Of a DNA stretch of 64,000 nt, positions 1 to 64,000 are shown piece after piece. Source of the DNA: Woeseiaceae bacterium (GTDB taxonomy: Bacteria > Pseudomonadota > Gammaproteobacteria > Steroidobacterales > Woeseiaceae); contig JAJFKS010000006.1 of the NCBI GenBank assembly GCA_021773115.1, positions 124,001-188,000 of the forward strand. The letters run 5' to 3'. A model generated the notes under the pieces. It saw nothing but the letters and a program-made list of their open reading frames with translations. It did no database searches and was not told where the DNA came from. How positions within the stretch are numbered: the stretch's first letter is position 1; each line of letters opens with the position of its first letter. Both the position numbers and the translations under genes were made by a program.

Positions 1-2
1 AC

Positions 3-875
3 CTGCGAGCTGTCGGCAAAATTACCGACGGCACGGATTCGATATTTGTCGTCAGCCGTGACAACACCTACGTCGGCTCGCTGTTCCTGTCTCGCCTGCT
101 AACGAACGACGCCGATGAAATGGTCGCCAACATCATGTCGACCGATATCATGCCGATTCCGGCAAACACGGCTTCGACCCAGGTTGTCTGGGAATTCGAA
201 AATCGTGATCTTCTGTCAGCACCCGTTGTCGATAAGGATTTCCGCGTGTTGGGCAGAATTACAATTGACGACGTTGTCGATGTCATTCGTGACGAAGCCG
301 AACGCTCACTAATGAGTGCCGCAGGCCTCGATGAGGAGAGTGACATGTTCGCACCGGTCGTCAAAAGCGCTGCACGCCGCGCGCTTTGGCTGGGCGTGAA
401 CCTGGGCACCGCATTTTTAGCGGCTGCAGTTGTGGACAAATTCCAGACAACCATCGACAAAATCGTGTTGCTCGCCGTTCTGATGCCGGTTGTACCCAGC
501 ATGGGCGGCGTGGCCGGGACGCAATCGCTCACGATCATTACGCGCGCCATCGCACTCGGCCAGGTTAACCGGGATAACGCCATGGGTATCTTGCGCAAAG
601 AATTGATGGTCGGCATCTTAAACGGGGTCGGCTGGGCGATCGTCGTTTCGATGGTGACGTACTGGTGGTTTAACGATTGGCGCATTGGCGGAATTATTGG
701 CGCCGCGCTGATTATCAATTTGTTTGTTGCGGCACTTGCCGGGTTCAGTATTCCTCTGATTCTGAAGCGAATGAATGTTGACCCTGCACTTGCCGGCGGT
801 GTCGTGTTGACGACAGTGACGGATGTTATCGGCTACTCGGTATTTCTCGGACTGGGCGCAGCACTGTTGCTCTAG
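3..875 (+). CDS. mgtE: MgtE-type magnesium transporter (C-terminal part)
   Basis: Partial gene running in from the left edge; about 290 codons are visible out of the roughly 450 usual for MgtE. The first ~100 visible residues form the cytosolic CBS-pair region. The membrane domain follows from about visible residue 115 with five hydrophobic segments. The motif GGVAGTQSLT in the first loop and the conserved Asp in the last region (TTVTDVIGY), which lines the Mg2+ pore in this family, are both present. MgtE is a gated inner-membrane Mg2+ channel closed by Mg2+ binding to the CBS and N domains. The start and the N domain lie outside the window. The gene ends 13 bp before the convergent patatin gene. 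Confidence 0.9.
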   Translation: MRAVGKITDGTDSIFVVSRDNTYVGSLFLSRLLTNDADEMVANIMSTDIMPIPANTASTQVVWEFENRDLLSAPVVDKDFRVLGRITIDDVVDVIRDEAERSLMSAAGLDEESDMFAPVVKSAARRALWLGVNLGTAFLAAAVVDKFQTTIDKIVLLAVLMPVVPSMGGVAGTQSLTIITRAIALGQVNRDNAMGILRKELMVGILNGVGWAIVVSMVTYWWFNDWRIGGIIGAALIINLFVAALAGFSIPLILKRMNVDPALAGGVVLTTVTDVIGYSVFLGLGAALLL

Positions 876-888
876 GGTCAATTGGGCA

Positions 889-2103
889 CTAGTCGTATTT
901 GCCGATGCGGCTCAGGTCTCTCTTGATCCATTCGGGTGCGAATAAGCGCGGCACCTCTTTTCCGGTCACGAATTCCACCAGTTGCTCTTTAACGTTCATC
1001 GCATCGCGATAACCCAAGGCAATCAATTCACGCGTATAGGCCCGCTCAAACAACAGAAAGCTCAAGAGGCGACTCTCGCTGCGTTGCTTGCCGCTGATGC
1101 CTTGAAGTAGTGCACGAATCGCGAATGGCAGTTCCTGCCGGTGCCGTGTGGCTATGGCTCGCAGATCTTCACTCGGCACAACGAGCATCGTATCGATAGG
1201 CCTGACCGCCGCGAGCGCACCTGTTCGATTTTCATCGGGTATCGCGTCCAGCAGATCGTTGATACGCGTGATTCGTTCAAGGTCAGAGTACAGACCATCC
1301 ATGAATAGCGTATCGAGCATGTAACCTGCGATCTGCGCGAAGCTCGGCATCGGTCCAAGCTCTGTGGGTGCGGCGTCTCCGGTCTCATCACGTATGCCGA
1401 TGACGAGGATTCGGTCAGCGCCGAGGTGTACCGCCGGGCTCAGGGGTGTCGCTTGTCGCATCGCACCGTCACCGAAATACTCATTGCCGATCTGTTGCGG
1501 CGGGAATAACAACGGCACCGCGATACTCGCCATCAGGTGATCCAGACTCAGATGGGCGGACTTCCCCAGGCGGCGTGTTCGATCCCAATTCTGCAATGAT
1601 TTCTCGCCTTCGTAAAAGGACGTTGAACGCGCTGAATCGTAGCCGGCTGCAGTAACCGCGACGGCTGAGAGTGCGCCAGTATCGATTGCACTTTGGATCC
1701 GCGGAAAATGAACGTTTCGGCGTAGCAAGTCGCGCAGCGGCGCATTGTCCAGTAATGATTTGGGCGTGCCGACCAGCCAGCCACCCAGGACGATTGATGA
1801 CAGCCAGTGCAGGCTGCTCTTGAGCATCGTCAGATTGTCAGTTTTATACACCTGGTGGCTGCGAAAGTGAGCCCATACATGTTCCAGCTCGACAATAGCC
1901 GAGCGGAAATGTCGCGCTCTGGACGCCAGTACAACCGAATTCACGGCGCCAGCCGACGTGCCACTAATGACCGCGAACGGACTGGCGCAGGTCTTGGGCA
2001 TGACTTCGGCCAGCGCTTTTAGTACGCCGACCTGAAATGCACCACGCGCGCCGCCGCCCGGCAACACGAGGCCAGTTTTGATCGGATCGGGCGATTTGCT
2101 CAT
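889..2103 (-). CDS. patatin-like phospholipase
   Basis: A 404-residue patatin-family protein. It has the glycine-rich oxyanion motif PGGGARGAFQVG (residues 15-26), the nucleophile elbow GTSAG with the predicted catalytic Ser50, and the DGA dyad motif (YFGDGAMRQ) near residue 220. These define a Ser-Asp lipid acyl hydrolase. There is no signal peptide, so it is probably cytosolic or peripheral at the inner membrane. The sequence after residue 280 is the extended C-terminal half seen in many proteobacterial patatins. The true lipid substrate cannot be read from sequence. It is convergent with mgtE and divergent from the peroxiredoxin gene. Confidence 0.88.
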   Translation of the reverse strand: MSKSPDPIKTGLVLPGGGARGAFQVGVLKALAEVMPKTCASPFAVISGTSAGAVNSVVLASRARHFRSAIVELEHVWAHFRSHQVYKTDNLTMLKSSLHWLSSIVLGGWLVGTPKSLLDNAPLRDLLRRNVHFPRIQSAIDTGALSAVAVTAAGYDSARSTSFYEGEKSLQNWDRTRRLGKSAHLSLDHLMASIAVPLLFPPQQIGNEYFGDGAMRQATPLSPAVHLGADRILVIGIRDETGDAAPTELGPMPSFAQIAGYMLDTLFMDGLYSDLERITRINDLLDAIPDENRTGALAAVRPIDTMLVVPSEDLRAIATRHRQELPFAIRALLQGISGKQRSESRLLSFLLFERAYTRELIALGYRDAMNVKEQLVEFVTGKEVPRLFAPEWIKRDLSRIGKYD

Positions 2104-2213
2104 AGGCTTCCGGGAATTGCTTACAGATCATGTCATGCCAGCGTATTATACTGCGTCTCAAGCTGGCGCGAACGCAGTCACATTGCCAGCAACTCAACAA
2201 TCGGACTCAAGAC

Positions 2214-2768
2214 ATGAAGCGCCTTCTCGCTAATTCTGCCATCGTACTTGTTGCGGCGACCGCCAGCCTGGCATTTACATCGATCGGATTTGCCAGCGAA
2301 CAGCCCTTGCCTGGCGACCCGGCACCCGAATTCGAGCTTTCCGATCAGGACGGCAACCTGCATTCGCTGGAAGACTATCGCAATCAATGGGTGGTCTTGT
2401 ATTTTTACCCGAAAGATCAGACACCGGGTTGCACGACAGAGGCCTGTGAATTTCGCGATAATATTTTCGCGTTTCGGAAGTTCGGCGCGCAGATACTCGG
2501 CGTTAGCCTGGATGACGTCGATTCCCACAAGGAATTTGCAGAATTGTATGCGCTGCCCTTTCCGCTGCTCGCCGATACCACGGGCGACACATCAACGGCG
2601 TACGGTGTGAAAACGCGAATGTTCGGCATGACCGTTGCCAGGCGACATACATTCATCATTGCTCCGGACGGGACCATCGCCAAGCACTACGACAAGGTGA
2701 ATCCCGACACACATCCTGCCGAAGTGCTGGCTGACCTGGCAACACTCGGGGCTACCGCAACGCCTTGA
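2214..2768 (+). CDS. exported Bcp/AhpC-TSA family peroxiredoxin
   Basis: A 184-residue peroxiredoxin. An N-terminal signal peptide (about residues 1-27, MKRLL then a hydrophobic stretch ending GFAS) implies export, unlike the cytosolic E. coli Bcp. The motif YFYPKDQTPGCTTEAC carries the predicted peroxidatic Cys73 and a second Cys78, the C-X4-C spacing of atypical 2-Cys Bcp proteins. It should reduce peroxides in the periplasm using a thiol donor. I chose the ATG at 2214 because it starts directly before the signal peptide; an in-frame ATG at 2130 would add 28 unrelated residues. The 3' end overlaps the convergent VWA gene by 17 bp. Confidence 0.88.
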   Translation: MKRLLANSAIVLVAATASLAFTSIGFASEQPLPGDPAPEFELSDQDGNLHSLEDYRNQWVVLYFYPKDQTPGCTTEACEFRDNIFAFRKFGAQILGVSLDDVDSHKEFAELYALPFPLLADTTGDTSTAYGVKTRMFGMTVARRHTFIIAPDGTIAKHYDKVNPDTHPAEVLADLATLGATATP

Positions 2769-3927
2769 TGCCTTCGTCAAGGCCGGCGATCGTCAGCGGG
2801 TACATGCGATCGTCCATCAGATCGCGAATTAATTTGACGGACGGCGTGTAGTCCCACCGAGATTTCGGTTCGGGGTTGAGCCAGATCGCCTTCGGGTAAG
2901 TGTTTAACAACCGTTTGATCCAGACCGCACCGGGCTCTTCATTCCAGTGCTCCACGCTGCCACCGGCGTAGGCGACCTCATAGGGGCTCATCGTCGCGTC
3001 GCCGACAAATATCATTTTATAGTCAGACGGATACTTGTTCATCACATCAAGCGTCGCAGTCTTTTCTGTTTGCCGGCGGCGATTATCCTTCCACAGGCTT
3101 TCATAAATAAAGTTGTGAAAGTAGAAGTACTCAAGGTGTTTGAATTCACTGCGCGCCGCAGAAAATGTTTCTTCACAGATACGGATGTGGTCGTCCATCG
3201 AGCCGCCGATATCGAAACACAGCAGCACTTTCACCGCGTTGTGCCGCTCGGGAACCATACGAATATCGAGCATTCCACCATTGCGCGCGGTCTTGTCGAT
3301 CGTATCGTTCAGGTCGAGCTGATCGGCGGCGCCTTCGCGGGCAAATTTTCTAAGGCGGCGCAGCGCGACTTTGATGTTGCGTGTACCAAGTTCAACAGAA
3401 TCATCCAGGTTTCGGTACTCGCGCTTGTCCCAGACCTTGACGGCGCTGCGATTTCTTGAACCCTGTTGCCCGATGCGAACACCCTCCGGGTTGTAGCCGT
3501 AGGCACCAAATGGCGAGGTGCCCGCCGTGCCGATCCACTTGCTGCCGCCCTCGTGACGTTCATTCTGTTCGTCGAGACGTTGCTGAAGGGCTTTCATGAG
3601 TTCTTCGAAACCGCCCATCGACTTGATCAGCTTTTTTTCTTCATCGGACAAGGCCAGCTCAGCCTGGCGTTGCAGCCAGTCATCCGGAATTTCCCGCATC
3701 AGGTCCTTCAGCGAATCCTCAACGCCCTTGAAGTAGGCGGCGAAAATTCGGTCGAACCGATCGAGGTGCGCTTCGTCTTTGACCAGTGTCGTGCGTGCGA
3801 GGAAATAAAAGTCATCCACGCTTTGTCCGGCGAGGCCACTCTTCAATGCCTCTTGAAGCATCAGAAGCTCCGTAATCGAAGTCTTCATTCCGCCGTCGCG
3901 AAGCATATAGAAAAATGGAATCAGCAT
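2752..3927 (-). CDS. VWA-domain (CoxE-like) protein, MoxR partner
   Basis: A 391-residue protein with a C-terminal von Willebrand A-type domain (from about residue 215). The metal-site motif is FDIGGSMDDH, where the classical DxSxS has Gly at the middle Ser position; I believe this variant is usual in this CoxE-like family. The N-terminal half is polar, acidic and helical. It lies 18 bp downstream of a MoxR AAA+ ATPase on the same strand. MoxR-VWA pairs act as chaperones for metal-cofactor insertion or complex maturation. The client is not evident here, since no metalloenzyme sits beside the pair. Confidence 0.85.
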   Translation of the reverse strand: MLIPFFYMLRDGGMKTSITELLMLQEALKSGLAGQSVDDFYFLARTTLVKDEAHLDRFDRIFAAYFKGVEDSLKDLMREIPDDWLQRQAELALSDEEKKLIKSMGGFEELMKALQQRLDEQNERHEGGSKWIGTAGTSPFGAYGYNPEGVRIGQQGSRNRSAVKVWDKREYRNLDDSVELGTRNIKVALRRLRKFAREGAADQLDLNDTIDKTARNGGMLDIRMVPERHNAVKVLLCFDIGGSMDDHIRICEETFSAARSEFKHLEYFYFHNFIYESLWKDNRRRQTEKTATLDVMNKYPSDYKMIFVGDATMSPYEVAYAGGSVEHWNEEPGAVWIKRLLNTYPKAIWLNPEPKSRWDYTPSVKLIRDLMDDRMYPLTIAGLDEGIKALR

Positions 3928-3945
3928 GGTATCGAAAGACCGTAC

Positions 3946-4803
3946 TTATTGCGGATTGTTGCGCCGATCGAGAAACACCAGCTGCTCGAACAGGTGCACA
4001 TCCTGCTCGTTTTTCAGCAAAGCGCCGTACAAGGGCGGAATAGCGCTGCGCGAATTTTCACTGCGCAGGGCCTCGGGTGGGATGTCTTCGGCCAGCAATA
4101 ACTTGATCCAGTCAAGCAACTCAGACGTTGACGGTTTTTTCTTCAGACCGCGAACGTCGCGCACCTTGTAGAAGGCATTGAGTGCTTCGGTCAGCAATTC
4201 CTTTTTCAGTTTCGGAAAATGCACATCAACGATTTTGGCCATTGTGTCCTGATCCGGAAACTTGATGTAGTGAAAAAAGCAGCGCCGCAGGAATGCGTCC
4301 GGCAATTCTTTTTCATTGTTGCTGGTGATGACCATAACTGGACGATGCCGCGCGCTGACCAGCTTGCGTGTTTCGTAGACGTAAAACTCCATGCGGTCGA
4401 GTTCCTGCAGCAGGTCATTGGGAAACTCAATGTCGGCCTTGTCAATTTCGTCAATCAGAAGAACCGGTTGCTGTTCGGATTCAAACGCCTCCCAGACCTT
4501 GCCGCGCATGATGTAGTTCGAAATATCATGGACCTTGTCATCACCGAGTTGCGAATCACGCAAACGTGCGACCGCGTCGTATTCGTACAGTCCTTGCTGG
4601 GCTTTGGTCGTTGACTTGATGTGCCACTCGAACAACGGCATGCCAAGCGACTCGGCGACTTCAATCGCGAGCTGTGTTTTGCCGGTGCCCGGTTCGCCTT
4701 TGATCAATATTGGGCGCTGCAACGTCACAGCCGCGTTCACAGCCATGGTAAGGTCGTCCGTTGCTATGTAGGAGCGGGTTCCTGTGAATTTCTGCTTCGG
4801 CAT
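3946..4803 (-). CDS. MoxR family AAA+ ATPase
   Basis: A 285-residue MoxR-type ATPase. Walker A is GEPGTGKT (residues 36-43), Walker B is VLLIDEIDKAD near residue 118, and sensor 1 is ITSNNEKELPDAFLRRC with the arginine pair after it. The small helical lid domain occupies the last ~90 residues. It is the upstream gene of a two-gene unit with the VWA protein (18 bp gap), the normal arrangement for a MoxR chaperone and its VWA adaptor. The ATG at 4803 gives the family's usual length. Confidence 0.9.
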   Translation of the reverse strand: MPKQKFTGTRSYIATDDLTMAVNAAVTLQRPILIKGEPGTGKTQLAIEVAESLGMPLFEWHIKSTTKAQQGLYEYDAVARLRDSQLGDDKVHDISNYIMRGKVWEAFESEQQPVLLIDEIDKADIEFPNDLLQELDRMEFYVYETRKLVSARHRPVMVITSNNEKELPDAFLRRCFFHYIKFPDQDTMAKIVDVHFPKLKKELLTEALNAFYKVRDVRGLKKKPSTSELLDWIKLLLAEDIPPEALRSENSRSAIPPLYGALLKNEQDVHLFEQLVFLDRRNNPQ

Positions 4804-4834
4804 CGGTCAATCCGGCATCGTGTGACCGTGTATC

Positions 4835-7207
4835 TTAACGCCTGTGGGGGGTCAGCGTCAGCGTATACGCAGCCGCGCCCGGCAAAAACGGACTTGGCAG
4901 CCCGTCGACCCAGTCACTGTGTCCCTTGTCATAGAAGTCCGACAGCGGATGGCCGCTTTGTCCCGTGGGCATATGCAACAGGCCATTTGCCTCGTCACCG
5001 GGCGAAACCGAGAATCGCTCGGACGCACCCCAGGTTGCACCTTGCGCCTTGGGCATATTTGAGTCGCCGTTGAGCGCGTCGGCCGGCATGTCGAGCTTGT
5101 CACCAAAAACCGGGATGCTGCGGCTCAGTGGGTGCCGGATCGAGGCCCGGTTGATTTCACCCCAGGTTCGCGAAGACAGAGGACCTTCAAAATTTTCGCT
5201 GAAATAACGGATATTTTCCTGCACCGCGGCCAGCAGAAATGCATCCCAACTGTTGTAGTCGGCCGGCAACATGTGCAGCGGCCGCTGCTCCAGCAACGAC
5301 CACAGCGCTGCTTCAAACTGATTGCTCTTGAGAAGACCGACATCGTCGCCGTAAGCCGCGCGTACTGGCGCGGTCAGGGCGTGGAACATGCGTTTTTCGA
5401 CCTCCAGTCGAAACGCCCTGACCAGGCGGTAACCCACGGACTCCGGAGCAGCGCGCGGAATCCATTCGTCAACCAATCGCCGATACTCGGCCAGGTCAGC
5501 ATCATCGGCGACGACGTCATCGCCCAGGATCTCCAGCAACACGTCACGCCACGGCGCGAGAAACAACGCCCGGTCGTCATACTGAATGGCCAGCATGTCG
5601 CCAGCAACGAACGTGTCTTTCAGAAACAGGGCATCGCGAATCTGCCGCGCCCGTGCACCCAGGTCGTAGCCGCCGTCACCGATAATACGTAGCGCCTCGG
5701 CATCCGCCACCCGTGCATTAGCCGTCCAGATTCGGCCACTTTCCGGGTTAACAACGCGCGGGTAGTCCGCGCCGGCGACCCAGCCCCTCCAGCCGGCTTG
5801 CACACTCCAGTCTGCGGGTAGCATGGCGTTGAAATCGGATTTTAGCGGTATCTTGCCAGCGATGGTCCAGCCGATGTTGCCGAGCGCATCACCGCTGACG
5901 AAGTTCTGCGGTGGCATGCCCATGGTATTGGCAATATCCAGCGCCTCGGCAACGGACACCGCGTTTTCGAGCTTGATAATATTTAGATTAACCGCGTCAA
6001 GCTGGTGCGCGATCCAGCTAACGACAACTTCACCGTCCGGGTAGTCGACACCCTCGAGCACCGGGCCCCAAATCGTCTCGCGAATCCTTAACTCCACCGC
6101 TTCACTGTTCTTGACCTTGATGACCTCACGGAAAACCTCGAACGGTCGATCACCCGCTGGCGTTTGATAGCTGTTATCCAGAGCGCCCGGCTTCAACACC
6201 ACGGCATCGGTGTAGTCTCCATAGCTGTTCGTATAACCCCAGGCCATGTGGGTGTTACTGCCTGCGACGACAAAGGGTGCGCCGGGCAGTGTCACGCCGG
6301 AAACATCAACGGGCGTATCACCATCAACGCGCAATCGCGCACGGTAGTAGATGTTCGGCGTATTCAGGCCAAGGTGCATGTCGTTGGAGACCATCGCCCG
6401 GCCATTCTCAGTAAGCGTACCCGACACCGCCCAGTTATTGCTGCCGAGCAAGGGATCTTTACCTTCTTCATTCGCGGCCGGTGCCACGTCCTCCACAGCG
6501 CGCAGGGAGTAGACGTCTGCAGACGGAATGGCCGCGACACTACGCGGCTCGCCCATCAGCGGCGCATCCCACGGCGTCCCTTGTGGGTACAGCCAATCGT
6601 AAACCTCACCCGGCAACACAGTGTGCGCGAGTCCGCGTTGCACTTCCTTTTTCGCGCGTGAATCATTGAGCTGTATGAACATGGCATAAACCACGAGAAT
6701 GGAATCTTCCGCCAACCACGGCGTCGGCTCGGCACCGAGAACGAAATATTCGAAGGGTCTGGCACGCAAGGAGTTGAGCCCGGCGTTCACACCATCCGCA
6801 TAGTGCTGCAGCAACTCGCGCTCTGTGCTGGAAGCGGCCTGCACCACTCCCTGCGCCCGCGCCCGGAAGCGATGGAAACGATTGCTCTTGTCGAGATCAA
6901 TGGTGACGGCACCAACGATTTCGGAGAGCTCGCCCGCGGCCTGGCGGCGAATCATGTCCATTTGGAAAAATCGATCCTGGCCGTGTGCGTAGCCGGTCGC
7001 GAACGCAAGATCGGTACGATTGCTTGCGCTGATAACGGGAATGCCCGCCGCATCGCGCTCAATCGTGGCCACCGCTTTAAGGCCGGCAACAGTGGCGCCA
7101 CCGTTTAGCTGCGGCAGGCTCGCGCGCAGTCCAAGCCAGGCCAGCAAGCCCAGCACCAAAACGAGGAATGTCAGGCCGCCGAACAGGCGCCAGATAATTT
7201 TCTTCAT
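4835..7207 (-). CDS. penicillin acylase family N-terminal-nucleophile amidohydrolase
   Basis: A 790-residue exported enzyme of the penicillin amidase/acyl-homoserine-lactone acylase family (S45). Residues 7-27 form a hydrophobic N-terminal signal or anchor. The alpha-chain part is followed by an acidic spacer (about residues 240-253) and then GSNNWAVSG, in which Ser256 is the predicted autocatalytic cleavage site and nucleophile of the beta chain. Family members hydrolyse side-chain amides such as beta-lactams, N-acyl-homoserine lactones or N-acyl amino acids in the periplasm; the substrate is not predictable here. The start overlaps the pyk stop by one base (TGATG on the minus strand), so the two are probably translationally coupled. 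Confidence 0.88.
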   Translation of the reverse strand: MKKIIWRLFGGLTFLVLVLGLLAWLGLRASLPQLNGGATVAGLKAVATIERDAAGIPVISASNRTDLAFATGYAHGQDRFFQMDMIRRQAAGELSEIVGAVTIDLDKSNRFHRFRARAQGVVQAASSTERELLQHYADGVNAGLNSLRARPFEYFVLGAEPTPWLAEDSILVVYAMFIQLNDSRAKKEVQRGLAHTVLPGEVYDWLYPQGTPWDAPLMGEPRSVAAIPSADVYSLRAVEDVAPAANEEGKDPLLGSNNWAVSGTLTENGRAMVSNDMHLGLNTPNIYYRARLRVDGDTPVDVSGVTLPGAPFVVAGSNTHMAWGYTNSYGDYTDAVVLKPGALDNSYQTPAGDRPFEVFREVIKVKNSEAVELRIRETIWGPVLEGVDYPDGEVVVSWIAHQLDAVNLNIIKLENAVSVAEALDIANTMGMPPQNFVSGDALGNIGWTIAGKIPLKSDFNAMLPADWSVQAGWRGWVAGADYPRVVNPESGRIWTANARVADAEALRIIGDGGYDLGARARQIRDALFLKDTFVAGDMLAIQYDDRALFLAPWRDVLLEILGDDVVADDADLAEYRRLVDEWIPRAAPESVGYRLVRAFRLEVEKRMFHALTAPVRAAYGDDVGLLKSNQFEAALWSLLEQRPLHMLPADYNSWDAFLLAAVQENIRYFSENFEGPLSSRTWGEINRASIRHPLSRSIPVFGDKLDMPADALNGDSNMPKAQGATWGASERFSVSPGDEANGLLHMPTGQSGHPLSDFYDKGHSDWVDGLPSPFLPGAAAYTLTLTPHRR

Positions 7208-8640
7208 CAGCTGCTTTTTATTTTTATCACAGTCATTGAATTGGTGCTGCCCGAAATACCGTCCAGGTCACCTTTGGTCAGAATCGCCAGGTCGTCCACT
7301 TCGACCAGTTTATTCGCCAACAGTGTGTCGAAGATATCCTGGTACAGACCGCGCGGTTTGTTCGGGTCAATTGCGAATTGCACCGGGAACACACCGCGGT
7401 ACATCGATACGCGACGGCTCGTTGTGAGATGCGGAGTAAATGCATAAATCGGAATGTCCGATCGAATCCTGGACATCCAGCGCGTTGTCGAACCAGACTC
7501 CGTCAACGCAATAATCGCCTTGACGGACATATGGTTCGCCATGTACATCGTTGCCATCGCGATTGCCTCGTCAACCAGTTTGAAATGGTCGTCCATGCGA
7601 TGACTTGTGCGGCTGACGGGTAATGGGTATTTCTCCGCACCGATTGCAATCTCGGACATCGCACGAATCGCTTCAACCGGGTACGCGCCGACCGCGGTTT
7701 CACCCGACAACATGACCGCGTCCGTTCCATCCATCACCGCGTTCGAAACGTCGGAGACTTCGGCGCGCGTCGGAATCGGGTTCTGGATCATCGATTCCAT
7801 CATTTGCGTTGCCGTAATGACGACTTTATGCGCCTTGCGTGTTTTGCGAATCAGCTTTTTCTGAATGCCGGTGAGTTCCGCATAGCCCATCTCGACACCG
7901 AGATCGCCGCGCGCCACCATGATAACGTCAGCGGCTTCGATAATCGAATCGATGTTTGCAACTGCTTCGGCGCGTTCAATTTTGGCGACGATATGTGCGT
8001 GGCCGCCCGCTTGCTGCAGTAATCGACGCGCTTCGTGGACGTCCTCGCCGGTCTGCACAAATGACACAGCCAGAAAATCAAGATTCATTTTTGCGGCAAG
8101 CTTGATGTTCTCTTTGTCGATGTCGGTTAGGGCAGGAGCCGACAAACCGCCGCCTTTGAGATTGATACCTTTATGGTCTGACAAAATACCGCCGTTGACG
8201 ACGACGGTATGAATTCGCGTACCGTCGATTCGCTCAACTTTGAGCGTGATCATGCCGTCATTCAATAGCAGCACGTCGCCGGGTGAAACGTCCTCGTGAA
8301 TCGTGTCGAGGGCAACGCCAACGCCGTCCTTGTCACCGTCGAGAAAACCAAGCGTGCTGTCGAGGAAAAACGGCGCACCGTTTTCCAGTGCCACGCTGTG
8401 CTCCTTAAACCGACATATCCGAATCTTCGGTCCTTGGAGATCACCCATGATGCCGACTTGGCGTCCCGTCGATTTGGCGGCGGCCCGCAACACGTCAGCA
8501 CGCCTTTCGTGGTCGCTGGCCTCACCGTGTGAGAAATTGAGACGCGCAACGTCCAGCCCGGCTTCGAGCATCTTGCACAGTGTTTTCATATCGTCAGACG
8601 CTGGACCCAGCGTTGCGACTATCTTGGTTCGACTGATCAT
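7207..8640 (-). CDS. pyk: pyruvate kinase
   Basis: A 477-residue pyruvate kinase converting PEP and ADP to pyruvate and ATP. It begins MISRTKIVATLGPASDD, the standard N terminus with the conserved Arg/Asn phosphate-binding region. The active-site Lys region (VAKIERAEAV), the metal-binding MVARGDLGVE and the ATQMMESM motif follow in order. I set the start at the ATG at 8640; an upstream in-frame extension to 8859 adds 73 residues unlike any pyruvate kinase. It sits with pgk, gap and tkt on the same strand, interrupted by the oppositely oriented PhoX-like gene. It is coupled to the downstream acylase gene by a 1-base overlap. Confidence 0.97.
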   Translation of the reverse strand: MISRTKIVATLGPASDDMKTLCKMLEAGLDVARLNFSHGEASDHERRADVLRAAAKSTGRQVGIMGDLQGPKIRICRFKEHSVALENGAPFFLDSTLGFLDGDKDGVGVALDTIHEDVSPGDVLLLNDGMITLKVERIDGTRIHTVVVNGGILSDHKGINLKGGGLSAPALTDIDKENIKLAAKMNLDFLAVSFVQTGEDVHEARRLLQQAGGHAHIVAKIERAEAVANIDSIIEAADVIMVARGDLGVEMGYAELTGIQKKLIRKTRKAHKVVITATQMMESMIQNPIPTRAEVSDVSNAVMDGTDAVMLSGETAVGAYPVEAIRAMSEIAIGAEKYPLPVSRTSHRMDDHFKLVDEAIAMATMYMANHMSVKAIIALTESGSTTRWMSRIRSDIPIYAFTPHLTTSRRVSMYRGVFPVQFAIDPNKPRGLYQDIFDTLLANKLVEVDDLAILTKGDLDGISGSTNSMTVIKIKSS

Positions 8641-8713
8641 GCGCGCGATTATTGCACAGCTGTAGCACAAGCGCTGATATGCTGCCAGTGTCGGGTCGCC
8701 AGTGAAATCAATT

Positions 8714-10093
8714 ATGCTGAATCGTCGCCGCTTCTTGAAAAGTGTACTGGCCGCATCTGCGCTACCGGCTGCATTAAACAGCTGCGCGTCATTTCTACGG
8801 CAACACCAGTCGTTGCCACCAGACCCGAAGCAAGTCATCGATGTGCCTGAAGGCTTCAATTACAAGGTCGTCTCACGTCGCGGTGAGTTAATGGCTGACG
8901 GGCTGCCGGTACCCGGCGCACATGATGGAATGGCGGCTTTTGACGGTCGTGAGGGTCGCGTCATTCTCATCTGCAACCATGAATTGACTCCGCTATCCGT
9001 TTTCTCAGGGCCGTTTGCCGAAAAATTAGCCAGCCTGCCCGAAGGCTTGAAACGGCGACTGTATGACCGCGGCGCTGATTTGACACCAGGCGCCGGCGGT
9101 ACGACGACAACTATCTACAACCCGCAAAGTGGTGAAACGGAACAACAATTCCTGAGCCTTGGCGGCACCGACACCAACTGTGCCGGAGGCAAGACGCCGT
9201 GGAATTCGTGGTTGTCTTGCGAAGAAAGCTTTAGTGATCCCGGCCCCGCCCTGTCGAACCTGGGCATAAGGATCACAAGAGAATGCGCCCATGGTTATGT
9301 TTTCGAGGTGCCTGCATCGGCATCTGAGCTCGTCAAAGCGGTGCCTATCAAGGCAATGGGCCGCTTCGAACACGAGGCGGCAGCGGTGCACGCGGCGAGC
9401 GGCGTCGTTTACCTGACAGAGGATCAATGGCACAGCCTGTTTTATCGCTTCCTGCCCGATGTGCCCGGTGAGTTGCATCGGGGCGGCCGCCTGCAGGCAC
9501 TCGCGATCCAGGGCCGGCCATCAATGGCGACCCACAATTGGGACAGCAGCGAGATTCGCCTCAACGAGCCTCTGGATACCCGCTGGATTGATCTCGAAAA
9601 TGTCGACAGTGCCGTGAATGACCTGCGGCTTCGGGGCGCCGCTCTCGGCGCGGCTACCTTTGCGCGCAGCGAAGGACTGACCGACGCGGGCGGTGAATTC
9701 GCATTTACCTGTACGATAGGCGGTCCCGACCGTGTGGGTCAGATTTTCAGCTATAAACCGAGCCCGTTCGAAGGCTCTGCGGCCGAACAGGAACGTCCCG
9801 GCAAACTGACACTGATCGCCGAGGCAAATCCCGATTCATTGCTGCAGAACTGCGACAACCTGACCATGGCGCCGTGGGGCGACCTGATTGTTTGCGAAGA
9901 CACCGAGGACAGCGCGAATCATTGTGCGTTGATCGGTATTCGGCCTGATGGCGGCCAGTACATGATTGCCAATAACGCCTACTCGGATTCGGAACTTGCT
10001 GGCGTCTGCTTCTCGCCTGATGGCAAGACACTGTTTGTTAATATTCAGTATCCTGGCATCACGATTGCGATCACCGGTCCGTGGCCGAGCTAG
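8714..10093 (+). CDS. PhoX-like (DUF839) Tat-exported phosphatase family protein
   Basis: A 459-residue protein with a twin-arginine signal ([19 protein letters not shown]) at the N terminus and a Cys soon after. It belongs to the PhoX/DUF839 family; the conserved block [16 protein letters not shown] and the beta-propeller-like repeats support this. PhoX enzymes are Ca2+/Fe3+ alkaline phosphatases of the periplasm, but this branch is divergent, so phosphatase activity is an inference. The ATG at 8714 puts the RR motif right after the start; a GTG at 8702 is also possible. It lies alone on the plus strand within the glycolytic cluster, and its TAG stop shares CTAG with the stop of pgk. Confidence 0.8.
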
Positions 10094-11277
10094 TTTACAC
10101 GTCGGCTCGCCGCGCGCTTTTCGAGCATTTCGACAGCGGGTAGCGTCTTGCCTTCGACGAACTCCAGGAACGCACCGCCGCCAGTCGAAATATAGGAAAT
10201 GCCATCCGCGACGCCGAACTTGTCAATCGCCGCGAGCGTGTCGCCGCCGCCCGCAATCGAGAACGCCTTGCTCTCGGCAATGGCTTCTGCAAGTACCCGC
10301 GTGCCTTCGCCGAATCGATCGAATTCGAAAACACCAACCGGGCCGTTCCAGATAATAGTGCCCGCGCTGGCGAGGATATTGGCGAAGTCCGCGGCTGTTT
10401 CCGGGCCGATATCCAGAATTAGCTCGTCGCTGGAAACGCAGTCGACCGGTCGGACGGTCGCCGTCGCATCCGCGGAAAATGCATCGGCCACGACGACGTC
10501 GCTTGGCACCGGAATGGAGGCGCGATCCTCCCTGTTCGCCGTGAGCTGACGTGCAGTATCCAGCATGTCGGCTTCGTACAGGGACTTGCCAACATTGTGT
10601 CCGGCTGCCGCAATAAAGGTATTGGCGATTCCACCGCCAACAATCAGACAGTCAACGATATCGGCCAGCGCGTCCAGCACGGTGAGCTTCGTCGACACTT
10701 TCGAGCCGCCGACAATGGCCACAAACGGGCGCGATGGATTGTCGAGCGCCTTGCCCAAAGCATTTAACTCAGCCTCCAGCAACGGGCCGGCACAGGCGAT
10801 GGGGGCGTATTCAGCAACGCCGTAAGTACTCGCTTGCGCGCGGTGCGCAGTACCGAACGCGTCCATGACAAAGATGTCGCACAATGCCGCCATTTTCCTG
10901 GCCAAGGCTTTGTCAGATGCCATCTCGCCGTCGAGAAAACGTACATTCTCAAGCAGCACGACATTGCCAGGCTGGACTTCCACGCCGTCGATCCAGTCTT
11001 TCACCAACGGCACGTGCCGATCGAGCAATTCAGTGAGACGACTGGCAACAGGCTGCAAGGAAAACGCGTCGTCGGGCTGGCCTTCCGTCGGTCGACCAAG
11101 GTGCGACATCAGCATGACGGCTGCGCCGGCTTTCAGTGCAGCTTCAATCGTCGGCAGGGCTGCCCGAATACGCGCATCCGAACTCACGACACCGTCTTCA
11201 ATCGGAACGTTCAGGTCCTCACGTATGAGCACCCGCTTACCGGACAGATCGACATCAGTCATTGCGATGACAGACAT
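10090..11277 (-). CDS. pgk: phosphoglycerate kinase
   Basis: A 395-residue PGK catalysing 1,3-bisphosphoglycerate + ADP to 3-phosphoglycerate + ATP. It starts [20 protein letters not shown] with the conserved RxDxNVP substrate loop. MLMSHLGRP, the hinge sequence [13 protein letters not shown] and the C-terminal nucleotide loop [13 protein letters not shown] are all present. The chosen ATG (11277) is five codons inside an upstream alternative at 11292 and fits the family N terminus better. It follows gap by 24 bp on the same strand, forming a tkt-gap-pgk unit. Its stop codon overlaps the PhoX-like gene's stop. Confidence 0.97.
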
Positions 11278-11301
11278 GGTGTTCCCCGTCACCTGCTGCG
11301 A

Positions 11302-12315
11302 TTATTTCGCGTTGACGAGTGCGACGGTCGTATCAAGCATACGATTCGAGAATCCCCACTCGTTGTCGTACCAAGCGCAGACTTTCACCAGTGTTCCGCC
11401 GATGACTTTGGTGAGCGTCGCGTCATAGGTTGACGACGCCGGGTCGTGGTTGAAATCGATTGAGACCAGCGGCTCTTCGTTATACGCCAGCACACCCTTC
11501 AGTGGACCTTCACTGGCCGCTTTCAAGACTGTATTGATTTCCTCAATCGTTGTCGCACGCTCCGGCACGAACGTCAGATCGACTGCCGACACATTGATCG
11601 TCGGAATGCGCATTGAATAGCCATCGAGCTTGCCATTCAACTCCGGCAAAACCAGGCCAACCGCTTTCGCTGCGCCAGTGCTGGTTGGAATTTGCGACAT
11701 TGTCGCTGAACGCGCGCGCCGCAAATCCTTGTGATAGACGTCTGTCAGAACCTGATCGTTGGTGTACGCGTGAATCGTCGTCATGATGCCGTGCTTGACG
11801 CCGATCGCGTCATGCAGCGGCTTCACCAAAGGTGCGAGACAATTGGTTGTGCAAGACGCATTCGAAATAATTGTGTGCTTCGACGTCAAATCGGTGTGGT
11901 TTACGCCATAGACAATGGTGCCGTCGATATCAGCGCCACCCGGTGCGGAAATCACTACTTTCCTGGCGCCACCCTCAATGTGCTTGCCCGCCGCTTCGCG
12001 CGTCGTGAAAAGGCCGGTGCACTCGAACACGACTTCAACGCCCAGCTTGCCCCACGGCAATTTGGCGGGGTCGCGTTCTGCAAAGACCTTGATTCGATCG
12101 CCGTTGACGATCATGTCCGTGCCGTCGACCTCAATTGTACCAGGGAACTTGCCATGCGCAGTGTCACGACGCGTCAGGTGTGCGTTGGTTTTTGCGTCGC
12201 CGAGATCATTGATCGCTACGACATCGAATTCGCCGGCGCGGCCGGATTCGTGAATTGCCCGCAGGACGTTTCGCCCGATGCGGCCGTAACCATTGATGCC
12301 AACCTTAATCGCCAT
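11302..12315 (-). CDS. gap: glyceraldehyde-3-phosphate dehydrogenase
   Basis: A 337-residue phosphorylating GAPDH. The Rossmann motif [13 protein letters not shown] lies at the N terminus, the catalytic Cys is in [12 protein letters not shown] (about residue 155), and the C-terminal [14 protein letters not shown] block is intact. The residue after the second beta strand is Asp-type (AINDL), consistent with NAD use. It lies between tkt (24 bp upstream) and pgk (24 bp downstream), so a tkt-gap-pgk operon is likely. This order is common in proteobacteria and serves both glycolysis and gluconeogenesis. Confidence 0.97.
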
Positions 12316-12339
12316 TATCTATGCTCCTGATTCCAAATC

Positions 12340-14373
12340 TCATTGTAATTTCAATACGTCTTTCGCAACAGACACAAGATTGTCCGCCGAAAAACCAAAA
12401 TGCTCGAATAATTCTGTCGCGGGTGCCGACTCACCGAATCGGTCCAAGCCTATCACGCGACCCAGGGGACCAACATGACGCCACCAGGTTTCAGTGACAC
12501 CGGCCTCAACGGCAATACGTGCGGTAACCGCAACCGGCAATACCGATTCTTTGTAGTCAGCATCCTGGCGGTCATAAACATCGGTGCAAGGCATCGACAC
12601 AAGCCGCGCCTTGATACCGTCCGCCGCCAATGCGTCGAGCGCCGACGCGGCAATACCAATCTCGGAACCGGTTGCGATAAAAATCAGATCCGGCGTGCCA
12701 TCACAATCGCGCAGCACGTATCCACCGCGTGTGATCGCCGCAATTTGCTCGCGACTGCGCGTCTGGAACGGCAGACTCTGTCGCGTCAAGATCAGGCTGG
12801 TGGGCCCGTCCTGTCGCTCAATGGCATAGCGCCAGGCGACGGCAGTCTCAACCGTATCGCAGGGCCGCCAGACACTCATATTCGGCATCAGGCGCAGCGT
12901 CGCGGTGTGCTCAACTGGCTGGTGTGTCGGGCCATCCTCGCCAAGCCCGATCGAATCGTGGGTATAAACGAGGACATTCTGAATTTTCATCAATGCCGCC
13001 ATACGTAAGGCATTGCGAGAGTAGTCGGAGAACGTCAGGAACGTGCCGCAATACGGCAAAAAGCCACCGTGCAATCGCAGACCACTGCAGATCGCCGTCA
13101 TGCCAAATTCACGAACACCGAACCAAATGTAATTTCCGGCCGCGTCATCGCCAGAAATCGGCACCGATCCATCGTGCTTGGTCAGGTTTGACCCGGTCAG
13201 ATCAGCCGAGCCGCCGGCCATCTCAGGCAATGCCGGTGCCAAGGCATTCAGCGCAATTAAAGACGCTTTGCGCGTCGCAACGGACTCGCCCGCTTCGTTG
13301 ATCGCAGCGATGGCCTTTTCGGCGTGCACGCTCCAGTCTCGGGGCAATTGATTCGACATTCGACGGGAAAACTCGGTCGCGAGCTCCGGATATTGTTCCC
13401 GGTAGGCGGCAAAGCGGTCGTTCCAGTCGCTTTCCTTCTCGTCGCCTCGGTCTTTGCCGTTCCACGCTGCGGCGATCGCTGGCGGGATTTCGAACGGTGG
13501 CGACGACCAGCCCAGTGTTTTTCTCGCCGCTGCGATTTCGTCAGCGCCCAGTGGTGCGCCGTGCGTCGCCGCCGTGCCCTGCTTATTCGGTGCGCCAAAC
13601 CCAATGACCGTCTTGCAACAGATCATCGTCGGATGCTCGGTGTCCGCAGCCGCTTTCTCAATCGCGGCTGAAATTGCAGCCGCATCGTGGCCATCGACAT
13701 CCGCAATCACTTGCCACCCGTAGGCCGCAAAACGCTGTGGCGTATTGTCGGTGAACCAGGCATCGACCTCGCCATCGATCGAAATATTGTTGTCGTCGTA
13801 GAAACAGATCAGCTTGCCGAGCTTCAAGGTGCCGGCCAGCGAACAGACCTCGTGCGAGATGCCTTCCATCAGGCAACCATCGCCAAGGAATACCCAGGTC
13901 CTGTGATCGACGATCTCATGGTCCGGGCGGTTGAAGTCGGCCGCCAGCATTTTTTCAGCCAATGCCATGCCGACAGCATTGCCGATGCCCTGCCCCAGCG
14001 GGCCCGTGGTGGTTTCGACCGGTCCGCCCGGTTCAAACTCGGGGTGGCCGGCCGTGCGGTAGCCAAACTGCCGGAAGTTTCTCAATTGCTCAATCGGGAA
14101 ATCCTTGTAGCCGGTCAAATGCAGCAGGCTGTACAACAACATCGACCCGTGCCCATTGGACAGCACGAATCGATCGCGGTTGGCCCAGCCCGGATTCACT
14201 GGATTATGTTGTAAGTAACTGTTCCACAGGACTTCTGCGATATCGGCCATGCCCATCGGCGCGCCCGGGTGTCCGGAGTTTGCGGCCTGAACCGCGTCCA
14301 TGCTGAGAGCTCGTATTGCATTCGCGAGATCGCGCCGAGTTGGCTGATCGGCGTTCGATTCTGTATTTGGCAT
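12340..14373 (-). CDS. tkt: transketolase
   Basis: A 677-residue transketolase, full length for the family. The first domain has the substrate-binding [10 protein letters not shown] and the ThDP/Mg motif GDGCLMEG followed by a conserved Asn (DDNNISIDG). The pyrimidine domain (from about residue 360) has [18 protein letters not shown]-type residues, and the C-terminal domain ends the protein. It is the first gene of the tkt-gap-pgk unit and moves two-carbon units in the pentose phosphate pathway. It is divergent from metK across a 142-bp gap, which must hold both promoters. Confidence 0.97.
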
Positions 14374-14469
14374 TTGACCTGACTTGTTATGGACCTTTCG
14401 GCCTTGAATGATGAGGGCGGCGCTTCACGTAATCGTGGCGGCGCATTTTCCCTGTTATAGATGGCGGTA

Positions 14470-14515
14470 TCAAGGGTACAATGCGCCACCCCTGATTTTG
14501 GAAGCCTTTTGAATT
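14470..14515 (+). promoter_or_regulatory. putative metK promoter and leader
   Basis: The 142-bp gap between tkt and metK contains TACAAT at about 14476-14481, a good -10 hexamer for metK, but only a poor -35 match about 16-17 bp upstream. A GC-rich imperfect hairpin (GGCGGCGC...CACG-TAAT-CGTG...GGCGC) lies further upstream at about 14418-14445. I looked for a SAM or SAH riboswitch and recognise none. The leader from the candidate start to metK is short. Confidence 0.3.
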
Positions 14516-15673
14516 ATGTCTGACGCATTTCTTTTTACCTCTGAATCGGTCTCTGAAGGCCATCCTGACAAGATCGCCGACCAGGTATCCGACGCGATAC
14601 TCGATGCAATCATCGCCGAAGACCGCAAAGCACGGGTTGCCTGCGAGACGATGGTGAAAACCGGAATGATTGTTGTTGCCGGCGAAATTACGACCTCCGC
14701 CTGGGTAGACATCGAAGAGATTGCCCGCAAAGTTGTCACTGAAATCGGCTACAACAGCTCCGGTACCGGATTTGATGGCGCAACTTGCGCAGTCCTGAAT
14801 GCGATTGGCAAGCAATCGCCCGATATCGCCCAGGGTGTCGATCGTGAATCGGATGAAAAACAGGGTGCGGGTGACCAGGGCCTGATGTTCGGCTACGCGA
14901 CCAACGAAACGGACGTGCTGATGCCAGCACCGATTACCTATGCACATCGCCTCGTGCAGCGCCAGGCTGAAGTCCGCAAGAACGGCACACTGCCGTGGTT
15001 GCGCCCGGACGCGAAGAGCCAGGTTACGTTCAATTATGAGAACGGCAAGCCGGTGTCGATTAATGCGGTTGTCCTGTCTACGCAGCACAGCGACGAGATT
15101 TCGATGGCAGATCTCAGAGAGGGCGTGATGGAAGAAATCATCAAGCCAATCTTGCCCGCTGAGCTTCTCAGTAAAGACACGCAATACCACATCAATCCGA
15201 CCGGTCGCTTTGAAATCGGCGGCCCCATGGGTGACTGCGGCCTGACCGGGCGCAAGATCATCGTCGATACCTACGGCGGCTCAGCACGGCACGGTGGTGG
15301 TGCGTTTTCCGGCAAGGATCCGTCCAAGGTTGATCGATCTGCCGCTTACGCCAGTCGCTATGTCGCGAAGAATATCGTCGCCGCCGGACTGGCTGAACGC
15401 TGTGAGATCCAGGTGTCCTACGCCATCGGCGTCGCCGAGCCAACATCCATCAGCGTGCACAGCTTTGGAACCGGCACGATTTCGGACACCCGAATGACGG
15501 CTCTGATACGTGAACATTTCGATCTCACCCCGTACGGCATTTTGAAAATGCTCGATTTACTGCGACCGATCTACCAGCAGACCGCAGCCTACGGTCACTT
15601 CGGCCGGCAAGACATCGACCTGAGCTGGGAACGAACTGACAAGGCAGAGGCTCTGAAAGCCGCTGCTTTATAA
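14516..15673 (+). CDS. metK: S-adenosylmethionine synthetase
   Basis: A 385-residue MetK making SAM from methionine and ATP. The N-terminal ATP motif [14 protein letters not shown], the signature hexapeptide region [12 protein letters not shown] and the Gly-rich loop [20 protein letters not shown] are all intact. The adjacent downstream ahcY, 24 bp away, recycles the SAH produced when SAM is used, so the two form a SAM-cycle operon. The ATG at 14516 matches the family N terminus ([19 protein letters not shown]). Confidence 0.98.
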
Positions 15674-15697
15674 ACCGAATTATTCAGGAGAATTACC

Positions 15698-17011
<1,314 letters not shown>

Positions 17012-17016
17012 GGACA

Positions 17017-17796
17017 CTGCTTATTCCAGCGAGCGCCGCAGATGGAGAGTCGATTCGGGTCCTGCACCTGACCGATCCACACTTGTTCGCGGATGCCGAC
17101 GGCGAGTTGCGCGGTACTGTTACCCAGAACTCGTTGCAACATGTCCTTGACCATTACAATGCCGGTGACTGGCGCGCGGATCGTGCGCTGATCACCGGCG
17201 ACCTGATCCAGGACGATTCGGCCGGCGCTTACGAGCGTTTTCGAAAACTCTTACTGCCGCTCAATATTCGCATGCACTGTGTCCCGGGCAATCACGATGT
17301 TCGTGACCTGATGCGGCCTGTTTGTTCCCGCCCGCCATTTTCCTATTGCGCCCGAGAAGAAGTGAATAACTGGCTGTTGCTGGGCCTGGACAGCTGCGTC
17401 ACCGGTGAAGCCGGCGGCGAAGTGACTCGCGATGAAATCGAGCGATTCGAAAAAATTGTCAGCGAGAGCCGCGCCAAACACATTCTGGTGGCAGTACATC
17501 ATCCACCCGTGCCGCTGGGCAGTGCCTGGCTGGACACGGTCAAGCTGAAGAATGGCCAAGAGCTGCTCGAAAGTTTGCAGCAAGCGGGCCGTGTTCGGCT
17601 GCTGGTGTTCGGTCATGTTCACCAGGAGTACGATAGCGAACATCTTGGCATACGCGTGCTGGGAACGCCGTCGACCTGTCGCCAATTCACGCCGGGCAGT
17701 GATGACTTTGACGTCGATGATCGGCCACCGGCATATCGACGCATTGAACTGTTTGCAGACGGCAGCATCGAAGAAGAACTGATCTGGGTGGAATGA
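17017..17796 (+). CDS. cpdA: CpdA-like 3',5'-cyclic AMP phosphodiesterase (start unresolved)
   Basis: A calcineurin-like metallophosphoesterase of about 259 residues. The metal ligands appear in order: HLTDPHLF (17065-17088), ITGDLIQD, VPGNHDVRD, HHPPVPLG and FGHVHQEYD. Overall it resembles E. coli CpdA, which hydrolyses cAMP. The start is a problem. The frame is open upstream to 16945 but has no ATG or GTG, and a TTG at 17083 would remove the essential DPH motif. CTG 17017 or ATT 17023 (with AGGGA upstream) are possible; an ATG at 17042 is out of frame by one base. The gene ends in ATGA overlap with the GumN-like gene. Confidence 0.8.
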   Translation: MLIPASAADGESIRVLHLTDPHLFADADGELRGTVTQNSLQHVLDHYNAGDWRADRALITGDLIQDDSAGAYERFRKLLLPLNIRMHCVPGNHDVRDLMRPVCSRPPFSYCAREEVNNWLLLGLDSCVTGEAGGEVTRDEIERFEKIVSESRAKHILVAVHHPPVPLGSAWLDTVKLKNGQELLESLQQAGRVRLLVFGHVHQEYDSEHLGIRVLGTPSTCRQFTPGSDDFDVDDRPPAYRRIELFADGSIEEELIWVE

Positions 17797-18689
17797 CCAT
17801 CATGTTTTTACGCACGCTGCTGTTGCTATTGCTGGCCGTCCCCGCCCTTGCTGATGAGGGTGAGCATCCGCTGACCCTGTGGCAAGTCGCGGGTCATAGC
17901 AACTCTGTGTTTCTGCTCGGCTCCATCCATTTGCTTCGTCCACAGGATTATCCGTTGCCCACGGCGATCGACACAGCCTACGCCGATGCCGAGGTGCTGA
18001 TCATGGAAGTCGACATGGACGATATTGATCCAATCACGACACAGGCCGCGTTCGCTCGCTACGGCCTGTCGCCGGATGGCACGACCCTGCGTGAGTTGAT
18101 GGGCGACGCACTCTACGAGGATGCAGTCGCAGCGGCTACGCGGATTAATATTCCGCTCGATATGCTCAGTAAAACCGAACCCTGGTATGCCGCGATGACC
18201 ATCGAAATGATGATGCTGAATCGTATCGGATTCAATCCCGCGCTGGGCGTTGAGATGCACATGATGTCGAAAGCGGCAGAAGACGGTAAGCGCATCGATG
18301 GCTTCGAAACGATTGAGGAACAACTTCAATTTCTTGATGGCATGTCATTGCAAGCGCAGCGCGACATGCTGATGGCGACGCTCGAAGAGAGCGCCGAGCT
18401 TGAGAGTATGATGGATGAATTGATTCAGGCGTGGCGACACGGCGATACCGAAGTGCTCATCAGCAGAATGCTTGTCGACCTGCAACAACATGAAGAGCTC
18501 AATAAAGCGATCGTGACTGATCGCAACGCACGCTGGGTCGAACAAATCAAAAAGCTACTGGACGATGACGATGACTATCTGATTGTTGTCGGCGCCCTGC
18601 ACCTTGTCGGCCCGGACGGCGTGCCGTTGCAGCTCGAAAAGAGCGGTTACACGATTCGCCAGTTGAGTGAGCCACCCGCAGTCCGGTAG
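17793..18689 (+). CDS. TraB/GumN family exported protein
   Basis: A 298-residue protein with a short N-terminal signal ([20 protein letters not shown]). The conserved TraB/GumN opening ([20 protein letters not shown]), central glutamate-rich motifs ([25 protein letters not shown] region) and the C-terminal [14 protein letters not shown] place it in this family. The family fold is proposed to be metallopeptidase-like (GxxH...E...H), but no activity is settled. The ATG at 17793 overlaps the stop of the CpdA-like gene (ATGA); an in-frame ATG at 17802 is also possible. hemL follows by 26 bp. Confidence 0.85.
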
Positions 18690-18715
18690 GATGCGCCCTC
18701 CTTTGGAGGAAACTC

Positions 18716-19984
18716 ATGAGTCTTTTTAGTAACGCGCAAGCAGTCATTGCTGGCGGTGTAAACTCCCCGGTACGTGCCTTTGTCAGCGTCGGTGGCGAAC
18801 CGATATTCTTTAAGCGCGCAGAAGGCGCGTACATCGAGAGTGAGGACGGTCGCCGATTTATCGACTACGTCGGCTCCTGGGGCCCAATGATTCTTGGCCA
18901 TGCACATCCCGATGTCATCCGAGCTGTTATCGAAACGGCCGGGCGTGGCCTCAGCTTCGGCGCGCCGTGTGTGCTCGAAACACAGATTGCCGAAAAGATT
19001 TGTGCGTTGGTGCCATCAATCGAAAGAGTTCGCATGGTCAGTTCCGGTACTGAAGCGACGATGAGCGCTATTCGACTGGCACGCGGTCATACGCAACGCG
19101 ATAAAATCGTGAAATTCGAAGGTTGCTATCACGGTCATTCGGACTCGCTGTTGATCAAGGCGGGCTCCGGCGCACTGACGCTCGGTGTGCCCAGCTCACC
19201 CGGTGTACCTGCGGGCCTTGCCGAGCACACAATCACTCTGCCGTATAACGATATCGACGCCCTCAAGCATGCGTTCAGCGATCTCGGTGATCAAATCGCC
19301 TGCGTGATCGTCGAGCCGATAGCCGGCAATATGAATATGGTCTCACCGGTACCGGGATTTCATGACACGCTGCGCGCGCTTTGCAGCGAATCCGACGCAA
19401 TCCTGATTTTCGACGAAGTGATGACCGGATTTCGCGTCGCAAAAGGCGGTGCCCAGGCGCTATTCAACATCACACCGGACCTTACAACGCTCGGCAAGAT
19501 TGTCGGCGGCGGCATGCCAGCGGCAGCGTTTGGCGGGCGAGCCGACATCATGGCAAGCCTCGCGCCGGACGGCCCGGTGTACCAGGCTGGCACACTGTCC
19601 GGAAATCCTGTTGCGATGGCGGCGGGTCTCGCAACCCTTGAAGCGATTGATGTCGCGGGCTTCTACGAGGCGCTGAGTCAAAAAACGAGCCGACTGATCG
19701 ATGGTCTTGCAAAGGCAGCCGCAAACGCGGGCATTGCGATGGCAACGGATTTTGCGGGCGGCATGTTCGGCCTGGTATTCACCGATGCCGGCAAGGTCAC
19801 GAGCTTCGAACAGGTCGCTGCTGCGGATGTCGAGCGCTTCCGACGGTTTTTTCACGGTATGCTCGAAGAAGGCATATACCTCGCGCCGTCCGCGTTCGAG
19901 GCGGGATTTATCTCCGCCGCACACAGCGATTCCGATATCGACGCGACAATTGCTGCCGCGGCTAAGGTGTTCGCGGGACTTTAA
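18716..19984 (+). CDS. hemL: glutamate-1-semialdehyde 2,1-aminomutase
   Basis: A 422-residue PLP-dependent aminomutase forming 5-aminolevulinate for tetrapyrrole synthesis by the C5 route. It shows the family N terminus [25 protein letters not shown] for PLP phosphate binding, [10 protein letters not shown], and the Schiff-base Lys in [16 protein letters not shown] (about residue 262). A strong ribosome site (GGAGG) precedes the ATG. The start is 26 bp after the GumN-like gene, so it may be the last gene of the metK-ahcY-cpdA-gumN run. It is convergent with the LonN-domain gene, 4 bp away. Confidence 0.97.
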
Positions 19985-19988
19985 GGCC

Positions 19989-20567
19989 TCAAGTCGCTCT
20001 GCGAACGGAGTCGAGTAACTCGCTAATCAGCTTCAGTCGCGCTGCCGCGTCGCCGCCCGCCAGGCATTTTTGTTTTTCTTCGAGGTCGATCGGCAGGACT
20101 TCGAGAAAGCGATACGACAGCCAGGTCGCATCGTCATACTGACGCGGCTGGTTTTCGTAGAGCCGGCCCAGATCGTCGAGGACGTTCGCAAGTATTTGCT
20201 GCAACGGACGATACTGCTCGGGAAGTGGCATAGTCTCTTCCACCTCGAGCAACTCGATTTCACCAATGTTCAGCCCATCGTGCTGACGTTCACAGGCGGT
20301 CATGCGAAAGCGCTGTTCTCCTGTCGCAGTAACGCCGAGAATTCCGTCGCTGCCCAGGTACCAATCTGAGATTCTGGCCAGCGTACCGACGTTGTAGGTC
20401 GTCGCCATTCCGGTCTCGTCACCGTCACGAATCAGCAGCACGCCAAAGGGGGAGTCCGCTTTCATGCAGCGGCTCACCATGTCGAGGTAACGCGGCTCGA
20501 ATATCCTGAGCGGCAACGGCCCTCCTGGGAACAATACGGTATTCAATGGAAAAATTGGAACGTGCAC
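19989..20567 (-). CDS. Lon N-terminal (substrate-binding) domain protein
   Basis: A 192-residue stand-alone LON substrate-binding domain. It opens with the domain signature IFPLNTVLFPGGPLPLRIFEPRY, followed by the beta-barrel and then a C-terminal helical segment with conserved LSYRFLEVLP. It lacks the ATPase and protease domains of Lon. Such proteins are common in gammaproteobacteria and their role is not established. It lies 20 bp downstream of mpl on the same strand. Confidence 0.88.
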   Translation of the reverse strand: MHVPIFPLNTVLFPGGPLPLRIFEPRYLDMVSRCMKADSPFGVLLIRDGDETGMATTYNVGTLARISDWYLGSDGILGVTATGEQRFRMTACERQHDGLNIGEIELLEVEETMPLPEQYRPLQQILANVLDDLGRLYENQPRQYDDATWLSYRFLEVLPIDLEEKQKCLAGGDAAARLKLISELLDSVRRAT

Positions 20568-20587
20568 AGCTTCAGTATAGATCGTGA

Positions 20588-21958
20588 TCAGCTGCCGCGC
20601 GTTCTTTGCAGCAATGCCGTTAGCGTCTGTCGTGCTGAACCAAAACCACCGTTGCTCATGAAGATGACCTGGTCACCGCTGAGAACTTTTCGTGACATCG
20701 CACTCACGAGGTCGTCGTAGTCGCTATGCAAACTAAGCTTCTTACCCAATGGCTGCAGTGAATCGACGAACGCTTCGCCTATGTCGCTGGGCCGATACAT
20801 CCAGATAAGATCCGCCGCGGCCAAACTATCGGCAAGCGTATCGTTGTGTACACCCAGTTTCATCGTATTGGAGCGCGGCTCAATCGCAACGACGACCCGT
20901 TGTCCGGGGTAACGGCGGCGTACCGAGGCGATGGCCTTTCGAATTGCCGTCGGATGGTGTGCAAAGTCATCGTAAATAGCGATATTGGCGACGGTCGCTG
21001 TGCGTTCCATGCGCCGCTTGACGCCTTCGAATCGAGACATCGCGTCAACCGCGGACCGAAACGGGACGCCGACCGAAACGGCCGCCGCGATCGCCGCCAG
21101 CGCATTTTCAAGATTGTGAAATCCGCCCATGTTCCAGCGAGTTTCAGCCGCGGTACCGGATGGACTGCGGACACCGATATGTCGTTCGACATTGTCGCCA
21201 AATCTCGCGACCCAGTCCGTGTCGTCCGCTGTACCGAAGGTCTGTACCGGCGTCCAGCAACCCATCGCAAACAATTTTTCAATATCCGCATCATGGCCGT
21301 TAGCAATAATCTGACCATCACCTGGAACCATGCGCAACAGCTGATGGAATTGCCAGAGAATCGCATCCATGTCTTTATAGATATCGGCATGGTCGAATTC
21401 GAGATTGTTGAGCACGACAGTTCGGGGTCGGTAGTGAACAAACTTCGCTCGTTTGTCGAAAAACGCCGTGTCGTACTCGTCCGCCTCAACGACAAAATAA
21501 TTCGACTCACCGAAACGTGCTGAGGTACCGAAATTTGCCGGAATGCCGCCGATCAGGAAACCCGGTGACAGCCCCGCATCCTCGAGAATCCAGGCCAGCA
21601 TGCTCGCCGTCGTGGTCTTGCCATGTGTCCCGGCAACAGCAATAACATGGCGATCGTGCAGCACGTTCTCGGCAAGCCACTGCGGACCCGATGTATAGCG
21701 TCGCCCGTCATTGAGCATCGCTTCGACTACGTCGAAACCGCGACTCATGACATTGCCGACGACCACACAGTCCGGATTAATCGCGAGTTGCCCGGCGTCG
21801 ACACCTTCATGAATGTCGATACCGAGTTCTCTAAGTTGAGTACTCATCGGCGGATAGACGTTGCGGTCACAGCCTGTCACCCTGTGTCCGGCGGCACGCG
21901 CGAGCGCGGCGACGCCGCCCATAAAAGTCCCGCAAATTCCCAGAATGTGTACGTGCAT
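20588..21958 (-). CDS. mpl: UDP-MurNAc:L-Ala-D-Glu-meso-DAP ligase
   Basis: A 456-residue Mur-ligase family enzyme for peptidoglycan recycling: it reattaches the recycled tripeptide to UDP-MurNAc. The N-terminal HILGICGTFMGGVAALA motif is typical of Mpl rather than MurC, and the ATP loop is GTHGKTTTASML (about residue 110). EADEYDTAFFDKRAKF carries the catalytic acidic residue, and the C-terminal domain has the DFAHHPTAI motif. It lies 6 bp after a small membrane-protein gene. MurC is the main alternative, but the motif wording favours Mpl. Confidence 0.93.
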   Translation of the reverse strand: MHVHILGICGTFMGGVAALARAAGHRVTGCDRNVYPPMSTQLRELGIDIHEGVDAGQLAINPDCVVVGNVMSRGFDVVEAMLNDGRRYTSGPQWLAENVLHDRHVIAVAGTHGKTTTASMLAWILEDAGLSPGFLIGGIPANFGTSARFGESNYFVVEADEYDTAFFDKRAKFVHYRPRTVVLNNLEFDHADIYKDMDAILWQFHQLLRMVPGDGQIIANGHDADIEKLFAMGCWTPVQTFGTADDTDWVARFGDNVERHIGVRSPSGTAAETRWNMGGFHNLENALAAIAAAVSVGVPFRSAVDAMSRFEGVKRRMERTATVANIAIYDDFAHHPTAIRKAIASVRRRYPGQRVVVAIEPRSNTMKLGVHNDTLADSLAAADLIWMYRPSDIGEAFVDSLQPLGKKLSLHSDYDDLVSAMSRKVLSGDQVIFMSNGGFGSARQTLTALLQRTRGS

Positions 21959-21964
21959 GTTTCC

Positions 21965-22525
21965 TCAGGCTGGCTGTGCCGCCACCTCGGTCGCGGGCGG
22001 CGGTCGCGGGTCAATAAGCGGACCAAGCGATGCCAGCAGGAACAGTTGCACGATAAAAACCGTAGAGGCAGCGACCAGACCAACATACCAAAGCCGGTCA
22101 ATAGCACGGGCGATAATATGTCCTTCGACCGGCACTGACCACAGCAACATGATAGTGATGATGGCGCTGACATGCTGCCTGTCAACAATGTGCGGCAGAA
22201 GCGCCTCAACCAGCAACACTGCAAAGCTGATGACGGCGCCACAAGCGATGATTGCACTCAGACTTTGGCGTATCCGGTCTGCCTTGCCTGCTGCATTGAT
22301 TAACAATGCATACATGATGAATCCGACAACACTGATCAGAAAACCGACCAGGAAAGTATTGCCGGTGTAGTCATCGACGGCGATCCAGGCGCCGATGCTC
22401 GACAACAACCACAGCAGAACGGCAATGACGAAAATAACGGGCGCACGCGGCAGCGCCTCGGGCCCCTTGCGTAGCAGAATAATGTCGAAAATTGTCCGAA
22501 TCAGAGATAGCACGTCGCCGATCAT
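21965..22525 (-). CDS. uncharacterised five-segment membrane protein
   Basis: I do not recognise a named family. The 186-residue product has about five hydrophobic segments (roughly residues 27-48, 57-80, 91-112, 121-137 and 147-170), a basic N-terminal loop (LLRKGPEALPRAP) and a Pro-rich polar tail (RPPPATEV). It is therefore an inner-membrane protein. A GGAGG ribosome site precedes the start by 10 nt. It is the first gene of a unit with mpl, 6 bp away, which might suggest envelope function, but that is context only. Confidence 0.6.
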   Translation of the reverse strand: MIGDVLSLIRTIFDIILLRKGPEALPRAPVIFVIAVLLWLLSSIGAWIAVDDYTGNTFLVGFLISVVGFIMYALLINAAGKADRIRQSLSAIIACGAVISFAVLLVEALLPHIVDRQHVSAIITIMLLWSVPVEGHIIARAIDRLWYVGLVAASTVFIVQLFLLASLGPLIDPRPPPATEVAAQPA

Positions 22526-22544
22526 CGCATGTTAACCTCCTGAA

Positions 22545-23618
22545 ATGCCCGATTACCTGTTCGTCGATCAGCCCGACACGCTTAGTAAAAACCTGACCGG
22601 ACACGCCCAGCTCGGCGTGGACACCGAGTTCATGCGCGAAAAAACCTATTTCGCGCAGCTTTGCCTGATCCAGATTTCGACAAGAGACTCAATCTATTGC
22701 GTTGATCCGCTCACCGATAGCAGCCCGACCTCGTTCTGGAAGCAACTGCTCAGCAGCAGCTGGGTCCTGCATTCCGCGCGCCAGGACATCGAAGTTGTCT
22801 ACCAGACTGCCGGCTCGATGCCGGCGGAGATTTTTGATACGCAAATCGCTGCGGGTCTGCTCGGAATGTCGACACAGATCGGCTACGCCGGACTGGTTAA
22901 GGAATTATTCGACGTCGAAATCCCCAAGTCGCACACGCGTGCCGACTGGACACGTCGCCCACTGTCGGATGCCGTTCTCGAATACGCCGCCGAGGATGTC
23001 GAGCACTTGCTGCCCGGCGCGGACATCCTCGCCGAACGTCTCGACAAGAAAGATCGCCTCGACTGGGCCCGCCAGGATTCTGCCCTGCTCCTCGATCCAG
23101 CACTGTATGTGGTATCTGCCGACCAGGCTATCGATCGCCTGAAAGGCGCCCGTAATTTTCGGGGCCAGAAACGTGCCGCCGCAGTGCGTCTTACAGCGTG
23201 GCGTGAGGAAGAAGCGATTCGCCGCAACCGCCCACGACAATGGATACTTCGCGACAGCCCATTGCTGGATATTGCCTACAAGCTGCCGACCTCTGTGCGG
23301 GCACTGTCGGAGATTGACGGCGTGCCGCCGAAACTCGTCAGCCGCGCGGGACAGGATATTGTCGATGCGATTGCAAAATCAGCAGACGATGCCAATAGCT
23401 ACAAGCCGCCGGGGCCACCCGACGAAGCGCAAAAGGCCTTGCTCAAGACGATGCAGTCCCAGGTGGCTGCCTGTGCCGGCGATCTGCAGATCCAGGCCGA
23501 GACGGTTGCCTCGAAACGTGAGCTGTCCGCCGTGATTACGTCAGGAAGCCGCGAATCACGAGTCTTCACCGGCTGGCGTCGCGACTTGATCGGCGAACAA
23601 TTATTGCAACTACTTTGA
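22545..23618 (+). CDS. rnd: ribonuclease D
   Basis: A 357-residue RNase D (3'-5' exonuclease for tRNA 3' maturation). The DEDD exonuclease motifs are VDTEFMRE (Exo I, near residue 25), SARQDIEV (Exo II) and the Exo III region with YAAEDVEHLL. An HRDC domain follows after residue 205. It is divergent from the small membrane-protein gene across 19 bp. Its 3' end overlaps the convergent adk gene by 9 bp. Confidence 0.95.
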   Translation: MPDYLFVDQPDTLSKNLTGHAQLGVDTEFMREKTYFAQLCLIQISTRDSIYCVDPLTDSSPTSFWKQLLSSSWVLHSARQDIEVVYQTAGSMPAEIFDTQIAAGLLGMSTQIGYAGLVKELFDVEIPKSHTRADWTRRPLSDAVLEYAAEDVEHLLPGADILAERLDKKDRLDWARQDSALLLDPALYVVSADQAIDRLKGARNFRGQKRAAAVRLTAWREEEAIRRNRPRQWILRDSPLLDIAYKLPTSVRALSEIDGVPPKLVSRAGQDIVDAIAKSADDANSYKPPGPPDEAQKALLKTMQSQVAACAGDLQIQAETVASKRELSAVITSGSRESRVFTGWRRDLIGEQLLQLL

Positions 23619-24254
23619 GAGCGCTTGTAGCAAGCGTTCATAGACCTCGTCGATCGTGCCCTCGGCGCTGATCGTCACGAGCTTGCCGCGTTGTCGGTAG
23701 AAATCAATCAACGGTTCCGTATTTTCGCGATAGACGTCGAGGCGATTGCTGATCGTCTCCTCGTTGTCGTCTTCGCGCTGGATGAGTTCGCCACCCGCTT
23801 CCGTGCAGGCATCCAGTTCTTCCTGCGGCGAGTAATGCACATTCAGGAGTTTGTCGGTAAGCGAGCAGGTACGGCGACCGGTCAGGCGCTTTAAGAGAAT
23901 GTCGAAGTCCACATCCATCAGTACAGCGGTATCGAGCGGTGTTTCCATTTCATCCAGCAGCTCCTCGAGGTCGATGGCCTGCTGAGTGGTACGCGGAAAG
24001 CCGTCAAGGATGAATCCGTTTTCTGCATCCGGCTGAGTCAGGCGCTCGCTGATAATTCCCAGCACCACCTCGTCAGGCACCAGGTCACCGGCATCCATTA
24101 CGGACTTCGCCTTCAATCCGAAGCGGGTGCCGCTCGCGACGGCTTCACGCAACATGTCGCCAGTGGAAACTTGCGGAATGTGCTTTTCGGCCATGAGTAG
24201 CTTGGCCTGTGTGCCTTTACCTGAGCCCGGCGCGCCGAGCAAAACAATACGCAT
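23610..24254 (-). CDS. adk: adenylate kinase
   Basis: A 214-residue adenylate kinase interconverting ATP + AMP and 2 ADP. It begins MRIVLLGAPGSGKGTQA (P-loop), has the AMP-binding STGDMLREAV and the signature FILDGFPRTTQQA, and carries the long LID. The LID has one Cys (RRTCSLTD) and one more in ELDACTEAG. The ATG at 24254 gives the exact family N terminus; an upstream alternative at 24296 would add 14 unrelated residues. It is divergent from the PPi-PFK gene and overlaps rnd by 9 bp. Confidence 0.97.
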   Translation of the reverse strand: MRIVLLGAPGSGKGTQAKLLMAEKHIPQVSTGDMLREAVASGTRFGLKAKSVMDAGDLVPDEVVLGIISERLTQPDAENGFILDGFPRTTQQAIDLEELLDEMETPLDTAVLMDVDFDILLKRLTGRRTCSLTDKLLNVHYSPQEELDACTEAGGELIQREDDNEETISNRLDVYRENTEPLIDFYRQRGKLVTISAEGTIDEVYERLLQALSK

Positions 24255-24389
24255 TGGATCAATCTCTCTTAACGGTGGTCTTTGTGGCCCGGCCATGAGC
24301 CGGGCGAGGTACGCTACCGAGAAAGGACATTGAGGTCAATGCAGGGTATCCTCAGCGGCTTCCAGTATCGCATCGGGGAGCTCGCAAGT

Positions 24390-25652
24390 ATGTCTGCACG
24401 GAATGCCTTTTACGCCCAGTCGGGCGGTGTCACAGCCGTAATTAACGCATCAGCCTGCGGCGTCATTGAGGCGGCACGCAAGCACAAGAACAAGATCGCC
24501 AATGTCTACGCCGGCCGCAACGGCATCATCGGTGCCCTGACCGAAGATATGATCGACACCAATAAGGAAAGCGCCGCGACGATCGCAGCACTGATGTATA
24601 CGCCCGGCGGCGCCTTTGGTTCAGCGCGATACAAGCTCAAAGGCATCGACCAAAATCGAGCAGAATACGAGCGCCTGATCGAAGTCTTCAAAGCACATGA
24701 CATCGCCTACTTCTTCTACAACGGTGGCAACGATTCGATGGACACGGCACACAAGGTGTCGCAAATATCGAAGACACTGGGCTATCCCGTAACCTGCCTC
24801 GGTGTGCCGAAAACCGTCGACAACGACCTGCCGATTACCGATACCTGCCCCGGCTTCGGCTCGGTCGCGAAATACGTTGCGGTCTCAACACAGGAAGCGG
24901 CACTGGACGTATTGTCGATGGCCCGGACCTCGACCAAGGTGTTCATCCTGGAGGTCATGGGACGTCATGCTGGCTGGATCGCCGCGGCTGGTGGCCTGGC
25001 GGGCAAAAACCCCGAAGATGCACCGCACATTATTCTGTTTCCGGAGGTTCCCTTTAACAAGGGCGCATTCCTCAAACGTGTGCGTGAGTGCGTCAATAAA
25101 TACGAATATTGCGTTATCGTTGTCAGCGAAGGCGCGGCCTACGCCAACGGCAAGTTCCTGGCGGAAGCCGGAACCCGTGACGCCTTCGGCCACACACAGC
25201 TTGGCGGTGTGGCATCTGTCGTCGCGAATATGGTGCGCGAGAATCTTGGCTACAAGTTTCACTATGCCATCGCTGACTATTTGCAGCGTTCGGCACGGCA
25301 TATTGCCTCCGACGTTGACGTCAAACAGGCCTACGCCGTCGGCAAAGCCGCCGTGAAGTTCGCGCTGGATGGCAAGACCGCCGTCATGCCGGTCATCAAG
25401 CGCTTGTCCGACAAGCCCTACCGCTGGCGGATCGAGTCGGCGCCACTTGCCAGGATCGCGAACAAGGAAAAGAAGCTTCCCGCCCGTTACATCCGCAAAG
25501 ACGGCTTTGGCATCACTGAGGCGGCACGTCGCTACCTCGAGCCTTTGATCAAGGGCGAAAATTATCCGCCATATATCAACGGCTTACCGAAAGTCGCAAG
25601 GCTTAAAAACAAGCCCGTCAAGCCGCTGATCGGCACAAAATTTGTGGTATGA
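24390..25652 (+). CDS. pfp: pyrophosphate-dependent 6-phosphofructokinase
   Basis: A 420-residue phosphofructokinase. Two specificity positions indicate PPi rather than ATP as donor: Asp after GGN in GGNDSMDT (ATP enzymes have GGDGS/T) and Lys in PKTVDNDLP (ATP enzymes have PGTxDND). The substrate-binding EVMGRHAGWIA is intact. It reversibly phosphorylates fructose-6-phosphate. I chose the ATG at 24390, preceded by GGGGAG eight bases upstream; ATGs at 24339 and 24282 add non-family residues. It is followed by hppA, whose product hydrolyses or makes PPi. Confidence 0.93.
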   Translation: MSARNAFYAQSGGVTAVINASACGVIEAARKHKNKIANVYAGRNGIIGALTEDMIDTNKESAATIAALMYTPGGAFGSARYKLKGIDQNRAEYERLIEVFKAHDIAYFFYNGGNDSMDTAHKVSQISKTLGYPVTCLGVPKTVDNDLPITDTCPGFGSVAKYVAVSTQEAALDVLSMARTSTKVFILEVMGRHAGWIAAAGGLAGKNPEDAPHIILFPEVPFNKGAFLKRVRECVNKYEYCVIVVSEGAAYANGKFLAEAGTRDAFGHTQLGGVASVVANMVRENLGYKFHYAIADYLQRSARHIASDVDVKQAYAVGKAAVKFALDGKTAVMPVIKRLSDKPYRWRIESAPLARIANKEKKLPARYIRKDGFGITEAARRYLEPLIKGENYPPYINGLPKVARLKNKPVKPLIGTKFVV

Positions 25653-25742
25653 TGCGCGGCCGGTTACGGGCAGGACTCGCTATTTGAAGGGTCTGGGAGC
25701 GCCCGTAGCGACACGCTAAAACAAAAAAAACGAGATTTTACT

Positions 25743-25799
25743 GAACGATCACCGACGTCTGTTTTAAGCAAACAGCGATGGCGGTATCGTTCGATTTTT
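25743..25799 (+). terminator. large nested hairpin with U-tract, terminator or attenuator before hppA
   Basis: Directly upstream of hppA lie three stacked inverted repeats. They are GAACGAT (25743-25749) with ATCGTTC (25786-25792), ACCG (25751-25754) with CGGT (25782-25785), and CTGTTT (25759-25764) with AAACAG (25770-25775). GA and five T follow (25795-25799). The U-tract ends 25 nt before the hppA ATG. It could be the pfp terminator, an attenuator between pfp and hppA, or another leader structure. It matches no riboswitch class I recognise. Confidence 0.6.
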
Positions 25800-25824
25800 C
25801 AAAACACTGTCAGGAGACAAACTG

Positions 25825-27864
25825 ATGACTAACGAGATGGCCTTATGGCTCTCGATCGGTGCCGGCGTACTCGCCGTGCTGTACGGAATCATTTCGACGC
25901 AATGGATTATCAAGCAGCCGACTGGCAACAGCCGCATGCAGGAAATCCAGGCAGCGATTCAGGAAGGCGCAAACGCCTACATGAATCGCCAGTACATGAC
26001 GATCGGCGCCGTTGGCGTTGTGTTGTTCTTTGTTCTCGGTTTCGCACTCAAGTGGCCAACGGCAATCGGTTTTGCGATTGGTGCCATCCTCTCAGCCCTC
26101 GCGGGTTACATTGGAATGTTCGTGTCGGTTCGTGCCAACGTGCGTACGGCTGAAGCGGCGACTAAAGGCGTTAACCCGGCACTGAATGTCGCGTTTCGCG
26201 GCGGTGCGATTACCGGCATGCTCGTGGTCGGACTCGGTCTGCTCGGCGTTGCTGGCTACTACATGATTCTCCTGAACATGGGCAAGTCAGTGGACGATGC
26301 CATTCACGCGCTGGTTGGTCTGGCCTTCGGCGGATCACTGATCTCCATTTTCGCGCGACTCGGTGGCGGTATCTTCACCAAGGGTGCCGACGTCGGTGCT
26401 GATCTCGTCGGTAAAGTCGAAGCCGGTATTCCGGAAGATGATCCCCGTAACCCGGGCGTTATCGCGGACAACGTTGGCGACAACGTCGGCGACTGTGCCG
26501 GTATGGCCGCTGACCTGTTCGAGACCTATGCTGTAACGATCATCGCGACAATGTTGCTTGGCGGCCTGGTTGCCGCGACCTACGGCGGACAGGCAGTGGT
26601 ATACCCGCTGGTCCTGGGCGCTGTATCAATCATTGCATCAATTGTCGGCACCTTCTTTGTCAAGACTTCCGACGGCGGCAAAGTCATGGGCGCTTTGTAC
26701 AAAGGCATGATCGTTGCGGCCATTCTCGCGGCCGTAGCGTTCTACTTCGTCACTGACATGATGATGGCCAGCAGCGGCAATGCCATGGGCATTTTCTATT
26801 CGACACTGATCGGTCTCGCGCTGACTGCAGCGATGGTGGTCATTACCGAGTACTACACAAGCACGGAATACAAACCCGTCAAGACCATCGCCAATGCATC
26901 TCTGACCGGCGATGCGACCAACATCATTGCTGGCCTCGGCATTTCGATGAAAGCGACGGCTTTGCCGGTTCTGGCCGTCTGTGCCAGCATCTGGGGTGCC
27001 TTCCAGCTGGCGCCGGCGGGAGACAATCTTGCCGGGCTGTATAACATCGCTATCGCTGCGACGAGCATGTTGTCGATGACCGGTGTCATCGTGGCACTCG
27101 ACGCGTTTGGTCCGATCACCGACAACGCAGGTGGTATCGCCGAAATGGCGGAGCTGCCGCCGGAAGTGCGAACAATTACCGACCAGCTCGACGCCGTGGG
27201 CAACACGACGAAAGCTGTCACCAAAGGCTATGCGATTGGCTCAGCCGGTCTGGCGGCACTGGTACTGTTCGCGGATTACACCAACGCACTTGAGAAAGCC
27301 GGAATCGATTCGGTCTTCCTGCTCAACGACTACATGGTCATCATTGGCCTGTTCATCGGCGGCATGGTGCCATTCCTGTTCGGCGCCATGGCGATGGAAG
27401 CGGTTGGCCGCGCTGCAGCATCGGTCGTTGCCGAAGTACGACGACAGTTTCGCGAGATCGAGGGCATCATGGAAGGCACCGGCAAACCGGACTACAGCCG
27501 CGCTGTCGACCTTCTGACCAAAGCCGCGATCCGGGAAATGATCGTTCCATCGTTGCTGCCGATCCTGGTGCCGCTGGCGGTTGGCTTGTTACTCGGACCG
27601 AAAGCACTCGGTGGTCTGCTCCTCGGCACCATTATCACGGGCCTGTTCGTCGCGATTTCGATGACGGCCGGTGGCGGTGCGTGGGACAACGCCAAGAAAT
27701 ACATCGAAGACGGCAACTGTGGCGGCAAGGGCTCTGACGCCCACAAGGCCGCGATCACGGGCGACACCGTTGGCGATCCGTACAAAGATACGGCTGGTCC
27801 GGCGATCAACCCGCTGATCAAAATCATCAACATCGTTGCGTTGTTGATGGTGCCGCTTCTGTAA
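25825..27864 (+). CDS. hppA: K+-independent proton-pumping membrane pyrophosphatase
   Basis: A 679-residue integral membrane pyrophosphatase with about 16 hydrophobic segments. The catalytic regions [42 protein letters not shown] and the C-terminal NAKKYIEDG / [18 protein letters not shown] are intact. The diagnostic stretch [16 protein letters not shown] has Lys where K+-dependent enzymes have Ala, so it is predicted K+-independent and H+-translocating. It couples PPi hydrolysis to proton export. Its position after the PPi-PFK gene links glycolytic flux to PPi and proton-motive force. A GGAG ribosome site precedes the ATG. Confidence 0.96.
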
Positions 27865-27883
27865 GGCGTATCGCGAGACAAAC

Positions 27884-27919
27884 AAAAGGCCGCCGGGTGC
27901 GAATCCGGCGGCCTTTTTT
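27884..27919. terminator. bidirectional Rho-independent terminator
   Basis: A perfect 9-bp stem GGCCGCCGG (27888-27896) and CCGGCGGCC (27905-27913) with an 8-nt loop, followed by six T and preceded by four A. It sits between the convergent hppA and PAS-GGDEF-EAL genes and can end transcription from both sides, better from hppA. Confidence 0.92.
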
Positions 27920-27927
27920 GTGTCCCG

Positions 27928-30258
27928 TCAGGAATTCAGGGTTCGGAAAGTGCCGGTGGTCGATGTCGTGCCTAGCTTTGATGGTCTTTCAATAAAATAG
28001 CCCTGCACAAAATCAACGCCTATATCGCGAAGCCAATCGAAGTCTTCCTGGTGTTCAACCTGCTCGGCAATGATGCGAAACTGCATGGTCCGCGCCAGCT
28101 TGATCATTGCAGAAACCATCTCCTGGTTGACGAGGTCGGTGCGCAGATTGCGCGTGTAGGTGCCATCAATTTTCAGGTAGTCAATCGGCAGGTGTTTGAG
28201 GCTGGCAAATGAACCCAGGCCGCTACCGAAGTCGTCCAGCGAGAACTCACAACCGATGCCGTGAAGAACTTCGATAAAGCGTTGTGCATGTTGCACGTTT
28301 GCCAAAATGGCACCTTCAGTTACTTCAAAACATATGGCGGAAGGCGGTACGCCCGAGCGGTCCAGAGAGTCGACAACAAAACTCAGAAACGCTTCATCGC
28401 CGAGTGTCTGGCTGGAGAGATTGATGGAACAACTGCGCTGGCCGGACAGCTTGATCTCACCACCTGAGATCGCGGCAAGCGTCGCATTGATCACCCAGCG
28501 ATCGATTTGCGGCATCATTTGATAGCGTTTCGCGGGCCGCAGAAACTCCGCTGTGCCGTCATTCTGACCGCGGGCGTCGGTTAGCCTGATCAGCACTTCG
28601 ACCGCCGGCCCGGACTCCGCTTTGCCGCTCATCGCAATGATTGGCTGCACAGCCAGTTCGAAACCGTCTTCGTGGAGCGCAGTCTGCAACTGCCGCAGCC
28701 ACTGAATATCGCCACGTTCGCGTGCGACCGCCTCGTCCCGTGTCGAGTACACATGCACCCGACCGCGCCCCTGCTGCTTCGCCATGTAACAGGCCGAATC
28801 CGCCGCACTCATCAGGTCCTGAAACGTGCCACTGGCGTGGCTGATCTCAACCAGGCCGATCGAGATACCAATATTGAATATCTTGTCTTTCCAGACGAAG
28901 CGGTAGTTGGCGACTGCATTGCAGATGTCGGACGCGATCTGGCGCGCTTTTTCGATCGGACAACCGACCAGCAATGCGCCGAATTCATCACCGCCCAGGC
29001 GGCCAACGTAGTCCGAATCACGCACCTCGGTTTTGATCAGTGCCGCCACTTCCCGAAGCATGTTGTCGCCGGCCAGGTGACCGCAGGTGTCGTTGACCGC
29101 CTTGAAGCGGTCGAGGTCCATATAGAACAGCATGTGCACCGCTTCATCCGAATGTGCCGAATCCATCGCCTCCTCGAGGCGTCGCTCGAATTCGCGACGA
29201 TTGATTAAGCCGGTCAGTGGATCGTGCGTCGCCTGGTAGGACATCTTTTGCGTCAAGCCGCGCAATTCGCTGACATCATGGAAGACGACGACGGTGCCGG
29301 AGATGCTGTTGCCCGGTCCGCGAACTGGCGATGCAGTGATTTCGACTGAATGCTCCTGTTCGCTGCCGACGGTGACCATTACCGCGCGACGGCCCATGTT
29401 GACGCGCCGGCGCATCGACAGGCAGCGATCAACCGGATCACCCAGTGGGCGTCGATCAGCATCATCGACGAGCGTAAACAATTCGCCGACACGGTGGCCG
29501 ACAGCATCGTCTCGGCTGGTACCAATCAGGGATTCTGCAGCCAGGTTCATGTAGTCAATATGGCCATCATTGTCCGTCGTTATGACACCTTCTGAAATCG
29601 ATTCGAGCGTGTATTGCGCCTGTCGCTTGCTGCGCGACAGCGAGACATCCAGGCTCTTGCGGTAACTGACGTCCCGCGCCACCGTCAGGATCGCGCGCTG
29701 CCCGTTATATTCGATCGTGGAACTCTGCGCCTCGACCCACAGCCCGGTCTGATTGCCGTTGATCATCTGGATTTCGATTCGCTGCGGCGCTTCTTCACCG
29801 GCAAGTCGCTTGGCCACCATCTTCTTGAACAGAGCCCGGTATGCCGGTTTGATCAGGTCTGAAATTTCCCGACCCACCAGGTGCGCAGGTTCCATGCCGA
29901 CGAGCGCCGCAGCCGATTCATTCGGCAGCAGAATTTTTTCGTCGTGGATGATGACGATCTCGGGCAAGGTCCTTGTGAAGTCTTTGAACAAGCGGTCGCG
30001 ACCCTGAATTTTTTCGTCTCGCTCACCGACTGCATCGAACAGGCGATTCACCGTGTGCGCAATTTGTGCGGTCGATGGATCATTCGGCACGGTGAGTCGC
30101 CGTCCGACAGAAGAGTCTTTCGACGCCTCGAGCATTTCGTCATTTAAGCGTTGCACACGACGCATCAGGTTGGCGCGCGACGCCCACAACCAGACGCCAA
30201 TGCCGACCGCGATGGCGGCAACTGTCATAAGCAGGATGAGCAGGCTGGTCGGCGCCAT
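27928..30258 (-). CDS. membrane PAS-GGDEF-EAL cyclic-di-GMP signalling protein
   Basis: A 776-residue protein. One N-terminal transmembrane segment (residues ~5-27) is followed by a linker and two PAS domains (~90-205 and ~215-335). The GGDEF domain has an intact GGDEF active site and a preceding RxxD inhibitory site (RDSD, five residues before). The C-terminal EAL domain keeps the key residues in variant form: EVLIRL, SINLSSQTL, FEVTEGAIL, LDDFGSG, LKIDGTY, AEQVE and VQGYF. Both diguanylate cyclase and phosphodiesterase activity are therefore possible. The PAS ligands are unknown. It is convergent with hppA. Confidence 0.93.
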   Translation of the reverse strand: MAPTSLLILLMTVAAIAVGIGVWLWASRANLMRRVQRLNDEMLEASKDSSVGRRLTVPNDPSTAQIAHTVNRLFDAVGERDEKIQGRDRLFKDFTRTLPEIVIIHDEKILLPNESAAALVGMEPAHLVGREISDLIKPAYRALFKKMVAKRLAGEEAPQRIEIQMINGNQTGLWVEAQSSTIEYNGQRAILTVARDVSYRKSLDVSLSRSKRQAQYTLESISEGVITTDNDGHIDYMNLAAESLIGTSRDDAVGHRVGELFTLVDDADRRPLGDPVDRCLSMRRRVNMGRRAVMVTVGSEQEHSVEITASPVRGPGNSISGTVVVFHDVSELRGLTQKMSYQATHDPLTGLINRREFERRLEEAMDSAHSDEAVHMLFYMDLDRFKAVNDTCGHLAGDNMLREVAALIKTEVRDSDYVGRLGGDEFGALLVGCPIEKARQIASDICNAVANYRFVWKDKIFNIGISIGLVEISHASGTFQDLMSAADSACYMAKQQGRGRVHVYSTRDEAVARERGDIQWLRQLQTALHEDGFELAVQPIIAMSGKAESGPAVEVLIRLTDARGQNDGTAEFLRPAKRYQMMPQIDRWVINATLAAISGGEIKLSGQRSCSINLSSQTLGDEAFLSFVVDSLDRSGVPPSAICFEVTEGAILANVQHAQRFIEVLHGIGCEFSLDDFGSGLGSFASLKHLPIDYLKIDGTYTRNLRTDLVNQEMVSAMIKLARTMQFRIIAEQVEHQEDFDWLRDIGVDFVQGYFIERPSKLGTTSTTGTFRTLNS

Positions 30259-30517
30259 CAGAGCCCAAATACAGCCAGGTTATTGATGTTCATTTTGTTA
30301 TTATCAGGCTCAAATGGACTCTCCAAAGGCGGAGAAGTCAGGACTAAGAAGCGTAAAAAAATCAAGCATCTGTAAGCATATCCCAGCACGGTGACGCCGC
30401 TGCGGCGATTCACCATAATTCAGGATGTGCTTCGGATCGATTACGAATAATGGCAATGACCTTGATGCGCAAAAAGGCGTGTTTTAATACGAATTCAACC
30501 ACTTACAGGCAATACGC
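30259..30517. other. intergenic region, no gene recognised
   Basis: This 259-bp gap between the divergent c-di-GMP protein and pcm-like genes must hold both promoters. A short plus-strand reading frame ends in a basic tail (TKKRKKIKHL, stop near 30375), but it has no good start or ribosome site, so I do not call it. A small inverted repeat GCCGCTGCGGC lies near 30400. Confidence 0.4.
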
Positions 30518-31168
30518 ATGAATACAGATTTTGCCCGGCGGCAAATGATCCGCCAACAGGTTCGAGCCTGGGACGTACTGGACGCCAATGTACTCGAAGG
30601 CCTTGCAGAAGTTGCTCGCGAATGTTTCGTGCCGGAAGCTTATAAGGCCCTGGCGTTTGCGGATACTGAAATTCCTATTGGCCATGGCCAGTTTATGATG
30701 ACACCGACGATCGAGGGCCACGTATTACAGGCGCTGGGTCTCGCAGGTGGCGAGAAGGTTTTGGAAATCGGCACCGGTAGCGGCTTCATGACCGCGTGCC
30801 TCGCCACACTCGCAACACATGTCACGAGTATTGATGTCTACGACGATTTTCTCAAGCAAGCGCGCCTCGCCCTGGAATCTGCGCATATCGAAAACTTCGA
30901 TCTCATACAAATGGATGCGACGAAGGAGTTGCCCGACGGAACCTTCGACGCCATTGCTGTCACAGGGTCGTTACAACAGCTGGATCCCAGGCTGATCGAA
31001 AAGCTTAGTCCCGGGGGTCGTCTGTTTGTTGTGATCGGCAACGCACCTGCCATGGCTGCCACTCGAGTGCTGCGTGGCGACGACGAGGATTGGCACAGCG
31101 AGAGCCTGTTCGAGACCGAGCTCGCGCCGCTGATCAACGGCAGCTTGCCAACACAGTTTTCGTTTTAG
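30518..31168 (+). CDS. protein-L-isoaspartate O-methyltransferase family protein
   Basis: A 216-residue SAM-dependent methyltransferase of the PCMT family. The SAM-binding motif VLEIGTGSGFMTACLA (about residues 86-101) and the family N terminus (ARRQMIRQQVRAWDVLD) are present. The classical substrate motif is altered: where Pcm has a conserved Ser/Thr-Ala-Ala it has TGSLQQLDP, so true isoaspartate repair is not assured. It sits just upstream of tolC, an arrangement I recall from pseudomonads and relatives. Confidence 0.85.
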   Translation: MNTDFARRQMIRQQVRAWDVLDANVLEGLAEVARECFVPEAYKALAFADTEIPIGHGQFMMTPTIEGHVLQALGLAGGEKVLEIGTGSGFMTACLATLATHVTSIDVYDDFLKQARLALESAHIENFDLIQMDATKELPDGTFDAIAVTGSLQQLDPRLIEKLSPGGRLFVVIGNAPAMAATRVLRGDDEDWHSESLFETELAPLINGSLPTQFSF

Positions 31169-31310
31169 AATGCAATTAACGCGACTCTGACGAAACCAGA
31201 ACGGCGCTTGTTGCATCTAAGTTAGAAGCAGGAGTTTTCAACTGATATAGTGGTGTAGTAGACTATAACACCTCAGGCCGATGCGCGGTCCTCTTCCGGA
31301 ACGGATAAAG

Positions 31311-32738
31311 ATGAAAAAATCTATTAATATCAGTATTTTACTGATCACACTCGGGACTTTTGCGACGTCGGGGCCCGCCCAGGCGGCGTCGTTGCTCGAG
31401 ATTTACCAGCAAGCCCTGCAAGGCGACCCGCAAATTCATGAGGCGGAAGCGCGGCGGCTGGCAGCGCTCGAATCCAGGCCCCAGGCACGCGGCGTACTCT
31501 TTCCACAAATATCCGCCACCGGCGACTACACGGATTCCACGACGTCGGGAACGAGCTTTTCCTTTATCAATAACGCAGACACGACATTTGATCGCGACAG
31601 CACGGCCACCAATTGGAGCGTAACGCTGCGACAGAGCCTGTTTCGCTGGGATCAGATCGTGAATCTTAAACGTGCTGACAAGTCCGTAACCCGGGCCGAA
31701 GCCGTGCGTGAGGCGGCGCAACAGGACCTGATCGTTCGGGTCGCGCAGCGCTATTTCGATATCCTGGCCGCGGAAGACCGGCTGACCTCGATCAACGCGA
31801 ATCGCGAGGCTATTGCACGCCAGCTGGAACAGGCGAAGCAGCGCTTTGATGTGGGACTGATCGCGATCACCGACGTGCAGGAGTCGCAGGCTGCATACGA
31901 TCAGGCCGTTGCCGACGAAATCGGTGCTAAACGTACGCTCGCGACCGCGCGGGAGTTTATGCGGGAAATCACCGGGCAGTACACGCAGGACCTCGATGCA
32001 CCGGACGAAAACTTCCCACTGCTGGATCCGGCGCCAAACGATCAGGCGAGCTGGGTCGATCTCTCGCTGACGCAGAACCTGAACCTGGTCGCCAGTCGCC
32101 TGGATGAGCAGCTCGCTCGCGATGAAATTTCGTTCCGTCGCAATGGCCACTACCCGTCACTCGATCTTGTCGTGAGCACCAGCGAGAATAAAGATGACGG
32201 CGATGTTTTTTCCAGCAGTCCATTTGGAAGCGGCACAAGTCCATTCGATGACTCAACGACTCGGGATCAAATTTCCTTGCAAATTACGGTACCGCTGTTC
32301 GCAGGCGGCGTGACCAATTCCCGCGTGAAAGAGGCGGTCTACCTGCATCGCGCCAGCCGCGAACAGCTGCAGCGGGTGACCCGAGAGACGGAACGCCAGG
32401 CGCGCGATGCGTACCTTGGGGTGTTGTCTGAAATAAGTCGCGTCAAGGCGCTGGAGCAGGCTGTCGCATCGAGTCGAACCGCATTGCAGGCAACGCAAGC
32501 GGGATACGAGGTCGGAACCCGTACCATCGTTGAAGTACTTAATTCGCAGTTCGCGCTTTACGCTGCCATTACGAACTTCTATCAGAGCCGTTACGAATAC
32601 ATCATGAATGCGCTTCGACTGAAGCAGGCGGCCGGAACGCTACAGATTCAGGATCTTGAGTTAATCGACAAATGGCTCAAGGATCGACCGTCTCCAGAAG
32701 AGGCTGCGGCGGAACGCAGCAAAGGGCGACAAACCTAG
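31311..32738 (+). CDS. tolC: TolC family outer membrane channel
   Basis: A 475-residue outer-membrane efflux protein. An N-terminal signal peptide ends at about AQAASLLEIYQQAL, the conserved mature TolC start with the helix LLEIYQQALQGDPQI. Two structural repeats follow with the typical coiled-coil helices and the motifs ARQLEQAKQRFDVGLIAITDV and ALQATQAGYEVGTRTIVEVL. It forms the trimeric tunnel for type I secretion and RND efflux. The ATG at 31311 begins MKKSIN right before the hydrophobic core; 31281 is an upstream alternative. Its TAG shares CTAG with the convergent waaA stop. Confidence 0.95.
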   Translation: MKKSINISILLITLGTFATSGPAQAASLLEIYQQALQGDPQIHEAEARRLAALESRPQARGVLFPQISATGDYTDSTTSGTSFSFINNADTTFDRDSTATNWSVTLRQSLFRWDQIVNLKRADKSVTRAEAVREAAQQDLIVRVAQRYFDILAAEDRLTSINANREAIARQLEQAKQRFDVGLIAITDVQESQAAYDQAVADEIGAKRTLATAREFMREITGQYTQDLDAPDENFPLLDPAPNDQASWVDLSLTQNLNLVASRLDEQLARDEISFRRNGHYPSLDLVVSTSENKDDGDVFSSSPFGSGTSPFDDSTTRDQISLQITVPLFAGGVTNSRVKEAVYLHRASREQLQRVTRETERQARDAYLGVLSEISRVKALEQAVASSRTALQATQAGYEVGTRTIVEVLNSQFALYAAITNFYQSRYEYIMNALRLKQAAGTLQIQDLELIDKWLKDRPSPEEAAAERSKGRQT

Positions 32739-34009
32739 CGTTCCACCGGCTTGTCGAGTAGCGGCTCCAGCAAAACGAGGAGCCGCTGCAGCGAGCCACG
32801 ATTCTGCTCGAGGATTTTCAATCCCGCCTTGCCAATTCTCGCCGCCTCTTCCGGGTTCTCAATCAGCTCGGCAATCACGTTCGCCAAACCGTCGCTGTCC
32901 GAGACGATACGACAGGCGCCAAGCCTGATGAACTGATCGGCGATATCCTGAGCATTGAACAGATGCGGACCGGTCACGATCGGCAGCCCCTGTGCCGCGG
33001 GTTCGAGTAGATTGTGCCCACCCACCGCAACCAGGCTTCCGCCAACAAACGCGATGTCGCTGCTTGCGTAGAAAAGCGGCACTTCACCCATCGTGTCAAC
33101 GAGGAAGACTTCTGTCGACGAATCGCAGCGGCTTTTCTGCGTTCGACTTACAACAGTGAACGCGTGCTTTCCGATGAGCTCACGGACGCCAGCAAATCGT
33201 TCGGGGTGGCGCGGCACCAACAGCAGCAGTAAATCCGGATGTTTGGTGAGCAACTGGCGGTGCGCATCCAGGACCTGTTGTTCCTCTCGGTCGTGAGTGC
33301 TTGCGGCAATCCAGACGCGTCGATCACCGAACAGTTTTTTGCGCAGCAACCGGCCTTCGGTACCAATCGCAGGATCCGTCTTGACGTCGAATTTGATGTT
33401 GCCAGTCACCATTGTTCGTTGCGCATTGGCACCGAGTTCCATGAACCGGTCCGCGTCCGCCTGACTTTGCGCCGCGATAATAATGCCGTGAGAAAGCGTT
33501 TCCCGGATGAGCGGCAATAGTCTTCTATAGCCCGAAATTGATCGTGGTGATATTCGTGCGCTGACCAGAATTAGCGGGATATTTCGAATGCCGCAACCCC
33601 GATACAGGTTCGGCCAGATTTCGGTTTCCATGATCATCGCCGCACACGGTCGTACAGACGAAAAAAAGCTTCGAATCGCGTTCGGAAATTCGAACGGGAT
33701 ATAGCAATGTTTCACGCGTCCACCGAATACGGCGTCCACCCGCGCAGCACCTGTCGGCGTCACCGTTGTAATCAGTAGTGTCTGCTCGGGATAGCGTTCT
33801 GCCAATGCCTGGATCAGTGGAACCGCGGCTTGCACCTCACCCACTGACACCGCGTGTACCCAGATGCACTCATCCAGTTTCGGAAAACCGAAACCAAAGC
33901 GCTGCCACAGTCGATCGAGGTATGTCTTGTTGCCGATGCCACGAACCAGCCAGTAAATGGCAAACGGAATTAGCAGCAAGTAGGTTAGAACGTTATAAAG
34001 GTGGCGCAC
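32735..34009 (-). CDS. waaA: 3-deoxy-D-manno-octulosonic acid transferase
   Basis: A 424-residue Kdo transferase that adds Kdo to lipid A at the inner-membrane face. It has the N-terminal membrane anchor (YNVLTYLLLIPFAIYWLVRG), the family signature WVHAVSVGEVQAA with the catalytic Glu, the METEIWPNL motif and the GT-B donor domain with GGSLVAVGGHNLLEPAA. The start is a GTG that overlaps the hldE stop by one base (TAGTG), so the two LPS genes are translationally coupled. Confidence 0.95.
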   Translation of the reverse strand: MRHLYNVLTYLLLIPFAIYWLVRGIGNKTYLDRLWQRFGFGFPKLDECIWVHAVSVGEVQAAVPLIQALAERYPEQTLLITTVTPTGAARVDAVFGGRVKHCYIPFEFPNAIRSFFSSVRPCAAMIMETEIWPNLYRGCGIRNIPLILVSARISPRSISGYRRLLPLIRETLSHGIIIAAQSQADADRFMELGANAQRTMVTGNIKFDVKTDPAIGTEGRLLRKKLFGDRRVWIAASTHDREEQQVLDAHRQLLTKHPDLLLLLVPRHPERFAGVRELIGKHAFTVVSRTQKSRCDSSTEVFLVDTMGEVPLFYASSDIAFVGGSLVAVGGHNLLEPAAQGLPIVTGPHLFNAQDIADQFIRLGACRIVSDSDGLANVIAELIENPEEAARIGKAGLKILEQNRGSLQRLLVLLEPLLDKPVER

Positions 34010-35427
34010 TAGTCGCGAAGCTTGTCGATTATTCGGCTTGAGGAATGCCCGTCACGAAATGCAAGAACGCGAACTTCACCGCCGTTTTCGAGCACCTCTT
34101 TGCCGCCGGCGATATCCTCGGGTCGGTAGTCACCGCCCTTGACCAGCACATCGGGCATTACGTCGGCGATTAATGCAGCCGGCGTGTCCTCCGAGAAGGG
34201 TACGACCCAGTCAACGGCCGCGAGTCCTGCGAGCACCAGGAGCCGATCTTCCAGCGCATTGATTGGACGCGAGTCACCTTTGAGCCGCTTGACCGATGGG
34301 TCATCATTCACGGCAACGATCAGGCGATCACCGAGGCTTTTCGCTTCTTCGAGATAAGACACATGGCCCGCATGAAGGACGTCGAAGCAGCCATTTGTCA
34401 TGATGACCCGCTCGCCGCGCTGCCTGGATTCGGCAACCATCAGGCGAAGCTCTTTCGGTCCAACGAGCCCACGACCACCCTGGCCGCGCTGATGCAAGGA
34501 CACGCTGATTTCCCCCAGCGTCACGCTTGCGACACCGATCTTTCGAACAACCAGTCCTGCCGCGACGTTTGACAGCGCTGCCGCCGACCCCCAGTCCTGA
34601 CCGCTCGCCCGGCCGCCGGCCAATGTCGCTATAACCGTGTCGCCAGCGCCGGTGACATCGAAAACTTCACGCGCCTGGGTTGAGAGGAACAACGGGTCTT
34701 TGTCCGATTCCACCAGCAGCATGCCCTTCTCGCTGCGGGTCACCAGTAGCGCATCGAGCTCGAGATTCTTGAGCATCTTGCGCACCTTCGATACCAGTTC
34801 ATCATCGCTGTCACAGCGCCCTGCAACGGCCACGAATTCACTCATGTTCGGCGTAATAATCGATGCGCCTCGATACTTATCGAAATCTGTCCCTTTGGGA
34901 TCGACCAGCACCGGCACACCTGCGTCGCGGCACAGCGTGATCATTGCAGCAACATTGCTTAATGCGCCCTTACCGTAGTCGGACAGCACAACCGCACCGG
35001 CGGCGTTGATTGATTTTCTGAGGACTTCAACAACGGCGTCGCCCGGCATGGCCGCCGTATTCTCCTGGTCTAAGCGAATCAATTGCTGGCCGCGGCTTTG
35101 CACGCGGGTCTTGGTAATGGTCGGGCGATCGGCCACGCGGTGGAAATCACAGCGGATGTTTCGGCTCGCCATGATGGCTTCAAGTGCGTCGGCCGTTTCA
35201 TCCTGCCCGACGACGCCGACCAGCCGCGTCGTCACGCCGAGACTGGCGAGATTGACTGCGACGTTGGCGGCGCCGCCTGCACGGTCGTCGGTCTGCTGCA
35301 CGTGCACAACCGGCACCGGCGCCTCAGGTGAGATCCGTTCGGTCGAACCGAAGAGGTATCGATCAAGCATCACGTCGCCGGCGACCACAACGCGAGTCTT
35401 TGAAAAGTCAGGGATTGATATAGTCAC
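34009..35427 (-). CDS. hldE: bifunctional heptose kinase/adenylyltransferase
   Basis: A 472-residue HldE that makes ADP-heptose for the LPS inner core. The N-terminal ribokinase-type domain (about 1-320) has VVAGDVMLDRYLFG, RAGGAANVAVNLASLG and the catalytic DVTGAGDTVIATLA. The C-terminal cytidylyltransferase-type domain has TNGCFDVLHAGHVSYLEEA. Both domains are complete. It is coupled to waaA downstream, so Kdo and heptose steps are co-expressed. Confidence 0.97.
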   Translation of the reverse strand: MTISIPDFSKTRVVVAGDVMLDRYLFGSTERISPEAPVPVVHVQQTDDRAGGAANVAVNLASLGVTTRLVGVVGQDETADALEAIMASRNIRCDFHRVADRPTITKTRVQSRGQQLIRLDQENTAAMPGDAVVEVLRKSINAAGAVVLSDYGKGALSNVAAMITLCRDAGVPVLVDPKGTDFDKYRGASIITPNMSEFVAVAGRCDSDDELVSKVRKMLKNLELDALLVTRSEKGMLLVESDKDPLFLSTQAREVFDVTGAGDTVIATLAGGRASGQDWGSAAALSNVAAGLVVRKIGVASVTLGEISVSLHQRGQGGRGLVGPKELRLMVAESRQRGERVIMTNGCFDVLHAGHVSYLEEAKSLGDRLIVAVNDDPSVKRLKGDSRPINALEDRLLVLAGLAAVDWVVPFSEDTPAALIADVMPDVLVKGGDYRPEDIAGGKEVLENGGEVRVLAFRDGHSSSRIIDKLRD

Positions 35428-35506
35428 GCGCGAACTTTAGCACGATCATTCACGCCGCGACCTGCTCCCCTTATTAGCGACGCGAATTAATCAGAGTCTC
35501 CCTGGC

Positions 35507-36217
35507 TCAACCGCACTTCGAGTCGCCGCAGGACAAACAGGTCTGACAGCCATCCATCAGGATGACCGCCGCAGTGCTGCACTTGGCACAAAGCTGCGCA
35601 CCGGCCGGGTAGGCATTCTCTGAAAATGCATCCCGCTGCTTCTTCGACTCTTCAAACTCAGCACGCTTCTCAGCGATCAGTTGCTGTTGTCCCGGATCAA
35701 GCTGCGGCGCCGCCATCATGCCGATCATGATCAGGTGTTTTTCAACGATATGGCCAAGTTCCGCAATGATCGATGGCATGAACTTGCCACCAGGCTGCCA
35801 GTAGCCGCCCCGCGGGTCAAACACGGCTTTGAGTTCTTCAACCAAAAACGCCACGTCGCCACCCTTGCGGAAAACCGCTGAGATAATGCGCGTCAGCGCA
35901 ACGATCCACTGGTAATGGTCGAGATTCTTGGAGTTGATGAAGATCTCAAACGGTCGGCGCTTCTCAAACGGCGTGCCTTCATTGAGGACGATGTCATTAA
36001 TCGTCACGTACATCGCGTGATCGGAAACCGGCGTTTTCACCTTGTAGGTTGAACCGACCAGCATTTCCGGTCGCTCCAGTTTCTCATGCATACGAATGAC
36101 GTCGGCACGATCCACACCGCCGTCCTGGCGTGGGAAATCCCGTTTTTGCTCTTTCTCGGCTGCCGCGGGCTGATTCACCGCGTAGCCAACAATCTTTTTA
36201 TCTACTTTAATCATCAT
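35507..36217 (-). CDS. nrdJb: class II ribonucleotide reductase, small TSCPD/zinc subunit
   Basis: A 236-residue protein equal to the C-terminal part of a B12-dependent ribonucleotide reductase. The TSCPD domain is at the centre (about 60-165). The Cys-rich tail CAKC...CQTCLSCGDSKCG carries four CxxC-like pairs, probably for zinc and redox recharging of the catalytic subunit. A TTG at 36229 overlapping the nrdJa stop is possible, but ATG 36217, eight bases after that stop, fits better. A split of this kind (NrdJa/NrdJb) is known from Pseudomonas aeruginosa. Confidence 0.88.
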   Translation of the reverse strand: MMIKVDKKIVGYAVNQPAAAEKEQKRDFPRQDGGVDRADVIRMHEKLERPEMLVGSTYKVKTPVSDHAMYVTINDIVLNEGTPFEKRRPFEIFINSKNLDHYQWIVALTRIISAVFRKGGDVAFLVEELKAVFDPRGGYWQPGGKFMPSIIAELGHIVEKHLIMIGMMAAPQLDPGQQQLIAEKRAEFEESKKQRDAFSENAYPAGAQLCAKCSTAAVILMDGCQTCLSCGDSKCG

Positions 36218-36225
36218 TTTTACCG

Positions 36226-38382
36226 TCAAAACTTACCGTAATAGCCTTCTTTCAAGGCATCAAACAAATTGGCCGCTGTGTGCACTTCGCCGTCGTATTC
36301 GATTTCCTCATCACCCTGGAGGTCGATTGTCGAGCCATCATCCAGCGTAAATGTGTACTTCGTACTCTTAAGGTCTTTCTCTTTGACCAGCACGCCCTGG
36401 AATGCCTCCGGGTTAAAGCGGAAGGTCGTGCAGCCCTTCAGTCCCTGCTGGTAGGCGTACAGGTAAATATCCTTGAAGCCCTCGTAATTGTAATCGGTCG
36501 GCACATTGGCCGTCTTCGAGATCGACGAGTCGATCCATTTCTGTGCCGCCGCCTGGATATCCACATGCTGATTCGGCGTGACTTCGTCAGCCGTGATGAA
36601 GTAATCCGGAAGATTGTTCGGTATTGACCCGTCGCCGACGCCCGCCGGCATCGCACCCGGATCAATGGCCTCCCGGTACGCCAGCAACTCAAACGAGAAG
36701 ACGTCAACTTTTTCCTTGGTCTTTTTGCCCTGGCGAATGACGTTACGGAAATAGTGATGCGCAAAACTCGGTTCGATGCCATTACTGGCGTTATTCGCCA
36801 ATGACAGCGAAATCGTGCCGGTCGGAGCAATTGAGCTGTGATGCGTAAATCGCGCACCGGTTTCAGCAAGCTGGTTCACGAGCTCGGGTGCTTCGGCCGC
36901 CACGCGCTGCATGTAGCGGCTGTAGCGGGCATGCAGAATTCGGCCCGGCACTTTGTCGCCAGCCTGGTAGCCGTCATCACGCATTTCGGGGCGCTTGCGA
37001 AGCATTGCTTCGTTGACTTCGAAAGTCTCGTTCATGATCGGTGCCGGGCCTTTTTCCTTGGCCAACTCCAGCGCTTCTTCCCAGCCCGCCAACGCCAGCT
37101 GCCGAGCGACTTCCTCGGTGAAAGCAACGGCATCCGCCTCACCGTATTTCATACGCAACATGGTTGTCGTCGAACCCAGTCCGAGAAAGCCCATGCCATG
37201 GCGGCGTTTTCGCTGAATCTCATTGCGCTGTTGTGGCAGCGGCAAGCCATTGATCTCCACAACATTGTCGAGCATGCGCGTAAAGACCTTCACGACTTTG
37301 CGGAAGTTTTCCCAGTCAAATGCTGCATCAGCGGTGAATGGCTTGCTAACGAAACGCGTCAGATTCACGGAACCCAACAGGCAGGAACCGTACGGCGGCA
37401 ATGGCTGCTCACCGCATGGGTTGGTCGCGCGAATGTTTTCGCAAAACCAGTTGTTGTTCATTTCATTGACCTTGTCGATCAACACGAAGCCCGGCTCCGC
37501 GAAATCGTAGGTCGATGCCATGATGATGTCCCAAACGCGCCGTGCCGGTATGGTCTTGTAAATCTTGCAGGCAACCAGACCCTCCGGACCGGTCACGTAA
37601 TTCCCCGCCTCCGGCCACTCACGCCAGACAAATTGCGACGTATCGTGAATATCGAGACCATCGACTTCAACTTCCTTGTAGGTGACCGGGAAGGCGAGCT
37701 TCCAGTCATCTTCGTCGATGACGGCCTGCATGAATTCGTCGGTGACCAGCAAGGACAAGTTGAATTGCCGCAAACGGCCGTCCTCGCGTTTCGCCCGAAT
37801 GAACTCCATGACATCGGGATGGCCCACATCAAAGGTACCCATCTGAGCGCCACGGCGACCACCGGCGGAGGACACGGTGAAACACATCTTGTCGTAGATA
37901 TCCATGAAGGACAGCGGTCCCGACGTATAGGCACCCGCGCCGGTGACATAGGCACCTTTCGGTCGCAGGGTCGAAAACTCGTAGCCAATTCCGCAGCCGG
38001 CTTTCAGCGTCAATCCGGCCTCGTGAACCTTGTTCAAGATGTTGTCCATCGAATCGCCGACCGTGCCTGACACGGTGCAGTTAATCGTCGATGTCGCCGG
38101 TTTGTGCGCTTGTGCACCCGCATTGGAAATAATGCGGCCAGCCGGGATCGCACCGGAGCGCAGGGCCCAGACAAATTCCTTGAAATAGTGTTCGCGCTTG
38201 CCCTCGATTTCGACATCCGCGAGTGCTCGTGCCACTCGCTGATAGGTGTCGTCAATATTTCCATCGATCTTCGAGCCGTCTTTGGCTGTCAGTCGGTACT
38301 TCGCATCCCAGATATCAAGCGAAGCAGCTTGAAATTCTATGTCGGTAACCGTGTGCGTATCCAAAATCACAGCAGACTTCAT
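36226..38382 (-). CDS. nrdJa: adenosylcobalamin-dependent (class II) ribonucleotide reductase, catalytic subunit
   Basis: A 718-residue class II ribonucleotide reductase large subunit. The active-site Cys region is TINCTVSGTVGDSMDN, followed by AGCGIGYEFSTLRP, NPCGEQPLPPYGSCLLGSVNL with the radical-bearing Cys region, and the lower-half PTGTISLSLANNASNGIEP. It makes deoxyribonucleotides without oxygen, using coenzyme B12. The TSCPD and Cys-rich tail is on the separate gene nrdJb just downstream. The promoter and operator are described separately. A ribosome site (GGGGAG) lies 11 bases before the ATG. Confidence 0.95.
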   Translation of the reverse strand: MKSAVILDTHTVTDIEFQAASLDIWDAKYRLTAKDGSKIDGNIDDTYQRVARALADVEIEGKREHYFKEFVWALRSGAIPAGRIISNAGAQAHKPATSTINCTVSGTVGDSMDNILNKVHEAGLTLKAGCGIGYEFSTLRPKGAYVTGAGAYTSGPLSFMDIYDKMCFTVSSAGGRRGAQMGTFDVGHPDVMEFIRAKREDGRLRQFNLSLLVTDEFMQAVIDEDDWKLAFPVTYKEVEVDGLDIHDTSQFVWREWPEAGNYVTGPEGLVACKIYKTIPARRVWDIIMASTYDFAEPGFVLIDKVNEMNNNWFCENIRATNPCGEQPLPPYGSCLLGSVNLTRFVSKPFTADAAFDWENFRKVVKVFTRMLDNVVEINGLPLPQQRNEIQRKRRHGMGFLGLGSTTTMLRMKYGEADAVAFTEEVARQLALAGWEEALELAKEKGPAPIMNETFEVNEAMLRKRPEMRDDGYQAGDKVPGRILHARYSRYMQRVAAEAPELVNQLAETGARFTHHSSIAPTGTISLSLANNASNGIEPSFAHHYFRNVIRQGKKTKEKVDVFSFELLAYREAIDPGAMPAGVGDGSIPNNLPDYFITADEVTPNQHVDIQAAAQKWIDSSISKTANVPTDYNYEGFKDIYLYAYQQGLKGCTTFRFNPEAFQGVLVKEKDLKSTKYTFTLDDGSTIDLQGDEEIEYDGEVHTAANLFDALKEGYYGKF

Positions 38383-38529
38383 TGCTCTTGTAACTCCCCT
38401 GTACTCCCTGAAGGAGACCCCAAATTTATGTTTTATCCCACTTTTTCACAGGGGAAAAGCATCCCGCTCGCCGGCGGCCAGAAAACGCGCGACGAGTGCC
38501 GGTTACGGCCTCTTTTCCTCTTTGAAGAG

Positions 38530-38545
38530 ACACAAGATGTTGTGT
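38530..38545. promoter_or_regulatory. NrdR box next to the nrdJ promoter
   Basis: The sequence ACACAAGATGTTGTGT matches the NrdR consensus acaCwAtATaTwGtgt with only central deviations and is a near-perfect palindrome. It sits at about +7 to +22 of the predicted nrdJ transcript, where binding would block transcription. The usual partner box one to three helical turns away is not clear; only a weak half-site overlaps the -10 at 38554-38569. Confidence 0.7.
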
Positions 38546-38558
38546 CTGAGTGGGGACA

Positions 38559-38587
38559 AGATTATGCCCGATCCCGACTTCTGTCAA
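38559..38587 (-). promoter_or_regulatory. sigma70 promoter for nrdJab
   Basis: On the minus strand TTGACA (38582-38587) is separated by 17 bp from TAATCT (38559-38564), a near-consensus sigma70 promoter. The predicted start is near 38552, giving a leader of about 170 nt to nrdJa. The NrdR-like palindrome at 38530-38545 lies just downstream of the start. Confidence 0.7.
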
Positions 38588-38708
38588 GCATTTTGCTCTT
38601 TTTCTTCTTATGATCTTTACTATATAAAAACAACAACTTATATCATCTTCGCGAGTAAGTGCTTTAAATATAGGCGAAAAATATTGGTACTTTCGTAAAA
38701 ATTGGTTG

Positions 38709-38724
38709 CCACTAGATATAGTGG
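38709..38724. promoter_or_regulatory. second NrdR-like palindrome
   Basis: CCACTAGATATAGTGG has seven-base arms once flanking G and C are counted (38708-38725) and agrees with the NrdR core CwAtATaTwG. It lies 179 bp from the first box and about 120 bp upstream of the nrdJ -35, too far for the usual paired arrangement. It could be an independent operator or a different palindrome. Confidence 0.4.
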
Positions 38725-38792
38725 CCGTAAAAGCCTGTGGATTCTGTCATGAATCGGGCGCAAAACAAGGGTTTCTATACGAATTGAGGACA

Positions 38793-38820
38793 CTTGAAAT
38801 GCAGTTGGCTGGCCCTACAT
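38793..38820 (+). promoter_or_regulatory. sigma32-type heat-shock promoter for hsp20
   Basis: CTTGAAA (38793-38799) and CCCTACAT (38813-38820) are separated by 13 bp. They match the RpoH consensus CTTGAAA-N11-16-CCCCATNT closely, with an exact -35. The predicted start lies about 27 bp before the hsp20 ATG, which is preceded by GGAGAG. Confidence 0.75.
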
Positions 38821-38854
38821 CAGCGTTCGGCAACACAATGCATCGGAGAGAATC

Positions 38855-39271
38855 ATGAAAATTGCTCGCTTTGAACCCTGGCCTTACGTGGGCCTTATCA
38901 ATCAAGATTTGAAACGTTTGGCAGCGGACCCTGCAGTGACCCAATGGGCGCCGGCTGTTGACATCGTTGAAGAAAAAAATCGTTTTGTCGTCAGCGCTGA
39001 TGTCCCGGGTGTTCGCCCGGAAGACATCGACGTCACGATGGAGGCTGGCGTATTGACAGTATCCGGTGTGCGGCACCCAGGCAGCCACGATGAACCGGTG
39101 GAACTGCGGCGCACCGAGCGTGCGAGCGGGCGTTTCTCACGTCGCTTCACGCTGCCGGAAAGCACCGATGCCGACAAGATCACGGCCCGGTGTCGCGACG
39201 GTATCCTGGAAGTCTCAATACCGAAGCTGCCCGAGGTCCAGCCCCGGCAGATCACAGTCGAGGCCGCCTGA
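38855..39271 (+). CDS. Hsp20 family small heat-shock protein
   Basis: A 138-residue small heat-shock chaperone. The alpha-crystallin domain (about 35-135) has the motifs PAVDIVEEKNRFVVSADVPGV and the terminal strand GILEVSIPKLPEVQPRQI, including an IxI/V-type tail that mediates oligomer assembly. It is an ATP-independent holdase for unfolding proteins. A sigma32-like promoter sits just upstream and a Deg-type protease follows, so the pair handles protein damage in the cytoplasm and the envelope respectively. Confidence 0.93.
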   Translation: MKIARFEPWPYVGLINQDLKRLAADPAVTQWAPAVDIVEEKNRFVVSADVPGVRPEDIDVTMEAGVLTVSGVRHPGSHDEPVELRRTERASGRFSRRFTLPESTDADKITARCRDGILEVSIPKLPEVQPRQITVEAA

Positions 39272-39287
39272 TTCGCCCGCAGGCAGG

Positions 39288-39320
39288 TGCCTGAACGCGA
39301 CCGAAGTGCGTGTTCAGGCA
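39288..39320. repeat. inverted repeat between hsp20 and the Deg protease gene
   Basis: TGCCTGAAC (39288-39296) and GTTCAGGCA (39312-39320) form a perfect 9-bp stem with a 15-nt loop whose GC ends can extend it. No T-run follows. It may end hsp20 transcripts weakly, stabilise the 3' end, or be an operator for the protease gene. Confidence 0.5.
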
Positions 39321-39418
39321 TCCGTGCTTAGGCCTATACTCAAGCGAGCTGTGCCCTGTACGAAGGATTCAGCTTCCTGAATTTAGTTTGTCCAACCTAA
39401 CCGACAGAGACCAGAACG

Positions 39419-40774
39419 ATGATGAAAACGCGACTGACTCGCCTCACCCTGCCTTCCCTGATGCTGCTGTTTTTTGCAATGGGCGGTGCACACGCAGCAC
39501 TGCCACAAGTGGTCAAAGGCCAGCCGGTTACCAGCCTGGCACCGCTCGTTGAAGAGGTCTCGCCAGCTGTCGTTAATATTCGCGTCAGCCAGACGGTAAC
39601 GCGCCGCAATCCCTTCGGCGATGACGCGTTTCGCCGCTTTTTCGGCATTCCGGACTCACCCGGCGGCCCACAGGAGGTTGCCAGCGCGGGATCCGGCGTC
39701 ATAGTCGATGCCAGGCGTGGCTACATTCTGACAAATCACCACGTCGTCGGTGATGCGGATACCATCCAGATTTCATTGATCGACGGTTCAGTGCATGACG
39801 CTGAGATTGTCGGTTCGGACCCCGCAACCGACATTGCACTGATCAAGGTCGACGCCAAGGGTCTGGTCGAAATGCCAATCGGGGATTCCACTGGCGCGCG
39901 CGTCGGCGACTTTGTCATCGCCATTGGAAACCCGTTCGGGCTTGGTCATACAGTAACCTCCGGCATCATCAGCGCGGTCGGCCGCACCGGCATCAGCCGC
40001 GATGGCTACGAAGACTTTATTCAGACCGACGCCTCGATTAACCCGGGCAACTCGGGCGGTGCCCTGGTCAACATGCAGGGCGAGCTGATCGGCATCAACT
40101 CAGCCATCATCAGTCGCTCCGGCGGCAACGTCGGTATCGGCTTCGCGGTACCAACAGAGATTGCCAGCTCAATCATGAGCCAGATTCTCGACTTCGGTGA
40201 GGTTCGCCGTGGGTTGTTGGGCGTCAACATTCAGTCCATCGACTCCGAAGCCGCCGAAGCGCTCGGCAGCGACGTTGCTGGCGGCGCCCTGATTACCGGT
40301 GTACAGGCTGATTCAGCAGCCGAGAGTGCCGGCCTGCAAGTCGGTGACATTATTGTCGAGGTCAATGGCAAAAAGGTCGATGGTGCAGCGGAGCTTCGAA
40401 ACCGCATTGGGCTGCTGCGTTCCGGAGAACAAATCAACATCAAGTATGTGCGCGAAAACAAGCAACTCTCGACACGTGCGGAACTCGGCCAGGCCCAGAC
40501 CCAGATGATTCTCGGCCAGGAGATCCATTCCGGACTTGCCGGCTCAGTGTTTTCATCAGTGACACGATCAACCGGCGACGGTGTTGAAATTGCCGAGGTT
40601 CAGGAAGGCAGTGCCGCCGCACAACGCGGTTTGCAGACGGGCGACCTGATCACACATGTCAATCGGGTGCGAGTCTCGAATCTTGCCGACCTGCGCGAAG
40701 TCGCGTCGCGTTACGACATCTTGTTCCTGAATATTCGCCGAGGTGACCGAGCGCTAATGTTCCAGATTCGCTAG
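39419..40774 (+). CDS. Deg/HtrA family periplasmic serine protease
   Basis: A 451-residue Do-type protease. The signal peptide ends near GGAHA. The trypsin-like domain has the catalytic triad His in TNHHVVGDAD, Asp in ATDIALIKV and Ser in GNSGGALVN. Two PDZ domains follow (about 258-350 and 365-451). It degrades or refolds misfolded envelope proteins. Its length, closer to DegQ (455) than DegP (474), and the short Q-linker make DegQ-like the better label. A clear sigmaE site was not found upstream. Confidence 0.94.
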   Translation: MMKTRLTRLTLPSLMLLFFAMGGAHAALPQVVKGQPVTSLAPLVEEVSPAVVNIRVSQTVTRRNPFGDDAFRRFFGIPDSPGGPQEVASAGSGVIVDARRGYILTNHHVVGDADTIQISLIDGSVHDAEIVGSDPATDIALIKVDAKGLVEMPIGDSTGARVGDFVIAIGNPFGLGHTVTSGIISAVGRTGISRDGYEDFIQTDASINPGNSGGALVNMQGELIGINSAIISRSGGNVGIGFAVPTEIASSIMSQILDFGEVRRGLLGVNIQSIDSEAAEALGSDVAGGALITGVQADSAAESAGLQVGDIIVEVNGKKVDGAAELRNRIGLLRSGEQINIKYVRENKQLSTRAELGQAQTQMILGQEIHSGLAGSVFSSVTRSTGDGVEIAEVQEGSAAAQRGLQTGDLITHVNRVRVSNLADLREVASRYDILFLNIRRGDRALMFQIR

Positions 40775-40780
40775 ACTGTC

Positions 40781-40804
40781 GGCACACCTGCCATGGGATG
40801 TGCC
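40781..40804 (+). repeat. hairpin at the slt start
   Basis: GGCACA (40781-40786) and TGTGCC (40799-40804) form a perfect stem around CCTGCCATGGGA, itself partly self-complementary. The GTG alternative start of slt (40800) falls in the 3' arm, and the ATG 40812 follows eight bases later. The structure could affect slt translation or end the protease mRNA. Confidence 0.4.
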
Positions 40805-40811
40805 TGACAAA

Positions 40812-42794
40812 ATGACAAAAATTCATGCTGCCTGCCGACTATCGTTACTGGTCGGGCTGCTGACGCTCTGTGCGTCCGCAACGGCAGCCAGCGAAATCGA
40901 ACAACAACGTGCACTTTTTCAGAGTGTTTACGCGGCCGTCGAGCGCGGCGATTGGGGCGCGGTCGAAGAGTTATCGGCGCTCGAGCAACACAAGCTCGAA
41001 CACTATGTGCTCTGGCCCGACCTCAGGGCCAGCTGGCTACGCGCCAACATCAAGACAGTACCGGCGACTGAAATTGACAGCTTTGTCCAGCAATACGGCA
41101 CGCTCAAACCGGCCCGCGAATTACGTTACCGTCATGCGCTGAACCACGTCGGCAGCGGCGACCTTCCTGGCTACCTGAAAATCTATCAACAGTTTTACCA
41201 GGGGCAGGACATTGCAAAGCTCGACTGCCTGGCGCTGCAGGCTGAAATTCAGGCCGGCCGATATCAACGCGTCAAGACTCGCGCGATTAAGCTGTGGACA
41301 GTTGGCAAAAGTCAGGTCGATGAATGCGACCCGGTGTTTGAGTATCTCGCCAGTAACAGGCTGCTCGGCAAAGTTGAGTACCTCAACCGTTACCGACTTG
41401 CCGTGGAAGAACGCAATTTTACTCTGGCCAAATGGCTCGCGAAAAACATCGACCAAAAACACATCGAAATTGCCGCGCGCTGGCAGCAGGCGCAGGTCAA
41501 TCCGGAAGACTTCCTGCGACAGTATCTGCACAAGCGCAGCGGCAAGGTACTACGCGAGCAGCTAAGCTACGCGACGGAGCGCCTGACCTACCGCGATCCG
41601 GCCATTGCCCTGACGCTTTGGGATCAGGCCACGAGGAAACACCGGTTCTCGGAAGCACAAAAGCTCGGTACTGCGAGGCACATCGCGCTTTGGACCGCAC
41701 GGGACAACTTGCCAGGAGCGTACGATTTGCTGCAGGCACTCTCGCCAGCGGCACAAGACGATGAAGTCATGCGCTGGCGCGCGCGCGTTAGCCTGCGTAA
41801 CTCGCAATGGGAAAATCTGTTGCAGGATATTGCGGCAATGGATGACAAGGAACGTCAGGTCGAGGAATGGCGATACTGGCGTTCGGTCGCACTTCACCAG
41901 GTCGGCCAGGTTTTGGCGGCTAAAGCCGGATTCGAGTCGCTAAGCACGGAACGAAGTTATTACGGTTTTCTTGCTGCGGATGAACTCGGCAAGAATTATG
42001 CGCTGGATCACGCCAACCTGGCGGCTGACGAATTAAAGCTGACCGAACTGGAAGCGCGTCCCGAAATAACCCGCGCTCGCGAACTGTATTTCGTTGGCCA
42101 GGACAGTCGAGGTCGCTCCGAATTCGATGCGGCACTTCGCCACCTGGCAGACGACGACAAGCTGCAAGCAGCTGTGTTGGCCAACCGCTGGGGCTGGCAT
42201 TCGCGCGCCATTGTGGCGGCGGCGAGTCTTGGCGAGTACGACGACCTCGCCATTCGTTATCCACTGCCGTACCAGTCAACATTCGAACAATTCGCATCAC
42301 AGGCCAGAATATCGTCGACCTGGGCGTACGGCATCGCCCGTAGTGAAAGCCTGTTTATGCCCGACATTCGTTCGCGAGCCGGAGCCATCGGCCTGATGCA
42401 ACTGATGCCGGCGACCGGGCGCGACGTAGCCCGGGATATTCAATTGCCATACGCAGGCCTCGCGACACTTACTGATCCGGAAAGTAATATTCGCCTGGGC
42501 ACGACTTACCTCGGACAAATGGCCAAACGATTTGGTGGCAACCAGGTACTTGCGACCGCGGCATACAATGCGGGCCCACATCGGGTGGACGGCTGGTTAC
42601 CCCTTGCCGGAAGCATCGATGCCCGAATCTGGATCGAAAACATCCCCTTCAATGAAACCCGCAAGTACGTCAAGCGCGTGCTGGCCGCGCAGACCATTTT
42701 TCATTGGCGCATGACGGGCCAGGTTCGGCGCCTGTCCGATGAATTGCTAGCGGTCCGAGCCGCCGGTAAGACAGCGCAGGTCGCCAGCCGCTAA
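40812..42794 (+). CDS. slt: soluble lytic murein transglycosylase
   Basis: A 660-residue periplasmic Slt70-type enzyme that cleaves peptidoglycan to 1,6-anhydromuropeptides. A signal peptide precedes a long helical superhelix (about 25-480). The C-terminal catalytic domain has YGIARSESLFMPDIRSRAGAI with the catalytic Glu, then GLMQLMPATGRDVA and TAAYNAGPHRV. ATG 40812 is chosen; a GTG at 40800 would add four residues. Its last 48 bp overlap the convergent aminopeptidase gene. It supplies the fragments whose peptides Mpl recycles. Confidence 0.94.
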   Translation: MTKIHAACRLSLLVGLLTLCASATAASEIEQQRALFQSVYAAVERGDWGAVEELSALEQHKLEHYVLWPDLRASWLRANIKTVPATEIDSFVQQYGTLKPARELRYRHALNHVGSGDLPGYLKIYQQFYQGQDIAKLDCLALQAEIQAGRYQRVKTRAIKLWTVGKSQVDECDPVFEYLASNRLLGKVEYLNRYRLAVEERNFTLAKWLAKNIDQKHIEIAARWQQAQVNPEDFLRQYLHKRSGKVLREQLSYATERLTYRDPAIALTLWDQATRKHRFSEAQKLGTARHIALWTARDNLPGAYDLLQALSPAAQDDEVMRWRARVSLRNSQWENLLQDIAAMDDKERQVEEWRYWRSVALHQVGQVLAAKAGFESLSTERSYYGFLAADELGKNYALDHANLAADELKLTELEARPEITRARELYFVGQDSRGRSEFDAALRHLADDDKLQAAVLANRWGWHSRAIVAAASLGEYDDLAIRYPLPYQSTFEQFASQARISSTWAYGIARSESLFMPDIRSRAGAIGLMQLMPATGRDVARDIQLPYAGLATLTDPESNIRLGTTYLGQMAKRFGGNQVLATAAYNAGPHRVDGWLPLAGSIDARIWIENIPFNETRKYVKRVLAAQTIFHWRMTGQVRRLSDELLAVRAAGKTAQVASR

Positions 42795-43796
42795 CACCAG
42801 GTCTCGTTCCTCTTTGTGCATTTTCGCGAGGTGTTCTGCAGCGCGGTAAAAGCCTTGTATCGACTCGTCGCAGGCTGCGTAAAGCGCACGGAACTGCGGC
42901 AACAAGCCCGCGTACAGGCCGTTCGATATCAGGTGCGCATTATTCAATTCGCCGTCTAACCAGGCAGCGGGTCGCTCACCAGCCCGCCGGGCTGCAAATT
43001 TCAGGTCCTCAGCCAGCCGTGCCAGGCGCGCACTCTTCAGTTGACGCTTGCCGGTGTCATCAAGCTCGTTTGCATAGATCGAGTTCAGGTCTTGCCGCGC
43101 GAGCTCGATAATTTCTGAGGTCTCATTTTGACGCGCACGCCCGGCCTGATACTCAGCGTATTCCCCGGCCCGGCCACGTGACTGCAGCCAGCGCTGCAGA
43201 CCGATTTCCTCGACCGCCGTTGCAAACGACTCGTTGAACGCTGAATCGTCTTTCACATACACGACCTGGTGCGCCAACTCATGAAACAGCAACGCGACGA
43301 GGTCGCGATCATCCCAATGCATCATTGTATTGAGTATCGGGTCGCTGAAATTACCCAGCGTTGAATAGGCCACAACACCGCCGACCGCGACATCAAAGCC
43401 ATCTTTGGCCAACCGTCTTGATGCTTTGATCGCGGCCTCTTTTGAGAAATAGCCGCGATAGCTCACGCACCCCGCGACCGGAAAGCACCATTGTTTCGGC
43501 TCAAGTGAGAATTCCGGTGCTGCAAGTACATTCCATACGACAAAATCCCGTTCAAGGTCTGCATAACTGCGATAACTTTTGTTATCCGGCAAGCCGAGTT
43601 CTTCAATCGAAAAATCACGAGCCTGCCTGAGCAGCGTCAATCGAGACACGAGCTCCGGCGGCGACGCCGGATCCGCAATGACCTCGGCAATCGGCTCGCG
43701 CTTTCGCATCACCTGCCATTGGCCCGAGGCGGCCTGCATGTAATAGCAACCCGCATTGAGCGCACAGAGGATTAGCAGCACGATGATCCTTGCCAT
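42747..43796 (-). CDS. putative zinc aminopeptidase lipoprotein
   Basis: A 349-residue protein of the bacterial Aminopep family. A lipoprotein signal ends in LNAGC. The zinc motif HELAH (in LLFHELAHQVVYVKDD) is followed by NESFATAVEE, the third ligand region as in thermolysin-like gluzincins. The conserved block VVAYSTLGNFSDPILNTM is present. It is probably anchored in the envelope. ATG 43796 is chosen because it gives the lipoprotein signal; an upstream in-frame start (43859) adds 21 residues. It overlaps slt by 48 bp. Confidence 0.82.
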   Translation of the reverse strand: MARIIVLLILCALNAGCYYMQAASGQWQVMRKREPIAEVIADPASPPELVSRLTLLRQARDFSIEELGLPDNKSYRSYADLERDFVVWNVLAAPEFSLEPKQWCFPVAGCVSYRGYFSKEAAIKASRRLAKDGFDVAVGGVVAYSTLGNFSDPILNTMMHWDDRDLVALLFHELAHQVVYVKDDSAFNESFATAVEEIGLQRWLQSRGRAGEYAEYQAGRARQNETSEIIELARQDLNSIYANELDDTGKRQLKSARLARLAEDLKFAARRAGERPAAWLDGELNNAHLISNGLYAGLLPQFRALYAACDESIQGFYRAAEHLAKMHKEERDLVLAAGDLRCLTGGSDR

Positions 43797-43858
43797 GGCC
43801 TTACTCTGCTGGCTTGTCGTAGGAAACGTCAACCGCAATTGTCGGTTACTATTGCGCA

Positions 43859-45079
43859 ATGCAAGTCTATCTCGTCGGTGGTGCTGTTCGTGATGAGCAG
43901 CTGGGCGTCCCCTTCAGGGAGCGGGACTGGTGCGTCGTGGGTGCAACACCGGACGACATGCTCGCCAAAGGCTACAAGCAGGTCGGCAAGGATTTTCCGG
44001 TTTTCCTGCATCCGAGTAGCCGCGAGGAATACGCCCTTGCCCGCACCGAACGAAAAACCGCGCCTGGCTACCACGGTTTCGCAGTCGACTTCTCACCCGA
44101 CGTAACGATCGAAGCTGACCTGCTGCGCCGCGACCTGACCATCAATGCCCTGGCAAAAGATGCCGACGGCAAACTCATTGATCCTTACGGTGGCAAACAG
44201 GACCTCGACCGTCGGGTTCTGCGTCATGTCTCGGATGCCTTCAGTGAGGACCCGGTTCGCGTCTTGCGGGTCGCAAAGTTTGCAGCACGCTTTTCACCAC
44301 TCGGATTCAGAATAGCCGGTGAAACGATGAGCCTGATGAGCGCGATGGTGGATCAGGGCGAAGTCGATGCGCTGGTAGCAGATCGCGTCTGGAAAGAAAC
44401 TGAAGAGGCGCTTCGGAAAGGCAACGCTCGCGTTTTCTTTGAGGTACTGCGTTCCTGTGGCGCTCTCGAACGACTGTTTCCGGAAGTGGATGCATTGTTC
44501 GGTGTACCACAACCCGTGAAGTGGCATCCGGAGATCGACACGGGCCTGCACACGATGCTGGTACTGGATCAGGCTGAGGCACTGAGTGATTCACTCGAGG
44601 TCCGGTATGCCGCTTTAACTCACGACCTCGGCAAGGGCAATACGCCACAAAAGGATCTTCCCAGCCATCCCGGCCACGAAACGCGCGGCTGCGCACTGAT
44701 CCGCACGATGTCAGAGCGACTGCCCGTACCGAAGAATGCGCGCGACCTTGCGCTGATCGTCGCCGAATTCCACACGCACTGCCATCGCGCATTTGAATTG
44801 CGAGACAAGACCTTGTTGAAAGTCTTTGAGAAAACCGATGCGTTCCGCCGCCCGGAGCGCTTCGAACAGTTTCTGCTTGCCTCTGAAGCGGATGCGCGAG
44901 GACGCACAGGGCTCGAGAATCGCCGCTATGGGCAGGCCGACTACTTGCGTCGTGCATACGCCGCCGCCGCGGACATCGATGCTGGCGCTATTTCAAGCGA
45001 GGTTTCAGGCCCGGACATCCCAAAGGCGATCCGTAAGGCACGACTGGCTGCTCTGCGGCAGTTTAAGCAAACGGCCTAG
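43859..45079 (+). CDS. cca: multifunctional CCA tRNA nucleotidyltransferase
   Basis: A 406-residue CCA-adding enzyme of the gammaproteobacterial type, which adds or repairs the 3' CCA of tRNAs. The N-terminal nucleotidyltransferase motif LVGGAVRDEQLG is followed by RDWCVVGATP and RRDLTINALA. The EDPVRVLRVAKFAARF motif lies at about residue 140. The C-terminal HD-type phosphohydrolase domain has ALTHDLGKGNTP. Its TAG stop shares CTAG with the convergent barrel-like gene. Confidence 0.96.
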   Translation: MQVYLVGGAVRDEQLGVPFRERDWCVVGATPDDMLAKGYKQVGKDFPVFLHPSSREEYALARTERKTAPGYHGFAVDFSPDVTIEADLLRRDLTINALAKDADGKLIDPYGGKQDLDRRVLRHVSDAFSEDPVRVLRVAKFAARFSPLGFRIAGETMSLMSAMVDQGEVDALVADRVWKETEEALRKGNARVFFEVLRSCGALERLFPEVDALFGVPQPVKWHPEIDTGLHTMLVLDQAEALSDSLEVRYAALTHDLGKGNTPQKDLPSHPGHETRGCALIRTMSERLPVPKNARDLALIVAEFHTHCHRAFELRDKTLLKVFEKTDAFRRPERFEQFLLASEADARGRTGLENRRYGQADYLRRAYAAAADIDAGAISSEVSGPDIPKAIRKARLAALRQFKQTA

Positions 45080-45906
45080 CCGTAGAAGTACAGAAATACC
45101 GACAACAGTGTGACCGACCCGAAGTCGTCAGAATGGTCCACACCGAGGCCAAATTCGATGTCACTCCTGTGCCCCATTGGCGTCAGGAATCGAAGCGTGA
45201 CGGATTGCGTTTCACGCCCATCGACCTCGCCTTTCCAGATTGAATAATCCAGACTCCAGCGTCGCTGGCCGACGTCGACACCGAGTTCCGCCCGCGCTCG
45301 ATAATCGATCAGGCTATTCAGCATACTCAGCCTGGAAACGGACAGAAAGTCCACGATTGGACGATTCACCGCCAGGCCCAGGTCGACGTTGTAATCGTAA
45401 TTCATGCCCGACAAACTCAGGTCGAACGAAGAACCGAGTTCGATACGCGCCGACAAGCCGGCGCCATTGGCATGAAACTCGCGACTCCGGCCCGGCACGG
45501 CATCGCCTCGAAACAATTCCAACGTGAAGTCTCGGAATTCGTAGTTGCCTGCAATACTTGCGCGATCATTGCGCCAGTACAGCGAGCCGCGATAATCGAT
45601 GGAGTTGAGCACATCGCTATCACCCCAATAGGCCACGCCAGCACGAACACCGACGGGTTGGAACCAGTGATCAATACCGATATCCGCGTACAAGGTGTCG
45701 ACGCTGATGCCACGCGGTAAATCAATGCGGCTGCTGGCGATCGCCGCTGACAACCATGTTTCCTTCGCGATGCCGATGTCAGTGGCCAGGCTGATGGCCG
45801 TTGCGTCTTCATTGTCTGCTTCGACACCGGCACTGATTACATAACCTTCGATGCCCCAGGCCGGGGCCGCGAATACTACCAGCGCTAGAGTTCTAGACCA
45901 GAACAT
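45076..45906 (-). CDS. uncharacterised beta-strand-rich exported protein
   Basis: I do not recognise a family. The 276-residue product has a signal-like N terminus (MFWSRTLALVVFAAPAWG). The rest alternates hydrophobic and polar residues in short strands rich in Tyr, Asp and Gly, with tight turns, and ends in an aromatic strand (LLSVFLYFYG). This looks like an outer-membrane beta-barrel of about 12-14 strands. Its start overlaps the uppP stop by 14 bp on the same strand, so it belongs to the midA-uppP unit. Barrel assembly and function are inference. Confidence 0.6.
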   Translation of the reverse strand: MFWSRTLALVVFAAPAWGIEGYVISAGVEADNEDATAISLATDIGIAKETWLSAAIASSRIDLPRGISVDTLYADIGIDHWFQPVGVRAGVAYWGDSDVLNSIDYRGSLYWRNDRASIAGNYEFRDFTLELFRGDAVPGRSREFHANGAGLSARIELGSSFDLSLSGMNYDYNVDLGLAVNRPIVDFLSVSRLSMLNSLIDYRARAELGVDVGQRRWSLDYSIWKGEVDGRETQSVTLRFLTPMGHRSDIEFGLGVDHSDDFGSVTLLSVFLYFYG

Positions 45907-46690
45907 ACAAAATAATCGCAGCCAGTACTAAACGGTAAATAGCGAACGGGGCGAGACCGATGCGCGTAACGAAGCGCATGAAAAATTCAATACTGAGGTA
46001 GGCCACGACACAGGAAACGACAACGCCAAGCGCCAGCTGCCCCCACGCGACCGCCTCGTCGCCCATTATCAGCTGCAAAAACTTGTAGCTCGCCGCCAGG
46101 AAGATGACCGGCGCAGATAACAGAAACGAAAATCGCGCGGCGTCCTGCCGTGCAAAACCGAGGAAACGGGCTGCCGTAATGGTAATACCGGATCGCGAGG
46201 TTCCGGGAACAAGTGCAAGCGCCTGCGCGCAACCAATGATCAGTGCATCCTTGAAACCGACGCCTGACATATTGCGCTCGCTCTTGCCGACGCGATCCGC
46301 AACTGCCATCAGGATGCCATAGCCCGACAGTGTGTAAACAATGATCGCGGGGTCGCGAAGATTCACTTCAATCCACGAGGCGAACAGCAATCCGCTCACA
46401 GCGGCAGGAATGGTTCCCAATGCGATAGCCAGGGCCATGCGCGACTCGCGCGTTTTGACCGTGCCGCCCAACACCTGGATGCCGCCGGAAAGCAATGATG
46501 CGATGTCGGTACGAAAAAAAATACAAACGGCAACCAGAGATCCAAAGTGCACCGCAACATCGAATGCCAGTCCCTGGTCGGTCCAGCTCAGCAAATAGGG
46601 CGCGAGTACAAGATGACCCGAACTCGATATCGGCAGAAATTCTGTGAGCCCCTGCACGATGGCCAGTACCACGATTTGTAAAGTAGTCAA
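45893..46690 (-). CDS. uppP: undecaprenyl-diphosphatase
   Basis: A 265-residue integral membrane UppP (BacA) that recycles undecaprenyl pyrophosphate to the monophosphate carrier lipid. The conserved motifs are QGLTEFLPISSSGHLVL near the N terminus and GTSRSGITITAARFLG in the second half. There are about eight hydrophobic segments. The start is a TTG whose last bases overlap the stop of the upstream methyltransferase gene (TTGA), so translational coupling is likely. Resistance to bacitracin is a known effect of this family. Confidence 0.95.
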   Translation of the reverse strand: MTTLQIVVLAIVQGLTEFLPISSSGHLVLAPYLLSWTDQGLAFDVAVHFGSLVAVCIFFRTDIASLLSGGIQVLGGTVKTRESRMALAIALGTIPAAVSGLLFASWIEVNLRDPAIIVYTLSGYGILMAVADRVGKSERNMSGVGFKDALIIGCAQALALVPGTSRSGITITAARFLGFARQDAARFSFLLSAPVIFLAASYKFLQLIMGDEAVAWGQLALGVVVSCVVAYLSIEFFMRFVTRIGLAPFAIYRLVLAAIILYVLV

Positions 46691-47871
46691 AGAGTTTGTG
46701 TCCTGTCAGCAAAATGAAACGCCGACGGCGTATCGATTTCACCGCGTCCCAGTGCCATGCATTTGAAGTTTTCGCCCATTTCACCGGGGAGAGTAAGTGT
46801 TTTGATCTGGCCGGACAATTCAAGCTGCCTCGCCGTCGGCAATGCTTCGAAGTTCTGCATCTCCTGTTCCAGCCCACCGCCCATCAAAAACTGTGACTGG
46901 GTCTGGAATCCGTGAATGTCGAGGCCGCAATCGACGGCCGCTGCAGCGATCGCCGAAAAATCGACCCAGGCCGTCAGATCCTGAATGCCGGGCAAGATCA
47001 GCGGATCATTGTGGGCATGGTGTCGAAAATGGCAACGCAACCAGCCGTCACTGCGATCTGGCGCGTAATACTCTCTACGCGACACGCCATAATCGAACAG
47101 GAATGCGATGCCCTGCTGCAGGCTCACACTCAAATCCCTGACGAACGCCGGAGCCGCAAACGACAACTCCGAAATATAGCCGTCACGTAAGGCTGCGCCG
47201 AGGTCCGATTCGATCTCGGCGACTGCTGCAATGATCTTCCTGCTCGCAGGCCGCTCGGACCAAACAAATTGATCACCCGAACAGGATACACAGGATTGAA
47301 ACACCTGACCGTCACGCCGCACGAAGCGTTCGACGGGTAGTGCATCCAGCACCTCATTCGCGACGACAACTCCGTTAAACTGGTCAGGAAGACCCGACAG
47401 CCAACGAACCCGGCTCAGCAGGTGCGGTACTTCCTGTTCGAGGCGTTGTCGCTGCCGAGCCTGAAGATCGGGCGAAACTTCAAGAATGTTGTAGACCGGC
47501 GGCACGCCGCCGAGGGACTCGAATGCGACCAGCATATCGGCCGCCAGGCGTCCGCTGCCAGCTCCAATCTCCAGCACTTCGCTATCGCGAACATCGCGCA
47601 AGGCTTCGCTGCACTGACGAGCAACGATGCGGCCAAATAGTGGCGAGATCTCAGGTGCGGTCGTGAAATCACCAGCGCCGCCGAATTTCGTAGCACCCGC
47701 ACTGTAGTAGCCCAGGCCAGGCGCGTATAAGGCCTCGTGCATGAACTCAGCAAAGCTCAAATCCCCGCCCGCATCGGCAATTCTTTGCTGCAGGTAACGC
47801 CCAACGCGCGCAGAGTGTTCTGCACTCAATTGATCTGCTTGCGGCAATGTGGCAAAAGTTTCGTATTGCAT
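46687..47871 (-). CDS. MidA/NDUFAF7 family SAM-dependent methyltransferase
   Basis: A 394-residue class I methyltransferase of the MidA (DUF185) family. The conserved opening is MHEALYAPGLGYYSAGATKFGGAGDFTTAPEIS, split here over residues 44-76. The SAM motif LEIGAGSGRLAADML follows at about 100. VVVANEVLDALPVERFV is the family signature. The mitochondrial relative NDUFAF7 dimethylates an Arg of complex I; whether the bacterial protein does so is not known. It is divergent from the folM-like gene and coupled to uppP. Confidence 0.9.
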   Translation of the reverse strand: MQYETFATLPQADQLSAEHSARVGRYLQQRIADAGGDLSFAEFMHEALYAPGLGYYSAGATKFGGAGDFTTAPEISPLFGRIVARQCSEALRDVRDSEVLEIGAGSGRLAADMLVAFESLGGVPPVYNILEVSPDLQARQRQRLEQEVPHLLSRVRWLSGLPDQFNGVVVANEVLDALPVERFVRRDGQVFQSCVSCSGDQFVWSERPASRKIIAAVAEIESDLGAALRDGYISELSFAAPAFVRDLSVSLQQGIAFLFDYGVSRREYYAPDRSDGWLRCHFRHHAHNDPLILPGIQDLTAWVDFSAIAAAAVDCGLDIHGFQTQSQFLMGGGLEQEMQNFEALPTARQLELSGQIKTLTLPGEMGENFKCMALGRGEIDTPSAFHFADRTQTL

Positions 47872-47889
47872 GTATGCGACAAAGTCTTT

Positions 47890-48651
47890 ATGAATGAAGC
47901 CATGTCAAAACGAACGCTTAACGACAAAGTGTTTCTTGTCACCGGCGCCGCACGACGAATCGGCGCGGCTATTGTGACATGCCTGCACGACAACGGCGCG
48001 CGTGTTGCAATTCACTATCGCGGCTCCGCCGACGAAGCGCATCAGCTTGCTGCGCGGCTTAACCGCATTCGAGACAATTCCGCGACGGCTGTGCAGGCAA
48101 ACTTGCTCAATATTGAGGAACTGCCTCAGCTCGTTAATACGGTCGTGAGCTGGGGTGGGCGGCTGGACGGGCTGGTCAATAACGCCTCCAGTTTTTACCC
48201 AACGCCGCTCGGCAGCGTGACCGAGCAACACTGGGATGAACTTCTCGGCAGCAACCTCAAGGCGCCATTGTTCCTGTCGCAAGCGGCGCTGACACCGCTT
48301 CGTGATAGTCACGGCTCGATCGTCAATATCGTTGATATTCATGCTCAACGGCCGCTGCGCAACCATGCGGTCTACGGGCCAGCAAAAGCCGGGTTGGCCA
48401 TGCTGACCCGATCACTGGCGAAAGATCTGGCGCCCGAGGTACGCGTCAACGGCGTATCGCCTGGCGCGATTTTGTGGCCTGAGAACGGCATGACGGAAAA
48501 CGTCAAGCAAACCATACTGGACCAAATCCCTTTGCAGCGCGCAGGGACTCCAGACGATATTGCCGATTGTGTTCTCTATCTCTTGCGCGATGCCAGCTAC
48601 GTGACCGGGCAAATCATTTCGGTCGATGGCGGCCGTTCAATCGGCTGGTAG
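47890..48651 (+). CDS. folM: FolM-like pteridine/dihydromonapterin reductase (SDR)
   Basis: A 253-residue short-chain dehydrogenase. The NADP motif is TGAARRIGAA, the Arg-containing variant typical of pteridine reductases and FolM, rather than TGxxxGxG. NNAS follows, then the catalytic YGPAK (Tyr-x3-Lys) and the C-terminal VTGQIISVDGGRSIGW. FolM reduces dihydromonapterin, with dihydrofolate reductase side activity. Nearby folK and folB support a pterin role. Start choice is between ATG 47890 and ATG 47902; both lack a strong ribosome site. Confidence 0.85.
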   Translation: MNEAMSKRTLNDKVFLVTGAARRIGAAIVTCLHDNGARVAIHYRGSADEAHQLAARLNRIRDNSATAVQANLLNIEELPQLVNTVVSWGGRLDGLVNNASSFYPTPLGSVTEQHWDELLGSNLKAPLFLSQAALTPLRDSHGSIVNIVDIHAQRPLRNHAVYGPAKAGLAMLTRSLAKDLAPEVRVNGVSPGAILWPENGMTENVKQTILDQIPLQRAGTPDDIADCVLYLLRDASYVTGQIISVDGGRSIGW

Positions 48652-48655
48652 CAGG

Positions 48656-50008
48656 CTAAAACGCGCCGAGAATGACGCGCTCTGGTGGCGCGTTCGGCTC
48701 GGGCATCGTTTGCGGATAAGCCAGTGCCGGCTTTTGCTGGTTGCCTGCCGCTGATGTCACCGGACAGGCGCCGGTATCCAGATAGCTCATCGCGGCAAGC
48801 ATATTCGGATCGCTGTCAGCGCCAATTGCGGTGCTCAGGTCATCAGCTGCAGGGCAATCCACGGGCAGGCCATCGAAGTAGTCGCCGTCGCCGTCGGCAT
48901 TCGCCAGGCGAAATGCCGTCGGTCGAAGGATTTTCTCGCAAAACTCGATGCCAATTTGCCCGACGGGCTTGCCGAAGGTGCTGTCACCCACAATCGCAAC
49001 ATTGACATGCGGAATCATCCCGTTGGTGACAAGTTCACTGGCTGATGCGGTACCACGTGATGCGATGACGACCAGCTGTGACAGGTTTGGCGATCGATTC
49101 GCAATGTTACTGAATAGACTCACACCGTTATTGCTCGCCTGGTCTGCGTTGAATTCGGTACTTGAAAATACCAGGCCGTTGGCGACGAATCCGCCCAGAT
49201 AATCGCCGAGCAATTCGGCTGTGCTGACGAGGCCGCCACCGTTGTAACGCAGGTCCAGGATTACCTCGCTGACAGTTGCGCTGTTAAATGCAGCGAACGC
49301 GGCATCGAGCTCTGCTGTTGCCGTACTAATGAACTGGCTGAGCTCCAGGTAGCCGACCATGCGGCCGTTGCCGGCGTCTATGATGCGCCATTGTGGCACC
49401 GGGTCAATTGTGACGATGTCCTTACTGATGCTCGAAACAAACACATTGCCGGTCAGAGGCTGGACTTCAAAATTGACCGTGTCATTGGCATCGAAAAATG
49501 CGCTGACGCCTTCATTGGCAGCGATGTCTGCGAGACTTCGCGAATTGAGCGTCAGGACCTTGTCGCCGCGTCCGAGACCGCCGTTGTCCGCCGGGCTTCC
49601 CGCGAAAGTGCGTGTTACGCGAAAATCCGTTTGCGCCGCGTCTTCGAATCGCCAACTGAAACCGAATCCTTCAAACTTCCCTTCGCCAAAAAACTCCGCG
49701 TCCGCCTGTAGCGATCCAACGCTACTGAACAAATCAATCGGTTGATTACTCGCGTTCTGCGGTCCGAAAGTCGTCGTCACCTCAAAAACCAGTTGCTCAG
49801 GCGACGGGTAGTTGGCGATATTGATGCCTGCAGGAAGCAGGTCATTCCACAAATACCAGAGATAGAGGTTGTCGAGTACAAATTGTTTCTGCGCATCGTT
49901 GCTACAAGCACTCGTACCGGTTGGCGGATTAGCATTGCCGGTGCCATCACTTCCGCTGCCACACGCGGTTAGCAGGGCAACGCTGACTAATACCACTAAT
50001 TTACGCAT
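48656..50008 (-). CDS. S41 family peptidase lipoprotein
   Basis: A 450-residue tail-specific-protease-like protein. A lipoprotein signal ends in LLTAC. It is followed by a Gly/Thr/Asn-rich linker, a helical N-terminal domain, a PDZ domain (GGLGRGDKVLTLNSRSL region) and the S41 domain. The catalytic Ser lies in ASRGTASASEL and the Lys in STFGKPVGQ. LDLRYNGGGLVS is the conserved oxyanion strand. It probably acts at the periplasmic face of the outer membrane. ATG 50008 is chosen; it overlaps the end of folK by 8 bp. Substrate unknown. Confidence 0.88.
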   Translation of the reverse strand: MRKLVVLVSVALLTACGSGSDGTGNANPPTGTSACSNDAQKQFVLDNLYLWYLWNDLLPAGINIANYPSPEQLVFEVTTTFGPQNASNQPIDLFSSVGSLQADAEFFGEGKFEGFGFSWRFEDAAQTDFRVTRTFAGSPADNGGLGRGDKVLTLNSRSLADIAANEGVSAFFDANDTVNFEVQPLTGNVFVSSISKDIVTIDPVPQWRIIDAGNGRMVGYLELSQFISTATAELDAAFAAFNSATVSEVILDLRYNGGGLVSTAELLGDYLGGFVANGLVFSSTEFNADQASNNGVSLFSNIANRSPNLSQLVVIASRGTASASELVTNGMIPHVNVAIVGDSTFGKPVGQIGIEFCEKILRPTAFRLANADGDGDYFDGLPVDCPAADDLSTAIGADSDPNMLAAMSYLDTGACPVTSAAGNQQKPALAYPQTMPEPNAPPERVILGAF

Positions 50009-50507
50009 TCGTGCTCCAGTGTTCTTCAATGTTTACGCGCTCCATAGGATGACCTGTCGCATCAAATTCCTGCCAGTGTTGCTGCATCGTTTTGCCGGTG
50101 ACCGGGTGGCAAAGATGCGGTGCAATCTCCGCCAACGGCCGCAACACGAAGCTGTACTTCAAAACATCCTCGCGCGGTACCCGCACCGGCTTTTCGTCCA
50201 GTATCAGGTCATTGTAAAGCAACAGATCGATATCAAGCGGACGTGACTCCCATTTGTCACTATCGCGAATCCGGCCTGACAGATTATGTATAAGCTCGAT
50301 CTCCGCGCAGATCGCCTGCGGCGGAGCTTCAGAATCCAGGCGAACGACGAGATTGATGAAGTCTGCACCGCTAAATCCGACCGCCGCGTTGCGGTAAACC
50401 GGGGACACCAACAGTTTTCCGTAGCGACTCTTGAGCTCCTGTAGTGCGAGCTTGATGTTTTGCATTGGGAATACATTGCTGCCAAGCCCGAGGTAGACCG
50501 CCGCCAT
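50001..50507 (-). CDS. folK: 2-amino-4-hydroxy-6-hydroxymethyldihydropteridine diphosphokinase
   Basis: A 168-residue HPPK transferring pyrophosphate from ATP to hydroxymethyldihydropterin in folate synthesis. It starts MAAVYLGLGSN and has SPVYRNAAVGF, the metal and substrate site RPLDIDLLLYND, and VPREDVLKYSFVLRPLAEIAP. The ATG at 50507 overlaps the folB stop by one base (TAATG), so the two steps are coupled. A longer in-frame extension upstream would run into folB and is not supported. Confidence 0.96.
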   Translation of the reverse strand: MAAVYLGLGSNVFPMQNIKLALQELKSRYGKLLVSPVYRNAAVGFSGADFINLVVRLDSEAPPQAICAEIELIHNLSGRIRDSDKWESRPLDIDLLLYNDLILDEKPVRVPREDVLKYSFVLRPLAEIAPHLCHPVTGKTMQQHWQEFDATGHPMERVNIEEHWSTNA

Positions 50508-50866
50508 TATTCCGGTCGATGTCCGCGTTCGATCAGAACGCCGACGTCTTTGGAGCCGCGAATTGCGCCGGGCTTGTTTACGCGGACCCTGACCCACTGC
50601 ACGTCGAACTCCTTGCGAATAATCGCGGCGATTTTTTCGGCCAGCGTTTCGACGAGCTGGAAACTCGAGTCAGCCACAAAGTCCTGAATACGCTTGGCAA
50701 CTGACTTGTAGTTCAGCGTGTCGGCAACCTCATCGGTCGCTGCCGCTTTCGCAATATCGGCACTCATTTCCAGATCGATAACGACCGTCTGGCGAATGCG
50801 CCGTTCCCACTCCCAGATGCCGATGATGGTATCGACCTTCAACTCCGTCAGAAAAATTTTGTCCAT
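50507..50866 (-). CDS. folB: dihydroneopterin aldolase
   Basis: A 119-residue FolB, which converts dihydroneopterin to hydroxymethyldihydropterin plus glycolaldehyde. The family N terminus DKIFLTELKVDTIIGIWEWERR is followed by DLEMSADIAKAAATDEVADTLNYK, then VETLAEKIAAI with the conserved Glu, and the C-terminal VRVNKPGAI with the catalytic Lys. It feeds folK directly downstream. tsaD lies 18 bp upstream on the same strand. Confidence 0.96.
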   Translation of the reverse strand: MDKIFLTELKVDTIIGIWEWERRIRQTVVIDLEMSADIAKAAATDEVADTLNYKSVAKRIQDFVADSSFQLVETLAEKIAAIIRKEFDVQWVRVRVNKPGAIRGSKDVGVLIERGHRPE

Positions 50867-50884
50867 AAGTCCTTTTGTCCTGAA

Positions 50885-51910
50885 TCAGACCGCTGTCGGC
50901 ACCGCAAGCGATGCCAGAGACCACCGCGCGACGGCTTTAATTTCCAGCGCGTCACTGGCCTCTGCCAGCCGCATCGCACCGGCAACTGCGATCATCGCAC
51001 CGTTGTCGGTGCAAAACTCGAATCGTGGATAAAACACCTCACCCGGGAAGCGCTTCGCCATGTCATTACGCAACAGGCGATTCGCGCCCACGCCGCCGGC
51101 AACGACCAGCCGTATGAGTCCGGCTGAGCTTGCCGCCTTGATCGTCTTGCCGACCAGTGTGTCGACAGCGGCACGCTGAAACGATGCCGCAATATCGGCC
51201 CGCCGGGCATCAAGATGACCCGCCGCCTCGGCTTTTCTGACCTCGAGCATGACAGCCGTTTTGAGGCCACTGAAACTGAAATCGAGCGTTGGGCGGTTCA
51301 ACATCGGCCGCGGAAAATCAAAGGCTGCGTCGTCGCCCTCTTCAGCGAGCTTCGCCAACAGAGGGCCACCCGGATAGGCCAAACCCAAAAGCTTCGCTGT
51401 CTTGTCAAAGGCTTCGCCTGCGGCGTCGTCCAATGTCGTGCCAAGTACCTCGTATTGACCCAGCGCCCGGACAGCGATCAGCAGTGTATGGCCGCCGGAG
51501 ACCAGCAACGCAAGAAACGGAAAATCCGGCGGATTCGGCTCCAGCATCGGCGCCAGCAAGTGGCCCTCCATGTGATGGACCGGCACGACCAGGCAATTCC
51601 AGGCCATCCCGAGGCCGTTCGCCACACCGGCCCCGACCATCAGTGCACCGACCAGGCCCGGCCCGGCCGTATACGCGATGGCATCCGGCTTTTCGACACC
51701 CGCCTCGTCCATAAGCTGTTGAATTAGCGGCAAAAGCATTCGAATATGGTCGCGAGACGCGATCTCGGGAACGACGCCGCCGTAAGCGGCATGCAAGTCG
51801 ACCTGGCTGTGCAGGGCATCGGCGATCAGGCCGCGTTCCGAGCAATAGAGCGCCACGCCGGTTTCGTCGCAGCTGGTCTCGATTCCGAGGGTAATCTTGG
51901 ATGAGGTCAT
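50885..51910 (-). CDS. tsaD: tRNA threonylcarbamoyltransferase
   Basis: A 341-residue TsaD (Gcp/YgjD). With TsaB and TsaE it attaches threonylcarbamoyl to A37 of ANN-decoding tRNAs. It has the N-terminal [10 protein letters not shown], the iron-ligand motif [14 protein letters not shown], and [10 protein letters not shown] near the C terminus. It is divergent from rpsU across 115 bp. tsaD beside rpsU-dnaG-rpoD is the classical gammaproteobacterial arrangement. Here it is followed by folB and folK. Confidence 0.97.
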
Positions 51911-51936
51911 AGTCGGCGAATAATAACCTGAACCCT

Positions 51937-51965
51937 TTGCAAACCGCCAAACGTGGCGTTATCAT
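51937..51965 (+). promoter_or_regulatory. sigma70 promoter of the rpsU-dnaG-rpoD operon
   Basis: TTGCAA (51937-51942) and TATCAT (51960-51965) are spaced by 17 bp, in the 115-bp gap between tsaD and rpsU. The predicted transcript starts near 51972 with a leader of about 54 nt. Confidence 0.65.
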
Positions 51966-51977
51966 ACGCGGCTCAGT

Positions 51978-52001
51978 CCCGGCCATGTGCCGGGTTTATT
52001 T
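51978..52001 (+). terminator. leader hairpin with U-rich tail before rpsU
   Basis: CCCGGC (51978-51983) and GCCGGG (51989-51994) form a perfect stem with a 5-nt loop, followed by TTTATTT. It starts within a few bases of the predicted transcription start. It could be a partial terminator (attenuator) or a 5' stabilising hairpin. Confidence 0.5.
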
Positions 52002-52025
52002 ATGTCTGGACGGAATAGCTGAACA

Positions 52026-52241
52026 ATGCCAAGTGTTCGCGTAAAAGAAAACGAGTATTTTGACGCAGCGCTGCGTCGTTTCAAACGTGCCTGTGAAAAG
52101 GCCGGCATCCTCACCGAGCTTCGTCGTCGTGAATTCTACGAGAAGCCCACCCAGGAACGGAAGCGAAAGAAAGCAGCAGCCGTCAAGCGCCACCTGAAGC
52201 GCACATCTCGCGACGAAGCCAAACGCACGCGCCTTTACTAA
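52026..52241 (+). CDS. rpsU: 30S ribosomal protein bS21
   Basis: A 71-residue bS21 with the exact gammaproteobacterial pattern: [26 protein letters not shown] followed by [23 protein letters not shown]. It is highly basic and helps the 30S subunit recognise mRNA. It is the first gene of rpsU-yqeY-dnaG-rpoD. The sequence is split here over residues 2-51 and is complete for the family. Confidence 0.98.
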
Positions 52242-52296
52242 ATCGGACTGCTGTTGTTGCATAACTGCCACTTATATAGCTGCCACTAGCGCGCCG

Positions 52297-52746
52297 ATGT
52301 CCCTCAAAGGCCAAATTACAGAAGACATGAAGTCCGCCATGAAGGCCGGTGACAAAGACCGGTTGAAAGTGGTGCGGCTCATTCTGGCTGCAATCAAACA
52401 GATTGAAGTGGATACCCGTGCTGAGCTCGACGAACCCGCCGTGCTCAATGTGCTGACCAAAATGGTCAAACAGCGCCGTGACTCTGTCGAGCAATTCGAG
52501 GCTGGCAATCGAGAGGATCTCGCTAAAATCGAACGCGATGAAATTGTCGTTCTCGAGCAATATCTGCCCAAGCCGCTTTCCGAGGACGAACTGAGCAAAC
52601 TGGTCGACGAAGTTATCCAGGCCACAGGCGCCGTGGGGATTCGCGACATGGGCAAGGTCATGGGCCAGATCAAGGCCAAAACGGCCGGCCGAGCCGATAT
52701 GGGCGCTGTCGGCGCCGCCGTCAAAGAACGCCTGACGGCACAGTAA
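52297..52746 (+). CDS. GatB/YqeY domain protein
   Basis: A 149-residue YqeY family protein, the tail domain of GatB occurring alone. Characteristic are MKAGDKDRLKVVRLILAAIKQIEVD, the central EQYLPKPLSEDEL and MGKVMGQIKAKTAGRADMG near the end. It may bind tRNA, but its role is not settled. Its place between rpsU and dnaG is common outside enterics. Confidence 0.93.
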   Translation: MSLKGQITEDMKSAMKAGDKDRLKVVRLILAAIKQIEVDTRAELDEPAVLNVLTKMVKQRRDSVEQFEAGNREDLAKIERDEIVVLEQYLPKPLSEDELSKLVDEVIQATGAVGIRDMGKVMGQIKAKTAGRADMGAVGAAVKERLTAQ

Positions 52747-52914
52747 TATTTGACGGCTTCACGCCGTTGGAAAATTGGCGCAGTTTTTGCGTTCTGGCAA
52801 AGCCTGATTGTTAGGCTATGCTCTCGTCCAGAGGCGCACAGGCGGCGACTCACTCAGTTCTTACCACAATTATAAAAAAAGACCCGCTGTCACCCCACTT
52901 ACGTTAAAAAAACT

Positions 52915-54660
52915 ATGGCCGGATTGATTCCTCAGGACTTTATTGATGATCTGATCGCAAGAGCAGATATTGTCGAGGTGGTCGGCCGTCGCGTGCAGCT
53001 GAAAAAAGCGGGCCGGGAATTCAAAGCCTGCTGCCCGTTTCACGATGAAAAGTCGCCCTCCTTCACCGTCAGTCCTGGCAAGGGCTTTTATCACTGCTTT
53101 GGCTGTGGCGCACACGGCACCGCGATAGGTTTCCTGATGGAGTTCGATCACTTGAGCTTCGTCGATGCGATTGAATCCCTGGCAGGCGCGATGGGCGTCG
53201 AAGTACCGCGCAGTGAAAGTGACCAGCCGGCCAAGCGATACGATGAACTGTTTTCGTTGATGGATACTGTTTCGCGCTTTTGGCAGGACTGCCTGAAGGA
53301 CAGCCCGGAAGCCGTAGCGTATTTGCAAAAACGCGGTATTGACGGCTCGACCGCAAAACGATTCGGTATCGGCTATTCGCCGGACGGCTGGAGCACCATT
53401 CTCGACAAGTTTGGTCAGTCCGACGAAGCGACCGAGCGCCTGTTGGCGACCGGCCTCATTATTCGCAAGGACAACGGCAAGCATTACGACCGATTCCGGG
53501 ACCGGCTCATGTTCCCGATCCGCGATCCGCGCGGGCGTACGATTGGTTTTGGCGGTCGTACGATGGGTGACGGCGAGCCGAAGTATCTGAACTCACCGGA
53601 AACAGTCCTGTTTCACAAAGGACGTGAGCTCTACGGCCTGTACGAAGCGCGACAGGCGCTGCGACAAATCGATCAACTGGTGGTTGTCGAAGGCTATATG
53701 GATGCGGTCGCGCTGGCGCGTAACGGTATCGACTTCGTCGTCGCGACGCTCGGCACGGCGACGACACACGAACATCTCAATCGTCTGTTTCGGCTCACCG
53801 ACAACGTGATCTTCTCGTTCGATGGTGATAGTGCTGGCGCCAAGGCAGCGTGGCGCGCGTTGGAGAACGCATTGCCGCAAATTCGCGAAGGCCGACAAAT
53901 CCGTTTCGTGTTTTTGCCGGAAGGCGAGGACCCCGATTCTTTCGTTAAGGATAACGGTGCCGATGCATTCGTCGGTCTGCTGGATAAAGGGATTCCACTT
54001 TCGGAATTTCTGATCAAAGAGCTGGCGAGCCAGGTGGATATGAACAGCATTGACGGCCGCGCCCGATTGGCGGAAACCGCGCGTCCGCTCATTAACAGGA
54101 TTCCGGTTGGCGTTTATCGCGAACTGTTGATCAACAGCCTTGCCGAGGCAGTGGGCCTGACAGCGGCGAAACTTGAGAAAATGATGGCCGCCAGCAGCGC
54201 CGCGACTGACCGACCGACGCAGGCGTCGCAGGCCTTTGCAGCGAAGCGCCGCCGCCCGTCCGCCAGTGGCGGACCGTCGGTGGTTCGACGTGCGATCACG
54301 TTGCTGCTGAACCATCCGGAAGCCTGCCAGAAGCTGGACATCGAAAAGCTCGCGGGCGTTCGCCGGGCGGGGGTTGATTTGTTGGCCGCACTCATTGAAA
54401 CCGTGCAGTCGGAGCCCAATATCACGACGGCCGGACTACTGGAGCGCTGGCGCCATGACGAAAAAGGCCGCCACCTGAGCAAGCTCGCCGCCGCAAATGT
54501 GCCAAACGATGACGAATTTGACCCGGCTGCGGAGCTCAACGAATGCATGCAGCAGCTGGCGTTGGCCGGCCGCAAGGAAAGAATTGAATTTCTTATTCAG
54601 AAACAACGACTTACAGGTCTGAGTGACGACGAAAAGTCGGAACTCACACAACGCGTCTAG
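52915..54660 (+). CDS. dnaG: DNA primase
   Basis: A 581-residue primase. The N-terminal zinc finger has Cys-x2-His...Cys-x2-Cys ([12 protein letters not shown] and [10 protein letters not shown]-type residues at about 39-65). The TOPRIM domain (from about 255) has [12 protein letters not shown] and the acidic DGDSAGAKA. The C-terminal helicase-binding domain follows after about residue 430. It makes RNA primers for the replication fork. The ribosome site before ATG 52915 is weak, as is usual for dnaG in this operon. A 168-bp gap separates it from yqeY. Confidence 0.97.
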
Positions 54661-54748
54661 GTCTTACAGGTATGAAATTAAATCTAGATTGGACTCATTC
54701 AAGCGAGTACCATTACTCGTTTGGCTCATTTTCCCGCAGGGGTTTGTT

Positions 54749-56563
54749 TTGAAAGAGAAAACCAAGAAAACTGCCGTCAGCAAACAAGCGAAGCAGCTCA
54801 GAGAATTGATCGGTCGTGGCAAGGAACAGGGTTACCTGACCTACGCCGAAGTTAATGATCATTTGCCGAACGACATTGTCGATCCGGAGCAGATCGAAGA
54901 TATCGTTAACATGATCAACGACATGGGCATCGCGGTGCACGAGAAGGCACCGGATGTCGAATCGATCACACTGTCTGATGCGACAGCGACTGACGATGAT
55001 GGCGCCGAGGAAGCCGAAGCGGCGCTCGCCAGCGTGGATGCCGAATTCGGTCGCACGACGGATCCGGTTCGCATGTACATGCGCGAAATGGGCACGGTCG
55101 AGCTGCTGACACGCCAGGGCGAAATTGAAATCGCGAAGCGTATTGAAGCGGGTTTGAACCAGGTCAAGTATCACATGGTGCATTTTGCGCCGACGGTAGA
55201 GGCATTGCTGGAAGTGGCCGATCGCGTAATCGGCGGCGAGACACGAATGCAGGATTTCGTCGTTGGGTTTATCGACCCGAACGAGCCGGATGAGATCAAG
55301 CCGCCGGCACCGAAGTCTGATGACGACGATGACGAAGTCGTCGATACCGGTCCCGATCCGGAAGAAGTCAAAGCGCGCGTCAAGGTGATTCGCCGCCACT
55401 TCAACCGCGGCATGAAGTATCTCGAGAGCTACGGCTACAAAGACAAGCGCACGAAAGGCGCACTGGCGGATATGGCCGACCAGATCATGGAACTCAAGCT
55501 CGCGCCCAAGCTGTTTGATGCGTTGGTTCGAAACCTCCGTGACGTCGTGTCGATTATTCGCAGCCAGGAACGCATGGTCATGCAGATTTGTGTGCGTGAC
55601 GCCGGTATGCCGCGCAAGGATTTCCTGTCGAGCTTTCCAAAAAGCGAAACCGACTACAACTGGATCGACAAGCACATTCGCGCCAAGCGCAAGCACTCGT
55701 CAATTCTCGCCAAGCTCAAGGACGACATCATTCGCTGCCAGCGCAAGCTGATTGCCGTTGAAGAAGCGACCCGTCTGAGCATCGCCGAGATCAAGGAAAT
55801 CAATCGGCAGATGTCGATTGGCGAAGCGAAAGCACGTCGTGCGAAAAAGGAAATGGTCGAGGCAAACCTGCGCCTGGTTATCTCCATCGCGAAGAAGTAC
55901 ACGAACCGCGGTCTGCAGTTCCTTGATCTGATTCAGGAAGGCAACATCGGGCTGATGAAAGCCGTCGACAAGTTCGAATACCGTCGTGGTTACAAATTCT
56001 CGACCTACGCAACCTGGTGGATTCGCCAGGCGATTACGCGTTCGATTGCTGACCAGGCACGCACGATTCGAATTCCGGTGCACATGATCGAAACGATCAA
56101 CAAGCTGAACCGTATTTCACGCCAGATGCTGCAGGAAATGGGTCGCGAGCCGTTGCCGGATGAATTGGCTGAACGCATGGAAATGCCGGAAGACAAGGTT
56201 CGCAAGGTATTGAAGATCGCGAAAGAACCGATTTCGATGGAAACACCGATCGGTGACGACGAAGATTCACACCTCGGTGACTTTATTGAGGACCAGACGG
56301 TTCACTCACCGGTGGATTCGGCAACGACCTCCGGACTGAAGGAAACGACGCATTCGGTGTTGGCCGGTTTGACGCCACGGGAAGCAAAAGTCCTTCGCAT
56401 GCGGTTTGGTATCGACATGAATACCGATCACACGCTGGAAGAAGTCGGCAAGCAGTTTGACGTGACGCGTGAGCGCATTCGCCAGATCGAAGCAAAGGCG
56501 CTGCGCAAACTGCGTCACCCGACCCGCTCCGACCAGCTCAGAAGCTTCCTGCTCGAGGACTAA
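54749..56563 (+). CDS. rpoD: RNA polymerase primary sigma factor sigma70
   Basis: A 604-residue primary sigma factor. Region 1.1 matches closely ([24 protein letters not shown]), followed by regions 1.2, the acidic nonconserved stretch (about 190-230), 2.1-2.4 ([20 protein letters not shown]), 3 and 4.2 ([30 protein letters not shown]). I chose TTG 54749, which has AGGGG eight bases upstream and gives the usual length. An in-frame GTG at 54623 overlaps dnaG and adds 42 unrelated residues. A strong terminator lies 42 bp after the stop. Confidence 0.97.
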
Positions 56564-56569
56564 CACCCC

Positions 56570-56592
56570 GTAGGAGCGGCCCATGGCCGCGA
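56570..56592. repeat. REP-like palindromic element
   Basis: GTAGGAGCGGCCCATGGCCGCGA just after rpoD contains GCGGCC (56576-56581) and GGCCGC (56585-56590) around CAT. The GTAGGAGCGG...CCGCGA form resembles the extragenic palindromes of pseudomonads and xanthomonads. I see only this copy in the window. Confidence 0.45.
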
Positions 56593-56604
56593 ACAATCGA
56601 CAAG

Positions 56605-56632
56605 AAAAGGCCGGGCATTGCCCGGCTTTTTT
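56605..56632 (+). terminator. Rho-independent terminator of the rpoD operon
   Basis: GCCGGGC (56610-56616) and GCCCGGC (56620-56626) form a perfect 7-bp stem with an ATT loop, preceded by AAAAG and followed by six T. It separates rpoD from the tRNA gene 25 bp downstream. Confidence 0.93.
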
Positions 56633-56636
56633 CTGC

Positions 56637-56642
56637 TAGAAT
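56637..56642 (+). promoter_or_regulatory. putative -10 of the tRNA-Ile2 gene
   Basis: TAGAAT lies 15 bp before the tRNA and is followed by a GC-rich stretch (CTCGCCCC), as in stable-RNA discriminators. The -35 would fall inside the rpoD terminator and is weak. Confidence 0.35.
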
Positions 56643-56656
56643 CTCGCCCCTTGCGT

Positions 56657-56968
56657 GGGCCTGTAGCTCAGTTGGTTAGAGCAGGGGACTCATCACATCA
56701 GGTGCGTTTGTGCCGAAAGGCGCAAAATGAACGGGATGAATTCAGGGAAACCTTAACAGTTCGGCTGATGGCAATCCTGAGCCAAGTCGCGGGTACACTC
56801 GCGAAAGGTGCAGAGACTACCTGGGGACTTAAGCGTCCTTAATAACAGGCTAGAGCGTCCCGCCCCCTAACGATTCGGTCGAGGGAGATGAGATAGTCCG
56901 CTCCAATCAGAAATGATTGGGTACAGTGAATCCCTTGGTCCCAGGTTCGAGTCCTGGCGGGCCCACCA
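56657..56968 (+). tRNA. tRNA-Ile2 (CAU anticodon), interrupted by a group I intron
   Basis: The 5' exon is 56657-56693 and the 3' exon 56929-56968, the latter including an encoded CCA. Joined they give a perfect cloverleaf: acceptor GGGCCTG/CGGGCCC, D stem GCTC/GAGC, anticodon stem GGGGA/TCCCT with loop CTCATAA, and T stem CCAGG/CCTGG. The exon junction lies between positions 36 and 37. The body matches the minor isoleucine tRNA (lysidine at C34, made by TilS) rather than elongator Met. A tRNA-Ile2 after rpoD is a known gammaproteobacterial arrangement. Confidence 0.95.
56694..56928 (+). ncRNA. group I (IC3-like) self-splicing intron in tRNA-Ile2
   Basis: A 235-nt intron inserted after the anticodon, with U before and G at the 3' end, as required. 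P1 pairs exon CAU plus C with GGUG (56701-56704). P2 is 56707-56714/56719-56726 with a GAAA loop. P3 is CGGGATG (56732-56738) with CGTCCCG (56856-56862). P4 is TCAGG (56742-56746) with CCTGA (56776-56780). P7 is GACTA (56815-56819) with TAGTC (56894-56898), inside the conserved CAGAGACTA and GATAGTCC boxes. P9 is 56903-56909/56914-56920 with a GAAA loop. There is no homing-endonuclease gene. The same tRNA and site host the well-known Azoarcus ribozyme. Confidence 0.96.
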
Positions 56969-56989
56969 TTCTTTTATCGGATACCGAAC

Positions 56990-58720
56990 ATGATGAAACC
57001 CAAGCTCAGGCTATTAGCGATCTCGTCTGCACTGATTCTGCTCCTCGGCTGCACACCCGCCGAGAATCAGCAGGCTCCGGATCCAGTTTCCGCGAAAGCA
57101 ACGGCGGAACTTCGCAGCGCGGCGATCGCGATGCCCGACCGCTACGGTGCCGATGTGGCGGAACAAATCCTGAACGCCGGCGGCAACGCGGTCGATGCGG
57201 GCATCGCCGCCGGTTTCGCGCTTGCGGTCAGTTACCCCGAGGCCGGAAATATCGGTGGTGGCGGTTTCATGCTGATTCGCATGAACGGCGAGGACGCGTT
57301 TATCGACTATCGTGAGACGGCGGCTGCCGCCGCAGATCGGGATATGTACCTTGACGAAAACGGTGACGTCATTGAGGGCTTGAGCACGATTGGTCACCTG
57401 GCTGTCGGCGTACCCGGGACGGTCGCCGGCTTTTGGGAAGCGCATCAGCGCTTTGGCAGCCTGCCGTGGAAAGACCTGGTCATGCCGGCGGTTAGAATCG
57501 CCGAAGAGGGATTCGAGACGCCTGAGAAACTCGGCGGCGGCATGCTGACGCGCCTTGAACGCTACGAAGGGAAAACCAATTTCGCCGATTACTTCGGCAA
57601 CATGGTCAACGGCGAGTTGCACAAGCAACCTGAACTTGCAGCAACCCTGCGCCGTATCGCAGAAAACGGCGTCGATGAATTCTACAAGGGTGAAACGGCC
57701 CGATTAATTACAGCGGAAATGGCGCGCGGTGGAGGTGTGATCACCTTACAGGATCTCGCCAACTACCACGCTAAATGGCGTGAACCACTGAGAGCGAATT
57801 GGCGCGGCTACGAGGTGATTTCAGCGCCGCCGCCAAGCTCGGGTGGATTCGCGCTCGTGCAGTTGCTGAAGATTCACGACTACATCGGTCATTACTTCCA
57901 GGGTGTCGCGCATAATTCGGCGCAGTACGTTCATCTTGTCGCAGAGATTGAGAAACGCGTCTTTGCGGACCGAGCCGAGTTCCTCGGTGATCCCGATTTC
58001 GTGGATACGCGGGTCAATGAACTTCTGAGCGACGACTACATTCGGCGCCGCGCGGAAGAAGTGAACCCCGACAAGATTTCGATGGATGTCGGTGCAGGCA
58101 CCGGGCTCGAAATGCACGACACAACGCATTTTTCGGTTCTGGATAAATGGGGCAACGCAGTTTCAAATACCTACACGCTTAACCTCGGCTTCGGCAGCGG
58201 TGTCGTTGTATCCGGTGCCGGCTTCCTGCTGAACGACGAGATGGATGACTTCAGCGTCAAGCCCGGCGTACCCAATGCCTACGGCGTCGTCGGCAATGAA
58301 GCCAACGAGATTCAACCGGGCAAACGGATGCTGTCGTCGATGACGCCAACAATCCTGCTGCGCGATGACAAGGTTGCGATGGTGGTGGGCACGCCCGGAG
58401 GGTCCACTATTTTCACGTCGGTATTTCAGGCGATTATTAATATCGCTGACTTTGGAATGTCGCCGCTCGAAGCGATCGCTGCCGCTCGCTTTCATCACCA
58501 GTTGCTACCGCCGGACCTGATCATCATGCAGCGTGACACCCCACTACCCGCTGAAACACTATCGTTGCTGGGCGAGCGTGGCTATCGGACGAAGGCCACC
58601 TACAACTTCGGCGACGTGCAGATCATCTATGACGATGGCGAGTCCGTGCGCGCCGCTTCAGATCCGAGAAATCGTGGCGAGTCGCGCGTTTTCGAAACTC
58701 TCGCTGAGCCGGAAAAGTAG
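56990..58720 (+). CDS. ggt: gamma-glutamyltranspeptidase (lipoprotein form)
   Basis: A 576-residue gamma-glutamyltransferase. A lipoprotein signal ends in LLLGC. The large-subunit motif GGNAVDAGIAAGFALAV and GGGGFMLIR are followed by the autoprocessing site DTTHFSV, where the second Thr becomes the small-subunit N terminus. NTYTLNLGFGSGV and MLSSMTPTILLRD then follow. It removes gamma-glutamyl groups from glutathione and related peptides, probably anchored in the envelope. It begins 21 bp after the tRNA gene. The 5-oxoprolinase genes nearby use a downstream product. Confidence 0.95.
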   Translation: MMKPKLRLLAISSALILLLGCTPAENQQAPDPVSAKATAELRSAAIAMPDRYGADVAEQILNAGGNAVDAGIAAGFALAVSYPEAGNIGGGGFMLIRMNGEDAFIDYRETAAAAADRDMYLDENGDVIEGLSTIGHLAVGVPGTVAGFWEAHQRFGSLPWKDLVMPAVRIAEEGFETPEKLGGGMLTRLERYEGKTNFADYFGNMVNGELHKQPELAATLRRIAENGVDEFYKGETARLITAEMARGGGVITLQDLANYHAKWREPLRANWRGYEVISAPPPSSGGFALVQLLKIHDYIGHYFQGVAHNSAQYVHLVAEIEKRVFADRAEFLGDPDFVDTRVNELLSDDYIRRRAEEVNPDKISMDVGAGTGLEMHDTTHFSVLDKWGNAVSNTYTLNLGFGSGVVVSGAGFLLNDEMDDFSVKPGVPNAYGVVGNEANEIQPGKRMLSSMTPTILLRDDKVAMVVGTPGGSTIFTSVFQAIINIADFGMSPLEAIAAARFHHQLLPPDLIIMQRDTPLPAETLSLLGERGYRTKATYNFGDVQIIYDDGESVRAASDPRNRGESRVFETLAEPEK

Positions 58721-58762
58721 GTACCGGAAACATCGATGGCATCGGGCAGACGTTGAAGCAAT

Positions 58763-59155
58763 ATGAACGTAGAACGTCTGTTGAAACTTGTCGGTCCGAT
58801 TCATGTTGCCGGTGGCCTGCTGCTGTCTGCCACCGGGTTCCTGCCACCCGCAATGGTTTTGCTGGAAAGCTACTTCCCGAAATCGGATCAGTTCACCTTT
58901 TCTCCATTTTTCGTTTCGGTGTTCGGCCCCACAGTTGCGAGCTGGGGACTGTTGTTCAGCATCCTGATTAACCAGTATTTCGCGGCGCCGAACGAAAATC
59001 TCTGGCGCGGCCTGGTACTGTCACTCCTTGTTTGGGCACCTGTCGATTCGGTGCTTTGCATTTACTATGGCTTCTACGCCGGTGCCCTTGTCAACGCAGT
59101 TGTCTTTTTTTTCGTCGGCACGTTGCTGCTGCTAGCAAGAAAGCGTATCCCGTAG
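58763..59155 (+). CDS. small uncharacterised membrane protein
   Basis: I do not recognise a family. The 130-residue product has four hydrophobic segments (about 9-32, 47-70, 80-98 and 103-124). There is a short polar loop (NQYFAAPNENLWRG) between the second and third, and a basic end (ARKRIP). It begins 42 bp after ggt on the same strand and may share its transcript. It is convergent with the arginase gene. Confidence 0.55.
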   Translation: MNVERLLKLVGPIHVAGGLLLSATGFLPPAMVLLESYFPKSDQFTFSPFFVSVFGPTVASWGLLFSILINQYFAAPNENLWRGLVLSLLVWAPVDSVLCIYYGFYAGALVNAVVFFFVGTLLLLARKRIP

Positions 59156-59173
59156 CGTCGCGTTCGCATCAAC

Positions 59174-60094
59174 TCACAGAATACTTCGTCCCAATGCACT
59201 TTGAATCAGTGTAACGGCGCGCTCTGCCGACACGTTTTCGTGGTCGAGAAATGGATTGAGCTCCACCACTTCGAGCGATAACATTCGGCCGTCGCTGGCA
59301 CACTCTTCGAGCAGGAAATGCGCTTCGCGGAAGTCGACGCCACCCGGCACCTTCGTGCCCGTTCCGGGAATCACTGTCGGATCGCAGCCATCCAGATCAA
59401 AACTGACGTGAAATCCTGCGGTACCGGCATTGACGACTTCAAGTGCCTGTCGGGCAACTTCGTTCATACCGAGACTATCAATGTCGTGCATGGTAAATGC
59501 GACGATGCCGGATTGGTTGATGAACTCCCGCTCGACCCGGTCGATATCGCGAATACCGATCAGCGCAACATTTTCCGGGACGACCGCCGGATGCGCGTCG
59601 AGGATGCTGGACAGGTCCTTATCGCCATAGCCCAGCAAATGTGCCAATGGCATGCCATGAATATTTCCGCTCGGCGAGGACTCGGGCAGGTTCATATCGC
59701 CGTGCGCGTCGAACCACAGCAGCCCCAGTTTCTCATTGCTCTTCTTCAGGTGAGCCGAAATTCCTGACACTGTTCCCATTGCAATTGAGTGGTCGCCTCC
59801 AATGACCAAAGGAATAGCGTTGTCCACCAGGGTCTGCTGCGTGCGCTCGGCCAGTTCCCGGCAGACGCCGAGAATCTCGTTCTTGAATCGTGCCTGGGCA
59901 TCTTCCGGGGTTCGTGATTCCAGCGTCGGTACCGCGATGTCCCGCTCGTCCGTAACCTCATAGCCCAGGGATTCAATGGCACGTTTTAAGCCCGCAATCC
60001 GGAATGCAGATGGCCCACCGTCAGTTCCGCGACGAGACGCGCCAAGATCGAGCGGTACATTGATGATGTGAACGGCTTTTTGTAATTTCGTCAT
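59174..60094 (-). CDS. rocF: arginase
   Basis: A 306-residue manganese arginase (arginine to ornithine and urea). The metal-binding motifs GGDHSIAMGT, WFDAHGDMNLP and SFDLDGCDPTVIPGTGT are intact. The N terminus GASRRGTDGGPSAFRIAGL and the loop SSPSGNIHGMPLAHLLG fit arginase more than agmatinase. It lies 41 bp downstream of ornithine cyclodeaminase on the same strand, which uses its product. No urease is seen in this window. Confidence 0.94.
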   Translation of the reverse strand: MTKLQKAVHIINVPLDLGASRRGTDGGPSAFRIAGLKRAIESLGYEVTDERDIAVPTLESRTPEDAQARFKNEILGVCRELAERTQQTLVDNAIPLVIGGDHSIAMGTVSGISAHLKKSNEKLGLLWFDAHGDMNLPESSPSGNIHGMPLAHLLGYGDKDLSSILDAHPAVVPENVALIGIRDIDRVEREFINQSGIVAFTMHDIDSLGMNEVARQALEVVNAGTAGFHVSFDLDGCDPTVIPGTGTKVPGGVDFREAHFLLEECASDGRMLSLEVVELNPFLDHENVSAERAVTLIQSALGRSIL

Positions 60095-60135
60095 AAACGG
60101 ATTCTTCTCTGGATTATTGCCCGGAAGAGACCTTT

Positions 60136-61185
60136 CTAGGCTGCTTTGCGTGAATGCGCAATACCGCTCGGATCGAGCACCAGTTCAAACAGGTCTTTTG
60201 GGTCTGACAATTCGGGTATCAATGCAATTTCTTCGCCTTCGTCAAACTGCTCCGCCAGCTGCTGCAAGTAGCGCAAGGCCGTGAAATCCTCAAGCGCGAA
60301 ACCGACGGAATCGAATACTGTGATTTGCTCAGCGTTATCCCGACCGATTTCAAGATCGCTCACAACCCGCCACAAGTCATGAACCGGATGGTCAGCCGGC
60401 AGCTGCTGGATATCACCTTCGATACGAGATTGCGGTTCATACTCAACAAAGATTTTGGCCTTACGCAAGAGATCGACATGCAGCTCTGTCTTGCCGGGGC
60501 AGTCCCCGCCGACGCCATTGATGTGAGTTCCCGGCGATACCATCTCAGGCGTCAGGATTGTTGCCCACGCTTTGTCCGCCGTGCAGGTCGTTACGATATC
60601 GGCGTCTATTGCCGCCTCGGCAGCCGAGTCAACAAGCTCGATTTCCAGCTTGTCGTAAGACTTCAGGTTGCGCTTCAGTTTTTTCATTGCGTCGGCGTCA
60701 ATATCGAAGGCCCGGATGGTCTCGATACCCAACAGCGTATGAAATGCAATTGCCTGAAACTCGCTTTGCGAACCACAAGCAATCATTCCCATGACTTTTG
60801 ATTCCGGTCTTGCCAACGCCTTTGCCGCCATCGCGGATGTCGCGGCGGTACGAAAGGCAGTCGTCAGCGTCAGCTCGGCAATCAACGTCGGATAGCCCGT
60901 TTCAACGTCGGCGAGTGCGCCGAAGGCCATCACTGTGCTGAGACCTTTCGCCGTATTCGCCGGGTGGCCATTGACGTATTTGAACGCGTAATGCTCGGTG
61001 TCGGCCGCGGGCATTAGCTCGATGACACCCAATTCGCTGTGACTCGCCACGCGGGGGCACTTATCAAATTCCTCCCAGCGTCGAAAGTCGATTTCCATGG
61101 CAGATGTAAGGCCACGGATAAATTCAGCGACACCGACATGGTCCACGAGACGGCAAACGGCAGGTACATCAATGAACTGGGTCAT
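60136..61185 (-). CDS. ornithine cyclodeaminase
   Basis: A 349-residue mu-crystallin-family enzyme converting ornithine to proline and ammonia. The family blocks are KYVNGHPANTAKGLSTVMAFG (residues about 68-88), TLTTAFRTAATSAMAAKALA, the NAD-binding GMIACGSQSEFQAIAFH and NGVGGDCPGKTELHVDL. The catalytic Asp in the last motif is present. The Rossmann motif has A-C-G where G-x-G is usual. With arginase downstream it makes an arginine-to-proline route. It is divergent from the Lrp-type regulator. Confidence 0.92.
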   Translation of the reverse strand: MTQFIDVPAVCRLVDHVGVAEFIRGLTSAMEIDFRRWEEFDKCPRVASHSELGVIELMPAADTEHYAFKYVNGHPANTAKGLSTVMAFGALADVETGYPTLIAELTLTTAFRTAATSAMAAKALARPESKVMGMIACGSQSEFQAIAFHTLLGIETIRAFDIDADAMKKLKRNLKSYDKLEIELVDSAAEAAIDADIVTTCTADKAWATILTPEMVSPGTHINGVGGDCPGKTELHVDLLRKAKIFVEYEPQSRIEGDIQQLPADHPVHDLWRVVSDLEIGRDNAEQITVFDSVGFALEDFTALRYLQQLAEQFDEGEEIALIPELSDPKDLFELVLDPSGIAHSRKAA

Positions 61186-61258
61186 GGTATTGTCCGACAG
61201 GTGCTTAGCAAAGTGCTACTATATTCGACCATTTGCGCCACTAGATAGCTGACAATTA

Positions 61259-61270
61259 GCTTATATAAGC
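61259..61270. promoter_or_regulatory. perfect palindrome, candidate Lrp-type operator
   Basis: GCTTATATAAGC is a perfect 12-bp palindrome in the AT-rich 147-bp gap between ornithine cyclodeaminase and the Lrp-type regulator gene. An autoregulating Lrp-type protein bound here could control both genes. Confidence 0.45.
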
Positions 61271-61332
61271 GACGAATATTGACTTTTTGTTAAGTATTTT
61301 CAGCTTTTTGATCATATTAAGGAATTTACTCG

Positions 61333-61761
61333 ATGCGAAAACTTGACGCCCGGGACCAGGGCTTGCTGGCACTGCTGCGCGCGGATGCACGAATCTCGGT
61401 CGTCGATCTCGCGAAGCGCCTCGGTGTGTCGCGGGCCACGGTACAAAACCGGATGCGACGCCTTGAAAAGAATCGCGTCATTCTTGGCTACACGGTGGCG
61501 CTCGGCTCTGATGTTGAACAAGCCGATGTGCGTGCCTTCATGAGCATCTCAGCAGAAAGCAGCCGCGAAACGGCCGTTATTGCCGCACTCAGAGGCAACC
61601 CGCAGGTGTCGGCCGTCCACCACACGACCGGGCGCTGGGACCTGATCGCGGAGATTCAAACAGACACGCTGTCGTCATTCAATTCTATCGTCGGCAGCAT
61701 TCGACTGATCGATGGCGTCACCGCAACCGAAACCAACTTGCTGCTCGACAGTTACGAGTAA
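61333..61761 (+). CDS. Lrp/AsnC family transcriptional regulator
   Basis: A 142-residue feast/famine regulator. The N-terminal helix-turn-helix (ISVVDLAKRLGVSRATVQNRMRRLE region, about 18-42) is followed by the RAM ligand-binding domain, with the conserved HHTTGRWDLIAEIQ. It is divergent from ornithine cyclodeaminase, with a perfect palindrome between them. This suggests control of the arginine-ornithine genes in response to an amino acid. The effector is not predictable. It is convergent with pxpC. Confidence 0.92.
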   Translation: MRKLDARDQGLLALLRADARISVVDLAKRLGVSRATVQNRMRRLEKNRVILGYTVALGSDVEQADVRAFMSISAESSRETAVIAALRGNPQVSAVHHTTGRWDLIAEIQTDTLSSFNSIVGSIRLIDGVTATETNLLLDSYE

Positions 61762-61777
61762 GGCCAGCCGGCTCGAA

Positions 61778-62716
61778 CTAAATTACCTCGGCAATATCCG
61801 GCAGCCACTCGCGCCAATAGGCATGCTTCTCGCGGAGCTCAATCGCGGCGACAGAATCATTTCGCTCAATCAGGCTGAGGCTGTCTCCGGGGCGAAGCTG
61901 TCCGAGGATATGCATGTCCGCACGAGTGACTTTCGCGACACGTGGATAGCCGCCCGTCGTCTGCGCGTCGACCGATAATATGAACAGACTGCCATCACCG
62001 GGACATTGCACGATTCCGGGAAATACCGGTACGCTCGGCATGTCGCCCTCGATATTGGTGGTGAACGTCTCCCCTTGCAGCTGAATTCCCATGCGGTCGT
62101 TACGGTTACCCACGCGTATTTTTTTTTCAAACAAGCGCCTGGCGTCCCGAAGTTGACCCGTTTCGCAGGAGCGAGCAGCACGTAACATCCAGGATGACGA
62201 TATCGGTGGGCGAAATTGTTCCGGTGTGCGCCGTTCAGAGACCTCGGTCGCAGATCTGAGATCGAGTTCATCGCCTCGTTTCAGTGCGCGCCCCGCATGG
62301 CCACCGAAGGCGGCCGGCAAATAGGTTGAATCGGAGCCAAGCACGGCGTCGGCTTTTAGTCCGCCGGCAAATGCGACATAGGAACGCGCGCCGCGAGTCG
62401 TGGCGCCAACTTCGAGGACATCGCCGCGTTTTGCGCGGCTGCTGCAATGCAGTTCGATCGCCCTGCCGTTGACGCGGACCATGGCTAATGCGCCGGTGAT
62501 CGCGAATGAAACGGCCTCGCGAAATTCCAGCGTAACGCCATTCAGTGTGGTCTCCAGTGCAGCCATGCACGCCGGGTTGCCGACCAGCTTATTCGCCAGG
62601 GCCATCGACAATGGGTCGGCCGCACCGCTTGCGGGCACGCCAAGATGCCGAAGACCTACACGTGGCCTGCTTTGAATCGTCGTTTGCAGGCCCGCTTTCA
62701 GAATGCGCAGGCTCAT
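61778..62716 (-). CDS. pxpC: 5-oxoprolinase subunit C
   Basis: A 312-residue PxpC (biotin-dependent carboxyltransferase-like, AHS2 family). It shows LGVPASGAADPLSMALAN, RGDVLEVG and GEFTT..EGDMPSVPVFPGIVQCPGDGSLFIL-type residues. With PxpA and PxpB it hydrolyses 5-oxoproline to glutamate using ATP. The ATG overlaps the pxpB stop (ATGA). It is the last gene of pxpABC. Confidence 0.93.
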   Translation of the reverse strand: MSLRILKAGLQTTIQSRPRVGLRHLGVPASGAADPLSMALANKLVGNPACMAALETTLNGVTLEFREAVSFAITGALAMVRVNGRAIELHCSSRAKRGDVLEVGATTRGARSYVAFAGGLKADAVLGSDSTYLPAAFGGHAGRALKRGDELDLRSATEVSERRTPEQFRPPISSSWMLRAARSCETGQLRDARRLFEKKIRVGNRNDRMGIQLQGETFTTNIEGDMPSVPVFPGIVQCPGDGSLFILSVDAQTTGGYPRVAKVTRADMHILGQLRPGDSLSLIERNDSVAAIELREKHAYWREWLPDIAEVI

Positions 62717-63333
62717 TGGTGGCTCGCATCAACAAATCGCACCATCGCGCCGGGTTGCAGTGTGAATATTCGCGCCGAGTTCGGCCGGAACAGCTCGAAC
62801 GAGGTTCTCCCAATGAGTGGCCAGCCACCGGGACCCTGCAATGCGTAAAGCCCGGTTCGGCCGCCGGCGATACCCACCGATCCCGCCTCGACCCGAACGC
62901 GCGGCTCCTGCAGGCGCGGCACGTCCAGACGCGGGTCCAGTCCGCCGATGTAGGCAAAGCCCGGTGTAAAGCCAATCATGTCGACCTCGTATTCGCGCGC
63001 GGTGTGCAGCTCGATGAGCTCACTTTTCGACAATTGCAGGTGTTCACATATCGACATCAGCTCGGGACCGAAGTCGCCGCCATAAGTCACCGGAATTTCG
63101 TAGTGCTCTGCCGGCGGCAGGTTTTCTTCAAAGGCTTCGATGCTGGCTCTTTGAATCAACTTGCCTGCGGCTTCTCGGTCGAGCGCGGCCAGGTCGAAGC
63201 GAACGACAACCGAGTCAATTCCTGCAACAACGTCAATCCAGTCAGCGGCCGCGCGTAGCTGCCTTGCAACGGACTGTGCGGCTCGCGGGCCGTCGACGGA
63301 AATACTAATGAGATCATCACCCGCCGACAGCAT
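62713..63333 (-). CDS. pxpB: 5-oxoprolinase subunit B
   Basis: A 206-residue PxpB (AHS1, KipI-like). It includes LLPPAEHYEIPVTYGGDFGPEL-type residues and the signature GFTPGFAYIGGLDPRLDVPR and GSVGIAGGRTGLY. ATG 63333 overlaps the pxpA end by 17 bp, the usual length for this family; the same frame is open much further upstream, but that part is antisense or shifted noise within pxpA. It is coupled with pxpC. Confidence 0.93.
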   Translation of the reverse strand: MLSAGDDLISISVDGPRAAQSVARQLRAAADWIDVVAGIDSVVVRFDLAALDREAAGKLIQRASIEAFEENLPPAEHYEIPVTYGGDFGPELMSICEHLQLSKSELIELHTAREYEVDMIGFTPGFAYIGGLDPRLDVPRLQEPRVRVEAGSVGIAGGRTGLYALQGPGGWPLIGRTSFELFRPNSARIFTLQPGAMVRFVDASHQ

Positions 63334-64000
63334 GAAGCTCAACCCCGCTGTTGCGTAAGGCTCGTCGAACTGCAGCGGCGGCCTGCACCGCACCGGTCGT
63401 GTCACCGTGAATGCACAGCGTATCAACTGTACCCACCAATTCGAGCGCCTGCTTGATGATGACGTCCAGTTGCTCATGCACTGCGCCGGGCTCAGATCGC
63501 GGCAAAAGTTGTCCATCAGCCGTATAGGCTCGATCAATAAAGCCCTCGGCGATAAACCGAAGTCCGCGCTCAACTGCGGCCCTCTGCAGTTCGCTACCTG
63601 GAAGGCCAACCAACGCTGCCCCGGGAACGGAATTCGCGATCGCGGTGGCGACCAGCGCAGCCAGACCGGCGTCGCGCGCTGCATCGTTGTACAGGGCACC
63701 GTGCGGTTTAACGTGTTGCAACACGGCGCCACTGCCCGCAGTAATCTCCAGCAGCGAATCGATTTGCTTCTGCAGCGACAACTGCAATGCCTCACCCACC
63801 ATGAATCCACTCCGGCGCCCGAAACCGCCCCGGTCCGGATAGGACGGATGTGCACCGATTGCGACCTGCTGCTTTAATGCCGCAGCGACCGTAAAGCGCA
63901 TACTGCTCGCATCCCCCGCGTGTCCACCGCAAGCGATGTTGCAGCTTGTGACAATTTCGAGGAGTTCGACATCTGAGGACTCACCTTCCCCCAGGTCCGC
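63317..64000 (-). CDS. pxpA: 5-oxoprolinase subunit A (N-terminal residues missing)
   Basis: 227 codons of PxpA (LamB/YcsF family), cut by the right edge; only about six N-terminal residues are missing. The first visible codons read ADLGEGESSDVELLEIV, followed by SCNIACGGHAGD with the conserved metal-like His and Asp. Then come AIGAHPSYPDRGGFGR, VKPHGALYN and the C-terminal IHGDTTGAVQAAAAVRR. It forms the complex with PxpB and PxpC encoded just downstream. The promoter is outside the window. Confidence 0.94.
   Translation of the reverse strand, partial: ADLGEGESSDVELLEIVTSCNIACGGHAGDASSMRFTVAAALKQQVAIGAHPSYPDRGGFGRRSGFMVGEALQLSLQKQIDSLLEITAGSGAVLQHVKPHGALYNDAARDAGLAALVATAIANSVPGAALVGLPGSELQRAAVERGLRFIAEGFIDRAYTADGQLLPRSEPGAVHEQLDVIIKQALELVGTVDTLCIHGDTTGAVQAAAAVRRALRNSGVELHAVGG

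Follow-up and report, generated by a model that had tools for sequence, protein, structure and literature searches.

A P7.1-bearing group I intron with a phage-like core in the only tRNA-Ile2(CAU) gene found in a Woeseiaceae genome

When the one gene found for the tRNA that reads AUA is broken in its anticodon loop, what kind of element sits there, and must it be removed for the codon to be decoded? The tRNA-Ile2(CAU) gene at 56657-56968 of the window (the whole 64,000-nucleotide stretch of DNA that was analysed, from a marine Woeseiaceae bacterium) is interrupted on the plus strand by a 235 nt intron (56694-56928). We consider it likely that this is a functional, self-removing group I intron in the sole tRNA-Ile2(CAU) gene, that it belongs to a P7.1-bearing lineage common to phages and related to IA2 rather than to IC3, and that its history within Woeseiaceae has been mainly one of inheritance with the chromosome, with frequent precise loss.

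Identity and structure of the intron

The initial annotation of this DNA proposed a group I intron in tRNA-Ile2(CAU) and named a covariance search as one way to check it. That search bears the proposal out: the group I model RF00028 matches 56682-56920 over its full length (model positions 1-253) with 75.6 bits and E = 2.2e-17, the gathering score being 50. It is the sole gathering-level RNA match in the window and the only group I match in the assembly (4.41 Mb, 39 contigs, 99.56% complete). The 5' exon (56657-56693) ends in the anticodon CAU, with U36 at the splice site, and the 3' exon (56929-56968) encodes CCA. Uninterrupted homologues place the insertion between nucleotides 36 and 37, as had been claimed, and splicing would be expected to leave the exon-exon junction CUCAUAAUCCC. 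The marks of a group I intron are present: a U at the 5' splice site paired to G, a terminal G, a paired core and a conserved P7. The U that ends the 5' exon and the G that ends the intron had both been read correctly, as had the lack of an endonuclease gene; no open reading frame of at least 90 aa occurs inside the 235 nt, which are too short to hold such a gene.

Upstream lies rpoD (54623-56563, plus strand; an open frame with a GTG start as listed). Between rpoD and the tRNA a hairpin (56610-56632) followed by T6 can be read from the sequence, of which the scan gave the minus-strand version only. The promoter scan gave no sigma-70 match near the tRNA. A plasmid search gave two records, with a query match of 48 bases only.

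A structure of 68 base pairs was drawn from the window sequence and then scored on 42 distinct tRNA-Ile2 introns carrying the same sequence subtype of P7.1 (S1, below); L179, L183 and the introns of Thr, Lys and Arg hosts were excluded from this alignment, and the duplicates L026, L029 and L040 from all trees and alignments. P1, P2, P3, P4, P7 and P9 had been described as pairable and all of them pair, as do P5, P6, P6a, P8 and P7.1, which had not been listed. P1 has the guide GUG (56702-56704) as its 3' strand; in 42/42 relatives this pairs with CAU, with a U.G pair at the splice site. P3 (56732-56738 with 56856-56862), P4 (56742-56746 with 56776-56780) and P7 (56815-56819 with 56894-56898; the putative G-binding site) are invariant, like P1, P6 and the outer part of P7.1, and hence are neutral as covariation evidence. 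The covarying helices are P2 (56707-56726, GAAA loop; changes on both sides in 8/8 pairs), P5 (56751-56771; 4/7), P6a (with P6 at 56781-56809; 6/7), the inner helix of P7.1, P8 (56865-56885; 5/7) and P9 (56903-56920, GAAA loop; 6/7), the weakest being P5 with 82.7% of its cells paired.

Overall, 96.5% of cells are paired. Both sides have changed in 32 of the 68 pairs, against a shuffled mean of 20.5 (0/500 shuffles reach the observed count), and the predicted structure is thus supported by covariation in the 42 relatives. Sliding one partner by 1-3 columns lowers pairing to 33-43%, a control that favours a structure derived from one aligned sequence. The folding energy of the intron alone (z = -2.10; 3/200 shuffles equally stable) is not decisive. 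Covariation, together with the empty homologous tRNAs at 34 of 80 loci (see below), rules out a chance origin of the insert.

Such an intron is probably active, and its excision would follow the group I pathway. The guide GUG would pair with the anticodon CAU, a guanosine bound in P7 would attack after U36, and the freed U36 would attack after the last G of the intron. A normal anticodon loop would result, and TilS could then modify tRNA-Ile2 for AUA decoding. An alternative accepts the ribozyme as described and holds that it depends on a host protein, so that it would not splice alone under ordinary conditions. Precedent is given in the accessible text of PMC3984707, according to which certain group I introns splice only with the help of proteins, tyrosyl-tRNA synthetase among them. 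Against this, all core helices pair in the relatives and most of the peripheral ones do so by covariation, and we regard such dependence as unlikely here. We know of no helper protein for the window intron.

P7.1, core letters and the relation to phage introns

From the shared site, the initial annotation went on to suggest kinship of the intron with the Azoarcus IC3 ribozyme. The Azoarcus tRNA-Ile(CAU) intron has the same host tRNA, insertion point (36|37) and guide (GUG), a similar size and likewise no endonuclease gene. In our set this type is represented by the Ile2 intron L183, which we take to be Azoarcus-type from its IC3 core in the profile test and from the Azoarcus sequence; it, too, lies at 36|37 and has the guide GUG. 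A version of the IC3 reading can be put as follows: the window intron is kin to the Azoarcus-type tRNA introns and has acquired a stem, and its likeness to phage introns reflects an old shared core or convergence. Three lines of evidence, the extra stem, the core letters and the tree, bear on this.

P7.1 (56820-56849; CCUGGGGAC...GUCCUUAAUAACAGG) is an extra stem between P7 and P3, whose inner helix is 100% paired and has changed on both sides in 3/5 pairs. By pattern check, every one of the 50 tRNA introns from gammaproteobacteria in this set has it (43 Ile2, 4 Thr, 2 Lys and 1 Arg). So do 57/57 of the phage and viral introns examined, a count that is non-independent since the collection of viral contigs relied in part on a pattern demanding the P7-P3 spacing; a fairer comparison is with the introns of named phages. 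The stem is missing from all 25 IC3-type tRNA introns (the Arg introns L174, L175, L176 and L186 are without it) and from L183, where the P3 strand comes directly after P7. With IC3 introns the window intron shares the anticodon-loop site in a tRNA; it lacks their core letters, and it has the P7.1 whose absence we use as an IC3 mark, a feature itself drawn from the IC3-type introns of this survey.

The letters of the core point the same way when P7.1 is omitted. Over 67 conserved core columns, profiles were compared for IC3 introns and for 10 distinct reference introns of the phage side, nine from phage records and one (L171) from a protein-gene-like setting. All 50 gammaproteobacterial tRNA introns fall on the phage side, the window intron with +20.7 bits and the lowest with +9.4; L183, at -25.0 bits, falls on the IC3 side with the tRNA-Leu and tRNA-Arg introns. 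Leave-one-out errors were 0/24 and 0/10, and with viral contigs alone as the reference 0/24 and 1/24.

A tree of 91 distinct cores was built on the same number of short conserved columns (67), and its bootstrap had not settled. The best tree separates IC3 and L183 from all gammaproteobacterial tRNA and phage introns (support 94/80), and 64 of the 66 gammaproteobacterial tRNA and phage rows stand in one starred branch (98/91) in which phage and tRNA rows are intermixed. By AU test, a clade uniting L183 with the gammaproteobacterial tRNA introns is rejected (p-AU 0.012), as is one of all Ile2 rows (p-AU 0.018). Three arrangements are not rejected: a tree with all tRNA introns on one side and the phage introns on the other (p-AU 0.204), one clade for the gammaproteobacterial introns alone (p-AU 0.076) and a position of L183 outside IC3 (p-AU 0.273). 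Left out for want of a recognisable core were 15 sequences (L162, L170, L197, L198, L220, L226, L230, L247, L248, L252, L257, L018, L019, the T4 intron L273 and the Twort intron L285), together with viral loci without block 2 (L200, L206, L232) or block 1 (L231, L253, L260) and, by eye, L203 and L245. The T4 introns L283 and L286, the SPO1 intron L280 and L287-L292 were unused, partly as their Rfam matches looked incomplete.

The tree disfavours kinship between these introns and the Azoarcus-type Ile2 intron and is, alone, no proof of phage descent or of several entries into tRNAs. Descent of the core from phage introns is favoured by the profile and by the best tree, in the presence of a tRNA/phage split that the AU test tolerates. 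This last result and the common tRNA, site and guide are what speak for an IC3 relative with an acquired stem; the core letters outside P7.1, the rejected clade with L183 and a P7.1 whose very sequence is common to phage introns speak against one, and we judge that history improbable. On the reading that we prefer, of a P7.1 lineage common to phages, two ribozyme types occupy one tRNA site, because the window intron is P7.1-bearing and phage-like while the Azoarcus-type Ile2 intron is IC3. What is new is a P7.1-bearing, phage-shared kind of ribozyme at the exact site of the Azoarcus intron.

Among phage introns, those of group IA2 share P7.1, core letters and the side of the tree with the window intron. 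They comprise the Twort tandem introns, which we take to be IA2, and the introns of the DSS3_VP1 terminase and the Vibrio phage thymidylate synthase genes, whose IA2 status was judged from P7.1-GUA-P7.2. Unlike the window intron, which has a single P7.1 and lies in a tRNA, they carry P7.1 and P7.2 joined by GUA and interrupt phage protein genes; in the accessible text of PMC3428280 this GUA linkage is the hallmark of IA2. The psbA intron of Synechococcus phage S-PM2 (L279) comes closer in this respect, with a P7.1 of the window intron's own subtype, CCUGAG...CUUAAUAACAGG, and no P7.2, and differs in its host, a photosynthesis gene carried by the phage.

Searching phage records with the window intron by blastn gave matches in 112 of 50,697, none over 80% of the query; among the matches listed, the genes at or beside the intron include those for psbA, terminase and thymidylate synthase. 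A further 62 viral contigs (10 + 52) match two core patterns. As these contigs were fetched with patterns taken from the present introns, and some phage records by blastn with the window intron, the collection is biased toward likeness. Joining exons across the 62 contigs yielded no tRNA in 60, a doubtful one in L209 and a tRNA-Asn in L228. In the last (about 2921-3193), a P7.1-type intron of 197 nt interrupts the tRNA-Asn(GUU) at 35|36. Klebsiella phage OU509535 (L269/L278; about 629-930, in a record without annotation) has a tRNA(CAU) split at 36|37, as in the window, by a P7.1-type intron of 228 nt; here the P7.1 subtype is another one and the host is the phage's own tRNA, Met or Ile. These two are the tRNAs on phage or viral records that P7.1-type introns were found to split.

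A search for split tRNAs with the viral pattern GGACTCAT...GGTGCG gave at least 120 stretches, two of which passed a loose filter for P7 or a tRNA 3' half; by eye, neither is a split tRNA. On the minus strand of viral contig L207, at about 6787, a group I core ends just 5' of a T-arm-like and CC-like stretch, and its host is perhaps a tRNA or tmRNA.

Three P7.1 sequence subtypes, defined by patterns, are each common to tRNAs and to phages or viruses. S1 occurs in 42 Ile2, 1 Lys, 36 viral and 2 phage introns; S2 in 4 Thr, 1 Ile2 and 12 viral introns; S3 in one Arg(UCU) intron and in the Klebsiella phage tRNA intron. This sharing suggests that P7.1 introns may have entered tRNAs several times, with a clade of gammaproteobacterial introns alone among the trees that were not rejected. 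The Arg(UCU) gene with a stem resembling that of the Klebsiella phage tRNA intron (L172) was read as split at 34|35, likewise by a P7.1-type intron.

The host tRNA and AUA decoding

Joined, the exons form a 77 nt tRNA that ARAGORN recognises with a score of 122.3 and the anticodon CAU, labelling it Met on account of CAU. The joined gene differs by one base from the uninterrupted gene of a relative (L027), which in turn matches E. coli genes at 85.7%, the three listed rows being annotated as tRNA-Ile. Its alignment scores to the elongator Met and fMet tRNAs of the same genome are 0.73 and 0.60. The gene thus has the CAU anticodon and the orthology to known tRNA-Ile that are expected of tRNA-Ile2(CAU). 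Run on the window with default settings ARAGORN finds no tRNA, and with introns allowed it calls the split gene Gln(CUG); routine annotation may therefore well overlook tRNA-Ile2, which offers an explanation for some Ile2 genes annotated as missing.

Genome-wide there are 42 matches to RF00005, of which ARAGORN reads 41 as tRNAs. Those with CAU are elongator Met and fMet, and neither a second tRNA-Ile2 nor a tRNA-Ile(UAU) is among the 41 of this 99.56%-complete assembly, so the expectation of a single CAU-Ile gene holds for the assembly. Also missing from the 41 are tRNA-Ile(GAU) and tRNA-Ala(UGC), probably because an rRNA operon is missing from the assembly. A TilS homologue is present (170.1 bits; cut-off 93.6). 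The split gene is the sole AUA reader found in the assembly, and since this sole copy is split, AUA decoding probably requires splicing. That the gene is instead a decaying pseudogene, with AUA decoded by another tRNA, is hardly credible, for nothing was found in its support and the tRNA complement, TilS, the intact tRNA formed by the exons and intron pairs kept by covariation all speak against it. The same genome has a tRNA-like gene (L139; G000:C13:103959-104078) with a variable arm of ~45 nt, which matches RF00005 at 29.9 bits and is not called by ARAGORN.

Distribution and history

The neighbouring DnaG has its nearest relatives in Woeseiaceae and other gammaproteobacteria. Among the best 80 of 589 DnaG-anchored loci (named genomes, gammaproteobacterial), 9 have an intron of 232-237 nt in the CAU tRNA and 34 have the same tRNA without an insert; the 3' side is cut or unmatched in 2, and in 35 the tRNA pattern found nothing. 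Counting duplicates, 74 loci showed both the tRNA and rpoD, which lie <800 nt apart in 64 of them. Within the genus, 14 of 36 other genomes have a group I match, a partial one in one of the 14; across the class and the phylum, RF00028 matches 56/369 and 34/398 genomes.

Exons were joined at the 30 best-scoring loci of the class survey, to which the host assignments are confined. The 29 new loci comprise 18 Ile2, 4 Thr(UGU), 1 Lys(CUU) and 3 Leu(UAA) hosts and 3 without a tRNA, two of the Ile2 assignments (L147 and L151) having been corrected by eye. All 18 Ile2 introns are of the P7.1 kind, and the window intron is thus no singleton. Nor does its size mark a new compact ribozyme, as had been suggested, because the survey also contains introns of 204-212 nt. 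The guide tracks the anticodon of the host: GUG for CAU in 42/42 introns, GCAA for UUGU in 4/4 Thr introns and GAG for CUU in 2/2 Lys introns.

Intron distance follows RpoD distance in the 14 carriers that differ by <20% in RpoD, a group that takes in L167 from a different family (r = 0.62, p = 0.0002), and weakly so in 18 distant carriers (r = 0.28, p = 0.066). On an RpoD tree of 67 rows, presence and absence require at least 18 changes, 6 of them forced by starred branches, with gain and loss indistinguishable there. We read this as mostly vertical inheritance with frequent exact loss within Woeseiaceae, and as an unsettled mix of transfer and loss beyond the family.

Prior reports cover parts of this picture. 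The accessible text of a 2014 review lists bacterial group I tRNA introns for cyanobacteria, alpha- and betaproteobacteria only (PMC4033280), and that of PMC8450103 reports tRNA-Ile2 introns in Acidovorax and Burkholderia. In Beggiatoaceae, according to the accessible text of PMC4853749, introns occur in tRNA-Arg(UCU) and tRNA-Leu(UAA), and dsrA has one of group IA2. Our literature search, which covered titles and the openings of abstracts and few subscription papers, turned up no description of a phage-type intron in an Ile2 gene of gammaproteobacteria.

A second, phage-shared kind of ribozyme is common in gammaproteobacterial tRNAs and occupies the base at which the crystallised Azoarcus intron is inserted, so that two ribozyme architectures with one job can be compared in nature. 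A broader history is quite possible, though short of probable: a phage-borne ribozyme family may have moved time and again into the anticodon loops of tRNAs in bacteria (Ile2, Thr-UGU, Lys-CUU and Arg-UCU), with only the short guide changed to fit each anticodon and phage tRNAs, such as the Klebsiella phage tRNA(CAU), as the vehicle, site 36|37 of Ile2 having been taken independently by the Azoarcus type. Phage tRNAs would be a testable route by which introns enter essential tRNA genes.

Two further host tRNAs came to light at 36|37: group I introns split Thr(UGU) in four genomes (L144, L146, L149 and L152) and Lys(CUU) in two (L003 and L155). To our knowledge neither tRNA-Thr(UGU) nor tRNA-Lys(CUU) is an established group I host. 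IC3-type introns also occur at 34|35 of proteobacterial tRNA-Leu(UAA), among them L022 and L024, both from the order to which the window's genome belongs, and L199 (assigned by eye).
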